This document shows positions 1-64,000 of a stretch of 64,000 nt of DNA, piece by piece. Source of the stretch: Methyloterricola oryzae. GTDB lineage: Bacteria > Pseudomonadota > Gammaproteobacteria > Methylococcales > Methylococcaceae. Position 1 is the stretch's first letter, and each line of letters begins with the position of its first letter. The position numbers and the translations under genes were made by a program. Where the stretch lies: the NCBI RefSeq assembly GCF_000934725.1, contig NZ_JYNS01000002.1, positions 372,001 to 436,000 of the forward strand, written 5' to 3'. The notes under the pieces were generated by a model. That model worked only from the letters and a program-made list of their open reading frames with translations, ran no database searches and was not told the DNA's origin.

Positions 1-1965
1 GCCCTTGGCGCCGGCATTCCTGATCGATGTGTCCAGAACCGCCTTGACAGTCGCGGCCAGGCCGGTGGTCGCGGCGACAGGGTCGTCGCTGGCCAGGTTG
101 AGTTCCGTCAGATTGTCGATCTGGCTGCGGGTGACGACGCCCGCGGTGCGCAAGTCTGCCCTGGGTTCGATGGTTAGCGGGTTGCTTTGGAAATCGCGGC
201 CGCGCAGGGGCTGTGCCGCGTTGCCATAGGCCTGGAGGCGGGCGCCATCGATCCTGAGCGCCAGGCCCTGCTCCCCCAGGTCCAGCACTGTCTGGCCTTG
301 CGCCCGGTCGAGGGTAACCGAGCTGACGAGCCCGTCGGGGGTGAAGGCGGTAGGATCGGCCGCGCGCCGGCCTGAGGCCAGGGCATCGACCAGGGACGAA
401 CGGCCTTTGCCGGAGAATCCGGCGGACAACCGTCCGTCCCGCGACAGCCGCCGGGCGGTGGCCTTCATCACGGGCCGCTGCGGACTGGTCAGGCGGCGCA
501 GGGCCGGGTCCGCGGCGGCGTTGGTGAGGCTGCTGGCGCGCAACCGGGTCATAAGGGTGCCGTCGCCGGCGCGGGTGCGCCCAAGCAGGGGAGCAGCCAG
601 ACTCAACAGTCGATCCCCCGGCAGGGTACTGAAGTGCCGCTCGTAGCCGCGCAGGTTGGCTTCGAAGCTCAAGCGGCCCCAGTTGAGCCGGTCCTGGGCC
701 TTGAGGATTTCGCCCACCTGCTCCCAGGCCTGTTGCATGAAGTCTTCCTGGTTGCGGCGCACCACCTCGGCACCGAAGCCAGCGGCGACGCGCGCCCGGG
801 GGTCCAGGTTGAGTTCCGTCATCCAGGCTGGCAGGCCGGGGCCGATCGCATGGGCGCGGGCGTGCCATTGCCCGTAGATGGGCGGGCCCAACACCGGGGT
901 GGCGTCCGCCGGCCCGCCTTCCAGAAAGCGGGCCGGGGCGTTGAGAGCGGTCGAAAGACCTCCCTGTACCGCCTCGGCGATCTCGTCCAGGCGGCCGGAA
1001 CTTCGCTTGGGCGCCCGCAGGGCCCCGTCCATCAGAGTGTTTCCTTCGGCCTCCTCCGGTGGGATGGCGGGGATCACCGGATTCCCGTCGCCGATGTACA
1101 GGGGGGTCACGCCCACCGTTTCCGGGCAGGCGAAGGGCTTGAGCTTGCGCGCCAGGGACTCGAAATCCCCGAGCGGTCCCGTGGCGAATTCCCAGTGATA
1201 GTAGACCGGCAACTCCACCGCGCCCGGCGGAGTGGGCCAGGCCGGAGCCAGGGTCGGATGCTGCTTGGGGTCCGGGGCGCCGCCCAGGCCGCGGATGACA
1301 CCCACATCGAAGGCGGGCACCAGACAGGCGATGTAATGGTGGTTGGGCTCCAGACGCCTGGGGCACAGAATGCGCGAAACATTGTGATCGGGCCGGTTGC
1401 TCAGTTCGTCGGCGAGGGGCGTGGCGCTGCCTTCCTCCACCACCACCTGGGCATGGGCCCATGCCCAGGATTCGGCCAGGTCGGGTAGTTCCTGGGCGGC
1501 CACCTCGGCGCGGACCTTGACCGTGGGCAGGGGCCTGAGGCGGTCCGCCTTCGGCGGGTCGACCCTCGCCCGGTCCAGCACCAGCAGCACCAGCCAGGGC
1601 AGCAGGCGCTGCTGGCCGTCGGCCCGGGCTGGGGTGAACATCCAGGGAAAGTCCGGCGGGTCGAACTCGACGGCGGCGAAGTAGTTGGTTTCCACGTTGC
1701 TGCTGCCGGGCCTGGGTGAGGCGCGCACGATGACCCGCGGGTCGATGCCGATGATGTCCCCGGGGCCGTAAAGGCCGATGGCGTCTTCCGGCGGGCGGTA
1801 CTCCTGCAGGGCGTCGGGGGCGCCGCCGCCGGAGGCCTTCACCGTCACCGTCACGGCGACATTCGCCCGGGCCGGCAGGCTCCCGCCGGATTCCGGCGCG
1901 GTGATCGCCGCCGCCAAGCCCCGCCGGGTCCAGGGCAGGAAGCGGTAGCCGGCGGCATTGCTCAT
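1..1965 (-). CDS. Large unrecognised protein, C-terminus beyond window edge
   Basis: The frame is open from an ATG at 1965 down to base 1, so the first 655 codons are seen and the C-terminus lies outside the window. GGAGG sits five bases before the ATG, which supports this start. There is no signal peptide or clear membrane helix. Visible landmarks are an acidic/aromatic stretch EFDPPDFPWMFTPA (about residues 100-113) followed by a short hydrophobic stretch PWLVLLVLDRARV (123-135). I do not recognise the family. It lies 46 bp downstream of the DUF6603-like gene on the same strand and is probably the third gene of that operon. A structural or assembly protein working with its two large neighbours is possible, but this is a guess from context. 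Confidence 0.8.
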   Translation of the reverse strand, partial: MSNAAGYRFLPWTRRGLAAAITAPESGGSLPARANVAVTVTVKASGGGAPDALQEYRPPEDAIGLYGPGDIIGIDPRVIVRASPRPGSSNVETNYFAAVEFDPPDFPWMFTPARADGQQRLLPWLVLLVLDRARVDPPKADRLRPLPTVKVRAEVAAQELPDLAESWAWAHAQVVVEEGSATPLADELSNRPDHNVSRILCPRRLEPNHHYIACLVPAFDVGVIRGLGGAPDPKQHPTLAPAWPTPPGAVELPVYYHWEFATGPLGDFESLARKLKPFACPETVGVTPLYIGDGNPVIPAIPPEEAEGNTLMDGALRAPKRSSGRLDEIAEAVQGGLSTALNAPARFLEGGPADATPVLGPPIYGQWHARAHAIGPGLPAWMTELNLDPRARVAAGFGAEVVRRNQEDFMQQAWEQVGEILKAQDRLNWGRLSFEANLRGYERHFSTLPGDRLLSLAAPLLGRTRAGDGTLMTRLRASSLTNAAADPALRRLTSPQRPVMKATARRLSRDGRLSAGFSGKGRSSLVDALASGRRAADPTAFTPDGLVSSVTLDRAQGQTVLDLGEQGLALRIDGARLQAYGNAAQPLRGRDFQSNPLTIEPRADLRTAGVVTRSQIDNLTELNLASDDPVAATTGLAATVKAVLDTSIRNAGAKG

Positions 1966-2011
1966 GGGAACCTCCAGGCGGCGACGCGTGGCTGTGCGCT
2001 TGCTGGCTTCA

Positions 2012-5000
2012 TCAGTCCTCCAACTCGTAGGCTTCCACCAGGGTCGCCCGCTCCACGCCTTTCGCGGCGAGCGCCTGCGCGGCCAGGGTCCAGTTGTGCG
2101 CCGTGTCCGCACCCAGGTCCGCGACCGTGGAGAAGTTGCGGCTGTCGACGGCGGCCACGGCAGGTTCCGACACGCTGAGCTTGCGATTGCCCGCAGGGCG
2201 AAGGCGATCGCGGGCGCGCAGGCCCGATTGGGCCGCGGCGCCGGCGGCGGCACCGGCGCGGAACAGGTCCATGCTCAGCGCGCTGATCAGCAGCTCGAAG
2301 CGGAACAACTGGCCCTCCTCCTCGCCGGGGACCAGGTACTTAGTCTCGTAGTCCAGGTTGCCGACGGTCACAGCGTCCGCGGGCAGCGCGTAGTCGTTCA
2401 GGCCCACGGCCACGCCCACGTCGAAGGTCTCGAAGGAGGGCGAAGACAGCTTCTGTTCCTCGCTGAGGTTGAGGTACTGGCCGCGGGCCAGGTGTTCGCG
2501 GGTCGCCTGGCGGCTGGAGGCGGGGATACCGCCGATGTGCACGCTTTCGAGATCGAAGCGGTTGGCGCCGGTAATGGCGGTCTCGCCAAACTTTTCCAGG
2601 CTCAGCCCCAGCGGCGCAATCTTCTGGCTGACCCGCAACTGGCTGGAGGGGTGCGCCAGCACCTTCGCCTCTCCCGGCGTCACAGCGATGGTGGTCAGGG
2701 TCTCGGCGCCGAAGGGCAACTCGGTACTCCAGTTGTCGGCCCGGCTCAACTCCGCTGTCAAGAGGGCCGAGACGCTGGTGGCCTCGGCGGGCAGGGCCGG
2801 TTCCTCTCCCCATTGCTCGTCGAAGGAGGGGCTGAACTCGAAGAACAGGATCTTGAAATGGGCCTTGCCGCTGATGCGCCAGCGCCCGGGGCCGGCCAGG
2901 GTGCCCTCGACACTGACACCCACCAGGGTTTCTCCCATGACCTTGATGGCCATGCCGGCGCGGAAGTCCACCTCGAAGCGGAAGCGCGGCCGGTAGTAGA
3001 TGAGGGAGTCGAAGCCGATGTAGCCTTCTATGGAGACCACCTCGAGATCCACTTTGACCCTTAGCTCTGCGCCGAACTGGATGGTGGCGGAGGTGACGGC
3101 GAAATAGCATTGGAGCGAGATTTCGACGATGCTCGCGATCTTCAGCTTCATGCCGATGCGGTCGAGCCCTGCGGGCAGGCCCGGCGGCAGGTCCTTGAAG
3201 CGCGGGTGGAAGCCGCCCACCGCCACCACGAAGGAGGGCTGGTCGCCGTAGTCGATGAGCAGCAGCAGGGAGCCGGTGAGCTCCAGCACCTGAGCCAGGC
3301 GCGAGTCGCGCAGGCGGGCGAAGAAGCCGAAGCGCTTGGCGTCGAAGTCCAGATAACCGAGAAAATCCACGATGATGCGCACCACGTCGCCGCGCGTGGT
3401 TTCCGGCATGCCAATGCGGACCTGCCCCAGCAGCAGGATCTTGCTAAGGGACACGGGGCCGTCACCGCCCAGGGCGTTGTCCATGGCCAGCACCAGGCCC
3501 AGCTTGATCTCGCCCAGCCGCGGGGTGCCCCAACTGAGGCGGAACATGGGGCCGATGAGGAAAGCGTTGCGCCGGATGATGAAGATCACGCGCAGCCGGT
3601 TGATGATGCGCGGGGCATCCGCCACCGGGTTCTGCGGGAACAGGATGTCGTCGAACACCCCTTGCGGCAACTGGGTCTGCAAGGCTGGCACGTCGGCGCC
3701 GTGGTGCAGGCCGATCAGGCCGCCGATGCCGTCGAAGAAGATGCCGAAGGCGATGTGGAAGCGTGGCAGTTCGGCATAAACCAGCAACAGCAGTGCCCAG
3801 CCGCTGGAGCCGTCCGGCATCTTGGTGGTGAGGATGCCGATGGCTTTGATGCCCCAGGCGGCGAAGCGCAGTTCCAGGGCGCCGGCATATTCGCCGCGCT
3901 CGAAATCGAAGAACAGGTAGCCGCCCCCCTTGACGATCCCGGCATCCAGTACCAGCCCTAAGCCGTTGGGTGGCTTGAAGCCCAAGGCCGCCTCCATGAA
4001 GCCCAGGTTGCCCTGGCGGAAGGCAAGCTGTAACTCGAAGCCGATGCGGTCCACGCTGGCGCGGAAGGCGCCCAGGTTCAGGCCGAAGGCCGTGGCCATT
4101 TCCAGGGCCACGTCATAGCCGGCGCCACCCGGCGCCAGCGCCAGCTCAACGGTGTGGATATTGAGCACGCCGCCCAGGGATTTCTCCACCGGGATGGTGG
4201 CGCGCCCACGGGTGCCGCCGTCGATGCGGATGCCGCCGCGGGTGTCCGCCGTCAGGCCGAAGTCGAAGCCCAGCTTGATCTCCCCCGAGGCCATGGCGCT
4301 CAAGAATCCGTCGCCTTCGCCGGGGCGGATCACCAGCTCGGTTTTTTCCAGCGAGACGCGGAAAGCTGCCCGGTCGGCGAGGATGTCGATCCCCAAGCCT
4401 ATCTGGCCTATATCCAGGCGGGTCTTGTCGGCATCGCCGATGCGGATGGCCGGCGCGCCGGCTGCGCCTTCCTGCCGCAGGCTGAAGCGGCCGAAGCCGG
4501 CGGCGCCGCTGCCTACCTCGAAGCCATGGGGGCTTTCGTCCCAGCCGATGAACATGTCCAGGGCGCTGCCGGCGCCGGCCTCGATCTTCAGGGTGGTCTG
4601 CTCGATCTTGCGCTCGAAGGCGCCGCCGCCGCCCAGGGCCAGGAACAGGCCCGGCCCGCCGTGCTCTGCCGGCACGCCCAGGACCGTGAGGGCCAGCTTG
4701 GGCGTGGTGTCGGCCACCTTGGGCAGGGACACCACCAGGGTAGTTGCTCGGGAGGAGACCAGATCGGCATTGGGCGTGGCCGAGTCCGGGGCCGGGTCCC
4801 AGCCGTAATAAGCGTCCAGCAGCTCGGGGCCGGCGAACTTATCCAGCACCCGTTCCAGGGCCACGGCCACCACCGAGGCCAGGGCGGACACCCGTTCGGC
4901 CAGTTTTTCGCCCGAGCCCGGCGCCGATGCCTCGCCCCGCGCCTGGCGCACCAGCACCGCCGGGTCGAACTCGGTGAGGGCCTCAGGGTCGTCGGCGATG

Positions 5001-5383
5001 AACAGGCTGGTCTTGCCGATGGCGTAGACCACCGGTTCGCGGGTGCGGATCATCTCTGCCGCCAGCAGCTTCCCCAGGAGGTAGGCCACGTCCCAGCCGG
5101 AGACGCTATTGGGGTCCTCGGTGAGCTGTTCGCCCATCTGCACCAGGGCGTCCACCAGGTCCTTGAGGTCGGCGACGGTTTCCTTGAAGCCTTCCTTGTC
5201 AGGATCGAGCCCGTCGGCGAACTGCTTGATCTGGCCACGCTGCGCCTCGGGAACGCTCTCCCCCGGCGCCAGCCCGAGATCGTCGCGCAGGGCTTCGACG
5301 ATGTAGGGGTCGCCCAGGTTTTCCTGCACCCATTCCGCCAGTTCCTTGAACCAATCGCGTACCGTGGTGATGGCGTTGGCCAT
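2012..5383 (-). CDS. Very large beta-rich protein, resembles DUF6603 proteins
   Basis: This 1123-residue protein has no signal peptide. A helical, acidic N-terminal region (about 1-180) is followed by several hundred residues of alternating short hydrophobic and glycine-rich strands, such as GGIRIDGGTRGRATI and GLVLDAGIVKGGGYLFFDF, typical of a long beta-structure. The composition and some motifs remind me of the uncharacterised DUF6603 family, but I could not run a profile search. Its start lies 4 bp after the stop of the PhoD-like gene, so the two are almost certainly co-transcribed. The start ATG at 5383 has GGAGG about ten bases upstream. No enzymatic motif is apparent, and a scaffold or surface-binding role is speculative. 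Confidence 0.75.
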   Translation of the reverse strand: MANAITTVRDWFKELAEWVQENLGDPYIVEALRDDLGLAPGESVPEAQRGQIKQFADGLDPDKEGFKETVADLKDLVDALVQMGEQLTEDPNSVSGWDVAYLLGKLLAAEMIRTREPVVYAIGKTSLFIADDPEALTEFDPAVLVRQARGEASAPGSGEKLAERVSALASVVAVALERVLDKFAGPELLDAYYGWDPAPDSATPNADLVSSRATTLVVSLPKVADTTPKLALTVLGVPAEHGGPGLFLALGGGGAFERKIEQTTLKIEAGAGSALDMFIGWDESPHGFEVGSGAAGFGRFSLRQEGAAGAPAIRIGDADKTRLDIGQIGLGIDILADRAAFRVSLEKTELVIRPGEGDGFLSAMASGEIKLGFDFGLTADTRGGIRIDGGTRGRATIPVEKSLGGVLNIHTVELALAPGGAGYDVALEMATAFGLNLGAFRASVDRIGFELQLAFRQGNLGFMEAALGFKPPNGLGLVLDAGIVKGGGYLFFDFERGEYAGALELRFAAWGIKAIGILTTKMPDGSSGWALLLLVYAELPRFHIAFGIFFDGIGGLIGLHHGADVPALQTQLPQGVFDDILFPQNPVADAPRIINRLRVIFIIRRNAFLIGPMFRLSWGTPRLGEIKLGLVLAMDNALGGDGPVSLSKILLLGQVRIGMPETTRGDVVRIIVDFLGYLDFDAKRFGFFARLRDSRLAQVLELTGSLLLLIDYGDQPSFVVAVGGFHPRFKDLPPGLPAGLDRIGMKLKIASIVEISLQCYFAVTSATIQFGAELRVKVDLEVVSIEGYIGFDSLIYYRPRFRFEVDFRAGMAIKVMGETLVGVSVEGTLAGPGRWRISGKAHFKILFFEFSPSFDEQWGEEPALPAEATSVSALLTAELSRADNWSTELPFGAETLTTIAVTPGEAKVLAHPSSQLRVSQKIAPLGLSLEKFGETAITGANRFDLESVHIGGIPASSRQATREHLARGQYLNLSEEQKLSSPSFETFDVGVAVGLNDYALPADAVTVGNLDYETKYLVPGEEEGQLFRFELLISALSMDLFRAGAAAGAAAQSGLRARDRLRPAGNRKLSVSEPAVAAVDSRNFSTVADLGADTAHNWTLAAQALAAKGVERATLVEAYELED

Positions 5384-5387
5384 GCCC

Positions 5388-7922
5388 TTATCCTCCGCTC
5401 TGCAGGACCGGCGCTGGATCGCCGGTGGCGGTCAGGGGAATGGCATGCACGGTGTTAGGCACGCCGTTGGGCAGGGCTTCCCCCTCCTGGGATAGGAGGG
5501 TGTGCACGACCTGCAGGCTGGGTCCGGAGCCGATTATGGTCACCAGGCCGATGTTGGTGGTGAACACCATTTGACGCAATTGGCGGAAGCGCTGTGTGAG
5601 GGCGGTGCTCTGGTGGCGGGCCGCCACGGCACGATAGGCGGCGACATGGGAGGCGGCGTTAGCCGGCACCAGCTCCTGCGCCGCCGCCAGTTTCGGGCGC
5701 TGGACGTCCGGCGGCAGGCTGGTCTCCGGCCGCTCGTCGCGTACCAGCTTCAGCCGCCAGCGCCAGTCCGGCTGCTTGTCCGGCGGGATGCCGGCGCCGG
5801 CGGGCCAGCCGCGGGTCGAAATGAGGGCGGGAGAACGACGCATCCGAGAGCGCTTGCCGGGCGAGATCTTCGCCCCCGGCGGCAGGGTGATGGGCGCCTT
5901 GGCGTTCCAGGCCAGGCGTTCCGGGGCGATACCGGTCTGATAGATCTGCAGCAGGGCATTGCTCCGCAGGACCGCCTCGACCAGATCGCTGAAGCTGTTG
6001 CGGCTGGCGCTGGAGGTGAGCTGGACGATGCGCGCCGGCGTCGGGCTGATGCCGGTCCAGAAGTCCAGGGTCAGGCTGCAGGCGTAGTGAACGTCGCCCG
6101 ACAGGATGATGGCCTTCCCATGACTGGCCAGGCGCTTCAGCAATTCTTCCCGGGCAGGCTCATTGGCGCCCCAGCTCTCGGCGTCAGCGTCTTCCACTCC
6201 GGTCACCTTGCCGCCGGGCTCACAGGGCTTGTCGCCGCGCCGCTGCAGGTGTTCGATGCCGTATTTGTAGTCGGCCACCATCTCGTAGATGGGGGCCGCG
6301 TATTGCTCCATGATGTGCGGGCCCAGCACCGGAGCCGGCGACACCACGATCAGCAGTTCGCGCCCGTCGGCCAGGGGGCCTGCGGGTACCTGCGCCCCCA
6401 GGGAGTCCCCCAGCAGGCTGGCCGGTGCGATGCCCTGGCCGCGGAAGCCGCGGCGGGTGCGGGTGTCCAGCACGATTACCAGATGGCGGGGCCCGGCCAC
6501 CCGGTAGTGCCACACCACCTGCTTGCCGGCGTCCTCGCCGGCGATGCCGAACAGCACGTTGAGGCGGCTGAGGTTGCTGGTCTCATCCGCCCCGGTGTCC
6601 GCCGGCGCCGCGGTGGGGGGTTGGCCCAGCAAGGCAGCGGTCTCGTCGATGAATTTTTTGTTGGGGCTGTCCGCTTTGGCGAAGGCGTCGGGATCGTTGC
6701 CCCAGCCCTGGAACAGCCCATAGGCCATGCAACCGTTGCGGATGATGTCCTTGCCTAGGGCTGTGCGCAAAACCCGGTTGCGCCAACGCTTGTTGAGGTT
6801 CCAGTCATCGGTGATCTCATGGTCGTCCCAGATCATATAGGTGGCGACGTTGGCCAGCACCCGGGCTACCTTGGAGACGGCGTCGCGCCAGGCAATGACC
6901 CGCTCGCGCTCCTTTTCGATCCCTTCGCCGCGTGCCTTCTTCCAGTTTTCCTGGGGCGTACTGCCGCCCGGATAGCAGGCTTCCCAGTCCATGAGCATGG
7001 CCTTGTGCTCGGGAGCCAGACTGGCGTCAATGGCCGCGAATATCTCCGCACTGGGCGCCAGTTCGCGCCACACGCGCGGGCTCCAGGCGGCCAGGTACAT
7101 CGCGGCGAATTCGCCGAAGGTGATGAGATGGCTGTCCGCGTCCGTGGTGGACATGCGAGCGGCTTCCCGGATCAGCTTGCGGCGGCGATAGGTGGGAAGA
7201 TGGCGGAGATTACCGCGCAGCGCCGCGGTCCAGCTACCGTCTGCGTTGTGCAGGGTGACGAATTCCTCGTAGCCGAGCAGGTCGCTCCCCAAGCGGTTGA
7301 GCATGGGCAGCAGGCAAGCGGGCACGTCGTCGGCGTAAATCTGGTCGCCTGTGAGAAAGAGCTGTTGGGGCCTCTTGTCGGCCATGTTGGCGTAGTCATC
7401 GGCGATCGTGTCGTCCAGCCAGGCCATTGCGTCCGGGCCCTTGCCGTGGGACTTGCGGCAACTGGCGTGGGCGAGGCGCAGCCGATCGATGCTGGCGGGC
7501 GCTGCGACGAAGGAGGGCAGGCGGCCCGTCACATAGCCCAGGGCCAGTTGCGCGGGCCGGCCTTCGGCGGCAGGCCGATCTTCCAGCAGGCCCTCCCCGG
7601 CCAGGTCGCTGCTGCCGAAAGAGCCGCTGAGGGCGATATCGTAGGAATACAGGCCCCCTGGGGTCAGGGGCGGACTGCCGGCAGCCGCGTCCAGCTTGAC
7701 CTGGATGACGCCGACGTAGAGGTGTTCGCCGAAGCGGCGCAGGCTGGTGGCCTGCGAAGATGCGACGGGAGCGCCCGCGCTGGCCGCCATGGCCGTGCCG
7801 GCGTAGAGTTTGAGGGTGACGTCGGTGGCCTCGCTGGTGGCCAGCCAGACGCTGCAGGCGTTCGGTTCGACCCGGCGGACGATGGGTCCGGCCAGCACAC
7901 GGGGAAGGGTCGCGCCGGGCAT
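5388..7922 (-). CDS. PhoD-like metallophosphatase without export signal
   Basis: The 844-residue protein carries the calcineurin-like/PhoD hallmarks. These are LTGDQIYADD (about residues 188-200, metal ligands), YMIWDDHEITDDW (about 362-374) and a late SGDVHYACS (about 608-616), preceded by an N-terminal fibronectin-like segment (VEPNACSVWLAT). PhoD-family enzymes hydrolyse phosphomonoesters or phosphodiesters with a Ca/Fe centre and are normally Tat-exported. Here no Tat or Sec signal is visible, and the protein is some 300 residues longer than classic PhoD, with an extra C-terminal region. It is the first gene of a minus-strand operon with the DUF6603-like protein and the unrecognised protein after it. 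The enzyme class is clear; the substrate and cellular location are not. Confidence 0.85.
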   Translation of the reverse strand: MPGATLPRVLAGPIVRRVEPNACSVWLATSEATDVTLKLYAGTAMAASAGAPVASSQATSLRRFGEHLYVGVIQVKLDAAAGSPPLTPGGLYSYDIALSGSFGSSDLAGEGLLEDRPAAEGRPAQLALGYVTGRLPSFVAAPASIDRLRLAHASCRKSHGKGPDAMAWLDDTIADDYANMADKRPQQLFLTGDQIYADDVPACLLPMLNRLGSDLLGYEEFVTLHNADGSWTAALRGNLRHLPTYRRRKLIREAARMSTTDADSHLITFGEFAAMYLAAWSPRVWRELAPSAEIFAAIDASLAPEHKAMLMDWEACYPGGSTPQENWKKARGEGIEKERERVIAWRDAVSKVARVLANVATYMIWDDHEITDDWNLNKRWRNRVLRTALGKDIIRNGCMAYGLFQGWGNDPDAFAKADSPNKKFIDETAALLGQPPTAAPADTGADETSNLSRLNVLFGIAGEDAGKQVVWHYRVAGPRHLVIVLDTRTRRGFRGQGIAPASLLGDSLGAQVPAGPLADGRELLIVVSPAPVLGPHIMEQYAAPIYEMVADYKYGIEHLQRRGDKPCEPGGKVTGVEDADAESWGANEPAREELLKRLASHGKAIILSGDVHYACSLTLDFWTGISPTPARIVQLTSSASRNSFSDLVEAVLRSNALLQIYQTGIAPERLAWNAKAPITLPPGAKISPGKRSRMRRSPALISTRGWPAGAGIPPDKQPDWRWRLKLVRDERPETSLPPDVQRPKLAAAQELVPANAASHVAAYRAVAARHQSTALTQRFRQLRQMVFTTNIGLVTIIGSGPSLQVVHTLLSQEGEALPNGVPNTVHAIPLTATGDPAPVLQSGG

Positions 7923-8230
7923 GGCTCAGCGGCTCCCGTCCTGACAAATCCTCAGAGAGCCCGTCCCAATTGACGCGAGCTCTGTCATGCGCGAAGCGCG
8001 TCCTGCCAGTCTTCCCATCACCGATAGCGCCATAGTCCTTCCCTCTCCCTTGCAATTATTGCCATCAAAGTCACGGCTGGTCTCAATCCAGCCAGACTTG
8101 TCAGTGGCGGTTGCCAGTCTGACTCGGTCCAGGTATGGTCCGGGGGTCCGTCCCCCGAACGAGGTTTCAGCTGATGACCGGATCCCCCTATGGTGTGAGG
8201 ATCATCTGGGTCAGGATTCAGCCAAGAACC

Positions 8231-8416
8231 ATGCTTGGCAAGGCCCTATTTGTACTCTGCTTCGTCGCTCTGTTTGTATCGGTCTTCCTTCTCTCGATCT
8301 TTGCCTTATTAGGTCTTCTCGGAATCGCCGTTGTCGCGTTTACTGGCTGGTTGGCATTGGGCAGAGGCCACCCAGACAGCCATGGACGGTTAGGAGGGAG
8401 TGGAGAGGACCCTTGA
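8231..8416 (+). CDS. Possible small membrane protein
   Basis: A 61-codon frame starts with ATG at 8231. Its N-terminal two thirds are strongly hydrophobic (about residues 4-42, enough for one long or two short membrane helices), followed by a polar Gly/His-rich tail. A longer in-frame start exists at 8135 but adds a basic, low-quality N-terminus. No convincing ribosome site precedes either start, and no homolog is recognised. It lies alone between two real genes, so this is only a candidate. Confidence 0.25.
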   Translation: MLGKALFVLCFVALFVSVFLLSIFALLGLLGIAVVAFTGWLALGRGHPDSHGRLGGSGEDP

Positions 8417-8501
8417 GCGTGCTTGAGGCTCTCGCAGGTATCCACACGAACTAGAACTGTAGCGTGGCGCGGATGCCACTGTAGGCGCGTAGAATTTTGG
8501 C

Positions 8502-8580
8502 TGTCAAGTTGGGAAATTTCCGCTGCTGCCAGAAAAGGCGGCTTATTGCAAGAACCGGCCAGAAAATTCAGCTTGCTGCT
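8502..8580 (+). repeat. Possible relic end of an IS21-type element
   Basis: The segment starts TGTCAAGTTGGGAAATTTCC and contains two imperfect 22-nt direct repeats, at 8528-8549 and 8558-8579. Both begin GCCAGAAAA and are spaced 30 bp apart. IS21-family termini characteristically carry several such transposase-binding repeats. No istA/istB gene is adjacent, so if real this is a solo remnant. The identification rests on memory of the family's end structure. Confidence 0.25.
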
Positions 8581-8675
8581 CGACCTTGCAGGAATCTAGA
8601 TCCGTGATGCTACATCGGCCAATGTTGCCGTGTAGAATGAGTTCAGTGAGACACTATCGGCGTCGCTAAAGCAAA

Positions 8676-8900
8676 ATGGATCACTTTCCTCCCAATGTCG
8701 AAACCGAAACATTCCGGCGATCCGACACTTTGCGCCTGCTGCGCGTGGAGCATCGCAAATTGGACGAACAAATTGAGCGCTTGCAACAGGACCCTTGGGC
8801 CGATCAATTGGAATTGCGTCGCCTCAAGAAGCAAAAGCTGCTCTTGAAGGACCTCATTGCGAGAGCCGAGAGCGCCTTGATTCCTGATCTGGACGCCTGA
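8676..8900 (+). CDS. DUF465 (YdcH-like) small coiled-coil protein
   Basis: The 74-residue protein has the signature of DUF465/YdcH: a helical hairpin with the first helix around LRVEHRKLDEQIERL and the second around RRLKKQKLLLKDLIAR. Members are short cytosolic proteins of unknown function found throughout proteobacteria. The whole length matches the family and nothing is missing. The gene stands alone, with a long upstream non-coding stretch and a perfect hairpin about 150 bp downstream. The start ATG at 8676 has only a weak upstream purine run (AAAGCAAA). Confidence 0.85.
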   Translation: MDHFPPNVETETFRRSDTLRLLRVEHRKLDEQIERLQQDPWADQLELRRLKKQKLLLKDLIARAESALIPDLDA

Positions 8901-9055
8901 GGGCGACATTTTGCGCGCCTCCGCATTTCGGGCGGCGACAGCCTGGGCTTGAGTAGCGTCAAGGGTTCCTGATGTCCGCTGGAAAGCGAGACCCGTTCGA
9001 AATCCTGCACATCCAGTGGGTTCCAATCCAGAGCCAAAGCATGGCTTAGAGGTAA

Positions 9056-9083
9056 CAATGGCGACCCGGGAGGGTCGCCATTG
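9056..9083. terminator. Perfect 12-bp hairpin between convergent genes
   Basis: The arms CAATGGCGACCC (9056-9067) and GGGTCGCCATTG (9072-9083) are exact reverse complements around a 4-nt loop GGGA. It sits between the convergent DUF465 gene and the cysteine-rich protein gene, where a bidirectional terminator is expected. Neither strand has a proper U-tract after the stem, so intrinsic termination is uncertain. The flanks 8901-9055 and 9084-9217 hold nothing else I can name. Confidence 0.4.
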
Positions 9084-9217
9084 GGTCAATAAGCGTTAGG
9101 CAGCGGCAACGTGGGAATTGAACCCTGACAGTATGCTGAGCCCCAAAGCCAAGCCATTGTTGGAGTCAAATGCAGGGGCTTGGGATTGCAGATCTGCATG
9201 CTACCGCTCTCGCTTAA

Positions 9218-10339
9218 TCAAGGTGCGGTTGTCGGTGCCGGAGTAGCTCCGGTCGGCGAAAACCCGTACTTGCTGCATTTCGGGTACGTGTAGGCGGCCA
9301 CTGTCGATGAGACGCCACTTGGATCCAGAATGCTCGCAATCTGAGCTGCCAGTCGCGCCATGTCTTCTTCCGTGACGATATTCGAGGCTGTTTCCATTGC
9401 GACATAACCCTTTCTGCCCTTGTTGGCGGCGTCAAGAGATTTTACCGCCGTAGCGACCGCGGAATTTGTCTTTTTGAGGTTATCAAACGCCACTTTCATC
9501 GCACTGTATTGCTGCTTCAGCTTGGTAAGCCGACTGGCTTGTTCAGGCGCTTTCATGCCCGCAGTCAGTGGCGTGGTCGACCCGAATGTCGCCACGAACA
9601 TCGCCATCTGACCGACGGATGCCACCTGACCAAAGACCTTGGAGGCACACGTCTTCTCGTCTTTTGCCGCGCCCATGCCGCACTGAACCCAGCCTGATGG
9701 CGGCTGACCCCAGCACACCGGCCCAACCCCGTCATAACCCGGCTGGCAGGCGGTGTAGCAAAGTCCAGCGTCCTTCTGCTCTCCGTTCGCACACACCCCG
9801 GTAACCGGATTCCCGATCTCCACTTTTTTGGCGCAGGATAGATCCACCCCGGGGTTCAAACCGAGCGCGCTGCAGTCGGGCGTATTCGCCGGGCGGCAGA
9901 TACAGCAGCCCACATTGGTGTAGCCCGGTTTGCATTTCGGATAGTACATCGCGCCCCACTTTTCGCAGTTTCCCTTGCCTTGCGCCCCTTCGCATCGGTT
10001 AATCATGCCGTTGTCGTTAAGCCCATCGCCGAATTTCCAGGGGTAGCCAGCGCCACGGCCATACTCGGCCGCACGACAAAACAGGCCTTGATCCGTTAGT
10101 CCGGGAGGGCAGACGGAATGACAGTCAAAGCCAAAGCGCGCCATTCCGGCAGGGCACTTGTCGTAACAGAGCAGACCAATCATCTCCTGGCCGGGAGCAC
10201 ATGCCTTGGGAACCTCACCGACCCCACGAGGGTAGGAATCCTTCCAGCAGAAGTCGTTTTCTGCATAGGCAGCAGACGCGCACAACACCAAGAACACCCC
10301 AAGTCCCACACTACAAAGAAAGCGCATCAAAAGCTTCAT
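9218..10339 (-). CDS. Secreted cysteine-rich protein
   Basis: The 373-residue protein starts with a clear Sec signal (basic MKLLMR, a hydrophobic core, and probable cleavage after SAAYA at about residue 26). The mature part has about 22 cysteines, nearly all in the first two thirds, in repeating patterns such as CYDKCPAGMARFGFDCHSVC and CYTACQPGYDGVGPVCW, plus a CC pair. This suggests a disulphide-knotted extracytoplasmic domain. A cysteine-free helical segment (about 245-340) follows, ending in a Pro/Thr-rich tail. GAGGAG lies seven bases before the ATG. It follows the coiled-coil protein gene by 56 bp on the same strand, so the two probably form an operon. I do not recognise a characterised family. 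A surface or periplasmic adhesion or binding role is conceivable. Confidence 0.8.
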   Translation of the reverse strand: MKLLMRFLCSVGLGVFLVLCASAAYAENDFCWKDSYPRGVGEVPKACAPGQEMIGLLCYDKCPAGMARFGFDCHSVCPPGLTDQGLFCRAAEYGRGAGYPWKFGDGLNDNGMINRCEGAQGKGNCEKWGAMYYPKCKPGYTNVGCCICRPANTPDCSALGLNPGVDLSCAKKVEIGNPVTGVCANGEQKDAGLCYTACQPGYDGVGPVCWGQPPSGWVQCGMGAAKDEKTCASKVFGQVASVGQMAMFVATFGSTTPLTAGMKAPEQASRLTKLKQQYSAMKVAFDNLKKTNSAVATAVKSLDAANKGRKGYVAMETASNIVTEEDMARLAAQIASILDPSGVSSTVAAYTYPKCSKYGFSPTGATPAPTTAP

Positions 10340-10395
10340 GGTTTTTCTCCTCGTCTCTTTTTAATTACGGCGTTTTCCTTCGCAGCGAAATGGCA

Positions 10396-10812
10396 CTACT
10401 GCTTCTGGTGCGCGGCCTTGGCCGCAGCCGCCTTTTCGGCAGCGGCGCTTTGAACGTCGATAGCTTTCAACTGCGCATTGGCAACTGCCTCGTTCTGCGC
10501 CTGCATATCGGTATAAATTCTTTCCATCAATTTCGCGTCTTGCTGGTTTCCTGGATCAAGCTTTTTCATGGCCTCGGTCAAGTTTGCATCAGCGGCTTGT
10601 TGGCGTTTGGTAGCGGCATCAATTTTTTTTTGGGCCGCCTTGGCGGATGCGGCATCCTTGATGCCGGACTGAAGCCTGACCAATTCCTGCGAGGCCGATT
10701 TGAATTTTTCCAATGCCTGCAGTGCGGGTGCCGTTTCTGCGAACACTAGCGAGGACAGCCCAATAAGGCATGTACCTGCCACCATTTTGATTGGTGTTAC
10801 TCTTGAATGCAT
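10396..10812 (-). CDS. Periplasmic coiled-coil protein
   Basis: The 138-residue product has an N-terminal signal peptide with cleavage predicted after SLVFA (about residue 25). The rest is highly helical, rich in Ala, Lys, Gln and Glu with heptad character and no cysteine, ending in a low-complexity AAAEKAAAAKAAHQKQ tail. GGGAGG about nine bases before the ATG supports this start. It is the first gene of a two-gene operon with the cysteine-rich secreted protein. The function is unknown. The shape would suit a periplasmic linker or a chaperone-like partner of its neighbour. Confidence 0.75.
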   Translation of the reverse strand: MHSRVTPIKMVAGTCLIGLSSLVFAETAPALQALEKFKSASQELVRLQSGIKDAASAKAAQKKIDAATKRQQAADANLTEAMKKLDPGNQQDAKLMERIYTDMQAQNEAVANAQLKAIDVQSAAAEKAAAAKAAHQKQ

Positions 10813-11957
10813 CGTAGGTTACCTCCCGTGTTGAACTTACGTATCGCGAACTTGAGCCAAAGACGGAATTAGTGCCATGCTTTTTGTTAGTATCCTATTC
10901 CTCCCATCCTGTTCATTAAACTATCAAGGCATAACGTTTTTAAAGGCTATTTAAGCCCTTGAAGGTGGTTTAAGAACCCCTGAGCTTGAAAAGACGCTTT
11001 ATCAATCAGCGTGCTAACTTTAGACCCTTTTTTTTGACCGAGTCTCAAGGAATTCTCCGTATTGGGTGCTGAGAAATATTAGGAGTTTCTCATGTAAAGC
11101 TTACCCACACTATCTGGCTGGCTCGGAGCGCATTTGCCGGATTGCGGAATTTCAGATTCGGTCGAAGCGCCGCCAAGCCATCGCCTGCTATTTCTGAACC
11201 GTCTCATGCCGAAGTCCTGCCCCAGCGACAAAATCGACTTTTGTCAAGGTTGGCTGGATTTACATAGAACTGCTTTGACAGGTATGGGCGAGCTAGGGGA
11301 AGTGTGCTGAATTCGCAACACAAGCGGCGGCATTCTTCTCCTTTCCTTAGCCCCATAGAGAGAAGAAGCGTCGCCTCGGTTGTAATAAGCGCCCGATAGG
11401 GCGGCAGTCCATGAATATTGTTGTTCGTCCATCCCTAATCCTTAGCTTTTGTGAGCTTGGAATTCAGCGCGCTATAAGCGCCTTTGGATCTTTATGCTCT
11501 TAATTACATACGAGCATTACGATACTGCTTCAGGAAGGATGCCTGAGCAGTTTTCGTAGTAAATATACTATAGAAGATTGACGGATCCGAGAGTAACAAC
11601 TTTATTCAAGTCCGCGCAAGAGGGCGGCCTAAAAAAGGCATCTGATTGCGCCGCTGAATCCGGTTTTATGAACAGAAATAAGGATTATATTCATGAGGGG
11701 CCTGCTCTTCCCATATATAGAGACAACATTCAAAGTTGCAATTGCACTGATGATATCAGCCAACTCTTATGCGCCATTTGGAAGATTGTCATCGCTGTTA
11801 ACTTGTGATCCACTAATGTGCCTTGATGCAAACTGGCTTTCGTGACGGGTGAAGTAACTGCATAGGGATTTTTCTTGCTCTGCCGAAGAGTAAGGGTGAT
11901 TGCTTATACCTTGACGTTCGAGTTTGCTGATCAGCCTTATTTTCGCAGGGAGGTTGT
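10813..11957. other. Gene-poor, AT-richer intergenic stretch
   Basis: About 1.1 kb between divergent transcription units is visibly richer in A/T than the flanks, with tracts such as the T8 run at 11026-11033. I see no convincing protein gene. The two short frames here have no ribosome site and unnatural composition. It must contain the promoters for the coiled-coil operon (minus) and for the FecR/autotransporter locus (plus), but no pair of good -35/-10 boxes stands out. TTGACG at 11911-11916 is a possible -35 without a good partner. Confidence 0.55.
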
Positions 11958-12824
11958 GTGCTCGAGTTCAATGTGTCTCCAGAAGAACCGACTGGGCATG
12001 CCAGTGACCGCGCGGCCCATCGAAGTTCGCCTCCAATCGCCTTAGGGCCGGTTCTTTCACGTCTTTTTAGATGCCTGTCCTCCCTGCTTCAGGTGCCCGC
12101 ACGCGTATTCAGTTTGGAACGGCGACAGCCCGAAGCAACGTGCAGGCTTTGCTCAGTTGTTACGCCTGAATCGCTTTTCGTGCGGCTGATAGCACTGTGG
12201 GTCTTGGGAATTCTGGTCACGTTCAGCGCAGGATGCTCCTCGGTCGCTTATCTCCCTGGACAAGGCACCGTGGCGCGGCTGCGTGTAGGAGGGGCCAATG
12301 TGAGTCTGAATGGAGCGCCGGCGCGCGACGGCCAACTCGTGGCAAACGGGGATCGTGTCACGACTGGCAAGGACAGTACGGCTTACGTGGACTTTCTGTC
12401 CGACGGTTATGTTCAACTCGATCAGAATACGGACCCGGTGTTCCAACTGCTTTGGGAGGGTACGCGGTGCCTGATATGGGTCAGGGAGCACTTCCAAGGG
12501 CAGGCTTACGAGGAGCCCAGTTCACAATGCGGTACCCGCATCCGTTCCACGCATGGCGAATGGGAGAACAGCGATGCGCGATTCAACCTGCGCGTGGATT
12601 CCGAGCAGTCTGTTTTGACGGTACTCGAGGGCAGCTTGGAACTGATCCAGCCGCAGCGCATTGCTGTGTCGCAAGGCTATCAGATGATCGTGACCAAGGA
12701 TGGGGTGCAGAGCGTACGCAGGCTATCCGGCCGTGAACTCGATGAGGTCACGCGCTGGCGGGCAGCTTTGCCGCAATCTCCCGTTGGGGCTGCGGCACAA
12801 TGCAGCGGAGCCTGTGCCGATTAG
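11958..12824 (+). CDS. FecR-domain protein, probable lipoprotein
   Basis: A GTG at 11958 with a strong site (GGGAGG four bases upstream) gives 288 residues. A FecR-like beta domain follows a hydrophobic segment: VGGANVSLNGAP, a GDRVTTGKDSTAYVDF stretch and DGYVQLD lie at about residues 112-155. The hydrophobic segment ends in FSAGC with Cys93. Starting instead at the in-frame GTG 12180 would make a perfect 18-residue lipoprotein signal with Cys19, but no ribosome site precedes it. FecR domains are periplasmic and often accompany outer-membrane or signalling proteins. Here the protein heads the autotransporter/CHASE2-TIR locus and is 105 bp upstream of the autotransporter. The fold assignment is fairly good; the exact start and lipidation are unresolved. 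Confidence 0.75.
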   Translation: MLEFNVSPEEPTGHASDRAAHRSSPPIALGPVLSRLFRCLSSLLQVPARVFSLERRQPEATCRLCSVVTPESLFVRLIALWVLGILVTFSAGCSSVAYLPGQGTVARLRVGGANVSLNGAPARDGQLVANGDRVTTGKDSTAYVDFLSDGYVQLDQNTDPVFQLLWEGTRCLIWVREHFQGQAYEEPSSQCGTRIRSTHGEWENSDARFNLRVDSEQSVLTVLEGSLELIQPQRIAVSQGYQMIVTKDGVQSVRRLSGRELDEVTRWRAALPQSPVGAAAQCSGACAD

Positions 12825-12929
12825 AACTTCCATGACCTGAATTGGGAAAGGTCCAGGCGGTCTGGACCAAGGCCAGGGTTTTCGAACTTAAGAACAACAA
12901 CGTTTCAGGATGGCGGGGGCAGAGCAGGA

Positions 12930-15900
12930 ATGAGGAGCATTAGAACCGATCGAGATCGGAAGCCCAGTCTCTTAGCTTTGGGAATGGAGCAAGCTTATTT
13001 ATCAGAGCCCTGCCAGCATCATAAGGAACGGTGCCAGTCGCGTCCGTCTCATCCCCTGCCCCTTTCGAGAACAGCAATACCCACCCTAACAATGTTTTCG
13101 CGCACCGGGTTGCTTTTCACCATTCTGCTGCTCGCGGTCAGGATGGGCATCAGCAGCGCCGCCGCCGCGACGACTTGGCGGGGCCCCAGTGTTTTTCCTG
13201 ACCAGAACGCTTGGAACGATCCAGACAACTGGAACAACGGAATTCCCCAAGCAGAGACTGATCGAACCGAAATCGGCACAGACGAGGGGCAATTCAATTT
13301 CCCGCTCATCGATGGAGGAGGCGACCCGCCTGAAGCGTTTGCAGGTCAATTGCTCGTGCTTGGGGACTCAGGCGCTCTCCAAGTTAGCGGCGGCACCCTA
13401 AGCGCGGGGAGTGTGATGGCGGTAGGCCAGGGATCGATTTCTCACAGCGGCGGCATCGTCAGCGTCGATGACACGTTGAGCCTTGAGGGCCCATCTGCCG
13501 AGTATTCCTTGTCTGGCGAAGGGACCCTCTCAGTGGGGAGGCTGAGTATTTCGTCCGGACGAATGGAGCAGAGCGGCGGCAGTGTGACGGCCGCGAACGT
13601 GACGATCGACCAGGGCAGTGTTGTTCAGAGCGGCGGCCTCTTCAGCGTCGGGAACACCATGAGCCTGACGGGCCCGTCTCTGGGGTTTGGCGCCAAGTAT
13701 ACGCTGGGTGCCAATGGAACTCTCAGCGTTCCAGACCTGAATATCAGGAATGGCATTTTCACCCAAAATGGCGGCAGCTTTTCCGGCACAATGACGCTCG
13801 GTTTGCTCGGGCCCCAGGATGATCGCGCCGGCGGAACATTGATTTTTAACGGGGGTACTTTCAATGGCACTCTCGTCAACAACAATAATGCGGTCTTCGG
13901 AAACACAGGGGCAAGCGACCCGCTCGTATTTAGTGCGCCGATCAGTGGGAACGGCCGCAACTCCATTCTGGGTAATGTGAGCTTCAGCGGTCAAAATACC
14001 TTCTCTGGAATCAACGATCTGCAAGGCGGCACCTTGAGCGTGTCCTCCGATGCAAACCTCGGACAAGCCAACTCCGGTCTGAATTTCAACAACGGCATTC
14101 TGCGGATTACAGGTCAGTCATTTACGAATTTGGGCCAGCATCCGGTCACTTGGCAAGCCGGGGGAAGCTTCGATATTGCCGATGCCGCCAATGCGTTCAC
14201 GGTTTCGCAGGACCTGGGGGTTCTGCCAGAGGGTTGTGAGGATGCGACCTGCAACGACGATTTGCCCGATGTGGCGCTCACCGGGCTCACCAAACTGGGA
14301 CCGGGCACCCTGGTTCTGACCGGGCGTAACACGTATCAGGGGGGCACCTCCATTGTTGAGGGCAAGTTGCAGGGTAATTCCGATAGCCTGCAAGGCGACA
14401 TCCGTGTCGCGCAGGACACCCGCCTCATCTTCGATCAGGTGAATACGGGAAGCTATGGGGGCACGATCTCGGGAGCCGGCGGCCTGATCAAGCAGGGCGA
14501 AGGCACACTCATTTTGTCGGGCTCGAACGCACACACGGGCGGCACGACCCTGGCCGCCGGGACCCTGAGTGTCGCGTCGGATGCCAGCCTGGGCGGCGCG
14601 GCCAGTCCCCTGAATTTCGATGGCGGTGTGCTGCAGGTGACCGGGACGACCTTTAACGCAACGCCGCGCACCGTCAATTGGGGTGCCGGGGGAGGGGGCT
14701 TCGACATTGCTGATGCCACCCACACCTTCACTGTTTCCCAGGTTCTCAGCGGCAGCGGCGGACTTTCCAAACTGGGCGCCGGCACGCTCGCGCTCACAGG
14801 ACAAAATACCTACAGCGGCGCCACCAACCTGAATGAGGGAACGCTGAGTGCAAGGTCCGACGCCAATCTCGGCGCGGCTTCGGCGCCTCTTAACTTCAAC
14901 GGAGGCACCCTGCGCGTCGAAGGCACGAGCTTTACCTCCACCGCCCGCCCGATCAACTGGGGCGCTGCGGGCGGGGCGTTTGACATCGTCGATGCGGCCA
15001 ACACGTTCACCGTTTCCCAGGTCCTCAGCGGCAGCGGCGGCCTGACCAAACTGGGTGACGGCACGCTGGTTCTGACAGGCGCCAATACCTTCACTGGCCG
15101 CACCGAGGTGCTGGGCGGCATCCTGCAGGGCAATAGCACCATCCTGCAAGGCGACGTCAGCACCTCGCAGGATACGCAGCTGGTCTTCGACGAGGGGAGC
15201 GCCGACGGTACGTATGCCGGTACGGTGACAGGATCGGGCAGCCTGACCAAGGCGGGTGAGGGCACGCTCATTCTGTCGGGGTCGAACACCCATACCGGTG
15301 GCACAATCCTGACCGGCGGCACCTTGAGCGTGGCGTCGGATGACAGCCTGGGCGATCCGGCAAGTGCGCTGAATTTCGACGGCGGGACGCTTCGGATTAC
15401 CGGGACTTCCTTCAATTCAACGCTGCGCACGATCAACTGGGGTGAGGGCGGTGGCGGTTTCGACATCGCCAATGCCGCCCACACCTTTACCCTCTCCCAA
15501 TCCCTGAATGGTAGCGGCGGCCTTACCAAACTCGGCGGCGGCACCCTCATCCTCAACGGCAACAACACCTACACGGGACTGACCGTGGTGCAGGAGGGCA
15601 ATCTGGAAGTGGGCGACGCCGCCCACGGCCGTACCGCCGAGCAGGACGGCGCCTCCATCCTCGGCCCGGTGCGGGTCGATCCGACCGGCATCCTCAGCGG
15701 GCACGGCACCATCATCGGCAGCGTCAACAACTTTGGCACGATTGCGCCCGGCGGGTCGATCGGCACCCTCACCGTCAATGGCGATGTCGCCTTCAACCGT
15801 GGGTCGACGTTCCAGGTGGAGATCAGTCCCACGCGGGCTAGCCGTTTGAACGCGACAGGCCAGGCGTCGCTGGGCAATGCCGCTGTCAACGTGGTCGCCA

Positions 15901-17024
15901 ATGCGGGAACCTATGCCCCGCGCAGCTACACCATCCTGCAAGCGGCCGGTGGCGTCGCGGGCAAGTTTGGCAAGCTGAGCATTCCCAATGCGCTCTCGAT
16001 ACCCTCGCTGCGCCTGATGACCCCTTCGCTCAACTACTTCGCTGATCGCGTCGACTTGAAGCTCGAGTCCGTTTCCAGCCCGGTATCCGCACCGGAGCAC
16101 GTGACGCGGCAGTTGATCACGGGCCTCTTGCGCATGGTCGGGGGCCGGTTGGATGCGCCCTTGGGCGAGAACTGCCCGGTCAATCGCCTGGGCTTCTGGG
16201 CGCGCGGAATCGGGATGATCTCCACGGCGGACGGCGACGGATTCTCGCCCGGCTATGATGCCGGAACCGCGGGCTCCGTCATGGGCTTCGACCTGCAGGT
16301 CAGCGAGCGCGTGTCCGTTGGCATTGCCGGTTTCGCCGGGCACACCGACGTCTCGCTGCAGCAGGCCGCGCGCAGCAACGGCAGCGCCGATAGCGCCATG
16401 GTCAGCTTGTATGGCGCCTTCACCTCAGGCGCCTGGCAATTCAAGAGCGTGCTGGCCTACGACAATGACACCTACACGGCACAGCGCTCGATCGCCGCCG
16501 GCGATGCCCGGCAGGCCTACAGCAAGACCTACGGCAACCGCGTCAACGACTACACCGAACTGAGCTACAGCTTCCGATCAGGCGACGTCGCGATACAGCC
16601 CATCGTCGGCGTGCAGTTGGGCTGGATGCGGCAGAACCCCCTCACAGAATCGGGCACCAATGCCGATGGCCAGAACCTCTCCGTCGATGGCCGCACCTTG
16701 TATACCTTCGACACCCTGGTGGGCGTAAGAAGCCGATACGAGCGCTCTCTGATCGAGGGGCTTAAGGCGCAGTTCGAGCTGCGGGCCGTTTACGACCACG
16801 ATTTCGGCACCTTGCAGGATGCGGTGGGTGCGCGCCGGTCCGACAACCAACCTCAGTTGCTCAGCACGGCAGACCGTCCCAATCAGCGCGACGCGGGCAT
16901 CGTCGGCGCCAGCCTGGCCCTCCTGACAGCCAACACGCTCAACTTCTACCTGGACTACAACGGCGAAATTCGCGGCGGTCAGCAGGCCCATTTCATCAGC
17001 GCCGGCGTCCGCTACGCGTGGTGA
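12930..17024 (+). CDS. Autotransporter with PATR-type beta-helix repeats
   Basis: This is a 1364-residue type V secretion protein. A Sec signal begins at Met55 (ATG at 13092; MFSRTGLLFTILLLAV, cleaved after about SSAAAA). The 54 upstream residues may be an extended signal region or a start misplacement, and neither ATG has a good ribosome site. The passenger is a Gly/Ser/Thr-rich beta-helix with six motifs of the form LxKxGxGTLxLxG, the autotransporter-associated beta-strand (PATR) signature. It is followed by an APGGSIGTLTVNG junction and, from about residue 1087 (FWARGIGM), a C-terminal beta-barrel ending in the classical aromatic residue (AGVRYAW). It would display its passenger on the cell surface. 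Its last codons overlap the alternative starts of the FecR-TPR gene, implying translational coupling. Confidence 0.93.
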   Translation: MRSIRTDRDRKPSLLALGMEQAYLSEPCQHHKERCQSRPSHPLPLSRTAIPTLTMFSRTGLLFTILLLAVRMGISSAAAATTWRGPSVFPDQNAWNDPDNWNNGIPQAETDRTEIGTDEGQFNFPLIDGGGDPPEAFAGQLLVLGDSGALQVSGGTLSAGSVMAVGQGSISHSGGIVSVDDTLSLEGPSAEYSLSGEGTLSVGRLSISSGRMEQSGGSVTAANVTIDQGSVVQSGGLFSVGNTMSLTGPSLGFGAKYTLGANGTLSVPDLNIRNGIFTQNGGSFSGTMTLGLLGPQDDRAGGTLIFNGGTFNGTLVNNNNAVFGNTGASDPLVFSAPISGNGRNSILGNVSFSGQNTFSGINDLQGGTLSVSSDANLGQANSGLNFNNGILRITGQSFTNLGQHPVTWQAGGSFDIADAANAFTVSQDLGVLPEGCEDATCNDDLPDVALTGLTKLGPGTLVLTGRNTYQGGTSIVEGKLQGNSDSLQGDIRVAQDTRLIFDQVNTGSYGGTISGAGGLIKQGEGTLILSGSNAHTGGTTLAAGTLSVASDASLGGAASPLNFDGGVLQVTGTTFNATPRTVNWGAGGGGFDIADATHTFTVSQVLSGSGGLSKLGAGTLALTGQNTYSGATNLNEGTLSARSDANLGAASAPLNFNGGTLRVEGTSFTSTARPINWGAAGGAFDIVDAANTFTVSQVLSGSGGLTKLGDGTLVLTGANTFTGRTEVLGGILQGNSTILQGDVSTSQDTQLVFDEGSADGTYAGTVTGSGSLTKAGEGTLILSGSNTHTGGTILTGGTLSVASDDSLGDPASALNFDGGTLRITGTSFNSTLRTINWGEGGGGFDIANAAHTFTLSQSLNGSGGLTKLGGGTLILNGNNTYTGLTVVQEGNLEVGDAAHGRTAEQDGASILGPVRVDPTGILSGHGTIIGSVNNFGTIAPGGSIGTLTVNGDVAFNRGSTFQVEISPTRASRLNATGQASLGNAAVNVVANAGTYAPRSYTILQAAGGVAGKFGKLSIPNALSIPSLRLMTPSLNYFADRVDLKLESVSSPVSAPEHVTRQLITGLLRMVGGRLDAPLGENCPVNRLGFWARGIGMISTADGDGFSPGYDAGTAGSVMGFDLQVSERVSVGIAGFAGHTDVSLQQAARSNGSADSAMVSLYGAFTSGAWQFKSVLAYDNDTYTAQRSIAAGDARQAYSKTYGNRVNDYTELSYSFRSGDVAIQPIVGVQLGWMRQNPLTESGTNADGQNLSVDGRTLYTFDTLVGVRSRYERSLIEGLKAQFELRAVYDHDFGTLQDAVGARRSDNQPQLLSTADRPNQRDAGIVGASLALLTANTLNFYLDYNGEIRGGQQAHFISAGVRYAW
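14286..15600 (+). repeat. Tandem 252-253-codon duplication inside autotransporter passenger
   Basis: Six PATR motifs group as two copies of a three-motif superunit. Motif 1 (LTKLGPGTL, 14286) pairs with motif 4 (15042), 756 bp apart. Motif 3 (14763) pairs with motif 6 (15522), 759 bp apart. Copies share unit-specific signatures such as LQGNS followed by LQGD and QDT, and SGSNxHTGGT. This indicates a segmental duplication with a one-codon indel rather than independent repeats. Confidence 0.75.
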
Positions 17025-17062
17025 ACCGCCAGGTCATGCCGGTGGGCGGTATCAGGCTCGGA

Positions 17063-18649
17063 ATGAAACGGCGCGCGTTCGCCGCAGCGGTTCTCGGCTT
17101 GATGGCCCTGCGAGAGCCTCGGGCCGAACCCTCGCAGATCCAGGTCATCGAGGTGCGGGTGGCCGGCAGCCGCACGGGCGAGCCGGTGGAAGTCACCCTG
17201 GTCATGCCCGAACTGGAACAGCCGGTGCGGCGTCCCATCGCCGAGCAGGATTTCCTGCCGCTGGGAGCCGAAATGATCGTCCCCACGCGCACCGTGTTTC
17301 GTCTGCAATCACCCAATGGCACCGAGTGCACCCTCTCGCCCGGAGCGCGCTACCGGGTGGATTCCACCAGCGCGCGGGGTGAGATGCACTCGGTCCTGGG
17401 CGGGACGGCGCGTTTCCACGTCAGCAAGTTGCTGGATTTCTTCAATGTGGAGTTCAAGGGCTTCGTGGGCTTGGTGCGCGGGACCGAGTTCACCTTGAAA
17501 GTCGATCCCGGGCGAGACGTCGAGGCGGACCTCAAGGAAGGGCGCTTGCGCATCGGGCAGACAGGCAAGGTGCGCATCAACGAAGGCGCGCGCGAGAGCG
17601 AGGTGCTCGCGATCAAGATCCTGGAGCCCGGCATCGCCTCGCAAGCAAGCTATGCCTTGCAGCAGGAATCGGTGCTGCAGAGCTTTGCCACGATTCAGGA
17701 AGCGGAAGACCACTACCGCGCTCAGCTGGAAAGCGCGCTGGCGGGTGGAGATTTCGATCTGATCGAGGCCGCCAGGAACGATCTGGGTTCCATCTTCATC
17801 TCCTTGGGGCGCCCGCAATCGGCTGCGCCTCAGTTCAGCGAGGGTGCCGCCGCGGCGCAGGCGCGCAATGACAAGCCCTGGGAGGCACGCATGCTCAACA
17901 ACCTGGGCACCGCCCGCTACCAGTTGCGCGACTTCCGCGGCGCGATCCAGGCGCTGCAGCGCGCCTTGAGCATCAATCTGGAACTCTACCCGGTAGGCAT
18001 TCAGCGCCGCATCGCGCACAACTACAACAACCTGGGACTGGCCTACCGCGGTTTGGGAGACATGGCCCGCAGCATCGAGTACTTCGAGAAGGCGATCAAG
18101 ACCAACCAACTGCTGCCGGCGGATGACAGGAATCGCCAGGCGGCGGCCGGCAATTACGAAAACCTGGGCGAAACCTATCTGAAGCGCGGCGACAAGGAAC
18201 GCGGCTTCGAATACCTGGAGCGCGCCCTGAAAATCCGCAAGGCCCTGCCGCCCGCCGGCCGTCACCCGGATTTGGGCGTCAGCTACAACCGTCTGGGGAT
18301 CGCTTACGAACAGAGCGGGGATCTGGTCAAGGCCGAGCAGTACCACACTCAGGCGCTCACCCTCCGTCGCCAGCTGTACCCGGATGGACGCCACCCCACA
18401 GTGGCCGAGAGCCATTTCCACCTGGGCCGCGTCCTGTGCCGGCTGGGTAAATGCAAGCTGGGCATCAAGCAGCAGGAAGAGGCTTTGGCCCTGGCGCTGC
18501 GTTTATATCCCTCGGGAATCGACCGCACCATTGCCATCGCCTGCCGCAGTCTGGCCGAGGCCTGGCGGAAGGAAGGCGATCAGGGCAAGGCGGCCGACTA
18601 CCAGAAGCGGGCGGAGCAGGTGGAGGCGCGCCTGCAAATCGCCCCATGA
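17063..18649 (+). CDS. Secreted FecR-domain and TPR protein
   Basis: With ATG at 17063 the protein has 528 residues and a signal peptide MKRRAFAAAVLGLMAL cleaved near EPRAEP. Earlier GTG codons (17018, 17021) overlap the autotransporter stop but add a non-signal extension. Residues about 75-190 form a FecR-like domain with the motif GLVRGTEFTLKVDPG followed by EGRLRIGQTG. Residues about 215-525 form six or seven tetratricopeptide repeats of the kinesin-light-chain type, for example NNLGTARYQLRDFRGAIQAL and NYNNLGLAYRGLGDMARSIE. A periplasmic scaffold linking the surface protein to the membrane sensor is plausible. Its stop overlaps the start of the CHASE2-TIR gene (ATGA), so the two products are translationally coupled. 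Confidence 0.88.
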   Translation: MKRRAFAAAVLGLMALREPRAEPSQIQVIEVRVAGSRTGEPVEVTLVMPELEQPVRRPIAEQDFLPLGAEMIVPTRTVFRLQSPNGTECTLSPGARYRVDSTSARGEMHSVLGGTARFHVSKLLDFFNVEFKGFVGLVRGTEFTLKVDPGRDVEADLKEGRLRIGQTGKVRINEGARESEVLAIKILEPGIASQASYALQQESVLQSFATIQEAEDHYRAQLESALAGGDFDLIEAARNDLGSIFISLGRPQSAAPQFSEGAAAAQARNDKPWEARMLNNLGTARYQLRDFRGAIQALQRALSINLELYPVGIQRRIAHNYNNLGLAYRGLGDMARSIEYFEKAIKTNQLLPADDRNRQAAAGNYENLGETYLKRGDKERGFEYLERALKIRKALPPAGRHPDLGVSYNRLGIAYEQSGDLVKAEQYHTQALTLRRQLYPDGRHPTVAESHFHLGRVLCRLGKCKLGIKQQEEALALALRLYPSGIDRTIAIACRSLAEAWRKEGDQGKAADYQKRAEQVEARLQIAP

Positions 18650-20274
18650 TAGCCAAGCCGCGTCTGGCCTGGTATGTGCTCGCCTATTTGGGCCTGATGG
18701 CCGCGATCGCTCTTCTGACCCCCTGGCGTCATGTGGACTGGTACGTGGCCGGAAAGCTGTCTCCGCCGCCGCCCCTGGCCAGCAATATCGTCTTCCTCGG
18801 CCTCACGTCGCCGGCGGCCATTGCCGAGAGCGAACTGGCCAACTACCGGGAGCGCTTGTCGTCCCTGCTGCGCCTGATCGCGTCCGGCCAGTACGGGCGG
18901 CCGATGGTGCTGCTGCTCGACATCCGCATCCGCTCCTCCCAGACTGGCCTGGAGCAATTAACGCAGGCCATCAAGGCAGTGCAGGACGGCGGAACCAAGG
19001 TCTACGCCGCCGTCGACCCCTTCCAGCCCGGCACCACCGAATTCAACCCGGACTACATGGTACTGAACGAACATGCGCAGTCGCTTTACCAGGACGTGCT
19101 GGACGGTTCCGGCCATACCCTCATGCAATGGCTGTGGCAAACCGCCAAGTACGATGCCTATCTGGATATCGGCGACGGTGTATCCATCCCCGCTGTCGCC
19201 ATCAAGATTTCCGAGGACTTCTTCCAGTACCCCGTCGTGTCCTCGCAGCGCTCCATCGTGATCCAGGTCGGGCCGCGCGAGGACTTCCTGCAGCAGGCCT
19301 ATCGTTTCGAGGCCGGTACTCTTTCGCGGTTGGCGGACACATCGGGCAAGCCAGCCAAGCCCGACCTGAACGGAAAGCTGCTGATCGTCGGAAACCCCCA
19401 AGAAAAGCCTCCGGCCGAGTTTCCCGAGGAACTCAAGCGTCCCGGTCCGGAGTTGCTGGCCTGGGCCTTGTCAGCCCGCATTTCGCGCTCGACCGCCGAA
19501 CTCAAGGTCGAACCCTGGCTGCTGGTGGCCTACACGCTGGGTTTGTCCGGTCTGGCCTGTTTTCTGGCCAGGTTCCTGTATCTGCGCTCGCCGGCCTTGC
19601 GCAGCCGCTATCCCAGCCTGGCGCCCCTGGCCGGCGGCGCGCTCGCGCTGTTGGGACTGATTTTTGTCGTCTGGTTTCTGCGCTCGCTTAATTTCATTTA
19701 TCCAATGGTCACTCTGGTCGCGGCAGGGATTGTCGCGGCCAGCGTGATGACCGCGCTTTACCTCAAGCGGAGGCTGCAATGGGCCCTGTTCCACGCCGAG
19801 CGGATCGAGTCGACGGGCGATTACGATGTGTTCATCAGTTATTCGCGCACCGAGCCGGAACATATCGCCTGGGTGGCCGCCAACGTGGTCGAGCCCCTGC
19901 GGACCCAAGCCCGGAAGCCCGACGGTTCGCCATTGAAGGTATTCTTCGATAAGGAAAGCATCCGCCTCGGCGACGACTGGCCGACCCGGGTGGCGCACGA
20001 TGTGAACAGCAGTCGAGTGTTCGTTCCGATCTATTCCAGGGACTATTTTTCCAAGCCGGTGTGCAAGTACGAGATGGAGCAGGCGCTGAAGATGTATGTA
20101 ATGCTGAAAAACCTCATCGTGCCGGTGATGCGCTCGCAAGAGCCCATCGCCATACCAAACGCCTATGACGGTATCAACTACATCGACGCCATCCGCGAGC
20201 CGGAGTTCGCGAAGAGGCTGGTGGAGCGCGTGTCGCAGGCAATTGCCGAGGTCGAACTGCGAGCCGTCGTTTAA
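18646..20274 (+). CDS. Membrane protein with CHASE2-like sensor and cytoplasmic TIR domain
   Basis: The ATG at 18646 overlaps the preceding stop and gives 542 residues. A membrane helix (about 8-26) leads into a long periplasmic CHASE2-like domain (about 27-290, with NIVFLGLTSP and MVLLLDIRI strands). Three helices follow (about 292-312, 326-346 and 351-374), the arrangement typical of CHASE2 receptors. The C-terminus, from Asp392, is a TIR domain: DYDVFISYS (392-400), VFFDKESIRLGDDW around Asp435, SRVFVPIYS, and CKYEME with Glu476 where NAD-cleaving TIR domains place their catalytic Glu. CHASE2 normally feeds cyclases or kinases, so a TIR output is unusual. NADase or signal-nucleotide production triggered by an envelope signal is my inference. 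It is the last gene of the locus. Confidence 0.85.
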   Translation: MIAKPRLAWYVLAYLGLMAAIALLTPWRHVDWYVAGKLSPPPPLASNIVFLGLTSPAAIAESELANYRERLSSLLRLIASGQYGRPMVLLLDIRIRSSQTGLEQLTQAIKAVQDGGTKVYAAVDPFQPGTTEFNPDYMVLNEHAQSLYQDVLDGSGHTLMQWLWQTAKYDAYLDIGDGVSIPAVAIKISEDFFQYPVVSSQRSIVIQVGPREDFLQQAYRFEAGTLSRLADTSGKPAKPDLNGKLLIVGNPQEKPPAEFPEELKRPGPELLAWALSARISRSTAELKVEPWLLVAYTLGLSGLACFLARFLYLRSPALRSRYPSLAPLAGGALALLGLIFVVWFLRSLNFIYPMVTLVAAGIVAASVMTALYLKRRLQWALFHAERIESTGDYDVFISYSRTEPEHIAWVAANVVEPLRTQARKPDGSPLKVFFDKESIRLGDDWPTRVAHDVNSSRVFVPIYSRDYFSKPVCKYEMEQALKMYVMLKNLIVPVMRSQEPIAIPNAYDGINYIDAIREPEFAKRLVERVSQAIAEVELRAVV

Positions 20275-20482
20275 AGAAAGCGAGCTGCCGATCCATGCGA
20301 ACCAGTTCCGTCAATTGTCGGCCCGCTCAAGGCATTCAGACCGTATCCAAGCTGAATCCCTGGCTTGCTTGAGCGGCCCAAGTTGCATCCGACGGGGGCA
20401 CGAATTCGCGCGTGACTGTCATCCCGTGTCACAATTGAGTCTTTGAAGCCCCGAGCTTCGCGCCTTCCGACCCTACGCCGAA

Positions 20483-21814
20483 GTGACCCACGACACCAAA
20501 CATTCCGCCTTCGTCCGCTGGTTCCGCGATTCATCCCCCTATATCCACGCGCACCGGGGCCGCACCTTCGTGGTGTCATTCGGCGGCGAGGCCCTGGCCG
20601 ACGGCCTGTTCGCCAACCTGGTCCACGATTTTGCCCTGCTCAACAGCCTGGGCATCCGCCTGGTGCTGGTGCATGGCGCCAGGCCTCAGGTGGAGCAGCG
20701 CCTGCGCGCCATGGGCGCGGAGCTGCGCTATGTGGGTGCACTGCGCGTGACCGACGCCGTGGCCCTGGAATGCGTCAAGGAAGCTGCCGGCACGGTGCGG
20801 GTGGAGATCGAGGCGTTGTTGTCCATGGGCCTGGCCAATTCCCCCATGGCAGGGGCCCGGATTCGCGTGGCTTCCGGCAATTTCGTGGTGGCCAAGCCTC
20901 TGGGTGTCCGCGATGGCGTTGACTTCGGCCACACCGGCGAAGTGCGCCGGGTGGACGCCGAAGCCATCCGCGCAAGCCTGGACCAGGGCAATGTGGTGTT
21001 GTTGTCGCCCTTGGGCTATTCGCCGACCGGGGAGATTTTCAACCTCAGCGCTGAGGAAGTCGCCACGGCGGTGGCATCGGCCCTCAGGGCAGACAAACTG
21101 CTCCTGCTGGCGGAGCAGGATTGCCGCAGCCCGACCGACGGCAAACCGCTGCAACAACTCACCACACGGGAGGCCGGGGAACTGTTGCAAAACGTTCTCC
21201 CCTTGCAGGAAGAGATGTATCCACACCTGAAGGCGGCGGTGGTGGCGGCGCAGTCCGGCGTGCAGCGGGCCCATTTGATCAATCGGCACATCGACGGCGC
21301 GATTCTGCTGGAGCTTTTTACCCGTGACGGCGTGGGCACCCTGGTCAGCTCCACGCCTTTCGAGGAAATGCGCCCCGCGGCGATCAACGACATCGGCGGC
21401 CTGTTGGACCTGATCCGCCCGCTGGAGGAAAGCGGCGTGCTGGTGCCGCGCACCCGCGAGAACCTGGAGCGGGAAATCACTGCCTACAGCGTGATCGAAC
21501 GCGACGGTTTGATCGTCGGCTGCGGCGCGTTGCACGTCTTCGCCGAGGAGAAAATGGCCGAACTGGCTTGCCTGGCCCTGCATCCGGATTATCGCGGGGA
21601 AAAGCGCGGCGAACGCCTGCTCGGCCATTTGGAGGCCAAGGCACGCCGTCTGGGACTGGAGCGGGTGTTCGTGCTTAGCACGCAGACCATCCATTGGTTC
21701 CGGGAGCGCGGCTATGATCCGGCCCGCATCGGCGATCTGCCCGTCAAGCGTCAGGCACTCTACAATTACCGGCGCAATTCCAAGATACTGGTCAAACACT
21801 TGGACAAGCCCTGA
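20483..21814 (+). CDS. argA: N-acetylglutamate synthase (amino-acid N-acetyltransferase)
   Basis: At 443 residues from the GTG at 20483 it is the same length as E. coli ArgA. The N-terminal amino-acid-kinase-like domain (about 1-290) shows FVVSFGGEAL, LVLVHGARPQ and a GEIFNLSAEEVA segment. The C-terminal GNAT acetyltransferase domain (about 300-443) contains HPDYRGEKRGERLL, the acetyl-CoA binding loop. It catalyses acetyl transfer from acetyl-CoA to glutamate, the first step of arginine synthesis, and the family is feedback-regulated by arginine. The gene has its own 208-bp upstream gap, in which I see no other feature, and no strong ribosome site. Confidence 0.95.
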   Translation: MTHDTKHSAFVRWFRDSSPYIHAHRGRTFVVSFGGEALADGLFANLVHDFALLNSLGIRLVLVHGARPQVEQRLRAMGAELRYVGALRVTDAVALECVKEAAGTVRVEIEALLSMGLANSPMAGARIRVASGNFVVAKPLGVRDGVDFGHTGEVRRVDAEAIRASLDQGNVVLLSPLGYSPTGEIFNLSAEEVATAVASALRADKLLLLAEQDCRSPTDGKPLQQLTTREAGELLQNVLPLQEEMYPHLKAAVVAAQSGVQRAHLINRHIDGAILLELFTRDGVGTLVSSTPFEEMRPAAINDIGGLLDLIRPLEESGVLVPRTRENLEREITAYSVIERDGLIVGCGALHVFAEEKMAELACLALHPDYRGEKRGERLLGHLEAKARRLGLERVFVLSTQTIHWFRERGYDPARIGDLPVKRQALYNYRRNSKILVKHLDKP

Positions 21815-21861
21815 ATCGCCGTCCATCATATCCGCTACGTAATCAAAGGATTGCCAGGCCT

Positions 21862-22680
21862 ATGAGCAACGTCCTGCACGCCAGCCACGAAGGACCGATC
21901 CGCGTACTGCAGTTGACCGATTTTCACCTGCTACGGGATCCGGCCGAGACCATGATGGGCATCAACACGGAGCAAAGCTTCACATCTGTCCTGCATGCCG
22001 CTTCCAGGGACCATGGTCCCGCCGACCTGATCCTGATGACCGGTGACCTTGCGCAGGATGCAAGCCCGGAGGTCTACGGGCGGTTACAGGGGTATCTGCA
22101 GGCGGTGGGAGTGCCGGTGTGCTGTATTCCAGGCAATCATGATGAACTGGAACTGATGCAGTCTCACCTGGCGGCTGACCGCATTTATCTGGAAGGGGAA
22201 ATACTGCTGGGATCCTGGCAGATCATCTGCCTGGACAGCACGGTGCTGGATTCGGCCGGCGGTTATCTGCGCAGCGGTCAGATGGCCTTCCTGGAATCCG
22301 CACTGGATTCCGCGGCGGGCCTTCATACCCTGGTCTGCCTGCATCATTCGCCGCTGCCCACGCGTAGCCAATGGCTGGATACCATGCGGCTCGGCAACGG
22401 CGAGGAATTCATTGGCTTACTGAAGAACCGGGAGCGGGTGCGGGTGGTCGTGTTTGGCCATGTGCACCAAGCCATGGATGTCCAGGAGGAGAACTTGCGC
22501 CTGCTCGCCTGTCCGTCCACTTGCTTCCAGTTCAAGCCGGGCAGTTCCGACTTTGCGCTGGACGCGGCGGCCCCCGGATACCGTTGGCTGGATCTGCACC
22601 CGGACGGCGAAGTGACAACGGGCGTGGTTCGGCTCGCCAGTTTGCCCTCTGGCCTCAACCTGGCAGCGCCGGGTTATTGA
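21862..22680 (+). CDS. cpdA: 3',5'-cyclic-AMP phosphodiesterase
   Basis: This 272-residue cytosolic enzyme is of the calcineurin-like class III phosphodiesterases. Its metal-binding motifs are in order: QLTDFHL (Asp20, His22), TGDLAQD (Asp62), GNHDE (Asn92, His93) and GHVHQA near the C-terminus. This pattern and length (E. coli CpdA is 275 residues) match Icc/CpdA, which hydrolyses cAMP to AMP and so tempers CRP-type signalling. Its last 7 bp overlap the convergent rppH gene. Other small metallophosphodiesterases look similar, so the substrate is assigned by family resemblance. Confidence 0.88.
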   Translation: MSNVLHASHEGPIRVLQLTDFHLLRDPAETMMGINTEQSFTSVLHAASRDHGPADLILMTGDLAQDASPEVYGRLQGYLQAVGVPVCCIPGNHDELELMQSHLAADRIYLEGEILLGSWQIICLDSTVLDSAGGYLRSGQMAFLESALDSAAGLHTLVCLHHSPLPTRSQWLDTMRLGNGEEFIGLLKNRERVRVVVFGHVHQAMDVQEENLRLLACPSTCFQFKPGSSDFALDAAAPGYRWLDLHPDGEVTTGVVRLASLPSGLNLAAPGY

Positions 22681-23207
22681 GAATCCGCTTTGCGTTCCTC
22701 GGACAGGAAGCCGACCGCGCTCACCGGGACCTGGGCCGGAATCAAGTGGTAACCCAGTTCGGTCAGCGCCTGGCGGTAGACTTCCCGCTTGAAGTAGACC
22801 ACGTCGGTCAAGGGATGCCAGTAGTCGACCCAGCACCAGGCGTCGAATTCCGGTTTGTCGGAACAATTCAGACAGATATTGGATTCGGCGGCGTTGAGGC
22901 GAAGGATGTACCAGAGCTGCTTCTGCCCGATACACAGGGGTTGGGAATGTTTACGAATGTAACGCTCGGGCAGATCGTAGCGCAGCCACTCGTTGGTCCT
23001 GCCGATGACCTGCACATGCGAATTGCGTAGGCCAACCTCCTCGTACAGTTCCCGGAACATGGCGCTATCCGGATCCTCGTTGAACTTGATGCCGCCCTGG
23101 GGAAACTGCCACGAACGCATTCCTGCGCGGCGGGCCCAAAACACGCGGCCGTCGTCATTGCAAAGAATGATACCTACATTGAGGCGGTAACCTTCCGAGT
23201 CGATCAT
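22674..23207 (-). CDS. rppH: RNA pyrophosphohydrolase (Nudix)
   Basis: The 177-residue protein carries the full Nudix box at residues 38-60 (GGIKFNEDPDSAMFRELY followed by EEVGL), preceded by the conserved YRLNVGIILCN start and WQFPQGG. RppH converts 5'-triphosphate RNA ends to monophosphates, licensing RNase E decay. Length and motifs match E. coli RppH (176 residues). It is divergent from the HAD phosphatase gene, an arrangement also known from pseudomonads, and convergent with cpdA. Confidence 0.95.
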   Translation of the reverse strand: MIDSEGYRLNVGIILCNDDGRVFWARRAGMRSWQFPQGGIKFNEDPDSAMFRELYEEVGLRNSHVQVIGRTNEWLRYDLPERYIRKHSQPLCIGQKQLWYILRLNAAESNICLNCSDKPEFDAWCWVDYWHPLTDVVYFKREVYRQALTELGYHLIPAQVPVSAVGFLSEERKADSQ

Positions 23208-23241
23208 GTCAGGATTCAGTCCGGCTGGTGTCCTCGAATGC

Positions 23242-23247
23242 TATAAT
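23242..23247 (+). promoter_or_regulatory. Candidate -10 box upstream of HAD phosphatase gene
   Basis: A perfect TATAAT lies in the 161-bp gap between rppH and the HAD gene and would give a leader of roughly 115 bases to the start at 23369. No good -35 hexamer sits at 16-18 bp, so the call is tentative. Confidence 0.3.
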
Positions 23248-23368
23248 GCCTGCCCTGTTCGTGTATCCCCGAACGACCACATTGTTTCATAAATCAATTG
23301 CGTTTGCCACCGCTTGGGCGCTTATCTGCGCGCACGCTGCGGACGTGCCTGAATCCGACTGAGTTTGC

Positions 23369-24019
23369 ATGAATCTGGCCATTTTCGACTTGGACAACAC
23401 CCTGATCGCCGGCGACAGCGATTATCTTTGGGGCGAGTTTCTAGTGGAGCAGGGCGTGGTTGAGCCGGCTTATTTTGCCGAAAACGACCGCTTCTACCAG
23501 GAATACAAAGCCGGCAGGCTGAATATCGGGGAGTTCCTGCGCTTCGCCCTGAAGCCCCTGTCCGAACACGCGCTGGAAGTCTTGCTGGATTGGCGGGAAC
23601 AGTTCATCTTGGAGAAGATCAGGCCGATCCTGCTGCCGGCGGCGCAGGACCTGATCGAACGGCACCGCGCGGGGGGTGATCTGCCCCTGGTGATCACCGC
23701 CACCAATCGCTTCGTGACCGAGCCCATTGTCGGCCTTTATGGTATCGAGCATCTCATAGCCACCTCGCCAGAACTGGCGGATGGGCGCTATACCGGCGAT
23801 TTCGTCGGCGAGCCATGCTTTCGGGAGGGCAAGGTGAAGCGGCTGGAGGCATGGCTGCAGGAGCACCAGTGCGGCCTTGAGGGCAGCTGGTTCTACAGCG
23901 ATTCCCACAACGATATTCCATTGCTGTCCGTGGTCTCCAACCCGGTGGCCGTGGACCCCGACGAAACCCTGGCGGCCTACGCGCAGGAACAGGGCTGGCC
24001 GGTGATCAGCCTGCGTTGA
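23369..24019 (+). CDS. HAD-superfamily subfamily IB phosphatase (SerB-like)
   Basis: The 216-residue protein has the HAD motifs FDLDNTL (nucleophile Asp7 and acid Asp9), a motif II threonine in VITATNR, a lysine in REGKVKRL and the acidic pair in YSDSHNDIPLL. The cap type and spacing fit subfamily IB, which includes phosphoserine and other small-phosphoester phosphatases. Proteins of this type are encoded next to rppH in other gammaproteobacteria. Phosphoserine is a possible substrate, and the window also has serA and serC but no other serB candidate. Histidinol phosphate or lipid phosphates cannot be excluded. Confidence 0.85.
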   Translation: MNLAIFDLDNTLIAGDSDYLWGEFLVEQGVVEPAYFAENDRFYQEYKAGRLNIGEFLRFALKPLSEHALEVLLDWREQFILEKIRPILLPAAQDLIERHRAGGDLPLVITATNRFVTEPIVGLYGIEHLIATSPELADGRYTGDFVGEPCFREGKVKRLEAWLQEHQCGLEGSWFYSDSHNDIPLLSVVSNPVAVDPDETLAAYAQEQGWPVISLR

Positions 24020-24035
24020 GGCGGAGCCCGGCGTC

Positions 24036-24266
24036 TCAGCTCTTGCGGATCATGTAGTGAAGGACGCCGGAATCTTCGCCGCGGACCAGCAGTGTGTGCC
24101 CGGTTTGTTCCAGGAACACGCCGAAATCCAGCACCGACGCCGGGTCCGTGGCCAGCACCCGGACCACCTGGCCGCTGTCCATCCCGTGCAGCGCCTTCTT
24201 CAGGCGCAGCAGGGGCAGGGGACACATGAGACCGCAGGTATCAAGTTCAAGGTCGAAGTCAGACAT
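24036..24266 (-). CDS. TusA-family sulfur carrier protein
   Basis: Starting at the ATG at 24266 gives 76 residues beginning MSDFDLELDTCGLMCPLP. The CPxP motif (Cys15) is the persulfide-carrying site of the TusA/SirA family, and Cys11 is an additional cysteine. A longer upstream frame exists but would run into cysG, so the short start is preferred. TusA-type proteins relay sulfur from cysteine desulfurases to tRNA thiolation or other acceptors. It is divergent from cysG, 60 bp away, which fits a sulfur-metabolism neighbourhood. Whether it serves tRNA thiolation or sulfur trafficking cannot be told from sequence. Confidence 0.88.
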   Translation of the reverse strand: MSDFDLELDTCGLMCPLPLLRLKKALHGMDSGQVVRVLATDPASVLDFGVFLEQTGHTLLVRGEDSGVLHYMIRKS

Positions 24267-24326
24267 GGGAAGAAGAGCATGTTTTGCATCGCATCGTGGA
24301 TCGGATTTTAACAAATGCCGCGACCC

Positions 24327-25733
24327 ATGGATTATCTGCCGCTGTTTTTCAAATTGACCGATGCACCCTGCCTGGTGGTGGGGGGCGGAGAAGTGGCCTT
24401 GCGCAAGGTGGATACCCTGCGCCGCGCGGGCGCCAGCGTGACCGTGATCAGCCCCGCCCTGTGCCCCGCTTTGACCGAGTTGGCGGAAGGCGGGCATATA
24501 CATTGGGTGGCCGGCGAATTCGCCGCATATGTCTCCGAGCTGCCTGGGTTTCGCCTGGTGATCAGCGCCACCGACCGGGCGGACGTCAACCAGGCCGTCT
24601 ACCGCGCTGCGGTTGCTCTGAACCTGCCAGTGAACGTGGTGGACTGTCCCGAGCTTTGTACCTTTATCTTTCCGGCCATTATCGACCGCTCGCCGGTGGT
24701 GGCGGCGGTATCCTCAGGCGGGGTCTCGCCGGTGCTCGCCCGGCTCCTCAGGGGGCGGATCGAGGCGCTGATTCCGCCCGGATTTGGCGAGTTGGCGCGG
24801 CTGGCGGAGCGGTATCGTAGCCAGGTCAAGGCGGCCCTTACGGACCCCTCCCGGCGTCGCCGCTTCTGGGAAAGCGCCTTGCAGGGCACGCCGGCGGAAT
24901 TGGTGTTGAGCGGGCGTTCCGGAGAAGCGGAAGCCGTGCTGGAACGCGATCTGGCTGCGGCAGTCTCCGGCAGTTCCGCCGCCGCGGGCATGGTGTACCT
25001 GGTTGGTGCCGGGCCGGGGGATCCGGATCTGCTAACCGTACGCGCCCTGCGTCTGATCCAGGAGGCCGATGTCGTCGTCTACGACCGCCTCGTTTCGCCC
25101 GAGGTCATGGCGTTGGTTCGCAAGGACGCCGAGCGGATCTATGCGGGCAAGCAGCGCAGCGAGCATACCCTTCCCCAGGATCAGATCAACCGCCTGCTGG
25201 CTGATCTGGCCAAGTCGGGGCGCCGGGTCGTGCGGCTCAAGGGCGGGGACCCGTTCATCTTTGGGCGCGGCGGCGAGGAAATCGAGACCCTGATGGCCGA
25301 GGGGATCGTATTCCAGGTCGTACCCGGCATTACCGCGGCATCGGGCTGCGCCGCTTATGCCGGCATTCCCCTGACCCACCGCGATTACGCGCAGTCCTGC
25401 ACCTTCGTAACCGGGCACTTGAAGGACGGCACGGTGATCGACCTGGACTGGCGGCGCCTGGCGGTGCCGCAGCAGACCATCGTGATCTATATGGGGCTGC
25501 AAGGGCTGGAAGCCATCTGCGACTCGCTGCAGGCGCACGGCTGCGCCCCCGATCTTCCCGCCGCCCTAATACAGCAGGGCACCACCCGCCATCAGGTGGT
25601 GGTCACCGGCACCCTCGCGAGCCTGCCCGGGAAGGTGGCCGAGCGGAACATCAAGGCCCCGACCCTGGTGATCATAGGCCAGGTCGTGCGCCTGCACGAG
25701 CGCTTGGCCTGGTTCCACACCGACGGCGCCTAG
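24327..25733 (+). CDS. cysG: Siroheme synthase (trifunctional)
   Basis: Two fused modules are visible. An N-terminal precorrin-2 dehydrogenase/ferrochelatase (about 1-210) has the dinucleotide motif [11 protein letters not shown] and the conserved [16 protein letters not shown]-terminal uroporphyrinogen-III C-methyltransferase (about 220-468) has [27 protein letters not shown] and PGITAASG. It makes siroheme for sulfite and nitrite reductases. I chose the ATG at 24327, since family members start MDxLPxF; an in-frame ATG at 24315 adds four residues. The length is close to E. coli CysG (457). Its last 4 bp overlap the convergent ROK kinase gene. Confidence 0.96.
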
Positions 25734-26641
25734 CGGCTCAGGGGGGATGACTCCCACAACCAGGCTGCGCCACGCACACCGCTGGAGTCGCCAAAACGCG
25801 GAGGCACGATGCGGGTGTCGACGCGGTCGGAGAAGACGAGGGCCGCCAGATGAGTGGGCAGATTCCGATACAGGCGCTCGCAATTGGACAGACCGCCACC
25901 CAGCACGATGACTTCCGGATCGAGCAGGTTGATGACATGGGCCAGGGCCCGCGCCAGGCGTTCCTCGTAGAGCGCGATGCTCGCGGCGCACGCGGCATCC
26001 CCTGACGCGGCGCGCTGGACGATGTCCTTGGCCTCGAGCGGGCACCCGGTTCGCCGGGCATGGTCGTGAGCCAGGCCGGGACCGCTGACGAAGGTCTCGA
26101 TGCATCCACGCCGGCCGCAGTAGCACTCAGGCCCGGGGTACTCGTCCAGTTTGGGCCAGGGCAGGGGATTGTGTCCCCACTCGCCGGCGATTCCGTTGGG
26201 GCCTGTGAGGAGTCTGCCGTTGACCACGATGCCGCCGCCCACGCCGGTGCCGAGGATGATGCCGAAGACGCTGGAGGCGCCGGCCGCGCCACCGTCGGTC
26301 GCCTCGGACAGGGCGAAGCAGTCCGCGTCGTTGGCTATGCGCAGGGGCCGCTGCAACAGGGACTCCAAGTCGTCTTTAAGGGGCTTGCCGTTGAGGCAGG
26401 TGGAATTGGAGTTTTTCAACAGGCCGCTGGCCTTGGAAAGCGCGCCGGGTGTGGCGATGCCAACAGGGCAGCGGGTGCCAAGTTCCTGTTCGGCGTCTAG
26501 CACGAGGTCGCGGACAGCCTCCAGGGTTTCAAGGTACCGGTCCTGGGGCGTCGCGACCCTTCGGCGCAGGCGCTCGCGGCCGGCCTCGTCCAGTACGATC
26601 ACTTCAATCTTGGTGCCGCCCAGGTCGACGCCAATTCTCAT
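25730..26641 (-). CDS. ROK-family sugar kinase
   Basis: The ATG at 26641 has GGAGG six bases upstream and begins [13 protein letters not shown], the phosphate-1 motif. The upstream in-frame extension lacks this support. The 303-residue protein shows the ROK signature [12 protein letters not shown], the conserved GEWGHNPL motif and the zinc-binding [12 protein letters not shown] cluster. Length and pattern are closest to Mak-type fructokinase or N-acetylglucosamine kinase of gammaproteobacteria. It phosphorylates a hexose at the expense of ATP in the cytosol. The sugar is not determined by the sequence. No sugar transporter or regulator gene is adjacent. Confidence 0.9.
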
Positions 26642-26857
26642 GCTTTCCTCCGAGGTCGCTTGCATTCTAAGTCGGGTCGGCCGATGGGGCCACCAGCGCG
26701 CCCTGTATGTGCTTGAGCGCACAGGCTTCCTTGCCATGCGGCGGGGAATGATGTAAAAATCACGCACGATTCAGCGGCCTCGCCGCCGGTTTTCAGCCTA
26801 CATGGGCGGCTCGGAACCGGGAACATAATTCTAACTGCCATGTCTGAGGAGGGTGCA

Positions 26858-27253
26858 ATGACGATTCGGGGCTTAGGAGCCGCAGGCGCCGCGATATTCT
26901 TTTTAGTGATTACGTCCTCCGCGTCCGCCGAGGTGCCATTGAAGGACCGCAGCGAGATTCAGGGTCAGTGGCTGCTCGAGGCGGTTGCGCCAGGCCTTCA
27001 GAAGGCCAAGATACCTGAAAACCGTACCTGGGACTTTCGTGCCGACGGCACGCTGGTCACATCCGGTTTCAACCGCCACTTTGGCGGCAACGACACGCAG
27101 CAGTTCAAGTACGACGTGGTCGACGGCATCATCAAGGCCGATAATCCGGGCCGGCCCGGAAAGACCCTGGACTACAAGGTCTACGAGAAATCCGGCGACA
27201 GCATGATCCTCCAGGGCGGACTGGAAGGTTTCTACTTCTTCAAAAAAAAATAA
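26858..27253 (+). CDS. Small secreted lipocalin-like protein
   Basis: GGAGG followed by five bases and ATG at 26858 fixes the start; an in-frame ATG 18 bp upstream lacks a site. The 131 residues begin with a signal peptide (cleavage after SSASA, about residue 24). The mature part reads as successive beta strands: IQGQWLLEAVAPG, TWDFRADGTLVTSG, QFKYDVVDGIIKAD and ILQGGLEGFYFFKKK, the pattern of small lipocalin-like domains. No cysteines are present. It is followed 24 bp later by a membrane protein gene, so an operon is likely. A periplasmic ligand-binding role is an inference from fold resemblance. Confidence 0.75.
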   Translation: MTIRGLGAAGAAIFFLVITSSASAEVPLKDRSEIQGQWLLEAVAPGLQKAKIPENRTWDFRADGTLVTSGFNRHFGGNDTQQFKYDVVDGIIKADNPGRPGKTLDYKVYEKSGDSMILQGGLEGFYFFKKK

Positions 27254-27277
27254 CTACAAACATTACGAGGCGGCAAG

Positions 27278-27727
27278 ATGAATAAGTTTCTGACTTTCAC
27301 CGAACTGGACAAGAAGTTGTGGATGGGGATAGGCGCATTCAGCGCGATTTTCGTCGTACTGCTCTCGGTCTTTACCACCAGTTCACCGTTCTACTACGTG
27401 GAACGCCTGCTGATCACCCTTTTCGAAATGTTCCTTCCCGGCTACGCCATCATGAAGTTGTTCCTGGATCACATCCAGTTCACGGAATACAAGGTCATCG
27501 ATAAGTTCCTGGTTTCTTTCGGCCTGTCCATCTGCACAGTGCAGACGCTCTACTTCCTGGCCACGTACTTGCGCACCTACGGATTGAACGTCGACGAGGA
27601 CGTCATCAGCAGTAATGTTCTGGCCATCCTCATCGCGCTGCTGGTGGTGGCGGGTGCCTTCGGGGCCAAATACTACATGCTCAAGAAAGCCGGTGCCGCC
27701 GGTGATCGGGTTTCCTCCGGTTCTTGA
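27278..27727 (+). CDS. Multi-pass membrane protein of unknown function
   Basis: The 149 residues contain about four hydrophobic helices (near 17-33, 43-63, 77-97 and 113-130) and a short polar C-terminus. The motif LFEMFLPGYAIMKLFLDH between helices is distinctive, but I do not recognise a characterised family. The gene follows the lipocalin-like gene by 24 bp, and its stop overlaps the earliest possible start (TTG, 27724) of the DUF2970 gene. All three probably form one unit of small envelope proteins. Confidence 0.75.
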   Translation: MNKFLTFTELDKKLWMGIGAFSAIFVVLLSVFTTSSPFYYVERLLITLFEMFLPGYAIMKLFLDHIQFTEYKVIDKFLVSFGLSICTVQTLYFLATYLRTYGLNVDEDVISSNVLAILIALLVVAGAFGAKYYMLKKAGAAGDRVSSGS

Positions 27728-27747
27728 TACGCCAAAGTATTGCAGCC

Positions 27748-27975
27748 GTGGACGAGCAGAAGACACCGGAACAGCCAGGGCGACCGAACTTGTTTCAGGT
27801 CATCGGTAGCGTCTTGGCTGCCGGCTTTGGCGTGCAGAGCGAGAAAAACCGGCAACGGGATTTTGCCGGCGGCTCCGCGGGCACTTTCATCGTGGTCGGA
27901 ATCGTCGCCACGATTCTTTTCGTAATAACGCTGTACATGCTGGTCAAACTGGTGATCGGGGCGGCATCGGCCTAG
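27748..27975 (+). CDS. DUF2970 small membrane protein
   Basis: A short protein with a polar N-terminus, the conserved FQVIGSVLAAGFGVQSEKN stretch, RDF, and one membrane helix (IVVGIVATILFVITLYMLV) matches the DUF2970 family, which is widespread in beta- and gammaproteobacteria and uncharacterised. I start it at GTG 27748 (75 residues). A TTG at 27724, overlapping the upstream stop, would add eight residues. Neither start has a good ribosome site, so coupling to the upstream gene is likely. Confidence 0.8.
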   Translation: MDEQKTPEQPGRPNLFQVIGSVLAAGFGVQSEKNRQRDFAGGSAGTFIVVGIVATILFVITLYMLVKLVIGAASA

Positions 27976-28057
27976 TCTTGCCGTGTTTCCGCAGCACCCG
28001 TTAAGTGGAATTGCCCTGCGGGAACCGATCCCTGTCCCGCTGGGCACTTTGCCTTAT

Positions 28058-28073
28058 TGGGCCGCTTGGCCCA
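28058..28073 (+). terminator. Short GC hairpin after DUF2970 gene
   Basis: TGGGCC-GCTT-GGCCCA forms a perfect 6-bp stem with a tetraloop, 83 bp after the DUF2970 stop and 44 bp before pmbA. No strong U-tract follows, so it is a weak terminator candidate. Confidence 0.3.
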
Positions 28074-28116
28074 TCCCTTCACCCTTCAGTCGTGTCTTTC
28101 ATGAGGTCAACTTAGC

Positions 28117-29469
28117 GTGACGAATCTTGCTCAATCCGTTGGAAGCGAGGGCGAACTTGCGCGCCTGCAGGAACTGGTTGGCGATGCCTTGGCGGAAGCG
28201 CGCAAGCGCGGCGCGAGCGCGGCCGAGGCGGGATTGAGCGTGGACCGCGGACTGTCCGTCAATGTCCGCCTCGGCGACGTGGAGACCATCGAGCATCATC
28301 GTAGCCAGGGTCTGGGGATTACGGTCTACTTTGGTCAGCGCAAGGGTTCCGCAAGCACCACGGACCTGCGCGGCGAAGCGGTGGCCGAAACCGTGGCCGC
28401 CGCTTGTCGTATCGCCGCCTACGCGGCGGAGGACCCCTATGCCGGACTGCCCGATCAGGACTGCCTGGCCACCACTTTCCCCGAACTGGACCTTTACCAT
28501 CCCTGGGAATTGTCGCCGGAGGATGCTATAGCCCTGGCCCTGGAATGCGAGACAACGGCGCGGGATTTCCACCCCGCCATCGTCAATTCGGAAGGCGCGA
28601 GCGTCAGCACCTATGCGGGTCAGCGGGTGCTTGGCAACACCCTGGGTTTCCTGCACGGGTACGCCACCAGCCGGCATAGCATCGCGTGTTCCGTCATCGG
28701 CGAGAGTGGCGATTCCATGCAGCGGGACGACTGGTGGACCGTGGCGCGGGCCCGCGAAGACCTCGAGGCGGCCTCCGCCGTGGGCGAGCAGGCCGCGCGC
28801 CGCACGGTGCGGCGCCTGGATGCGCGCTCGCTGACCACGCGCCAGTGTCCGGTAATTTTCGCTGCCGACGTGGCAGGCGGTTTGCTCGGGCATTTCCTCG
28901 GCGCCATCCGTGGTGGCAATCTGTACCGCAAGTCCTCGTTCTTGCTGGATTCGCTGGAAAAGCCGGTGTTCCCGGAGTTCGTCCGGTTGTCCGAACAGCC
29001 GCACATGCGCCGCGGTCTGGCCAGCGCGCCCTATGACAGCGAAGGGGTGGCGACGCGGGCCCATGACCTGGTCACCGCTGGGGTACTGAAATCCTACGTG
29101 CTGAGCACGTACTCGGCGCGCAAGCTGGGCATGCAGACCACCGGCAACGCCGGCGGCGTGCACAACCTTATGGTCGATCACGGTGAGTCGGACCTGCCGG
29201 CATTACTGCGGCAAATGGGTACCGGCCTTCTTGTGGGCGAATTGATGGGGCAGGGCGTCAACCTGGTAACCGGAGATTATTCCCGCGGCGCAGCCGGCTT
29301 CTGGGTGGAGAATGGCGAGATTGCACATCCTGTGGAAGAAATCACCATCGCCGGGAACCTGCGCGACATGTACCGTAATATCGTGGCCATCGGCAGCGAT
29401 GTGGACCGCCGCGGCAGCATTCACACCGGCTCCATCCTGCTGTCCGGTATGACCGTGGCAGGTAACTGA
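28117..29469 (+). CDS. pmbA: TldE/PmbA metalloprotease subunit
   Basis: At 450 residues the protein has the same length as E. coli PmbA (TldE). Recognisable family segments include HHRSQGLGITVYFGQRKG, FHPAIVNSEGAS, the GGLLGHFLGAIRGGNLYR block and the C-terminal GNAGGVHNLMV and HTGSILLSGM stretches. With its partner TldD (not in this window) it forms a zinc peptidase that degrades unfolded small peptides and matures microcins and the antitoxin CcdA in enterics. The start is GTG 28117, with GAGG about ten bases upstream. The downstream gene is convergent. Confidence 0.95.
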   Translation: MTNLAQSVGSEGELARLQELVGDALAEARKRGASAAEAGLSVDRGLSVNVRLGDVETIEHHRSQGLGITVYFGQRKGSASTTDLRGEAVAETVAAACRIAAYAAEDPYAGLPDQDCLATTFPELDLYHPWELSPEDAIALALECETTARDFHPAIVNSEGASVSTYAGQRVLGNTLGFLHGYATSRHSIACSVIGESGDSMQRDDWWTVARAREDLEAASAVGEQAARRTVRRLDARSLTTRQCPVIFAADVAGGLLGHFLGAIRGGNLYRKSSFLLDSLEKPVFPEFVRLSEQPHMRRGLASAPYDSEGVATRAHDLVTAGVLKSYVLSTYSARKLGMQTTGNAGGVHNLMVDHGESDLPALLRQMGTGLLVGELMGQGVNLVTGDYSRGAAGFWVENGEIAHPVEEITIAGNLRDMYRNIVAIGSDVDRRGSIHTGSILLSGMTVAGN

Positions 29470-29503
29470 GCCGCAAGCCCTCGGCGACGACTGATTCGCC
29501 GCC

Positions 29504-29749
29504 TTAGTCGGCGCGGGCCAGTCTCTCCAGGTCTTCGATCAGGGCCCTAAGGGTTTCCGCTTCCTCGAGCAGAGCCAGCCTTTCTTGCTGTAAAGCCGGG
29601 ATTTCCTGGCCGGCGCCGCCGCTTTCCCGGAGCGCCGGCCCGGCGTGCTCCAGTTCCCCCGCATCACCGTCCTGCGCCTCAACCTTGATCAGCACATCGG
29701 TCAGCAAGGCCTCGAGCCCGCGGCCCAAGCCGCGCTTCTTTGGGGGCAT
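29504..29749 (-). CDS. Mini-protein resembling the ParB N-terminus, with a coiled coil
   Basis: The 81-residue frame from the ATG at 29749 begins MPPKKRGLGRGLEALL, nearly identical to the N-terminal ParA-stimulating motif of chromosomal ParB proteins. It then has an acidic linker and a C-terminal coiled coil (EERLAL-type heptads, about residues 50-80). It lacks the ParB CTPase and DNA-binding domains. It lies 44 bp after rapZ on the same strand and so belongs to the rpoN-hpf-rapZ unit. Such a peptide could touch a ParA/MinD-type ATPase. The function is unproven. Confidence 0.7.
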   Translation of the reverse strand: MPPKKRGLGRGLEALLTDVLIKVEAQDGDAGELEHAGPALRESGGAGQEIPALQQERLALLEEAETLRALIEDLERLARAD

Positions 29750-29793
29750 TCCCCGGCTTTTGGAATCGAGTCCAGAAGACACAGCGGGCTCCT

Positions 29794-30651
29794 CTACCCC
29801 AGTTCGCGGTGCCGGACCAGAATGTCGTAGGGCGAGGCCCGGAAATGCCGTGCCAGTTGTTCGATCAGATAGACCGAGCGGTGCTGGCCGCCGGTGCAGC
29901 CAACGGCAATGGTCAGGTAGCTGCGGTTCTCCGCTTCGAAGCGGGGTACCCACTTTTCCAGGAAGGACGTCAGGTAGTCCTGGTATTCGCAGACATCCTG
30001 ATTTTTCGAGAGAAACTCGATCACTTCCGAATCCTTGCCGGTCTTGCTGCGCAGCGCCGGTTCCCAGTGCGGGTTGGGGAGGCAACGGGCGTCGAACACG
30101 AAGTCGGTGTCCAGGGGAATCCCGTTCTTGAAGCCGAAGGACTGGAAATAGAGGGACATGAGCCGTTTTTCGCGCGCGCCGACGCGGTCACGGATCAACT
30201 GCCGAAGCTGGTGAACATTGGTGTAGGTGGTATCGAGCAGCAGGTCAGCCTGTTGGGATACCGGCTCCAACAACTGCCATTCCAGTTCGATGGCTTCCGA
30301 CAGGGAATGGGTGGCGTCGGTCAGCGGGTGCTTGCGGCGGGTCTCGCTGAAGCGCTTCAGCAAGGCGAAGGGCTCCGCCTGCAGGAACAGCAGTTCGCAG
30401 TCGATCCCCGACGCGGCGACCATGGCGCGCGTGGCCGGAAACTGGCTGAGGCTGGCGCTCTGGTTGCGGGCATCGATGCCCAGGGCGGTTTTCTGGAACG
30501 TGCCCTGGTCGGTCAGCATGGCCTGCCGCACGAAGGACTCCAGCAAGGCCACCGGGAGATTGTCGATGCAGTAATATCCGCAGTCTTCCAGGGTTTCCAG
30601 CGCGATACTCTTGCCGGACCCTGACAATCCGCTGACGATGACGAGTTTCAT
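29794..30651 (-). CDS. rapZ: RNase adapter protein RapZ
   Basis: The 285 residues contain the Walker A motif GLSGSGKS (about 8-15), the YYCIDNLP motif, the RTRRKHPL-like block (here SETRRKHPL) and the conserved C-terminal GCTGGQHRSVYLIEQLA. RapZ binds small RNAs and RNase E to control glucosamine-6-phosphate synthase in enterics, and it hydrolyses nucleotides. It is downstream of rpoN and hpf, its usual neighbourhood, but ptsN is absent between hpf and rapZ. Confidence 0.95.
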   Translation of the reverse strand: MKLVIVSGLSGSGKSIALETLEDCGYYCIDNLPVALLESFVRQAMLTDQGTFQKTALGIDARNQSASLSQFPATRAMVAASGIDCELLFLQAEPFALLKRFSETRRKHPLTDATHSLSEAIELEWQLLEPVSQQADLLLDTTYTNVHQLRQLIRDRVGAREKRLMSLYFQSFGFKNGIPLDTDFVFDARCLPNPHWEPALRSKTGKDSEVIEFLSKNQDVCEYQDYLTSFLEKWVPRFEAENRSYLTIAVGCTGGQHRSVYLIEQLARHFRASPYDILVRHRELG

Positions 30652-30718
30652 GGCGGCTTTCCGGCTTGCCTGTTCCCGTGCGTCGGCAGGTCAGTGGCTA
30701 GTCCCGTCGCGGCGGCTT

Positions 30719-31012
30719 TCAGCGGCCGTGGCTGCTCAGCTTTTCCTTGTGCTTGATGATCTGGCGATCCAGCTTATCGATGAGTCCGTCGATGGCGGCG
30801 TACATGTCTTCCTGGGTCTCTTCGGCAAAGAGCTTGGCGCCATTCACCTGCACCGTCGATTCCGCCTTCTGCGCCAGCTTAGCCACGGATAGTATGACGT
30901 GCACGTCGATCAACTGGTCGAAATGCCGCTCCAGCTTCTGGAACTTCTCGTCCACATAGTTCTTCATGGCCTCGGTGACTTCCACGTGGTGGCCGGTTAC
31001 GCTGATTTGCAT
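30719..31012 (-). CDS. hpf: Ribosome hibernation-promoting factor (short form)
   Basis: The 97-residue protein matches short HPF/RaiA proteins: MQISVTGHHVEVTEAMKNYV at the start, the KFQKLERHFDQ helix, and the EDMYAAIDGLIDKLDRQI helix at the end. It binds the 30S subunit in stationary phase to promote dimerisation into inactive 100S ribosomes. It lies 42 bp downstream of rpoN, the classical position, and is probably co-transcribed with it. Confidence 0.95.
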   Translation of the reverse strand: MQISVTGHHVEVTEAMKNYVDEKFQKLERHFDQLIDVHVILSVAKLAQKAESTVQVNGAKLFAEETQEDMYAAIDGLIDKLDRQIIKHKEKLSSHGR

Positions 31013-31054
31013 GGTATTCGCTCCTGTCAGTTCGGATAAGTGCGCGGAGTCGCG

Positions 31055-32515
31055 TCAGAAGACGCGCTTCCTTTCGTTGGATGGGGCAATGTTCATGGCC
31101 TCGCGGTATTTGGCGACGGTACGGCGCGCCACGTTGATGCCTTTTTTCTTGAGTTCGGCGGACAAGGTATGGTCGCTCAGGGGCTTGGTGGAGTCCTCCT
31201 GCTCGATCAGTTCCTTGATGTACGCCTTGATGGCGATGGCGGAGCATTCGCCGCCCGCGTCGGTTGAGACGTGGCTGGAAAAGAAATACTTGAATTCGTA
31301 CACCCCGTTGGGCGTATGCATGTACTTCTGGGTGGTGACGCGGGAAATGGTGGACTCGTGCATGCTCACTTCCTCGGCCACGTCGCGCAAAACCAGGGGC
31401 TTCATGGCGCGCTCGCCGAACTCCAGAAAGTCCTTCTGGTGATCCACGATGGATCGGGCCACCTTCAGCAAGGTCTCATTGCGGCTCTGCAGGCTCTTGA
31501 TGAACCAACGCGCTTCCTGCAGGTGGTTCTTCATGCAGACATTGTCGGCGCTGTTGTCGGCGCGCTTGATCATGTTGGAATAGAACGGGTTGACCCTGAG
31601 CTTGGGTGAGATGTCCGGGTTCAAGGATACCAGCCACTCGTCGCCGATGCGGGACACGAACACGTCGGGAATGACGTATTGGGCGTCCTCCGATTTGATC
31701 TGCCTTCCCGGCTTGGGTTCCAGGGTGCGGATCAGCGCAATCACCTGGTTGAGTTCGTCATCGCCGAGTTCGAGCAGGCGCTTGAGCTTGTTCAAATCCT
31801 TTTTGGCCAGCAGGTCCAGATGCCTGGAGGTGAGCTCCAGGGCCTTTTCCCGCCAGGGCGTGTCCTCCGGCAACTGGCGCAGCTGGATGCTCAGGCAATC
31901 CGCCAAGTCCAGCGCACACACGCCGGGTGGGTCGAAATGTTGCAGGCGGTGCAGAACCGCCTTCACTTCATCCAGTTCCAGGTCCTCGATCTGGTGCAAA
32001 AGCCCTTGATGGATGTCCTCGACGCTGTTGGTGAGATAGCCATCGTCGTTCACGGCGTCGACCAGGGCGGTGGCGATGGCGTGATCCTGGTCACCGAAGG
32101 GCGTCAGCTCCAGCTGCCAGTACAAATGGTCCTGCAAGGTCTGGGAGGGGGCGCGCTGGAACAGGTAGTCGTCACCCTCATTGTCGTTCTGCTGGGGCAG
32201 CGTATAGGACTGCACGGTGTCGTAGACATCCTCCCAGGATGAGTCCGTGGCAAGTTCCTGGGGGATCTCAGAGGCCGTATCCAGATTGGGGAGCTCACCG
32301 TAATCGGTGCTTTGGGAGGCGCTTTCCACCGGCTCGGAGATGTCGGAATAGGTGTTCTCCTCTTCCGCGACCTCCAGCATCATGTTGGAATCGAGCGCTT
32401 GCTGGATTTCTTGTTGTAGATCGAGGGTAGACAACTGAAGCAGCTTGATGGCCTGCTGCAACTGGGGCGTCATGGTCAGCTGCTGACCGAGGCGAAGTTG
32501 AAGGCTCTGTTTCAT
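31055..32515 (-). CDS. rpoN: RNA polymerase sigma-54 factor
   Basis: The 486-residue protein has the glutamine/leucine-rich activator-interacting region I (LGQQLTMTPQLQQAIKLLQL) at the N-terminus, an acidic region II, the core-binding region, and the C-terminal RpoN box ARRTVAKYRE (about 463-472) that recognises the -24 promoter element. It directs polymerase to promoters needing AAA+ enhancer-binding proteins, such as those for nitrogen, pili and flagella. It follows lptB by its usual gene order, with a 91-bp gap that probably contains its own promoter. Confidence 0.97.
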   Translation of the reverse strand: MKQSLQLRLGQQLTMTPQLQQAIKLLQLSTLDLQQEIQQALDSNMMLEVAEEENTYSDISEPVESASQSTDYGELPNLDTASEIPQELATDSSWEDVYDTVQSYTLPQQNDNEGDDYLFQRAPSQTLQDHLYWQLELTPFGDQDHAIATALVDAVNDDGYLTNSVEDIHQGLLHQIEDLELDEVKAVLHRLQHFDPPGVCALDLADCLSIQLRQLPEDTPWREKALELTSRHLDLLAKKDLNKLKRLLELGDDELNQVIALIRTLEPKPGRQIKSEDAQYVIPDVFVSRIGDEWLVSLNPDISPKLRVNPFYSNMIKRADNSADNVCMKNHLQEARWFIKSLQSRNETLLKVARSIVDHQKDFLEFGERAMKPLVLRDVAEEVSMHESTISRVTTQKYMHTPNGVYEFKYFFSSHVSTDAGGECSAIAIKAYIKELIEQEDSTKPLSDHTLSAELKKKGINVARRTVAKYREAMNIAPSNERKRVF

Positions 32516-32606
32516 GGCGCTGAATCGCGGGTCCCCTGCAAATGTGGTCCGACTTTTGCTGACATTCTAGTCTAATCGGCACCGCCTCGGGAACATCGAC
32601 AGGGGC

Positions 32607-33332
32607 TCAGAGTGAAAAGTTTTCGCCCAGGTAGACCTTGCGGACCTCCTGATTTTGCACGATTTCGTTCGAACTGCCCTCGGCGATGACTTTTCCGCCG
32701 GCCAGAATGTAGGCACGGTCGCAGATTCCCAGGGTTTCGCGCACATTGTGCTCGGTGATGAGAATGCCGATGCCGCGGCTCTTCAGATGCTGAATGATCT
32801 TCTGGATGTCGATGATGGAAATGGGGTCGACGCCGGCAAAGGGCTCGTCCAGCAGCATGAAGCGCGGCTCGCAGGCCAGGGCTCGGGCAATTTCGACCCT
32901 GCGGCGCTCGCCGCCGGACAGCCCGATGGCCGGCTGGTCGCGCAAATGGCTGACGCTGAATTCCTCCAGCAGTTCCTCGATGCGCAGGTCCCTTTGCCCG
33001 TTACTCAGGTCCCGGCGCAGTTCCAGTACCGCCCTGAGGTTCTCCGCCACCGTCAGCTTGCGAAAGATGGAGGGTTCCTGGGGTAGATAGCCCAGGCCCA
33101 AGTGGGAGCGCGCATGCATGGGCAGATGGGTGATGGAGGCCTCATCCAGATGGATGCTGCCGGTATCGGGCTTGATGAGGCCGACGATCATGTAGAAGGT
33201 GGTGGTCTTGCCGGCTCCGTTGGGGCCGAGCAGCCCGACCACTTCGCCATTGTGCATGCTCAGGGAGACGCCGTCGACGACGCGCCTTTTGTTGTAGGTC
33301 TTGTTGAGGTCGCGCGCGGACAAAAGGGTCAT
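32607..33332 (-). CDS. lptB: LPS export ABC transporter ATPase
   Basis: The 241-residue ATPase shows Walker [11 protein letters not shown], the Q-loop in YLPQEPSIF, the signature LSGGERRR, Walker [13 protein letters not shown] and the switch His in ITEHNV. LptB drives extraction of LPS from the inner membrane with LptFG, and LptC and LptA receive it. The ATG at 33332 overlaps the lptA stop (ATGA), so the two are coupled. Length equals that of E. coli LptB. Confidence 0.97.
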
Positions 33333-33952
33333 GGATTGCTGCTCGCGGGCTTGGCGGGCTTGTTCTCCGGCTGCAGGGTGACGTGCACGCGACGGCTGCC
33401 TGCGGCCGAGGGCGTGCCGGCCTTCATCACCGAATTGCGGCTGTCGTATTCGATGCGGTCGCTGGCGACCCGGTCGCTGGTGTCGGCCTTCTCGCCCTGC
33501 CACGCCAGGGCGTTGTCGTACAGAATCAGGATGCCGGTGTCGGGAAAATATTCGGCGCGCTGGCCAAGGCCGTGCCAGTCGGGCTTGCCGGGCTCCGGCG
33601 TCTGCTTGAGTTTGGCGGGCTTGCCGAAGGCCACGATCTTCTCCGTCTTGCCCGACTTCTGGTACACGATCATCTTGTCGGCCAGCACATCCAGGCTGCC
33701 CTGGGTGGTATGCACATTGCCCGTGTAGATGGTCTCGCCCTTGGCCTCGTCGTAGGTCGCGGCATCCGCCTCGATATTGATGGGCTGGCTGGAATCGCTT
33801 TCCAGGGCAAGCGCACCGCCGCCGGCAAGGCTCAGCCAGAGAAACGACAGCAAGGGCAGTCCGACCGCCACCTTGCGGGCTGAGGCTGATGCGCCTGGCC
33901 TGCGGGCGGCCTCAGCGTTTGCGGACTTTGCTGTCCTTCGGATGCATCTCAT
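33329..33952 (-). CDS. lptA: LPS periplasmic transport protein LptA
   Basis: This OstA-like beta-jellyroll protein carries an N-terminal signal/anchor segment ([20 protein letters not shown]) and the family motifs [20 protein letters not shown] and [20 protein letters not shown] take the ATG at 33952; another in-frame ATG at 33967 adds five residues, and neither has a clear ribosome site, since both lie inside the end of lptC. LptA forms the periplasmic bridge carrying LPS to the outer membrane. The signal region is longer than usual. Confidence 0.93.
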
Positions 33953-34505
33953 GGGTTCTACGTACATCGGCGAGAAGGTTGGCTCTCAGATCGGGTTCGA
34001 AATAGACCTGCATCCCGGTTCCGCTCAGCTTGTCGCCGGGTCCGAGTATGGTCGCGTACTCTGCGGTTTCTGCGTAATTCTTTTCAGGGTCGTATTTTAC
34101 GTCGCGGGTGATGATCTTGACGATGTCGCCCTGATTGGTTTCCCGCGTGATCAGCACATCGCCGTTCAGGTACACCGCGGAACCCCCGGACAGGGAGGTG
34201 GCGGTGTCGGAATGGATGATCCAGGGCGACGCATTAGCCTTGTATAGGGTCATCACCGGCTTTTCCATCTCCGTCCGGTCGCTGCCCTTGTAGTGGGTCA
34301 TGGTGACGGCGTAGAGCAGGCTCTTGGGAATGCCCTCGGGCGTCATGACGGTGCGGCTGATGTGGGTGGAATAATAGTCCACCTTCCCCCGGGAGAGTTT
34401 TTCCGTCGGCGCTTCCTTGGGCGTCAGGTAGTCCGCCAGCCACCAGGTGCCGGCCGCCAGCGCCAGCAGGGCGACATAGTTGCTGATGGGGCGCTGCTGC
34501 AGCAC
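33912..34505 (-). CDS. lptC: LPS export system protein LptC
   Basis: A GTG at 34505, five bases after the kdsC stop, gives 197 residues with one N-terminal membrane helix (YVALLALAAGTWWLADYL) and an OstA-like periplasmic domain (KVDYYSTHISRTVMTPEG, then GDVLITRETNQGDIVKIITRD). Length matches E. coli LptC (191). The longer upstream frame overlaps kdsC and lacks family character. LptC accepts LPS from LptB2FG and passes it to LptA. Its end overlaps the start of lptA. Confidence 0.92.
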   Translation of the reverse strand: MLQQRPISNYVALLALAAGTWWLADYLTPKEAPTEKLSRGKVDYYSTHISRTVMTPEGIPKSLLYAVTMTHYKGSDRTEMEKPVMTLYKANASPWIIHSDTATSLSGGSAVYLNGDVLITRETNQGDIVKIITRDVKYDPEKNYAETAEYATILGPGDKLSGTGMQVYFEPDLRANLLADVRRTHEMHPKDSKVRKR

Positions 34506-34509
34506 GGGT

Positions 34510-35031
34510 TCAGGCCGAGGCGGAGACGGTGAGATTGGACAAGCCGCGGGCGGCCAGCAGCAGATCGCAGACTTCGCGCGCAGCGCCGTGTCCGCCGGGC
34601 AGGGACGTGCGCCAGTGGCAATGAGGCAGGATGGACGGATGGGCGTCGGCCACGGCGATCGCCAGACCGACGCGGCGCAGGATGGGCAGGTCGGGCAGAT
34701 CATCCCCTACATGGGCAATCTGCCCCGGCTCCAGGCCCAGCGCTTCGCGCAGGGTTTCAAAGGCGGGCAGTTTGTCCTCCTGGCCCAGATAGACGTGCGC
34801 GATGCCGAGGCTTTCCATGCGCAGTTCCACCGCGCGGGAACGGCGGCCGGAGATGACGCCCACGCTCACTCCGCCCCGCTGCAGCGCCTTGATGCCGTAA
34901 CCGTCGCGCACGTGGAAACTCTTGTACTCGCGCCCGGCGTCATCGAAGAACAGGCGCCCGTCGGTGAGCACGCCGTCCACGTCGAAGATCACCAATTCTA
35001 TGGCTGCGGCTTTCGCGTGTATGTCCTGCAT
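34510..35031 (-). CDS. kdsC: 3-deoxy-D-manno-octulosonate-8-phosphate phosphatase
   Basis: The 173-residue C0-type HAD phosphatase has the nucleophile motif FDVDGVLTDG near residue 16, VISGRRSRAVE (motif II), and GDDLPDLP (motif IV). It removes phosphate from Kdo-8-P in the Kdo pathway for LPS. It sits between kdsD (upstream) and lptC (downstream), the conserved gammaproteobacterial order. It is slightly shorter than the E. coli enzyme (188). Confidence 0.95.
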   Translation of the reverse strand: MQDIHAKAAAIELVIFDVDGVLTDGRLFFDDAGREYKSFHVRDGYGIKALQRGGVSVGVISGRRSRAVELRMESLGIAHVYLGQEDKLPAFETLREALGLEPGQIAHVGDDLPDLPILRRVGLAIAVADAHPSILPHCHWRTSLPGGHGAAREVCDLLLAARGLSNLTVSASA

Positions 35032-35049
35032 GGATGTCTATGCAAAAAA

Positions 35050-36048
35050 TCAGGCAATCCCGGCGCGCAGCAGGTCATGCATGTTCAGAGCACCCTCCAA
35101 CACGTTATTCGCGTCTACCACCAGGAGCGCGTTGATGCGCCTGGACTCCATGATGTGCACCGCCTCGGCGGCAAGGCAATCGCCGCTGACACGGGCGCAG
35201 CCGCGAGTCATGACATCGGCCATGCGCGTCGCATGGATGTCGCCGGCTTGTTCGAACAAGCGCCTGAGGTCGCCGTCGGTGAAAATGCCGAGTAGATGGC
35301 TTTCGGCGTCGATGACGGCGGTCATGCCCAGCTTCTTCGCCGTCATCTCCAGCACAGCATCGCGCACAAGGGTCTCCGGCGACACTGCCGGTATGTCCGC
35401 GCCGCGGTGCATGATGTCGCGCACGGTCAACAGCAAGCGCCGGCCCAGGCTGCCGCCGGGGTGGGACAGGGCGAAATCCTCGCGGGTGAAACCGCGTGCC
35501 TCAAGCATGGCGACCGCAAGGGCGTCGCCCATGGCCAGCGCGGCGGTGGTGCTGGACGTGGGCGCCAGTCCCAAGGGGCAGGCCTCTTCGCACACCGCCA
35601 CGTCCACGTGCACATCGGCCTGGCGCGCCAGCGTGGATTCTGGATTCCCGGTTAAGGCGATCAGTCCGGCACCGATGCGCTTGATCAGCGGCAGGATGGT
35701 CAGCACCTCGTCGGTTTCGCCGGAACTGGACAGGGCGAGCACCACATCCTCCCGGGTGATCATGCCCAGATCGCCATGGCTGGCCTCGCCCGGGTGGACG
35801 AAAAAGGCAGGGCTGCCGGTACTGGCGAGGGTAGCGGCAATCTTGCCGGCAATGTGTCCGGATTTGCCCATGCCGGTAACGACGATGCGCCCGCGGCACG
35901 CCAATAGCATGCGGCAGGCACTGACAAAGCTGCCGTTCAGTCGCGCGGTCAGCGCCGCGATCGCATCCGCCTCGATCTGCAGGACATGGCGGCCCATGCG
36001 CAGCAGGTCCCTCTCATCCAGGGCATCGCTTGCGGACAGCGCGTGCAA
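35050..36048 (-). CDS. kdsD: D-arabinose-5-phosphate isomerase
   Basis: The SIS isomerase domain ([20 protein letters not shown], then [12 protein letters not shown]) is followed by two CBS domains in the C-terminal half ([13 protein letters not shown] and [12 protein letters not shown]). KdsD converts ribulose-5-phosphate to arabinose-5-phosphate, the precursor of Kdo. The first in-frame ATG with family character is at 35997 (315 residues). A TTG at 36048 gives 332, closer to E. coli KdsD (328), so I use it, but no ribosome site decides between them. kdsC follows 18 bp downstream. Confidence 0.93.
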
Positions 36049-36070
36049 GGAAGGGCGCCGGGCGGTGGGT

Positions 36071-36604
36071 CTACTGAACCAGCACCCAGCGGCCGCTGGC
36101 GTCCTGGCAGGCGCGGCGCAGCTCACGAATCTGCTGGCCACTGCTGGAGGTGTAGATCTCCTCCAGATCACGGCAGTTCTGGCGGGACGTCGGGTCCACC
36201 TGGGCCTGTCCTACCGGGGTCACCGAGAGGGTGCTGCCCGTCTGCGGGTTGCTCCACTGCTGGTTCTGGTTCACCGTTCCCTGCTGCACCATGCCTTCCA
36301 GTTGCTGGAGCCGGAAGTTCTGGTCCGCCGGTTGCACCTGCTGACCAATCTGGCTGTTGATGACGCCCTGGGTCATGTTCTGCAGGACGGCGTTCATCAT
36401 GGGGTTTTGCACACCCATGGCGCCGGCGGCGCTGTTGACGATGGACTGGGCAGCGGCCTGGCTCGCGGCATTCATGGCCGACTGGCCCGCGGCGGAGACC
36501 GCCGGGTTCGCGGCCATCCCGCTGTATCCGCCGCCGGCGCAGCCGGTGAAGACGGCCAACGAGGCGATGACGCCGATGAGGCTGAATTCGCGAAAACTAG
36601 GCAT
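36071..36604 (-). CDS. Outer-envelope lipoprotein
   Basis: With ATG at 36604 the 177-residue protein has a lipoprotein signal ending in VFTGC (Cys21 or so). Next come an Ala/Gln/Asn-rich region and a C-terminal motif [20 protein letters not shown] ending in [12 protein letters not shown]. This resembles the C-terminal domain of 17-kDa surface-antigen-type lipoproteins, where a conserved Cys and an Arg-Trp end the chain. A TTG two codons earlier is the alternative start. It lies between recD and kdsD on the same strand. Function is unknown. Confidence 0.8.
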
Positions 36605-36648
36605 AGGCAACGGTCTTAGCTCCCAAACTCGAATCGGATATAAGCGCG

Positions 36649-38517
36649 TTATGATACACGATCATGGGCGGCGCGCGAGCCTTCGACGGGGCTCGGCGGA
36701 GCAAGTTCCCGGAGGCGGTCCAGCAGACCGGAATTGCGCTGGGTTTGGGTTGCAATAGCCTGCGCCAGCATTTCGGCGGCGCCGAATAGCATCACCTTGC
36801 GCCGCGCGCGCGTCACCGCGGTAAAGAGCAGTTCGCGGCTCAGGACCCGGCTGCTGGTGGCGGGCAGGACCAAGGCAACCTGCGCGAATTCGGAGCCTTG
36901 CGCCTTGTGCACGGTCATGGCGAAGGCAGTCTCGTGGGGCGGGAGCCTCGATGGCGCCAGGCTGCGGTACCCGCCCCCAGGTTCCGGGAAGTACGCCAAC
37001 AGGCCTCCCTCCGCTGCCGGCAGGCATAGCCCCACGTCGCCGTTGAACAGGCCTAGCCCGTAGTCATTGCTGGTGATGATCAGCGGCCTGCCCGGAAACC
37101 AGGGGTTGCGCGCCTTGTCGCGCGGATCGCGCAATCCCTCGCGAAAACGGGCGCTCAGGGCCTGATTGAGCCGCTCCGCACCGCGCTCCGACGCCCGCAC
37201 GGCACACAGGACCCGGAAACGGTCGAATGCGGCGAAGGCGTCCGCCGCGTCGCCGGTGAAGGCCTGCACCGCCTCCCGATAGGTGTCGAAGCCAGCGGCC
37301 AGGGCGTTCATGGAGACGGCTGCCAGCCTGGGCCCCCCATCGCGGATCCATTCCAGTTCCGGGTGCGCTCCGCTGCCGAGCCGCCGCAAGGCCGCGGCAC
37401 CATCGCCGCGGTTGATATCGGCCGCCAGCTGACCTATGCCTGAATCCTGCCGGTAGCGCAGGCTGTCATCCAGCCATACGGCACAGTTGCGCAGCGGCGA
37501 TGCCTGCCGGGGCGGCAGCGGCCGGATGGCGGCGACAGCGCAACCGGTCAATGCCGCCAGGCGCTCCCGGCAGCCGTCATCTAAGCCGGGATCGGTGCAG
37601 ATCTCGTGAAACACGGCCCCCGCTTCAACCGCCGCCAATTGGTCCTTGTCGCCCAGAAAGACCACGCGGGCCTCGCCTGGCACGGCCTCCAGCAAGCGCG
37701 TGGCAAGGGCTAGGTCAAGCATGGAGGCCTCGTCCACCACCAGCAGGTCGATGGGCAAGGGGTTGCCCGCATGGTGGCGGAAGCGGCGTCGATCCGGGAC
37801 CGCGCCAAGCAGTCGATGCACCGTGTGCACCTTGTCCGGCAGCCGGTCCCGAATGTCCTCAGGCAGGGCCGCGGCACGCTGCTGCATCGCTTCGCGCATC
37901 CTCTGCGCGGCCTTCCCGGTCGGCGCCGCCAGGGCCACGCGCAACTGGGGCTGAGCGCGCAGCAGCACCGCCAGCAGGCTCACCAGCGTGGTGGTCTTGC
38001 CCGTCCCGGGGCCGCCAGCGACGATGGTGAGACGGTTGCACAGGGCCATGGCGCAGCCCAGTTTTTGCCAGTCAGCCCTTTCTTCCAGGCGCGCGCGATT
38101 GGCGCTGAACAGGCGGTCGAGCAGGGCGCGGTCTTCCGGCTGCGGTTCCGCCGCAAGCGGGCCGGTGCGGGCGAGGAGGGCCGCTGCCAGACGCCGTTCG
38201 TAATCGAAATAGCGGGCCAGGTAAAGGCGGTTGGCGCTATCGATCACCAAGGGCAGCAAGGAAGGAGAGTCTGAAAGCGTCACCAGCCCCGTCGCCTGGA
38301 GCTGGGCGCAGGCGGCCGATACATCGTCCTGAGGTCCCAGTTGCAAGGCCTCGCGCAGGTCCACGCAGACATGGCCGGCGCTGGTGGCCAGGCTCACCGC
38401 GCGCGCGGCGCGGAACAGGAGATCGCGAGCCGGTTCATCCAGGGCTTGGGACAGCCCGAGCATTCGACGGGCAAAACCGTCCGCCAGGGACTCTTCGGGC
38501 GTGTCTAGCGGATTCAT
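36649..38517 (-). CDS. recD: Exonuclease V subunit RecD (helicase)
   Basis: Starting at the ATG at 38517, which overlaps the recB stop, gives 622 residues. Walker A is VAGGPGTGKTTTL; other SF1 helicase motifs are LLVVDEASMLDL (motif II), FLGDKDQLAAVE (motif III), MTVHKAQGSEF and LLFTAVTRARRKV (motifs V and VI). RecD is the 5'-3' motor of RecBCD. A longer upstream start would lie inside recB and is rejected. The length fits E. coli RecD (608). Confidence 0.96.
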   Translation of the reverse strand: MNPLDTPEESLADGFARRMLGLSQALDEPARDLLFRAARAVSLATSAGHVCVDLREALQLGPQDDVSAACAQLQATGLVTLSDSPSLLPLVIDSANRLYLARYFDYERRLAAALLARTGPLAAEPQPEDRALLDRLFSANRARLEERADWQKLGCAMALCNRLTIVAGGPGTGKTTTLVSLLAVLLRAQPQLRVALAAPTGKAAQRMREAMQQRAAALPEDIRDRLPDKVHTVHRLLGAVPDRRRFRHHAGNPLPIDLLVVDEASMLDLALATRLLEAVPGEARVVFLGDKDQLAAVEAGAVFHEICTDPGLDDGCRERLAALTGCAVAAIRPLPPRQASPLRNCAVWLDDSLRYRQDSGIGQLAADINRGDGAAALRRLGSGAHPELEWIRDGGPRLAAVSMNALAAGFDTYREAVQAFTGDAADAFAAFDRFRVLCAVRASERGAERLNQALSARFREGLRDPRDKARNPWFPGRPLIITSNDYGLGLFNGDVGLCLPAAEGGLLAYFPEPGGGYRSLAPSRLPPHETAFAMTVHKAQGSEFAQVALVLPATSSRVLSRELLFTAVTRARRKVMLFGAAEMLAQAIATQTQRNSGLLDRLRELAPPSPVEGSRAAHDRVS

Positions 38518-41500
38518 GCGGTGGGCCCAGCGGCCGGTTGACTGAACAACTGCTCCAGGCTGTCCAGAACCGCCCGCTCGGGGCGGTGGAAGTAGACCCC
38601 TGACGGCGTGCCATCCGGGTTGTGCCAGCCGGGCCTGACGCCACGCAGGAACAGATACAGGCATCCGCCAACATGCGCGTCGTAGTCGTAGTCCGGCAGC
38701 CGGAAGCGCAGATAGCGGTGCAACGCCAGGGTGTAGCAGAGGTACTGAAGGTGGTAGCCGTGCTGGTCCATGGCAAGCTGCACCCCGGCGGGCCCATAAT
38801 CCTCAAGGCCATCGCCCAAGTGATTGGATTTCCAGTCTACGATGAAATAGCGCCCGCCGTGTTGGAATACCAGGTCGATGAAACCTTTGAGATACCCGGA
38901 GAAGGCGCTGAATCCGAGCGCGCCGTAGCCATAGCCATGGTGCTGCAGCCAGTGCGCCAGGGGTTTGGGGGCGAGATGCCCGAGGGGCAGGCAGAATTCC
39001 AGTTCCGTCAGCCGCTGCGAACGGCCAATGCCGTCCAGGCGAATGCCGTCCCGTAGTGGCGTCCCCAGCAGGTCGGAAAACAGGTTCTCCATCATGGCCA
39101 CAAGCTCAGCCCGGCTCATTCCCGATTCGCCCTGCGGATACTCCGCCAGCGCCTGTTGGATGGCGCCGGGCCAGGAACGCGGCTCGGTGAAGTCGGCCAG
39201 TTCCAGCGCCCGGTGCAGGCAGTGGCCCGCCTGCTCGCCCCGGGGAAAACGCAGGATGTCGTTCCCTTCCAGGCGCGCCGTGGGCTCCGGTGAAAGCCTC
39301 TCTTCCTCGACGGCCGAACCGTCGCGGTCCGCGACGGGATGTTCGGAGGCTCCACTGCGTACCAGCCCGGAAAAACTGCCCAAACGCCAGCCTTCCCTGG
39401 GTAGTCGCGCGATCTCACGGGCGCGGAAGGCTTCCGCCGGCAGCTGTGCTGACTGGAACTGCTCGGCGGATTGGCCGGGCAAGACCGACAGGCGCACGCC
39501 GGGCGTGGCTGCCGCCAACCGCTCCCAGGCGGCGGTGATGGCTGTGGGTTCGCCGCCTCCTTGCCTCCAAGCCCTGAAATCGATGCCGTCCCCGGCTGCC
39601 AGCCAGTTGAGCAGGCCGCGGCTGGATTCCTTGCTGCTGGTACCGCTGCCCTGCACCGTGAGATAGTTGCCCGCGATCAGATAGCAGCGATGGATCGCGC
39701 GGGTGAGGGCCACGTAGATCAGACGCACCTGCTCGGCGGCGTCCTCCAGGTCCAAGCCCTGCTGGGCCAGGCAGCGCGCCTCATCCGCGACCGAAAAATC
39801 CAGAACGCTTTTACCCTCCAGATGGTAGGCGAGACACTCCTCCTTTCCGCTCGGGCGCCTTCCACCATCCCATAGATAGGGGCAGAAGACGATGGGGAAC
39901 TCCAGGCCCTTGGACTTGTGAATGGTCAGGATCTGCACCAGGTTCTCGTCGGATTCCAGCCGGAGTTGCGCCACTTCCTCATTGCTGCCGTCGCGGCGGC
40001 GCTCGGCCAGCCAGCGCAGCAGCGCCTCAGGCCCAGTGCGCGGATGGGTGGCGGCCACCAGCAATTCACCGAGGTGAACCAGGTTGGTGAGCTTGCGTTC
40101 GCCGCCCGGGCCGCCCAGGAGCCGCTGAGCGGTCCCGCAGTCGCGCAGCAGGGTCTGCCAGAATAAGGCGAAGCCCTGCTCCTGCCAGGTACGCCGGTAG
40201 TCCTGAAAGCGCTCCAGCCAGGCGGCGAGCCGGGCTTCGTCCATATTCAGGGCGAAGAGGCGATTGCCGTCCTCGCCCATGATCTCGGTCGCCAGGGCCG
40301 CCTTGATCGGGCCGATACGGGTCGGATCGATCACGGCTTGCAGGATGCGCTCCAGTTCCTCCGCTTGCTCCGTGGCGAAGATGGACTGCTGCGACAGTTC
40401 CACGCTGGCCACGCCGCGCTCCGCCAGGGCCAGGCGCAGGCGTGCGCCCTGGGCGTGGCTGCGCACCAGCAGGGCGATGTCCGATGCCCGCAACGGGCGC
40501 TCGCCGATACGGATCAGGCCCGCCTCGGCGGCGTTGATCAAGCGCGCCACTTCGGCCGCGCAGGCGGCCGGCACCTGTTCCTGCAGCAGCGGCTTTACCG
40601 GCCCGACGCCATCGACCTCGGGCAGGGCCCACAGTTCCAGGGCGCCACGTGCCGCGCTGGCGTCGGTGAAGGCAGCGCGCGGCTTCTCACCCAGTCGCAC
40701 CGCGTGATAGTAGAGCCCGGCCAGCACGAAGGCCTGGCGGTTGGCCTGGAACAGCCCGTTGCAGGCATCGATCAGGCCGGCGCAGGAACGCTGGTTGGCG
40801 CTGAGGGTGTGCAGGCGCGCGGCCTCGCCACGGGCCGCCAGGTAGGTATGCAAGTCGGCGCTGCGGAAGCTGTAGATCGCCTGTTTGGGATCACCCACCA
40901 GGAACAGCGAGGCACTTTTCTCGCCGCTTGCGTAGATATGCCGGAAAATCCCGAACTGCAGCGGGTCGGTATCCTGGAACTCGTCGATGAGCGCGCAGGG
41001 AAAGCGCTGGCGAAGCGCGCCCGTCAGCCAGGGATAATCGCCGCCATCTAGAGCCTGAAACAGCTTGCCCAGGAGGTCGTCGAAAGACACCACGCGCCGC
41101 GTCTGCTTGCGCGCCGCCAGTTCGGCGGGCGCGAAGGCCAGCCAATCATGCAAGAGTTGCAGGCGTCTAAGTTGCAGGCCCGTGCTGATCTGCCCGTGCA
41201 GAGCAAGGAGTTCGGCAGCCAGGTCGAAGAAGGGGTGCTGCGGCGTCACGCAGTTTTTCTTGGTTTTCTCCGCGAGGCGCTCGGCGCTGAGCAGAAGCTG
41301 CTTCTCGCCCAGCGCGCCCAACGGATTCTGCCCGTCGAAATAGCCTTGCCAATTCGAGGCGGACGCACTGATGGAGGCGGGTTTGTAGGTCTGTCCGTTT
41401 AGTTGCGGCAAGGCAGCCTGGAGGAGTTCGAGGATGGCCTCCGACTCCCGTTGCCAGAGGGCCTGCGCGGCCAGGAACAGGGCGTTCATGCGATCCAGGG

Positions 41501-42158
41501 GCGGCTGCAAGTCGCCCATCGCCGAGAAATCTGGCCACACCAGGCGCGCCAGTGGCTTCTGCAGGCGCTGCTTCAAGTGTTTCACCAGCCAGTCCGGGCC
41601 ACTGCCCTGGTCCAGCAGGTAGGCGGTGAATTCGCGGCTCAGGCTGCCGTGAACCACCTGCGTGCGCCAGAAGTCGCTGGCCAGCTCACGCTTCAGGTCG
41701 TTGTCGTCGGGCATCAGCTCGAAGCGGAAAGGCAGGCCCGCCGCGAAGGGGGTATCCGCCAGGGCGCGCTGGCAGAAACCGTGAATAGTGAAGATGCTGG
41801 CTTCGTCGAAGCTGAGCAGGGCCAGCCTGAGCCGATCGGCGGCCTCGTCCGGATTCACGCGGCCACTGGCAAACACCGCGGCGGTAAAGCCTTCGATGAA
41901 CGGGTCGGCGCCAACCCCAGCCTCCAGGGCCAGGGACAAGTCCAGCAGGCGGGCGCGAATGCGCTCGCGCAGTTCCGCCGTGGCCGCATTGGTGAAGGTG
42001 ACCACCAGGATTTCGCGCACGCTGCGCTTCTGCTCCAGCAGCAGCCGCAGGTAGAGTCCGCAGATGTTCCAGGTCTTGCCGGTGCCCGCGGAGGCTTCGA
42101 TCAGCTGGATGCCGTCCAGGGGGCAGTGGAACACATCCAGTTCCGCTGGCGTGCTCAC
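38514..42158 (-). CDS. recB: Exonuclease V subunit RecB (helicase-nuclease)
   Basis: The 1214-residue subunit has a UvrD-type helicase: Walker A IEASAGTGKTWNI near the N-terminus, ALIDEFQDTDPLQF (motif II), LVGDPKQAIYSFR (motif III) and TIHKSKGLEFPIVF, then VALTRAIHRCY. A C-terminal PD-(D/E)XK nuclease domain shows FIVDWKSNHLGD with the catalytic Asp and Lys. RecB supplies the 3'-5' motor and the only nuclease site of RecBCD. Its start overlaps the recC stop (ATGA). Confidence 0.97.
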   Translation of the reverse strand: MSTPAELDVFHCPLDGIQLIEASAGTGKTWNICGLYLRLLLEQKRSVREILVVTFTNAATAELRERIRARLLDLSLALEAGVGADPFIEGFTAAVFASGRVNPDEAADRLRLALLSFDEASIFTIHGFCQRALADTPFAAGLPFRFELMPDDNDLKRELASDFWRTQVVHGSLSREFTAYLLDQGSGPDWLVKHLKQRLQKPLARLVWPDFSAMGDLQPPLDRMNALFLAAQALWQRESEAILELLQAALPQLNGQTYKPASISASASNWQGYFDGQNPLGALGEKQLLLSAERLAEKTKKNCVTPQHPFFDLAAELLALHGQISTGLQLRRLQLLHDWLAFAPAELAARKQTRRVVSFDDLLGKLFQALDGGDYPWLTGALRQRFPCALIDEFQDTDPLQFGIFRHIYASGEKSASLFLVGDPKQAIYSFRSADLHTYLAARGEAARLHTLSANQRSCAGLIDACNGLFQANRQAFVLAGLYYHAVRLGEKPRAAFTDASAARGALELWALPEVDGVGPVKPLLQEQVPAACAAEVARLINAAEAGLIRIGERPLRASDIALLVRSHAQGARLRLALAERGVASVELSQQSIFATEQAEELERILQAVIDPTRIGPIKAALATEIMGEDGNRLFALNMDEARLAAWLERFQDYRRTWQEQGFALFWQTLLRDCGTAQRLLGGPGGERKLTNLVHLGELLVAATHPRTGPEALLRWLAERRRDGSNEEVAQLRLESDENLVQILTIHKSKGLEFPIVFCPYLWDGGRRPSGKEECLAYHLEGKSVLDFSVADEARCLAQQGLDLEDAAEQVRLIYVALTRAIHRCYLIAGNYLTVQGSGTSSKESSRGLLNWLAAGDGIDFRAWRQGGGEPTAITAAWERLAAATPGVRLSVLPGQSAEQFQSAQLPAEAFRAREIARLPREGWRLGSFSGLVRSGASEHPVADRDGSAVEEERLSPEPTARLEGNDILRFPRGEQAGHCLHRALELADFTEPRSWPGAIQQALAEYPQGESGMSRAELVAMMENLFSDLLGTPLRDGIRLDGIGRSQRLTELEFCLPLGHLAPKPLAHWLQHHGYGYGALGFSAFSGYLKGFIDLVFQHGGRYFIVDWKSNHLGDGLEDYGPAGVQLAMDQHGYHLQYLCYTLALHRYLRFRLPDYDYDAHVGGCLYLFLRGVRPGWHNPDGTPSGVYFHRPERAVLDSLEQLFSQPAAGPTA

Positions 42159-45100
42159 GATGCGTCCGGCTCCAGATGTTCCAGCATCGGGCCCAGGATG
42201 CGTTCGGCCAAGGCCGCAAATTCGCTGTCCAAGGGGTCGGCCCGACCGCGCAGGGCCAGGCGGTGCCAGGGATCGAGGCGCTCGCCCGAGGCAAATTCAT
42301 TACCCAGCCACTTGCCACGGGCGGCACGCAGGCCGCCATCGGTGACGTAGGCGAAAGCGCTGCGGGGGAAGAAGGGCAAGGGCCGGCTTAGCCCTTCCCG
42401 ATACAAGGCCATCAGATCGGCCAGCCGTGGCAGGGGCTCGGCAACCGGGCGCAACCGGAACTCGCCATCCGCGGCTAAAGCCCGCGTCACCGGGGCGCTC
42501 GCGGCCTGCGACAGCGCACACAGCGCCAGGTGGTAAATCCAGGCCGAGAGGTAATCGGATTCGCGCGCCTTGTCGTAGCGGAAGCGGACCTGTCCTCCCG
42601 GATGCAGATGGATGAGGGCACCTGAGAGCGACCAGGCTGCGCCGTCCAGATCGAACTCGTGAAGGAAACTGGCGGGCTCGGCACGGGTCGGCTCCAGGGC
42701 CGCACGCACTCGCTCGGCAAAGCCCTTGAGTTCGCTCAGTTCGCGCTGCCGGTGCAACTCCCCCGGCAGACCCTCTGGGAATTCTCGTCCTGCCTGGGCC
42801 AGCGCGTTGGCCTCGGCGAGGGGCATGCCCTGCAGCAGCAGCGGCAAGAGGCGCTGACTCAACTCGCGGCGGCTGTCCCAGTCGGGCGCGAAGGGTTCCT
42901 CGTCGCACAGGGCCGTTGGTGCATCCTGAAGTTGGATTCCGAGGCGCTCGCGCAACAGATAACGGCTGGGATTGCGGAAAAACTGGAATAGCTGCTCCAG
43001 GGTGACCTGGCTGAACGATTCGAGGTCGGGCGGCGACAGGGGAGCCGCAAAAAATGGCGGTCGCGGCGATTCGGCTTCAGCGTCCTCTGCTTCGCCGAAT
43101 GCTTCGGTCGTCATGGCGGAGAGGTCGGCGGTCGTTGCGCAAAAGCGGGTGCGGGCCGCTGCGCAATACGCGCTGTCGTAGCTGAACAGCCGTGCATCGC
43201 CCTGAAAATAGCGGGGCGAGAAGGCCTGGAGCGGATGTTCCAGCACCATGACGGCGCGCGCCTGGTGAAAATCCAGCGTCCCCTCGCTTTCGGCGGCGAA
43301 CGCCTGCGCCAGATGATCCAGCAATTCCGACACCAGCACCGAGGGGGGCAGCCGGGCGTTATCGCGGATGCTGCGGCCGGTGTAGGTGAAGATGACACGC
43401 TCACGCGCCGACAGCACCAGGTCGAGGAACAGGTTGCGCTCGTCGCGCTGGCGCTGGCGGTCGCCCCGGCGCGGCGGGCTCTGCGCCATGAGATCGAACT
43501 CGGCGGTGACCACCGGGGAGGGAAACACGCCGTCATCCATCCCCAGAAAGCAGATCACCCGATAGGGCAGTGCGCGCAGGCTGGGCATGGCGGCGAAGGT
43601 GACCCGGCCCGAGGGCACGCCGCCCCGGACCGGATCGTCCAAGGCCTCGCTCAGCGCGGTTTCCATCACCTCCGGAGCGATGGGGAGCTCGCCGGCGCCG
43701 GCGGCGATCCGCTCGCAGAGACCCGTCAGGGTATCGCGCACATCCCGCAGCGCGGCGGTTTCGTCCGCGTCGGGTTGCAGCAGCGTGGCCAATAGCTGCT
43801 CGAGCCGTTCACGCCAGGCGCTGACGGTCTGGGCCTCACGCAGTTGCGCGCAGGCCTCCCGCAATGCCTCGACAAAATGGTCGAACTGGCCCAGAACCCG
43901 CGCCTCCATGCCCTGGACTGCCGCGTAAGGCAGCATGCCGGCGACCAGGCTGTCGTCGCCGTCCGGCATGGCATAGCCCAGGAACAGTCGACCCAGTCCG
44001 TCGGCAAAGGTATGCTGCGCCGACTCCGGCAGGCCGCACGCGGCCCGGTGTTGTCCATCGACGCCCCAGCGGATGCCCGAGCCGCGCATCCAGTCCTGCA
44101 CGCTGTTCAGATCCACGGTGGAAAAACCGAAGCGGCGCGCCACCGCAGGCTGGAGCAGCAGGTCAAACACGGCGCTGGCGGTGAACCGGCCGCGGCTCAG
44201 CGCGAAGAGTGCGGTCAGGAAGCGAGCGACCGCGTTATCCTGGATGGCGGGGCGGCCGGTGATGGCGTAGGGGATGCGCCGACCCGCCGGTTGCGCGCCG
44301 AACACCGCGTCGATCAATGGCGCGGCGGTGGCCAGTTGTGGTGTGACCACCAGGACGTCGGCGGGTCCGGGTCCGCCTTGGGCATCGAAGGTGTCCAGAA
44401 GCCGATCGTGCAGCACCTCCAATTGCCGCTGAAGGCTGTGGCAGGCATGAAACTCGATGCTCGCATCAGGCAGCTCGAGGCCGCCGGCATGCAAGCCCTG
44501 CAAATCCAGGATCGCGTTCTGCAAGCGGCCCAGCAGGCTGTCGCCGGCCTGGCGCTGGAACAGCCCGTCCACCTCTGTCTCCGCTTCCGACTCGCCCAAC
44601 AGCAGGTCAATCTGGGCCTGGGTCTGGCACCCCCAGGAGGCCAGCAGCGGGTTGCCGGTTTCGTGCAGCAGGTCCTTGCCTTGCAAGCTCAGATAGGCCA
44701 GGCGCTTTGGCTCCACCACCTCGAACCAGTATTCCTGGCAGGGGTTCAGCAGATAGAGGCGGATGGGCATCCACCGCGCAAGCCATTCCAGCAGGTGTAG
44801 GTACAGGCGCGGCAAGGTGGGGAGACAGAAGATAGCGACGCGACCCGGCAAGGCCTGCAACCTGGGGTCGTCAGCGGCGATGCCAGGCGCTTGCCGGAAA
44901 AAATCGCCGGCGGGGTGAAACGGGCTCATGCCCAGCTCGCGGGTGATGCGCTGCCACAGGACGGCCTGCCATTGCGCGTCCTCGCGGGCCTGCGCGCCGT
45001 CGGCGCCGATCTCTGCCGCCTCGCCCACAGACCAGGCATGCAACCATTCCGGGCGGTAGGTCAGGTACTGATCGAACAAGGACGCGATGCGCTGGGACAA

Positions 45101-45472
45101 TTCCAGGCGCATGCCATCATCGGATTTGCCCAGGTAAGCCTGGAGCCGCTGGGAAGCGGGGACATCCCCCGGGCTCTCGCCCAGCAGGCGGAAGATGCGC
45201 CACTGCAGCGCGTCCGGGGCGAAGGGCGAGGTGCGCGGCACATCGACGAACTGACCGATCTGCTCCCAGAGCCACTGGGCCAGGAATTGGCAGCGCAGGT
45301 TGGCGCAAACGCCGTGGCGGTCGGCGTAAGCCAGATCAACCCGCCGCCGCACCGCCAGGGTGGGCAGCACCAGGCTTTGGGGTTCCAGAGGGTTGCTTGG
45401 CGCCTGGGCGAGATCGTCCAGCAAGGCCGCTTCCAGCAGCTCATAGCGGTTGGAAAAGATCAGTTCCAGCAT
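42155..45472 (-). CDS. recC: Exonuclease V subunit RecC (Chi recognition)
   Basis: This 1105-residue protein has the RecC N-terminus FSNRYELLEAALLDDL and the conserved blocks LPTLAVRRRVDLAYADRHG, ITGRPAIQDNAVARFL and CFLGMDDGVFPS. It lacks functional Walker motifs, as RecC does. RecC is the scaffold that scans the 3' strand for Chi. The order recC-recB-recD with overlapping ends indicates one operon. The usual ptrA between recC and recB in enterics is absent. Confidence 0.96.
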   Translation of the reverse strand: MLELIFSNRYELLEAALLDDLAQAPSNPLEPQSLVLPTLAVRRRVDLAYADRHGVCANLRCQFLAQWLWEQIGQFVDVPRTSPFAPDALQWRIFRLLGESPGDVPASQRLQAYLGKSDDGMRLELSQRIASLFDQYLTYRPEWLHAWSVGEAAEIGADGAQAREDAQWQAVLWQRITRELGMSPFHPAGDFFRQAPGIAADDPRLQALPGRVAIFCLPTLPRLYLHLLEWLARWMPIRLYLLNPCQEYWFEVVEPKRLAYLSLQGKDLLHETGNPLLASWGCQTQAQIDLLLGESEAETEVDGLFQRQAGDSLLGRLQNAILDLQGLHAGGLELPDASIEFHACHSLQRQLEVLHDRLLDTFDAQGGPGPADVLVVTPQLATAAPLIDAVFGAQPAGRRIPYAITGRPAIQDNAVARFLTALFALSRGRFTASAVFDLLLQPAVARRFGFSTVDLNSVQDWMRGSGIRWGVDGQHRAACGLPESAQHTFADGLGRLFLGYAMPDGDDSLVAGMLPYAAVQGMEARVLGQFDHFVEALREACAQLREAQTVSAWRERLEQLLATLLQPDADETAALRDVRDTLTGLCERIAAGAGELPIAPEVMETALSEALDDPVRGGVPSGRVTFAAMPSLRALPYRVICFLGMDDGVFPSPVVTAEFDLMAQSPPRRGDRQRQRDERNLFLDLVLSARERVIFTYTGRSIRDNARLPPSVLVSELLDHLAQAFAAESEGTLDFHQARAVMVLEHPLQAFSPRYFQGDARLFSYDSAYCAAARTRFCATTADLSAMTTEAFGEAEDAEAESPRPPFFAAPLSPPDLESFSQVTLEQLFQFFRNPSRYLLRERLGIQLQDAPTALCDEEPFAPDWDSRRELSQRLLPLLLQGMPLAEANALAQAGREFPEGLPGELHRQRELSELKGFAERVRAALEPTRAEPASFLHEFDLDGAAWSLSGALIHLHPGGQVRFRYDKARESDYLSAWIYHLALCALSQAASAPVTRALAADGEFRLRPVAEPLPRLADLMALYREGLSRPLPFFPRSAFAYVTDGGLRAARGKWLGNEFASGERLDPWHRLALRGRADPLDSEFAALAERILGPMLEHLEPDAS

Positions 45473-45508
45473 CGCGCGCCTCCAAGCGCCGCCAGGTCCG
45501 CCCCCTAC

Positions 45509-46366
45509 TTAGACGAGGCTGCCCAGCGCCTGCCCCATGCGCACCGGCGTGCCCGCCGCCAAGCCGGCATCCCAGTTGGCTGCCTGCTCCCCGAACAGCA
45601 CGATGATGGTGGAACCCATGTTGAAGCGGCCCATTTCCGCGCTCGCATCCAGGAAGAGGGACTTATCGGAGTAATCCCAGCACTGGATCTCGGCCCGCGT
45701 GGGCGGGGTGACAACGCCGTGCCAGACGGTCTCGATGCTGGCGACGAAAATCGCGCCCACCAGCACCAGGGCCATGGGTCCGGCCTCGGTCTCGAACAGG
45801 CAGACCACCCGCTCGTTGCGCGCGAACAAGCGCGGCACCTGGTTCACGGTGGCGTTGTTGACGCTGAACAAGCGCCCCGGCACATGGATCATCTGTTTCA
45901 GCCGTCCGCCCACGGGCATGTGCAGGCGGTGATAATCGCGCGGGGACAGATAAATGGTGGCGAAGCGGCCGTTTTGGAAAGCCGCGGCCCGGTCGGCGTC
46001 GCCGCCGAGCAGTTCCATCGCGCTGTAGTGTTTTCCCTTGGCCTGGAAAATCGTGTCATCCTCGATATTCCCCAACTGGCTTACCGCGCCGTCGGCGGGG
46101 CATAGCAAGGTTTTCTCACCCGCCGCCAGGGAACGCGCCTCCGGCTTCAAGGCCCGGGTGAAGAAGGCGTTGAAGCTGGGATAGCTGCCTGGATCGCCCT
46201 CCAGAGCCTGGCTCATGTCCACGTCATAGAGGCGGATAAAGGTCCGGATCAAGGCGTCCTTGAACACGCGGTTTTCGCAGCGGGTCACGTGCTGCGCCAC
46301 CCGCGAGAGGGGGTGATGGGGCAGGATGTATTGGGGCAGGGCGAAAAGTGCTTCCGAAAGGCTCAC
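45509..46366 (-). CDS. psd: Phosphatidylserine decarboxylase
   Basis: The 285-residue proenzyme shows the family blocks YPSFNAFFTRALKP, CPADGAVSQLG, YLSPRDYHRLHMPVGG and the self-cleavage site MGST (Ser252), where most relatives have LGST. Cleavage before the serine yields the beta chain and the pyruvoyl-bearing alpha chain, which makes phosphatidylethanolamine at the inner membrane. It lies between the glyoxylate cluster and recC, 36 bp upstream of the latter. Confidence 0.95.
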   Translation of the reverse strand: MSLSEALFALPQYILPHHPLSRVAQHVTRCENRVFKDALIRTFIRLYDVDMSQALEGDPGSYPSFNAFFTRALKPEARSLAAGEKTLLCPADGAVSQLGNIEDDTIFQAKGKHYSAMELLGGDADRAAAFQNGRFATIYLSPRDYHRLHMPVGGRLKQMIHVPGRLFSVNNATVNQVPRLFARNERVVCLFETEAGPMALVLVGAIFVASIETVWHGVVTPPTRAEIQCWDYSDKSLFLDASAEMGRFNMGSTIIVLFGEQAANWDAGLAAGTPVRMGQALGSLV

Positions 46367-46394
46367 GAGACGACCCTCGAATGGGATGAATGGG

Positions 46395-46419
46395 ACGGGG
46401 CAGGGCTAACCTGCCCCGT
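46395..46419. terminator. Perfect 10-bp GC hairpin upstream of psd
   Basis: ACGGGGCAGG (46395-46404) and CCTGCCCCGT (46410-46419) pair perfectly around a 5-nt loop. It lies in the 104-bp gap between the downstream end of the aminotransferase gene and the psd start. It would partly separate the glyoxylate operon from psd. No U-tract follows on either strand, so it may be an attenuator or mRNA-stabilising stem instead. Confidence 0.4.
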
Positions 46420-46470
46420 GATCAGGGTTAATGACCTAGGCGCTGCCGCGAGGGCAGGCGCTACGGCGCA

Positions 46471-47661
46471 TCAGTAACCCTTGGCGATCAGCACCTTCTG
46501 CGCCGCGTCCAGGGCCACGCCGCGTGCGATGGGTGCGTTTTGCTCATCCAGCACGGCTTCCAGGGCGCTCAGGCAGAACAGCACGTTCTTTGGGGTGGCG
46601 CTGGCGCCCATGAGGCCGAAACGCCAGACTTTGCCGGCCAGGGCGCCAAGGCCCGCGCCGATCTCCAGGTTGTAGCGGTTCAGCAGGGTGCTGCGGACCG
46701 CCGCTTCGTCCACGCCCTCCGGCACGGTGACCGAGTTGAGTTGCGGCAGACGCGCGGCCTCGGGTACCAGATAGCCCAGGCCCATGGCCTCGAAGCCGGC
46801 GCGCAGGGCAAGGTGCAGGTCGGTGTGGCGCTGCCAGGATTTCTCCAGGCCTTCTTCCTGCAGCATCACCAGGGCCTCGTGCAGGCCGTAGAGCGCATTG
46901 ATGGGCGCGGTGTGGTGGTAGGCGCGCTTGGTGCCGCCGCCCCAGTAGTTCATCACCAGGCTGAGGTCCAGGAACCAGCTCTGGGCCTTGGTCTTGCGGT
47001 TTTTGATGGTCTCGACGGCGCGGGTGCTGAAGCTGACCGGCGAGAGCCCCGGCGTGCAGGACAGGCACTTCTGCGAGCCGGAATAGATGGCGTCCACTTC
47101 CCATTCGTCCACCTTCAGCGGCGAGCCGCCCAGGGAGGTCACAGCGTCGACGATGATCAGGGCTCCCTTGGCATGGGCCAGCTTGGAGATGGTTTCCACG
47201 TCGGAGTAGGCGCCGGTGGAGGTCTCGGCCTGCACGAAGGCCACGATCTTGGTGTCGGGGTTGGCCTTGAGGGCGTCCTCCACCTTCTGCGGGTCCACGG
47301 GCATGCCCCAGGCGTCTTCCACGATGATGGGGGTCGCGCCGCAGCGCTCGACGTTCTCCTTCATGCGGCCGCCGAACACGCCGTTGATGCAGACGATGAC
47401 CTTGTCGCCCGGTTCCACCAGGTTGACGAAGCAGGTTTCCATGCCGGCGGAACCCGGCGCCGACACCGGCAGGGTCAACTCGTTCTGGGTCTTGAAGGCA
47501 TACTGCAGCAGGGCCTTCATCTCGTCCATCATGCCCACGAACAGCGGGTCGAGATGGCCGATGGTGGGCCTGGCCATGGCTTCCAGGATACGGGGGTGGA
47601 CATCGGAAGGCCCTGGGCCCATCAGGGTCCTGACGGGCGGATGAAACGATTTTACGGTCAT
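46471..47661 (-). CDS. Alanine/serine-glyoxylate aminotransferase family protein (paralog 1)
   Basis: This 396-residue PLP class V aminotransferase starts TVKSFHPPVRTLMGPGPSDV. It has the cofactor Asp region ALIIVDAVTSLGGSPL and the PLP lysine in SGSQKCLSCTPGL. It transfers an amino group between serine or alanine and glyoxylate, making glycine and hydroxypyruvate or pyruvate. It is the last of four genes: it starts 5 bp after the glycerate kinase stop. The second, more typical serine-glyoxylate aminotransferase heads the same cluster, so this one may favour another donor. Confidence 0.88.
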   Translation of the reverse strand: MTVKSFHPPVRTLMGPGPSDVHPRILEAMARPTIGHLDPLFVGMMDEMKALLQYAFKTQNELTLPVSAPGSAGMETCFVNLVEPGDKVIVCINGVFGGRMKENVERCGATPIIVEDAWGMPVDPQKVEDALKANPDTKIVAFVQAETSTGAYSDVETISKLAHAKGALIIVDAVTSLGGSPLKVDEWEVDAIYSGSQKCLSCTPGLSPVSFSTRAVETIKNRKTKAQSWFLDLSLVMNYWGGGTKRAYHHTAPINALYGLHEALVMLQEEGLEKSWQRHTDLHLALRAGFEAMGLGYLVPEAARLPQLNSVTVPEGVDEAAVRSTLLNRYNLEIGAGLGALAGKVWRFGLMGASATPKNVLFCLSALEAVLDEQNAPIARGVALDAAQKVLIAKGY

Positions 47662-47666
47662 GATTC

Positions 47667-48632
47667 TCAGTGGTTGAGGTGGATGGAAGTGAACTGATGG
47701 TGTTCGTCGAGGTACAGGGTGATGTCGGCGCGGTCCGGCATCTCCTCCAGCATGTGCCGGGTGAGGCGTTCATAGTGCATGATGAAGCGCTTGAGGCCGG
47801 ATGAATCCATGATGCGATGCTGGTGCGCCCGGGCCGCTTTTGCCGCCAGTTTGTCTTCCTGCAGGCTGCGCCACTCGTAAACGCAACTGAGGCTGGGCAC
47901 CCGCAGCATGACCAAACGGTCGATCCTCGCGAACAGCGCGGCATAGGGACCTGCCAGTTGCGCGTTGACATGCCGGCGCCAAGTGCCCTCGGCATCGTCG
48001 CGCTGCTCCAGTTCGTTGAGGGGCTTTAGCAGGTCGTTTTCGGTCTGTGGTCGCGCGCCCACGCACCAGCCCTCGAAGATCACCACGTCCACTGGCGCTT
48101 CGATCTCGGGCCATTCCTTTTCCGGCGCACGGTCATCGTGGGCCTTGTCAAAGACCGGCAGCGACACCCTGGACGAGGTATCACCCGTGAGGATATCCAG
48201 CAGGCTCAAGCCGAGCGCCACGTCGTGGGTGCCGGGGACCCCGCGGGTGGCCAGCAGTGGATGCACCTCCCGGGCCAGGCGCTCCCGTTCCTCATGGGTC
48301 CGGTAGAGATCATCGATGGAAAAACCGGCCACCTTGAGACCGAAGGCCTCGCGCAGGATTCGTTGCAGGAAGGCGGACAGGGTGGATTTTCCCGAGCCCT
48401 GCGCGCCGTTGACGCCCAGCACGAAGGGACGCCCTTGCCGCTGCGCGTTCACCCAGGCCGCCAGCGGCAGGTAGACCCTGCCGAGCGGCTCGGCCAGGCT
48501 CGCGCTCATCTGCTCGTGGCGCAGCAGTTCGAGGAAGGCGGGACGCAGCCGCCCGGCCAATTCCATGTAGGTCTGCGCGTCCAACACGGCCGCTTCGTTG
48601 GGCCACAGGCCCGCCGAAATGGACAATCCCAT
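47667..48632 (-). CDS. GLYK-type D-glycerate 3-kinase
   Basis: The 321-residue P-loop kinase has Walker A GAQGSGKS (76-83), FSIDDLYRTHEERERLA, the strongly conserved GVPGTHDV and VVIFEGWCVGARP. These place it with the plant/cyanobacterial GLYK (yeast Tda10) family, which phosphorylates D-glycerate at C3. The methylotroph GckA glycerate 2-kinase is unrelated. The chosen ATG (48632) is two codons inside a GTG that directly abuts the hprA stop. It lies between hprA and the aminotransferase, which gives an intact glyoxylate/serine to 3-phosphoglycerate route. Confidence 0.88.
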   Translation of the reverse strand: MGLSISAGLWPNEAAVLDAQTYMELAGRLRPAFLELLRHEQMSASLAEPLGRVYLPLAAWVNAQRQGRPFVLGVNGAQGSGKSTLSAFLQRILREAFGLKVAGFSIDDLYRTHEERERLAREVHPLLATRGVPGTHDVALGLSLLDILTGDTSSRVSLPVFDKAHDDRAPEKEWPEIEAPVDVVIFEGWCVGARPQTENDLLKPLNELEQRDDAEGTWRRHVNAQLAGPYAALFARIDRLVMLRVPSLSCVYEWRSLQEDKLAAKAARAHQHRIMDSSGLKRFIMHYERLTRHMLEEMPDRADITLYLDEHHQFTSIHLNH

Positions 48633-48638
48633 GCCCAC

Positions 48639-49610
48639 TCAGACCACCTTGTCGCGGGGCGTCTGCCCGGCAAAAAATGCCGTGACATTCTCGATGACGC
48701 GCATTCCCATGGCGATTCGGGTTTCTTCTGTGGCGCTGCCCAGGTGCGGCAGCAACACGGCGTTCTCCAATTCCAGAAAGCTTGGATTGAGCCTGGGCTC
48801 GCCTTCGTAGACATCCAGACCGGCACCGGCGATGGCTTTGTTCTTCAGGGCCTGGATCAGGGCTTCGTTGTCCACCACGTCGCCGCGGGCGGTGTTGATG
48901 AGGTAGGCGCCGGGCTTCATCAAGGCCAGTCGCTCGGCATTGATGAGGTGGCGGTTCTCCTTGCTGCCCGGACAATGCAGGGCCACGAAATCAGCCTGCT
49001 GGAGCACCTCCTCGACGCTGCCGCGGCGGCTGGCGCCGAGGGCCTGACAGAGATCGTCGGCCGGCGGATAGGGGTCGTAGAAGATCACCGGCATGTCGAA
49101 GCCATGGTGCGCCTTTTTCGCCATGGCGCGGGCGATTCGCCCGAAGCCGATCAAGCCCAGGGTCTTGCCCACCACCTTGGTGCCGAGCAGGTGAGTCGGG
49201 CGCCAACCGCTCCATTGCCCGGCCCGAACCTGGCGCTCGCCCTCGCCGGCGCGGCGAGCCACCATGAGCATCAGGGTCATGGCGATGTCCGCGGTGCAGT
49301 CGGTGAGCACATCCGGCGTGTTGGTGACGGTGAGTCCGAGCGCCTTGGCGGATTCAACGTCGATGTGGTTGTAACCCACGCCGAAATTGCCCAGGATCTT
49401 GGTGCGTAAGGGTTCCACCTGCAGCACTTCGGCCGGCAGCGGGTCGGTCACCGTGGGCATCACGCAATCGTAGCTGCGCAGGGCCTCTTGCAGCTGCTGC
49501 GGGCCGAGGGGCTGATCAGCTTCATCCAGGGTGACGTCGAACAGTTCCTGAAGGCGCGCTTCCACCGGCGCAGGCCAGCGGCGCGTGACGAGGACTTTGG
49601 GCTTGCTCAT
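48639..49610 (-). CDS. hprA: Glyoxylate/hydroxypyruvate reductase (D-glycerate dehydrogenase)
   Basis: The 323-residue D-2-hydroxyacid dehydrogenase has the NAD(P) Rossmann motif GLIGFGRIARAMAKKA, the catalytic Arg in LINTARGDVVD, the Glu in AGAGLDVYEGEP and the His in LLPHLGSATEET. It reduces hydroxypyruvate to D-glycerate and usually also glyoxylate to glycolate. It lies between the aminotransferase and glycerate kinase genes, matching the pathway order. AGGAA six bases before the ATG supports the start. Confidence 0.92.
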   Translation of the reverse strand: MSKPKVLVTRRWPAPVEARLQELFDVTLDEADQPLGPQQLQEALRSYDCVMPTVTDPLPAEVLQVEPLRTKILGNFGVGYNHIDVESAKALGLTVTNTPDVLTDCTADIAMTLMLMVARRAGEGERQVRAGQWSGWRPTHLLGTKVVGKTLGLIGFGRIARAMAKKAHHGFDMPVIFYDPYPPADDLCQALGASRRGSVEEVLQQADFVALHCPGSKENRHLINAERLALMKPGAYLINTARGDVVDNEALIQALKNKAIAGAGLDVYEGEPRLNPSFLELENAVLLPHLGSATEETRIAMGMRVIENVTAFFAGQTPRDKVV

Positions 49611-49666
49611 GAGAGTTCCTGTGCGGGGGCCGGCGGTGCTCCGCTAGGCGGATAGTGAGGCCGGCA

Positions 49667-50851
49667 TTAGCGCGGCGCCAGGGCGGGGGCGGTTTCCCGC
49701 CAGTATTCACAGGCCGCGCCCACGCCGCTGCCGGGCGTGACCTGAATCCCCACGTCACGCATGGCCATTTCGGCGCCGGCAATGGCGCTGCACAGCATCA
49801 ATTCGTTCAGATCGCCCAGATGCCCGATACGGAACACCTTGCCCATCACTTCCGATAGGCCGGCCCCCAGGGACAGGTTGTAGCGGTGATAGGCATAGTG
49901 CATCACGTCACGGGCGTCGAAGCCTTCGGGAACGACGATGGCGGACACCGTGTTGGAGTACCACTTGGGATCCTGGGCGCACAGCTTGAGGCCCCAGGCA
50001 GCCACCGCGCGGCGGGTACCCTCGGCCAGTCGCGCGTGTCGCGCGTAGACCGTGTCCAGGCCTTCCTCCAGCAGCAGGTCCAGGGCCTTGCGCAGGCCAT
50101 GCAACAGCGGAATCGAGGGGGTGTAGGGGAAATAGCCGCCCGGGTTGTGCACCGTGTGGTCGTAGATATCCAGGAAGGCGCGCTTGCATTGCGCCCCTTC
50201 GCGGGCCGCCAGCGCCTTCTGGCTGAAGCACAGCAAAGCGAGGCCAGCGGGCAGCATGAAGCCCTTCTGCGAGCCGCTCAAGGCCACGTCCACGCCCCAT
50301 TCGTCCATGCGGAACTCGATGGAAGCGATGGAACTGACGCCATCGATGTAGAACAGGGCCGGGTGCGCGGCGGCGTCGATAGCCTTGCGAATGGCTGGCA
50401 GGTCGCTGGTGACGCCGGTCGCGGTTTCGTTATGGCAGGCCAGCACGGCTTTGATCTGGTGAGACTTGTCTTCCTTCAGACGCGCCTCCAGATGATCCAC
50501 CGGCACGCCCTGGCCCCAGGGCACCTCGTGGAATTCCACGTCCAGGCCCAGGCGCTTGGCCAGATCGATCCACAGATGGCTGAACTGGCCGAAACGGTAG
50601 GTCAGCACCTTGTCCCCGGGCGAGAGGGTATTGGTGAGGGCGATTTCCCAGCCGGCGGTGCCGGTGGCGGGGAAGATGAAGCACTGACCCTTCTCGGTGC
50701 GGAAGATCTTTTTCAGATCCTCCAGCAGCGGCTTGACCAGTTTGGGAAAATCCGGCGCGCGATGGTCCTGCGAGGGCACATGCATGGCGCTGAGCACGGC
50801 ATCCGGGATGTTGGTGGGTCCTGGGACGTACAGATGGTTGCGGCCTGGCAT
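49667..50851 (-). CDS. Serine-glyoxylate aminotransferase (paralog 2)
   Basis: The 394-residue PLP enzyme opens with RNHLYVPGPTNIPDAVL and contains FPATGTAGWEIALTNTLSPG, an IDGVSSIASIEFRMD cofactor segment and the PLP lysine in SGSQKGFMLPAGL. All match methylotroph SgaA-type serine-glyoxylate aminotransferases closely. It makes glycine and hydroxypyruvate from serine and glyoxylate in the serine cycle or in photorespiration-like salvage. It is the first gene of the four-gene cluster. The 170-bp gap to pilU should hold the promoter. AGGTGA precedes the ATG. Confidence 0.9.
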   Translation of the reverse strand: MPGRNHLYVPGPTNIPDAVLSAMHVPSQDHRAPDFPKLVKPLLEDLKKIFRTEKGQCFIFPATGTAGWEIALTNTLSPGDKVLTYRFGQFSHLWIDLAKRLGLDVEFHEVPWGQGVPVDHLEARLKEDKSHQIKAVLACHNETATGVTSDLPAIRKAIDAAAHPALFYIDGVSSIASIEFRMDEWGVDVALSGSQKGFMLPAGLALLCFSQKALAAREGAQCKRAFLDIYDHTVHNPGGYFPYTPSIPLLHGLRKALDLLLEEGLDTVYARHARLAEGTRRAVAAWGLKLCAQDPKWYSNTVSAIVVPEGFDARDVMHYAYHRYNLSLGAGLSEVMGKVFRIGHLGDLNELMLCSAIAGAEMAMRDVGIQVTPGSGVGAACEYWRETAPALAPR

Positions 50852-51021
50852 GGGTCACCTATGGATGCAAAGGGGCGGGGAAACGGCGGACGCGCGCCGT
50901 AGACGTCGTGGCGGGCGGCTTGGCTGCGACGCCCAGCACAACCGTTCAACGCCTTGTAAAATGACCTTTTATGATGCCATAGCCGATGGACGTGCTTCAA
51001 GCGCAAGCGCGCTGCCGCCCA

Positions 51022-52143
51022 TCAATCGTCATCCACGATGAACATATTGTCATGCTGCGAGGAGTACTTCTCGATGCTGCCGGTTTCGCCCAGCTTGATC
51101 ATCAAACGGACCTCGTTCTTGGAGTCCGCCGAATGCAGTGCGTCCTCGTAGCTGATCTTGCCGGCTTTGTAGAGGTCGTACAGGGCCTGGTCGAAGGTCT
51201 GCATGCCCTGCTCGCGCGACTGTTTCATCAACTCCTTAAGCTTGTGCACCTCGCCCTTGCGGATATGGTCGGAGGCCAGGGGCGTGTTCAGCAGGATCTC
51301 CACCGCCGGATAGCGGCCTTTGCCATCGGCGCGGCGGATCAACTGCTGTGCGACGATGCCCCGCAGATTCAAGGACAGGTCCATGAACAACTGGGGATGC
51401 ATGTCCTCGGGGAAGAAATGCAGGATGCGGTCCAGGGCCTGGTTGGCGTTGTTGGCGTGCAGGGTGCTCAGGCACAGATGGCCGGTCTCGGCGAAGGTGA
51501 TGGCATGCTGCATGGTCTCGCGGGTGCGGATTTCGCCGATGAGAATGACATCCGGCGCCTGGCGCAGTGTATTCTTCAGGGCCACCTCGTAGGATTCGGT
51601 GTCTATTCCCACCTCGCGCTGGGACACGATGCAACCGGCATGGGGGTGCACATATTCCAGCGGGTCCTCGATGGTGATGATGTGGCCGCTGGAATGCTCG
51701 TTGCGGTACTTGATCATCGCCGCCAACGAGGTGGATTTGCCGGTGCCGGTGGCGCCCACAAACAGGATCAGGCCGCGCTTGGTCATGGCGAGATCGTTGA
51801 TGATCTCCGGCAGGTGCAGTTCCTCCACCGTGGGAATATGGGTCTCGATGCGGCGCAGCACCATGCCGGGCGTGTCGCGCTGGATGTAGGCACTGACGCG
51901 GAAGCGGCCGAGACCTTCCGATGAAATGGCGAAATTACACTCCTTGGTGTTCTCGAATTCATCGCGCTGGCGCTGATTCATCACGCTCATCACGATCTGG
52001 CGCGCCTGTTCCGCGTTCAGCTTGGTGCTGGCGATGGGCTGGATGGCGCCGTCGACCTTCAAGCAGGGCTCACGGCCCGGGACGATGAAAAGGTCCGAGG
52101 CCTTCTTGTGAGCCATGAGCATCAGCAGGGATTCAAAATCCAT
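51022..52143 (-). CDS. pilU: Type IV pilus retraction ATPase PilU
   Basis: The 373-residue hexameric ATPase has Walker A GATGTGKSTSLAAMI, the Asp box ITIEDPLEYVHP, Walker B VILIGEIRTRETM and the His box STLHANNANQALDRIL. It resembles PilT but has the PilU-type longer C-terminus (ending FIVDDD) and lies directly after pilT, the usual arrangement. It assists PilT-driven pilus retraction and twitching. The gap to pilT is 15 bp. Confidence 0.95.
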   Translation of the reverse strand: MDFESLLMLMAHKKASDLFIVPGREPCLKVDGAIQPIASTKLNAEQARQIVMSVMNQRQRDEFENTKECNFAISSEGLGRFRVSAYIQRDTPGMVLRRIETHIPTVEELHLPEIINDLAMTKRGLILFVGATGTGKSTSLAAMIKYRNEHSSGHIITIEDPLEYVHPHAGCIVSQREVGIDTESYEVALKNTLRQAPDVILIGEIRTRETMQHAITFAETGHLCLSTLHANNANQALDRILHFFPEDMHPQLFMDLSLNLRGIVAQQLIRRADGKGRYPAVEILLNTPLASDHIRKGEVHKLKELMKQSREQGMQTFDQALYDLYKAGKISYEDALHSADSKNEVRLMIKLGETGSIEKYSSQHDNMFIVDDD

Positions 52144-52158
52144 GGGGCCCTCCGCCCG

Positions 52159-53193
52159 CTAGAACGCGGTCTTGTTGACAGCCTTGGTGCGCGCGATCTG
52201 GCGCGAGACGACGCCCTTCTCCACCAGTTCCTGCAGATGCTGGTCCAAGGTCTGCATGCCGTCCTTGCGTCCGGTCTGAATGGCGGAATACATCTGCGCC
52301 ACCTTATCCTCGCGGATCAGATTTCGGATGGCCGGCGTGCCTACCATGATCTCCCAGGCCGCCGTGCGCCCCCCGCTGATCTTTTTCATCAGGGTCTGGG
52401 CGATGACCGCCTGCAGGGACTCGGAGAGCATGGATCGGATCATGTCCTTCTCGGCCGCGGGGAACACGTCGATGATGCGATCGATGGTCTTGGCGGCGGA
52501 ACTGGTGTGCAGGGTGCCGAACACCAGATGGCCGGTTTCGGCGGCCGTCAGGGCCAGGCGGATGGTTTCCAGGTCGCGCATTTCACCCACCAGGATAACG
52601 TCCGGGTCTTCACGCAAGGCCGATCTCAGGGCCTCGTTGAAACCCAGGGTGTCGCGGTGCACCTCGCGCTGGTTGACCAGGCACTTCTTGCTCTGGTGCA
52701 CGAATTCGATGGGGTCCTCAACGGTGAGAATATGGGAGTAATCGTTGCCGTTGACGTAGTCAATCATTGCCGCCAGGGTGGTGGACTTGCCGGAACCCGT
52801 GGGGCCCGTCACAAGGATCAAGCCACGCGGATGGCGGGTGACTTCCTGGAAGAAGGGCGGGCAGCCCAATTCATCCAGGGTCAGAACCTTGGAGGGAATG
52901 GTTCGGAACACCGCCGCCGAACCGCGGTCCTGGTTGAAGGCGTTGACGCGGAAACGGGCCACGCCGGGCAGTTCGAAGGAGAAGTCCGTCTCGAAGAATT
53001 CCTCGTAATCGCGCCGCTGCTTGTCATTCATGATGTCGTAGACCAGGGCGTGCACCTCCTTGTGGTCCAGTGCGGGCACGTTGATGCGGCGAATATCGCC
53101 GTCGACGCGGATCATGGGGGGCAAGCCGGATGACAGGTGCAGGTCGGAGGCGCCGTTCTTGACAGAGAAGGCGAGCAGTTCGGCAATATCCAT
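52159..53193 (-). CDS. pilT: Type IV pilus retraction ATPase PilT
   Basis: The 344-residue ATPase has Walker A GPTGSGKSTTLAAMI, Walker B VILVGEMRDLETI and the His box FGTLHTSSAAKTIDRI. It also has the diagnostic AIRNLIRE motif near the C-terminus, which is needed for retraction. It powers disassembly of type IV pili. It diverges from yggS across 89 bp, and pilU follows. No other pilus gene is in the window. Confidence 0.97.
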   Translation of the reverse strand: MDIAELLAFSVKNGASDLHLSSGLPPMIRVDGDIRRINVPALDHKEVHALVYDIMNDKQRRDYEEFFETDFSFELPGVARFRVNAFNQDRGSAAVFRTIPSKVLTLDELGCPPFFQEVTRHPRGLILVTGPTGSGKSTTLAAMIDYVNGNDYSHILTVEDPIEFVHQSKKCLVNQREVHRDTLGFNEALRSALREDPDVILVGEMRDLETIRLALTAAETGHLVFGTLHTSSAAKTIDRIIDVFPAAEKDMIRSMLSESLQAVIAQTLMKKISGGRTAAWEIMVGTPAIRNLIREDKVAQMYSAIQTGRKDGMQTLDQHLQELVEKGVVSRQIARTKAVNKTAF

Positions 53194-53282
53194 GGGTACC
53201 TCAGTGTGTTCGGTCTTGAAGGAAGAGGCGGGCGACCTTACCCTTGCCGCTCCGACGCAAAAGTATAGACGGTTCGACTACG

Positions 53283-53972
53283 ATGACCTCAATCTCTGAG
53301 CGCCTGGCGGCGACGCGGGCGCGCCTGGCTGCCGCCGAGGCTGCGGCGGGCAGGGCCGCCGGTACGGTGGGCCTGATCGCGGTGAGCAAGACCCATCCGG
53401 CAAGCGCGATCCGCGAGGCTTATGGTTTGGGACAGCGCGATTTCGGCGAGAACTACCTGCAGGAAGCCCTCTCCAAGCAAGAGCAACTGCAGGACCTGGG
53501 GATCACCTGGCACTTCATCGGCCCGATCCAGTCCAATAAGACGCGGCCCCTGGCTTCTCACTTTGCCTGGGTGCACAGCCTCGATCGCCTGAAGATCGCG
53601 CAGCGTCTCAGTGAGCAGCGCCCGGAGGAACTGCCGCCGCTCAATGTCTGCATCCAGGTCAACGTGAGTGGTGAGGCAAGCAAATCGGGCATCGTCATCC
53701 CCGAATTGTCGGAACTCGCCGCGGCCGTGGCGGAACTGCCTCGGCTGCGTCTGCGCGGCCTGATGGCGATTCCGGCACCGGACACCGATACCGCGAACCA
53801 GCGCCTGGCGTTCCGCAGACTGCGGGAAGCCCTGGTCAGTTTGGAACTTCCGGGCCTGGACACACTGTCCATGGGCATGTCCGACGATCTTGAGGCAGCG
53901 GTGGCGGAGGGGGCGACCCTGGTCCGCATCGGTACCGCCATCTTCGGCGCGCGGCCCGCCAGGGCGAGCTGA
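53283..53972 (+). CDS. yggS: PLP homeostasis protein (YggS/PLPBP)
   Basis: This 229-residue single-domain alanine-racemase-fold protein carries the PLP lysine in LIAVSKTHP, the conserved FGENYLQEALSK, WHFIGPIQSNK and LSMGMSDDLEAAVAEGAT motifs. It has no known catalytic activity and buffers PLP supply and toxicity. I start at ATG 53283. The 13-codon upstream extension (to 53244) has no family character. The yggS-proC-yggT order next to pilT is conserved in gammaproteobacteria. Confidence 0.95.
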   Translation: MTSISERLAATRARLAAAEAAAGRAAGTVGLIAVSKTHPASAIREAYGLGQRDFGENYLQEALSKQEQLQDLGITWHFIGPIQSNKTRPLASHFAWVHSLDRLKIAQRLSEQRPEELPPLNVCIQVNVSGEASKSGIVIPELSELAAAVAELPRLRLRGLMAIPAPDTDTANQRLAFRRLREALVSLELPGLDTLSMGMSDDLEAAVAEGATLVRIGTAIFGARPARAS

Positions 53973-54059
53973 TGGCGAAATCCTTGAAACCGAACGCGGC
54001 ACTGAAAAATCGAGCGGTTCCACAGTAAAATAGGCTGATCCTATCCAATTCAGGACATT

Positions 54060-54887
54060 ATGAAACAGCAGACCTTGGGATTCATCGGTGCCGGCAACAT
54101 GGCGAGCAGCCTGATTGCCGGCCTTCTGGCGGATGCTTATCCGCCAGCCAATATCTGGGCTTCCGACGTGGAAGGCGACAAGCTCAGACACCTGGCCAAT
54201 CACTTCGGCATTCAAACGACCTCAGACAACCGTCAGGTGGTGGAGCACGCGCAGATCCTGGTTCTTGCGGTCAAGCCGCAGATGCTTAAGGAGGTTGCCG
54301 GCGGCATCGCGGACTCGGTGCAGAAGCACAAGCCCCTGATCATCTCCCTGGCGGCGGGCGTGCTGGAGGCCGATATTGATCAATGGCTGGGGGGTGGCAT
54401 CGATATCGTGCGCTGCATGCCCAACACGCCGGCACTGGTCAAGACCGGCGCCACCGCCATGCACGGCGTCGCCAGCCTGAGCAGTGAACAGCGCAGTAGG
54501 GCCGAAGCGGTATTGCGGGCGGTCGGGCTGACCGTGTGGGTGGACAGCGAGGAATTGCTGGACGTCGTGACAGCCCTGTCCGGCAGCGGTCCTGCTTATT
54601 TCTTCCTGTTTATGGAAGCCATGGAGGAGGCGGCCGTCGCCCTGGGTCTAAACGCCGAGACGGCACGCTTGCTGACCCAGCAGACGGCCCTGGGCTCCGC
54701 CAGGCTGGCGATGGAATCGGAAGAATCTCCAGCGGAATTGAGACGACGGGTGACATCGCCCGGCGGTACCACCGAAAAGGCCATCGGCGTTTTCGAGGCA
54801 TCGGGGCTGCGCAATCTGATCAGCGAGGCGATGACCGCCGCGCGCCAGCGCGCCGGGGAACTGGCTAAACAATGGGGGAACGTGTGA
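54060..54887 (+). CDS. proC: Pyrroline-5-carboxylate reductase
   Basis: The 275-residue enzyme has the N-terminal dinucleotide motif LGFIGAGNMASSLIAGLL and the conserved blocks RCMPNTPALVKTGATAM, ALSGSGPAYFFLFMEAMEEA and VTSPGGTTEKAI. It performs the last step of proline synthesis with NAD(P)H. Its stop shares bases with the yggT start (TGATG), implying coupling. The length is typical (269 in E. coli). Confidence 0.97.
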   Translation: MKQQTLGFIGAGNMASSLIAGLLADAYPPANIWASDVEGDKLRHLANHFGIQTTSDNRQVVEHAQILVLAVKPQMLKEVAGGIADSVQKHKPLIISLAAGVLEADIDQWLGGGIDIVRCMPNTPALVKTGATAMHGVASLSSEQRSRAEAVLRAVGLTVWVDSEELLDVVTALSGSGPAYFFLFMEAMEEAAVALGLNAETARLLTQQTALGSARLAMESEESPAELRRRVTSPGGTTEKAIGVFEASGLRNLISEAMTAARQRAGELAKQWGNV

Positions 54888-55462
54888 TGGATCTGGGTTA
54901 TCTGGTCAATCCCACGGTGTTCGTGGTCGACACCCTGTTCAGCCTCTATGTCTTCGCGATCATGCTACGCTTCCTGTTCCAGTGGGTGGAGGCGGATTTC
55001 TATAATCCAATTTCCCAGGCTCTGGTGAAGATCACCCATCCGCCTCTGCGTGTTCTGAGGCGTTTCATACCCTCCCTGGGTCGTATCGACACCTCGTCCC
55101 TGGTCCTGATGCTCATCGTGCAAATGCTGGGTGGCTATCTGGTTTTCCTGCTGCAGGGCGTCAGCGCCAGCCTGGCCGTGCTGTCGGTGTGGGCCCTGAG
55201 CCAGTTGCTGGAACTGTTCTTCAATGTGATGACGTTCTCGATCATCATCCGCGCGCTCTTGAGCTGGTTCGGTTCCATGAGCTACAACCCGGCCAGCTCC
55301 CTGCTCTACAGCCTCACCGAACCGACCATGCGGACTTGCCGCAAGCTCATCGGTCCGATCGCGGGGATTGACCTGTCGCCGCTGATCGCCTTGATTGCCC
55401 TGCAGGTGGGGAAAATGGTGATCTTGCCGCCCTTGCAGCAGACCATCGCCCTGTTGAGCTGA
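54887..55462 (+). CDS. yggT: YggT-family membrane protein
   Basis: The 191-residue protein has two repeats of the YggT unit: membrane helices (about 9-31, 69-93, 94-115 and 157-180) with the family motif of an Arg followed by Trp and Asn-Pro (LRFLFQWVEADFYNPIS, and its partner RALLSWFGSMSYNPAS). The ATG at 54887 has GGGGGAA upstream; an earlier in-frame ATG at 54872 adds five residues. The family is linked to osmotic shock tolerance or membrane protein placement, but a molecular function is not settled. Confidence 0.92.
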   Translation: MDLGYLVNPTVFVVDTLFSLYVFAIMLRFLFQWVEADFYNPISQALVKITHPPLRVLRRFIPSLGRIDTSSLVLMLIVQMLGGYLVFLLQGVSASLAVLSVWALSQLLELFFNVMTFSIIIRALLSWFGSMSYNPASSLLYSLTEPTMRTCRKLIGPIAGIDLSPLIALIALQVGKMVILPPLQQTIALLS

Positions 55463-55592
55463 CCCCCGCGATCACTCTAAGCGACAGGGAAGTCCCGCCG
55501 TCCCTCGGACTGGGAAAGGAATTGGTCTACACTTCCGATAGTTTGGACATGGGCACTCACCCCGCCGGCGGGCAACAAGTCGAGAGTCACAG

Positions 55593-57572
55593 ATGAGCAA
55601 GATGCAGCTCGAGGAAAAACTGAGGGGTTACGGGCAATGGAGGGAAGCGCTGATCGGCGCCCTCGATCGTTACAAGGCCTGGCTGGATACATACGGGCTG
55701 AACGGCGATACGATCAATGAGAGCATCCTCAACATGGAGGAAAGTCTCAGGGAAGACCGCCTGGTGGTGGCTTTCGCCGCGGAATTCTCACGGGGCAAGA
55801 CGGAGCTGATCAACGCCCTGTTTTTCTCCGACACCGGCGTGCGCCTGCTGCCCTCATCGCCGGGCCGCACCACCATGTGCCCCACCGAAATCTTCTACGA
55901 CACCAAGGGCGGGGCCTACATCCGCCTGCTGTCCATCGACACCCGGCTGACGGAGACCTCCCTCAGCGAGTACAAGCGCCACGCCGACAGCTGGCTGCAG
56001 ATCGAGCTTGACCCCAACTCCCCGGTTCAGATGCAGGAGGCATTCCGCGAACTCGCTGCCACCAAGAAGGTGCCCTACCAGGAGGCCGTCAAGCTCGGCC
56101 TCGCCTTCGACGAGATGCGCCCGGGTCAGAGCCTGCCCCCTGAATTCGTGGAGATTCCCGCCTGGCGCCATGCCCTGATCAGCTTTCCCCATTATCTGCT
56201 CAAGGAAGGCCTTTCCATCCTGGATACGCCGGGCCTCAATGCCCTGGGCGCCGAGCCGGAGCTGACCCTGCACATGCTGCCCAGCGCCCAGGCCGTGGTG
56301 TTCGTCCTGGCCGCCGACACCGGCGTGACCAAGAGCGACTTGGACATGTGGCGCAACCACGTGCGCGGCTCGCGCCATTCCCACCATGGCGGACTGGCGG
56401 TGGTGATGAACAAGATCGACTCCATGTGGGGTGATCTGCAGGGCGAGGAAGCCATCGAGAAATCCATCCATGAACAGATTGCGACCACCGCCCAGATACT
56501 GGAAGTGGCGGAAGGTTCGATCTTTCCGGTATCGGCCAAGCAGGCCTTGTTGGCCAAGGTCAAGGGCGACGAGGCGCTGCTGGACAAGAGCCGGCTGCGG
56601 GGGATCGAGAATTATCTTGCCAATAGCGTGGTGCGCGAACGCCAGACCATCCTGCGAGAGGCGGTATCCCACAATGTGGGACATCTGGTGCGGGAGTCGG
56701 CCGCGACACTGGGCGCCGAAATGACCGACATCGAGCGCCAGTTGGCTGACATGCGCAAGATCGACATCAATAACCATGAGATGACCCACAAGCTCATGGA
56801 GGAAACCCGGGAGCAGCAGGGGCGCTATCTGGCCAGCGTGGATAATTTTCAGGCCAGTCGGCGCGTGTTTCTGGTCCAGGTGCGTTTGCTGATCGAGGCC
56901 TTGGGCGCCGATACCATCGATCCCATCGTGCGCCGCATGCGCAAGCAGACGGCAGGGAGCCTGACCACCATCGGCATGAAGAACTCGATGAAGAACGTGC
57001 TGGACGAGTTGCGTGTGGTGCTGGAGAAGGCCTCGGCCATTGCCGAAGAGGCCAGGCGGCTGGTCAAGGCCATTTACGCGCGATTCCGTGACGAGCATGG
57101 GTTCACTGACCTGCAGCCGGTCATGCTGTCATTCCACAAATACGAGGTGGAACTGCAGCGTATCTTCGACGAGGGTGAGGAATTCCGTAACAGCGCGGCC
57201 TCCACCCTGATGGAGCAGAGCCTGGTGGTGCAGAAGCTGTATGGCACCATCATCGCCAATGCGCGCGAGATGTTCGGGCAGGCACACAACGAGGCCAAGA
57301 CCTGGGGCTCAACCGCCTTGGGGCCTCTAGTTCACCAGATCAAGGACCGCAAACGTCTCATCGAAAGCCGCCTGGAAGTACTTCGCAAGGTCAACGAAAC
57401 CAGCGAGTCGCTGGATGCCGAGATTGCGGCCATGGAAGAGAAACTGGCTCCGTTGCAGCGTCAGTTCGATGAACTCAAGGCGATCCTGTCCACCTTGGAA
57501 CTCGAACAGGAACCGGCACCAACATCCGGCGTCAGTCAGGAAGCGCCGGCGGCGGTCGAGGCGGCTGGATAG
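55593..57572 (+). CDS. Dynamin-like GTPase
   Basis: The 659-residue protein has an N-terminal helical segment and then a GTPase domain. G1 is EFSRGKTELINAL (RGKT at 67-70), the G2 threonines lie in SSPGRTTMCP, G3 is LDTPGLNALG and G4 is MNKID. A long, mostly helical C-terminal part (about 290-650) has coiled-coil stretches and could form the stalk. Bacterial dynamins bind or remodel membranes and are often encoded in pairs. Here only one is present. It follows yggT by 130 bp and is convergent with trmB. Membrane role is inferred. Confidence 0.88.
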   Translation: MSKMQLEEKLRGYGQWREALIGALDRYKAWLDTYGLNGDTINESILNMEESLREDRLVVAFAAEFSRGKTELINALFFSDTGVRLLPSSPGRTTMCPTEIFYDTKGGAYIRLLSIDTRLTETSLSEYKRHADSWLQIELDPNSPVQMQEAFRELAATKKVPYQEAVKLGLAFDEMRPGQSLPPEFVEIPAWRHALISFPHYLLKEGLSILDTPGLNALGAEPELTLHMLPSAQAVVFVLAADTGVTKSDLDMWRNHVRGSRHSHHGGLAVVMNKIDSMWGDLQGEEAIEKSIHEQIATTAQILEVAEGSIFPVSAKQALLAKVKGDEALLDKSRLRGIENYLANSVVRERQTILREAVSHNVGHLVRESAATLGAEMTDIERQLADMRKIDINNHEMTHKLMEETREQQGRYLASVDNFQASRRVFLVQVRLLIEALGADTIDPIVRRMRKQTAGSLTTIGMKNSMKNVLDELRVVLEKASAIAEEARRLVKAIYARFRDEHGFTDLQPVMLSFHKYEVELQRIFDEGEEFRNSAASTLMEQSLVVQKLYGTIIANAREMFGQAHNEAKTWGSTALGPLVHQIKDRKRLIESRLEVLRKVNETSESLDAEIAAMEEKLAPLQRQFDELKAILSTLELEQEPAPTSGVSQEAPAAVEAAG

Positions 57573-57587
57573 GTCCGAGGTCCCTGC

Positions 57588-58280
57588 TCAGGGGCGCTTT
57601 TCGAACAGCAAGTCCCACACCCCGTGACCTAGGCGCTGGCCGCGTGACTCGAATTTGGTGAGCGGACGGTGCGCCGGGCGCTCGCTGAACTGTCTGGCAC
57701 CCGCCTGGTTTTTCAGGGCCTCACAGCCTTCCAGTACCTCAAGCATCTGCAGCGCATAGTCATGCCAGTCGGTGGCCGCATGCAGCACACCCCCCGTCTT
57801 CAGTTTGCGGGCGGCAAGCTCGGTGAACTCCGGATTGATGAGGCGGCGCTTGTGATGCCTTTTCTTGTGCCAAGGGTCCGGAAAGAACACCTGGATACCT
57901 GCCAACGAAGCGTCGGGAATGAATTGCTTCAGCACCTCCACCGCGTCGGCGCAGCAGACCCGCACGTTCTTCAGGCCCAGTTCCTCGATGCGCAACAAGG
58001 CATGTCCAACACCGGGGCGATGCACTTCGATCCCGAGAAAATTCCGCTCCGGCGTGGCCGCCGCCATCTGCGTCAGGCTTTCCCCATTGCCGAAGCCGAT
58101 CTCAAGCACCAGAGGTTGGGGCTGCGGAAACAGCAGGGCAGGCGCGCGGCAATCCGCCGGTTCGATGCCGTAGCGGGGCCACAGCAGGTCCAGGGCCTGG
58201 CGCTGGGCCTCGGTGATGCGTCCTTGTCGCAGCACGAAGCTGCGGATGGGGCGATGCTGGGCGGAATCGCTTGAAGTCAT
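57588..58280 (-). CDS. trmB: tRNA (guanine-N7-)-methyltransferase
   Basis: The 230-residue SAM methyltransferase has the N-terminal block IRSFVLRQGRIT, the SAM loop LEIGFGNGESL, and the TrmB signature FFPDPWHKKRHHKRRL. It methylates G46 in the variable loop of tRNAs. I use the ATG at 58280. In-frame ATGs further upstream are possible, the nearest 12 codons away giving 242 residues, close to E. coli (239), but no good ribosome site decides. It is convergent with the dynamin gene and divergent from gyrA. Confidence 0.95.
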   Translation of the reverse strand: MTSSDSAQHRPIRSFVLRQGRITEAQRQALDLLWPRYGIEPADCRAPALLFPQPQPLVLEIGFGNGESLTQMAAATPERNFLGIEVHRPGVGHALLRIEELGLKNVRVCCADAVEVLKQFIPDASLAGIQVFFPDPWHKKRHHKRRLINPEFTELAARKLKTGGVLHAATDWHDYALQMLEVLEGCEALKNQAGARQFSERPAHRPLTKFESRGQRLGHGVWDLLFEKRP

Positions 58281-58387
58281 GGGGCTTGTGTGCTCGGGTC
58301 CTTTCAGGGCGCGCATTTTAGCAGATCGAACTGTCGCGCTGCTGCCGATGGCCATAGTCGCAAAACCCTCCAAACGGCGTGGCGTGA

Positions 58388-58393
58388 TATAAT
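58388..58393 (+). promoter_or_regulatory. Candidate -10 box of the gyrA promoter
   Basis: TATAAT occurs in the gap between trmB and gyrA, about 104 bases before the gyrA ATG. No good -35 is at the expected distance. gyrA promoters are often supercoiling-sensitive, which would fit a long leader, but nothing in the sequence proves this. Confidence 0.35.
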
Positions 58394-58496
58394 CCCGGGC
58401 TGGCGCTTCAGAACGAGACAGGCCAACCGAACTGGCCTCGGCGCGTAAACGGAGTAACGTCTTTCCTCGCTTTTATCGCAGAACAACACGGACCTG

Positions 58497-61088
58497 ATGT
58501 CTTCTTTCGCCAAAGAAATCATACCAGTCAGCCTCGAAGACGAGATGAAGCAGTCCTATCTGGACTACGCCATGAGCGTCATCGTGGGTCGTGCCTTGCC
58601 CGATGCCCGCGATGGGCTGAAACCAGTGCACCGCCGGGTGCTGTACGCCATGCAGGAACTGGGTAACGACTGGAACAAGCCCTATAAGAAATCCGCCCGC
58701 GTGGTGGGTGACGTCATCGGTAAATACCACCCCCACGGCGACTCCGCGGTCTACGACACCATCGTGCGCATGGCCCAGCCGTTTTCCCTGCGCTACATGC
58801 TGGTCGACGGCCAGGGCAACTTCGGCTCGGTGGATGGCGATCCGCCGGCGGCCATGCGGTACACCGAGGTGCGCATGTCGCGCATCGCCCATGACCTGCT
58901 TGCCGATCTGGACAAGGAAACCGTCGATTTCGTCCCCAACTATGACGAGTCCGAGCGGGAACCCTCGGTCCTGCCGACGCGCATCCCCAACCTGCTGATC
59001 AACGGCTCTGCCGGCATCGCGGTGGGCATGGCGACCAACATCCCGCCACACAACCTGACCGAAGTCATCAATGCCTGCCTGACCCTGATCGAAAATCCGG
59101 GGGCCAGCATCCACGAACTGATGGCCCTGGTGCCCGGGCCGGACTTCCCCACCGCGGGACTGATCAACGGCGCGGCGGGCATACGCGAGGCCTATCTCAC
59201 CGGACGTGGCCGCATCTACCTGCGCGCCCGCTGCCATTTCGAAGGCGAGGAGGGCGCACGCCAGTCCATCATCGTCAGCGAACTGCCCTACCAGGTAAAC
59301 AAGGCCAGGCTGCTGGAGAAGATCGCCGAGTTGGTCAAGGACGGCAAGCTAGAGGGCATCTCCGGCCTGCGCGACGAATCCGACAAGGATGGCATGCGCA
59401 TGGTGATTGAGCTGCGGCGCGGCGAGGTGCCGGACGTGGTGCTCAACAACCTGTACCAGCAGACCCAGATGCAGAGCGTGTTCGGCATCAACATGGTGGC
59501 CCTGCTGGACGGCCGCCCGCGCTGCATGAATTTGAAGGAACTGCTAGTCGCCTTCATCGACCACCGCCGCGAGGTGGTGACCCGGCGCACCATCTTCGAA
59601 CTGCGCAAGGCGCGGGAACGCGCGCACATTTTGGAAGGCCTGGCCGTCGCGCTGGCCAATATCGATGAGATCATCGAGGCCATCAAGACCTCGCCCAGCC
59701 CTGCCGAGGCCAAGGCGCGTCTGTTGGGCCGCAGCTGGCAGCCGGGCGTGGTGACCGAACTGCTGGCCCGCGCCGAGGACGAGTGGCGTTCCCGCCCCGA
59801 TGACCTGGGCCGCGAGTTCGGCCTGGTCGAAGGCGCCTACCGCCTTTCGCCCGCCCAGGCCCAGGCCATCCTGGATCTGCGCCTGCACCGCCTCACCGGG
59901 CTGGAGCAGGAGAAAATCATCGCCGAATACAAGGAATTGCTCGGCAAGATCGACGAACTTCTCGCCATCCTGGCCAGCGACGTGCGCCTTCTTGAAGTCA
60001 TCCGCGACGAACTGGTAGCGGTACGCGACCAGTTTGGCGATGCCCGCCGTACCGAGATCATCACCACACAGTTGGACTTGTGCGCCGAGGATCTGATCAC
60101 CGAGGAAGACGTGGTGGTGACGGTATCCCACGAGGGTTACGTCAAATCGCAGCCCCTGACCGATTATCGCGCGCAGCGCCGCGGCGGGCGCGGCAAGCAG
60201 GCGGCGGCGACGAAGGAAGAGGACTACATCGAGAAGCTGATCGTGGCGAATACCCACGACACCATCCTGTGCTTCTCCAGCGCCGGCAAGGTCTACTGGC
60301 TCAAGGTCTACGAACTGCCTGTGGCCAGCCGCACCGCGCGCGGCCGGCCCTTCGTCAACCTGCTTCCGCTGGAGGAAGGAGAAAAGGTCAACGCCATCCT
60401 GCCCATCCGCGAGTTTGACGAGGATCATTACATCTTCATGGCCACCACCTCCGGCACGGTGAAGAAGGTGGTGCTGACCGAATTCGAGCGGCCGCGGCCC
60501 AGCGGCAAGATCGCCGTGGACCTGCGCGAGGATGATCGCCTGGTGGACGTGGCTATCACCAACGGCACCCAGGATGTGATGCTGTTCAGCAGCGATGGCA
60601 AGGTGGTCTGCTTCAACGAGACCGACGTGCGCGCCATGGGGCGCACCGCAACCGGCGTGCGCGGCATGAGCCTGAACGAAGGGCAGAAGGTCATCGCCCT
60701 GATCATCGCCAGCGACGGCACGGTGCTCAATATCACCGAGAATGGCTTCGGCAAGCGCACCGCCCTGTCGGAGTTCCCGCGCCACCGCCGTGGCGGCCAG
60801 GGTGTGATCGCCATCCAGACCTCGGAGCGCAATGGACAGGTGGTTGCGGCCGTGCTGGTGGATGAGCCTGACGAGATCATGCTGATCACCGACGCCGGCA
60901 CCCTGGTGCGCACCCGGGTCGCCGAAATCCGCGAACTGGGGCGCAATACCCAGGGCGTCACTGTGATCCGCCTGAGCGAGGGCGAGAAGGTGGTCGGCGT
61001 TGATCGCATCGCCAATCTACCCGGTGATGAGAATGGTGGGGAAGGCGAACCAGAGTCCGACGGCGAGCAAGCGGAGCCCATTGAATAA
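58497..61088 (+). CDS. gyrA: DNA gyrase subunit A
   Basis: The 863-residue subunit aligns with E. coli numbering through the catalytic region: Ser83 and Asp87 of the quinolone-resistance region ([13 protein letters not shown]) are wild type, and the DNA-cleaving Tyr122 ([10 protein letters not shown]) is present. The C-terminal part has pinwheel repeats and the GyrA box QRRGGRGKQ (about residues 560-570), which marks it as gyrase rather than ParC. It ends in an acidic tail. With GyrB (not in the window) it introduces negative supercoils. serC follows after 212 bp. Confidence 0.98.
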
Positions 61089-61300
61089 GCGCCCTGTTAA
61101 GAATGCCGGGTTCGCCTGTTCGGCCACGCACTCGATTCCGGCACTCGTGAAAGGATATTGAAACAGTCAGAACCCAGAATACGGCCCGTATCGGCGGCAG
61201 CGGCGCATGAGCGCCTGCGTGGCGTCGTGTTTGATCCAGCCACCGGGGTTCTTGCCGGGCTGCGGGCCCGCCGATTTGCTTAACCAAACTTGAGGTGACT

Positions 61301-62383
61301 ATGTCCAGGGTCTACAACTTCAGCGCCGGGCCTTCCATGCTGCCCGAGCCGGTGCTGCAACGGGCGCGCGATGAAATGCTGGAGTGGGGCGATACCGGCA
61401 TGTCGGTGATGGAAATGAGTCACCGCGGCAAAAGCTTCGTCGCCATCGCCGAGAAGGCCGAGGCGGACCTGCGTGAACTGCTGGCGGTGCCGGCCGATTA
61501 CAAGGTGCTGTTCGTGCAGGGCGGGGCGACCGGCCAGTTTGCCGCCGTCCCCATGAACCTGCTGCGGGGCAAGACCACCGCTTGCTATGTGAGCACCGGA
61601 CTGTGGTCGGAAAAGGCCATCTCGGAAGCCAAGATGTACTGCCAGGTGGCATTGGCCGCCAGCACCAAGGAGGGCGGCTACACCACCATTCCTGGGCGAG
61701 AGACCTGGAATGTGCCCGCCGATGCCGCCTACCTGCACTACACCTCCAACGAGACCATCAACGGCGTGGAGTTCCAGGACATCCCGGACGCGAACGGTTT
61801 GCCCCTGGTGTGCGACATGTCCTCGAACATCCTGTCGCGTCCAGTGGATGTCAGCCGCTACGGCCTCATCTACGCCGGAGCCCAGAAGAACATGGGACCT
61901 GCCGGCATCGCCGTGGTCATCGTGCGCGAGGATCTGCTGGGCCAGGTGCTGCCGGGAACGCCAGGCATCCTGGATCTGAAAAAACTGTCGGACAACGGCT
62001 CCATGCTCAACACGCCGCCCACCTACAATTGGTATCTACTGGGCCTGGTGCTGGAGTGGTTGAAAGGGCAGGGAGGGCTTGCCGCCATGGAACAGGTCAA
62101 CATCCGCAAGTCGGCCAAGCTGTATGCCGCAATCGACGCCTCGCCGTTCTACTCCAATCCCGTCGAACCGGCATACCGCTCGCGCATGAATGTGCCGTTC
62201 CGCCTGGCCAAGGCCGAGCTGGAGAAGACCTTTGCCAGCGAAGCCAAGTCTGCCGGACTGGTGACCCTGGAAGGCCACCGTCAGGTGGGCGGCATGCGCG
62301 CCAGCATCTACAACGCCATGCCGGAGGCCGGCGTGGACGCCCTGATCGCCTTCATGGGCGAGTTCGAACGCAAGTACGGCTGA
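61301..62383 (+). CDS. serC: Phosphoserine aminotransferase
   Basis: The 360-residue PLP enzyme has the family blocks YNFSAGPSMLPEPVL, MEMSHRGKSF, FVQGGATGQFAAVPMNL and the PLP lysine in YAGAQKNMGPAG. It converts 3-phosphohydroxypyruvate to phosphoserine and also acts in PLP synthesis. The ATG at 61301 has GAGGTG upstream; a GTG two codons earlier is the only alternative. It is the first gene of a serC-serA-pheA unit after gyrA. The 212-bp gyrA-serC gap holds no other clear feature. Confidence 0.97.
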   Translation: MSRVYNFSAGPSMLPEPVLQRARDEMLEWGDTGMSVMEMSHRGKSFVAIAEKAEADLRELLAVPADYKVLFVQGGATGQFAAVPMNLLRGKTTACYVSTGLWSEKAISEAKMYCQVALAASTKEGGYTTIPGRETWNVPADAAYLHYTSNETINGVEFQDIPDANGLPLVCDMSSNILSRPVDVSRYGLIYAGAQKNMGPAGIAVVIVREDLLGQVLPGTPGILDLKKLSDNGSMLNTPPTYNWYLLGLVLEWLKGQGGLAAMEQVNIRKSAKLYAAIDASPFYSNPVEPAYRSRMNVPFRLAKAELEKTFASEAKSAGLVTLEGHRQVGGMRASIYNAMPEAGVDALIAFMGEFERKYG

Positions 62384-62392
62384 GGATCTGTC

Positions 62393-63556
62393 ATGTACAA
62401 GGTATTGACCTACAACAATATTTCCGTCGCAGGTCTGGAACGGCTGCCGCGCGATCGCTACGAGATCGCCTCGGAGATCCAGCACCCGGATGCCATTATG
62501 CTGCGTTCCTTCAAGCTGCACGGCGTGCCCATCCCGGATTCGGTGAAATGCGTGGGACGCGCCGGCGCCGGCGTCAACAACATTCCCGTTCCCGACTATT
62601 CCAAGCGCGGCATCCCGGTGTTCAATGCGCCGGGGGCCAACGCCAATGCGGTGAAGGAACTGACCATTGCCGGCATGTTGCTGGCCTCGCGCCACATTTG
62701 CGCGGCCTGGGACTTCACTCGTGGCCTGAGCGGCGATGACGAGGTGCTGAGCCAGGCGGTGGAAAAAGGCAAGAAGAACTTCGCCGGCATCGAGTTGGCC
62801 GGCAAGACCCTGGGCGTCCTGGGCCTTGGCGCCATCGGCGTGCGCGTGGCCAACACCGCCCTGGCCCTGGGGATGAAGGTAGTGGGTTTCGATCCGCTGC
62901 TGACCGTGGACAGCGCCTGGCAACTCTCCTCCTCGGTGGAGAAGGCCGCCAGCGTGGACGACCTGGTGAGCAAGGCGGATTTTCTGAGCCTGCATGTACC
63001 CCTCAACGACCAGACCCGCCAGATCATCAACGCCGCCCGTATCGGCCTGATGAAGAAAGGCGCGGTGCTGCTCAACTTCTCCCGTGCCGGAATCGCCGAT
63101 GACGCCAGCCTCGCGCAGGCCCTGGAGGAAGGCAAGCTGGGCGCCTACGTCTGTGATTTCCCCACCGCCAGCCTGATGAACAAGAAGGGCGTGATCCTGC
63201 TGCCGCACATCGGCGCCTCCACCGAGGAAGCGGAGGACAACTGCGCGGTGATGGTGGCCGACCAGATCCGCGATTACCTGGAAAATGGCAACATCCGCAA
63301 TTCGGTGAACTTCCCGGAGGTGATCATGCCGCGCACGGAAGGTTTCCGTCTGGGCGTCGCCAACGAGAACGTGCCGAACATGGTGGGCCAGATCTCCAGC
63401 GCCCTGGCCGAGGCCAACCTGAACATTATCGATCTCCTCAACAAATCGCGCGGGGACTACGCCTATACCCTGGTCGACCTCAGCGCGGACGTGCCGGCGG
63501 CGACTCTGGAGAAGATCCGCGGCATCAGCGGCGTCCTGACGGCGCGGACTCTCTGA
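62393..63556 (+). CDS. serA: D-3-phosphoglycerate dehydrogenase with C-terminal ACT domain
   Basis: The 387-residue enzyme has a D-2-hydroxyacid dehydrogenase fold: VGRAGAGVNNI, the Rossmann motif GVLGLGAIGVRVANTALALG, an Arg in LNFSRAGIADD and the His in LLPHIGASTEEAEDN. A C-terminal ACT domain (about 315-387, NMVGQISSALAEANLNI) could sense serine. It makes 3-phosphohydroxypyruvate from 3-phosphoglycerate and so feeds SerC, whose gene ends 10 bp upstream. It is shorter than E. coli SerA (410). Confidence 0.93.
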   Translation: MYKVLTYNNISVAGLERLPRDRYEIASEIQHPDAIMLRSFKLHGVPIPDSVKCVGRAGAGVNNIPVPDYSKRGIPVFNAPGANANAVKELTIAGMLLASRHICAAWDFTRGLSGDDEVLSQAVEKGKKNFAGIELAGKTLGVLGLGAIGVRVANTALALGMKVVGFDPLLTVDSAWQLSSSVEKAASVDDLVSKADFLSLHVPLNDQTRQIINAARIGLMKKGAVLLNFSRAGIADDASLAQALEEGKLGAYVCDFPTASLMNKKGVILLPHIGASTEEAEDNCAVMVADQIRDYLENGNIRNSVNFPEVIMPRTEGFRLGVANENVPNMVGQISSALAEANLNIIDLLNKSRGDYAYTLVDLSADVPAATLEKIRGISGVLTARTL

Positions 63557-63586
63557 GGCAAAGGCCGGCCGAAAACATCAGAACTC

Positions 63587-64000
63587 ATGGCAGCCGATCC
63601 GACCCTCGCGCAGTTGCGCGCACAGATCGACGCGATCGACGATCGCATCCTGGACTTGCTGAACCAGCGGGCGCGCTGCGCCCAGCAGGTGGCGGAGACC
63701 AAAACCCGGTCCGGCGAAGACGATTGTTTCTATCGTCCTGAGCGGGAGGCCGAAGTGCTGCGGCGCGTGGCGGCCAACAATCCGGGCCCGCTGTCCCGGG
63801 AGGCGGTGGTGCGCTTTTTCCGCGAGGTCATGTCCGAGTGCCTGGCCCTGGAAAAGCCCCTTGCAGTGGCCTTCCTGGGGCCTGAAGGCACGTTTACTCA
63901 GCAGGCCGCCTACAAGCATTTCGGCCATGCGGTGCAGGCAGTGCCGCTGCCGGCCATCGACGAGATCTTCCGGGCGGTGGAAAGCGGTAACTGCCAGTTC
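63587..64000 (+). CDS. pheA: Chorismate mutase/prephenate dehydratase, C-terminus beyond window
   Basis: The first 138 codons are in the window and the frame is open at base 64000. Residues about 5-90 form an AroQ chorismate mutase domain (LRAQIDAIDDRILDLLNQRA, with YRPEREAEVLRRV). The prephenate dehydratase domain starts at VAFLGPEGTFTQQAAYKHFG. The bifunctional P-protein takes chorismate to phenylpyruvate for phenylalanine, normally with a C-terminal ACT domain for feedback that would lie outside. The ATG at 63587 is 31 bp after serA, in the same unit. Confidence 0.95.
   Translation, partial: MAADPTLAQLRAQIDAIDDRILDLLNQRARCAQQVAETKTRSGEDDCFYRPEREAEVLRRVAANNPGPLSREAVVRFFREVMSECLALEKPLAVAFLGPEGTFTQQAAYKHFGHAVQAVPLPAIDEIFRAVESGNCQF

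Follow-up and report, generated by a model that had tools for sequence, protein, structure and literature searches.

Can a bacterium place a TIR domain behind a sensor that spans its envelope? TIR domains are an enzyme type used in bacterial and animal immunity, and most of the bacterial TIR proteins that have been studied sense something intracellular. The question arises from four genes of Methyloterricola oryzae (genome 4.9 Mb) in a window of 64,000 nucleotides (G000:C2:372001–436000), the whole stretch of DNA that we analysed. They span positions 11958–20274 (Table 1), and an earlier note on this DNA had described them as genes for a FecR protein, a large autotransporter, a FecR-TPR protein and a CHASE2-TM-TIR protein that could carry a signal from the cell surface to the cytoplasm. 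Our reading, held with somewhat better than even confidence, is a transenvelope relay that resembles the FecR/CHASE2 module but has a TIR output; genes 3 and 4 would make it up, gene 2 probably belongs to it as well, and gene 1 perhaps does.

Table 1. Features of the four-gene locus (positions within the window).
Feature	Position	Strand	Description and basis
Gene 1	11958–12824	+	FecR-domain lipoprotein; FecR ~12351–12638; lipobox Cys codon 12234–12236
Gene 2	12930–17024	+	PATR autotransporter; barrel domain ~16194–16961
Gene 3	17018–18649	+	Secreted FecR-TPR protein; FecR ~17300–17545; TPR ~17765–18577
Gene 4	18646–20274	+	CHASE2-like / 4-TM / TIR protein, 542 aa
Gene 4, first transmembrane helix	18664–18720	+	Hydropathy
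Gene 4, extracytoplasmic CHASE2-like domain	18727–19512	+	hhalign against CHASE2 alignments; ~260 residues
Gene 4, helices 2–4	19513–19764	+	Three-helix block as in CHASE2 proteins; hydropathy
Gene 4, TIR domain	19828–20208	+	Pfam; Glu codon 20071–20073

The order, strand and open frames reported for the four genes all held, and the genes are real. The last three were said to overlap: this is robust for genes 3 and 4, which share an ATGA at 18646–18649, whereas genes 2 and 3 overlap only if gene 3 starts at GTG 17018. ATG 17063 is the likelier start, as it gives a signal peptide directly, and it leaves a 38-nt gap after gene 2; the gap between genes 1 and 2 is 105 nt. The annotated start of gene 1 puts about 74 residues ahead of the signal sequence, and GTG 12180 is more likely, while in gene 2 the signal peptide lies nearer ATG 13092 (signal peptides were judged by hydropathy and motif only). 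Promoter and terminator scans at the locus returned no more than in shuffled sequence.

Downstream lies argA which, often with phosphoesterase, Nudix and HAD genes, is syntenic in relatives. In regions that were fetched from 13 relatives (short in two cases), we found none of the window genes upstream of argA, and the locus therefore lies in accessory DNA. We rejected the downstream phosphoesterase gene (21862) as a member of the locus, since it follows argA in 8 of the 13 relatives without the locus. The 1.1 kb upstream of gene 1 (10813–11957) has no clear gene and a G+C content of 0.46, against 0.63 for the window. Elsewhere in the window, a DUF6603 protein (1,123 aa) is encoded beside a PhoD-like phosphatase (844 aa) on the minus strand (2012–7922).

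The TIR domain of gene 4 is clear (Pfam TIR_2, 59 bits, E = 6e-16). The codon at 20071–20073 encodes Glu (residue 476 counted from the Met at 18646) at the NADase catalytic position, invariant in 11 aligned TIR domains; in the alignment with the NAD hydrolase AbTIR (8g83), it falls on the Glu of that protein's NYELDGL, the catalytic residue of the enzyme. The domain is predicted to cleave NAD+. Some TIR domains work through assembly alone, and the domain of gene 4 could be a scaffold or protein-interaction module without enzymatic activity; with the catalytic Glu conserved, we consider this quite improbable. Two further TIR genes of the same genome, L002 (G000:C2:362391) and L003 (C22:25578), encode the TIR domain before several helices, the reverse of gene 4; the distance from one of them to the downstream four-gene locus is about 20 kb.

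Hydropathy places the helices of gene 4 at residues 8–26, 291–309, 328–346 and 356–374, followed by the TIR domain. This layout (one helix, an outside domain, three helices, an output) is also that of the CHASE2 cyclases P0005 and P0006 of the same genome, again by hydropathy. The earlier designation CHASE2-TM-TIR is thus right in its topology and its TIR domain; Pfam finds no CHASE2 domain in gene 4, and the likeness comes from remote profile matches. Against three CHASE2 alignments, hhalign gave E values of about 1.7e-4, 0.0033 and 0.004 (range 1.4e-4 to 4e-3), all covering one stretch of gene 4 in register, namely the C-terminal part of CHASE2 plus the helices. The outside domain keeps the LxGKxxxVG and PGxExxA motifs and is without GxWPWPR. 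When multi-helix ORFs were scored together, gene 4 reached 39.8 and the best unrelated ORF 26.6; the ORFs compared with gene 4 numbered 46 and included a fragment of it. The outside domain alone, stripped of the helices, gave no in-register CHASE2 match (its shuffles reached E values of 0.1–0.7), and a single-sequence structure prediction of gene 4 (pLDDT 41) was too poor for a structure search.

These results suggest a diverged outside domain that we call CHASE2-like rather than CHASE2. It could instead be an unrelated sensor fold that resembles CHASE2 through helix composition and topology, as the sub-threshold match, the missing GxWPWPR and the silence of the domain without its helices would have it. 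However, three alignments match the same stretch in register, decoys score far lower, and the neighbouring gene encodes a FecR-TPR protein as at CHASE2 genes, and we regard an unrelated fold as rather unlikely.

Of the domains named for the other genes, PATR was matched by Pfam, as TIR was in gene 4, while FecR stayed under the cut-off. In gene 3, described earlier as FecR-TPR, the TPR part is clear (TPR_12, E = 7e-34) and the FecR part is weak, with 20.3 bits in Pfam against a cut-off of 24 and an E value of 0.0012 with the profile of the relatives; its TPR part also matches that of the FecR-TPR-barrel family (A6; E = 3e-7), although TPR likeness is common. Gene 1 reached 14.6 bits against the same cut-off, and the FecR domain proposed for it was nevertheless recovered with the profile of FecR-TPR-barrel relatives (HMM E = 1.9e-7) and by hhalign to the N-terminus of the FecR-TPR-beta-barrel family (E = 1.3e-10). 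By these profile matches, the FecR domain of gene 1 is assigned to a family whose members sit near CHASE2 genes. Gene 2 is the large autotransporter that had been predicted, with PATR (176 bits, E = 1e-52) and an autotransporter barrel (128 bits, E = 1e-36). This barrel is unrelated to the FecR-TPR-barrels of the relatives, with which it gave no alignment.

What surrounds CHASE2 proteins elsewhere in the order can be seen in the FecR proteins of 11 relatives. Two proteins were scanned with Pfam (one on contig C7 of the M. oryzae genome and one in G218, from another search) and are FecR-TPR-beta-barrel proteins; the FecR proteins of the 11 relatives align with these two along their length. A CHASE2 gene lies within a few kb of the FecR-TPR-barrel gene in 8 of the 11 relatives and immediately adjacent in 5, and the three without a CHASE2 gene in the fetched region include one whose FecR gene is at a contig start. 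In M. oryzae itself, a CHASE2-cyclase gene on C24 lies next to a FecR-TPR gene that is truncated where the contig stops. The gene for the FecR-TPR-barrel protein on C7 (L019, G000:C7:90000–104000; 1,160 aa, weak MtrB/PioB barrel match) and that for a CHASE2-cyclase are divergent and flank a 216-aa gene. DUF928 and CHAT-TPR proteins recur near CHASE2 genes (L099, L105 and other CHASE2 loci).

Twelve of 20 CHASE2 proteins scanned carry a cyclase output, and GGDEF, SpoIIE, Ser/Thr kinase and histidine kinase outputs occur once each; a TIR output was found in none of the 20. CHASE2 is known to swap outputs. Our locus has the four-helix layout, an adjacent FecR protein (clear in gene 1, weak in gene 3) and TPR beside FecR, and has TIR where the module has its familiar cyclase, GGDEF, kinase or SpoIIE. 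By analogy, the locus looks like a FecR/CHASE2-type module that is split into separate genes and has TIR as its output, in one genome.

Related systems have been described in other bacteria. In Sinorhizobium meliloti, the outer-membrane barrel protein NsrA acts with the CHASE2 adenylate cyclases CyaD1, CyaD2 and CyaK, and signalling has been shown (PMC7529298, PMC13001267); by analogy, this appears to be a tested relay of the same kind as the FecR/CHASE2 module. The two share an outer-membrane barrel for perception and CHASE2 inner-membrane proteins leading to a cytoplasmic output, and the FecR-TPR-barrel proteins that adjoin CHASE2 cyclases in this order have an NsrA-like length (~1,100–1,200 aa) with the barrel in the second half, a likeness of length and barrel position. 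Unlike the NsrA system, our locus has a TIR output, a PATR autotransporter barrel, separate FecR and TPR genes and a very diverged CHASE2-like domain. CHASE2-cyclase clusters with FecR outer-membrane and TPR proteins occur in the Campylobacterota (PMC9239204), with a cyclase and a phosphodiesterase in the place of TIR and without an autotransporter. The BiofilmReg operon of Burkholderia pairs a FecR protein with a CHASE2-histidine kinase (PMC5192318); it resembles our locus in that a periplasmic FecR-domain protein adjoins a protein with a CHASE2 or, in our case, CHASE2-like domain, three helices and an output, and differs in its histidine kinase and response regulator, in having LysM in place of TPR and in lacking an autotransporter. 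As for FecI-FecR-FecA signalling, no sigma factor or TonB receptor was found among the four genes or in the scanned flanks, and the FecR genes of this genome that adjoin TonB-receptor-like genes lie elsewhere. No description of CHASE2, FecR and TIR together was found in the literature searched.

The surface-to-cytoplasm reading of the earlier note thus gains support by analogy, since FecR, TPR and beta-barrel genes lie near CHASE2-output genes in the order and in this genome and NsrA–CHASE2 signalling is known. The four genes as one unit fared less well. G022, a draft genome of the same family that is 72% complete, has homologs of genes 1 and 2 on separate contigs, neither of which carries the other three genes, and their neighbours are unrelated. 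The homolog of gene 1 is stand-alone, has a lipobox, is 46% identical and sits beside respiratory-chain-like genes; that of gene 2 is 48% identical across the C-terminal 605 residues and lies on a short contig. Because the two occur singly on different contigs, the claim of a four-gene system is weakened. Apart from one close homolog, the search with gene 1 in 151 relatives returned FecR proteins of about 1,100–1,400 aa, and no homologs were found in viral contigs.

Gene 4 had no full-length homolog in 151 relatives, 369 genomes of the class or 398 of the phylum (draws that partly overlap), none in plasmids or phages, and no useful relative in pattern scans with genes 4 and 3 across 84,980 genomes; the hypothesis therefore comes from one genome. 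TIR matches were found in 88 of the 369 class genomes, and the TIR survey took in about 37 places with frames of 450–780 aa among the matches listed, plus the search loci. Among ~70 TIR ORFs read, there was no second case of a CHASE2-like outside domain with four helices and a C-terminal TIR domain. Matches of gene 4 in G390 and G491 were rejected as chance similarity of hydrophobic stretches; of the proteins read there, one is a membrane protein with many helices and the other is kinase-like/exonuclease-like. A 535-aa protein in G497 (L158, contig C7, 2619–4226, minus strand) has a C-terminal TIR domain and a CHASE2/cyclase-profile match upstream, and is possibly a cyclase-TIR fusion; it was rejected as a CHASE2-TIR protein, the profile match probably coming from the cyclase part and no helix being seen.

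The relay might consist of genes 3 and 4 alone. In that case gene 2, as an autotransporter of adhesin type, and gene 1, as a FecR lipoprotein, would each act independently and just happen to lie upstream; this is a serious contender to which we give somewhat less than an even chance. The sole sure overlap is that of genes 3 and 4, 105 nt separate genes 1 and 2, the G022 homologs of these two lie apart among unrelated neighbours, and known FecR and CHASE2 operons can be free of a barrel (PMC5192318). Yet the FecR domain of gene 1 comes from a family that partners CHASE2, the module of the relatives includes a barrel, and the gap between genes 2 and 3 is at most 38 nt. Genes 3 and 4 are the firm core of the proposed unit, and gene 1 is possibly an extra FecR unit.

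A different role altogether would be phage defence or abortive infection, in which envelope damage or phage adsorption leads to killing by NAD depletion. Bacterial TIR domains that have been studied are often NADases in defence (PMC12847820), and gene 4 shares the TIR domain and catalytic glutamate with such proteins (Thoeris ThsB, SpbK, TIR-APAZ and AbTIR-like); the locus is also accessory, at a variable position by the core gene argA, and gene 4 is an orphan, as in arms races. Against this, the flanks have no defence genes, no homologs of gene 4 were found in phages or plasmids, and the modules of this kind that have a different output are used in signalling rather than in defence. PADLOC gave just generic, low-scoring TIR and TPR matches (ThcB4, 24 bits against a cut-off of 220), and Thoeris and other known TIR anti-phage systems gave neither a system match nor a partner gene in the flanks. 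In the libraries and literature searched, we found no TIR protein known from defence that has either a FecR partner or a 4-TM sensor of the CHASE2-like type. The defence role that the earlier note had proposed found no support here; it is possible, and we think it unlikely.

In the relay that we favour, a surface event would be sensed by the outer-membrane barrel, which here is the autotransporter and in the relatives is part of the FecR-TPR protein. From the barrel, the periplasmic FecR-TPR protein would pass the signal on to gene 4, whose CHASE2-like domain would alter helix packing such that the cytoplasmic TIR domains associate. Associated TIR domains would then cleave NAD+, making a messenger or depleting NAD. 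We infer the CHASE2 identity of the outside domain, the joint action of the genes, contact between their proteins and the signal itself. In its fullest form, the autotransporter and FecR/TPR proteins would together switch a CHASE2-TIR receptor and turn an outside event into NAD signalling or death, in a layout like that of a Toll-like receptor; this version we put forward as doubtful.

A relay that appears to be of this kind is already known; the TIR output would be new to the FecR/CHASE2 module, and was found once. If true, the module accepts an immune-type output, and genes 3 and 4 are a concrete pair for testing this. If the TIR domain does sit behind a transenvelope sensor, bacteria could answer events outside the cell with NAD chemistry.
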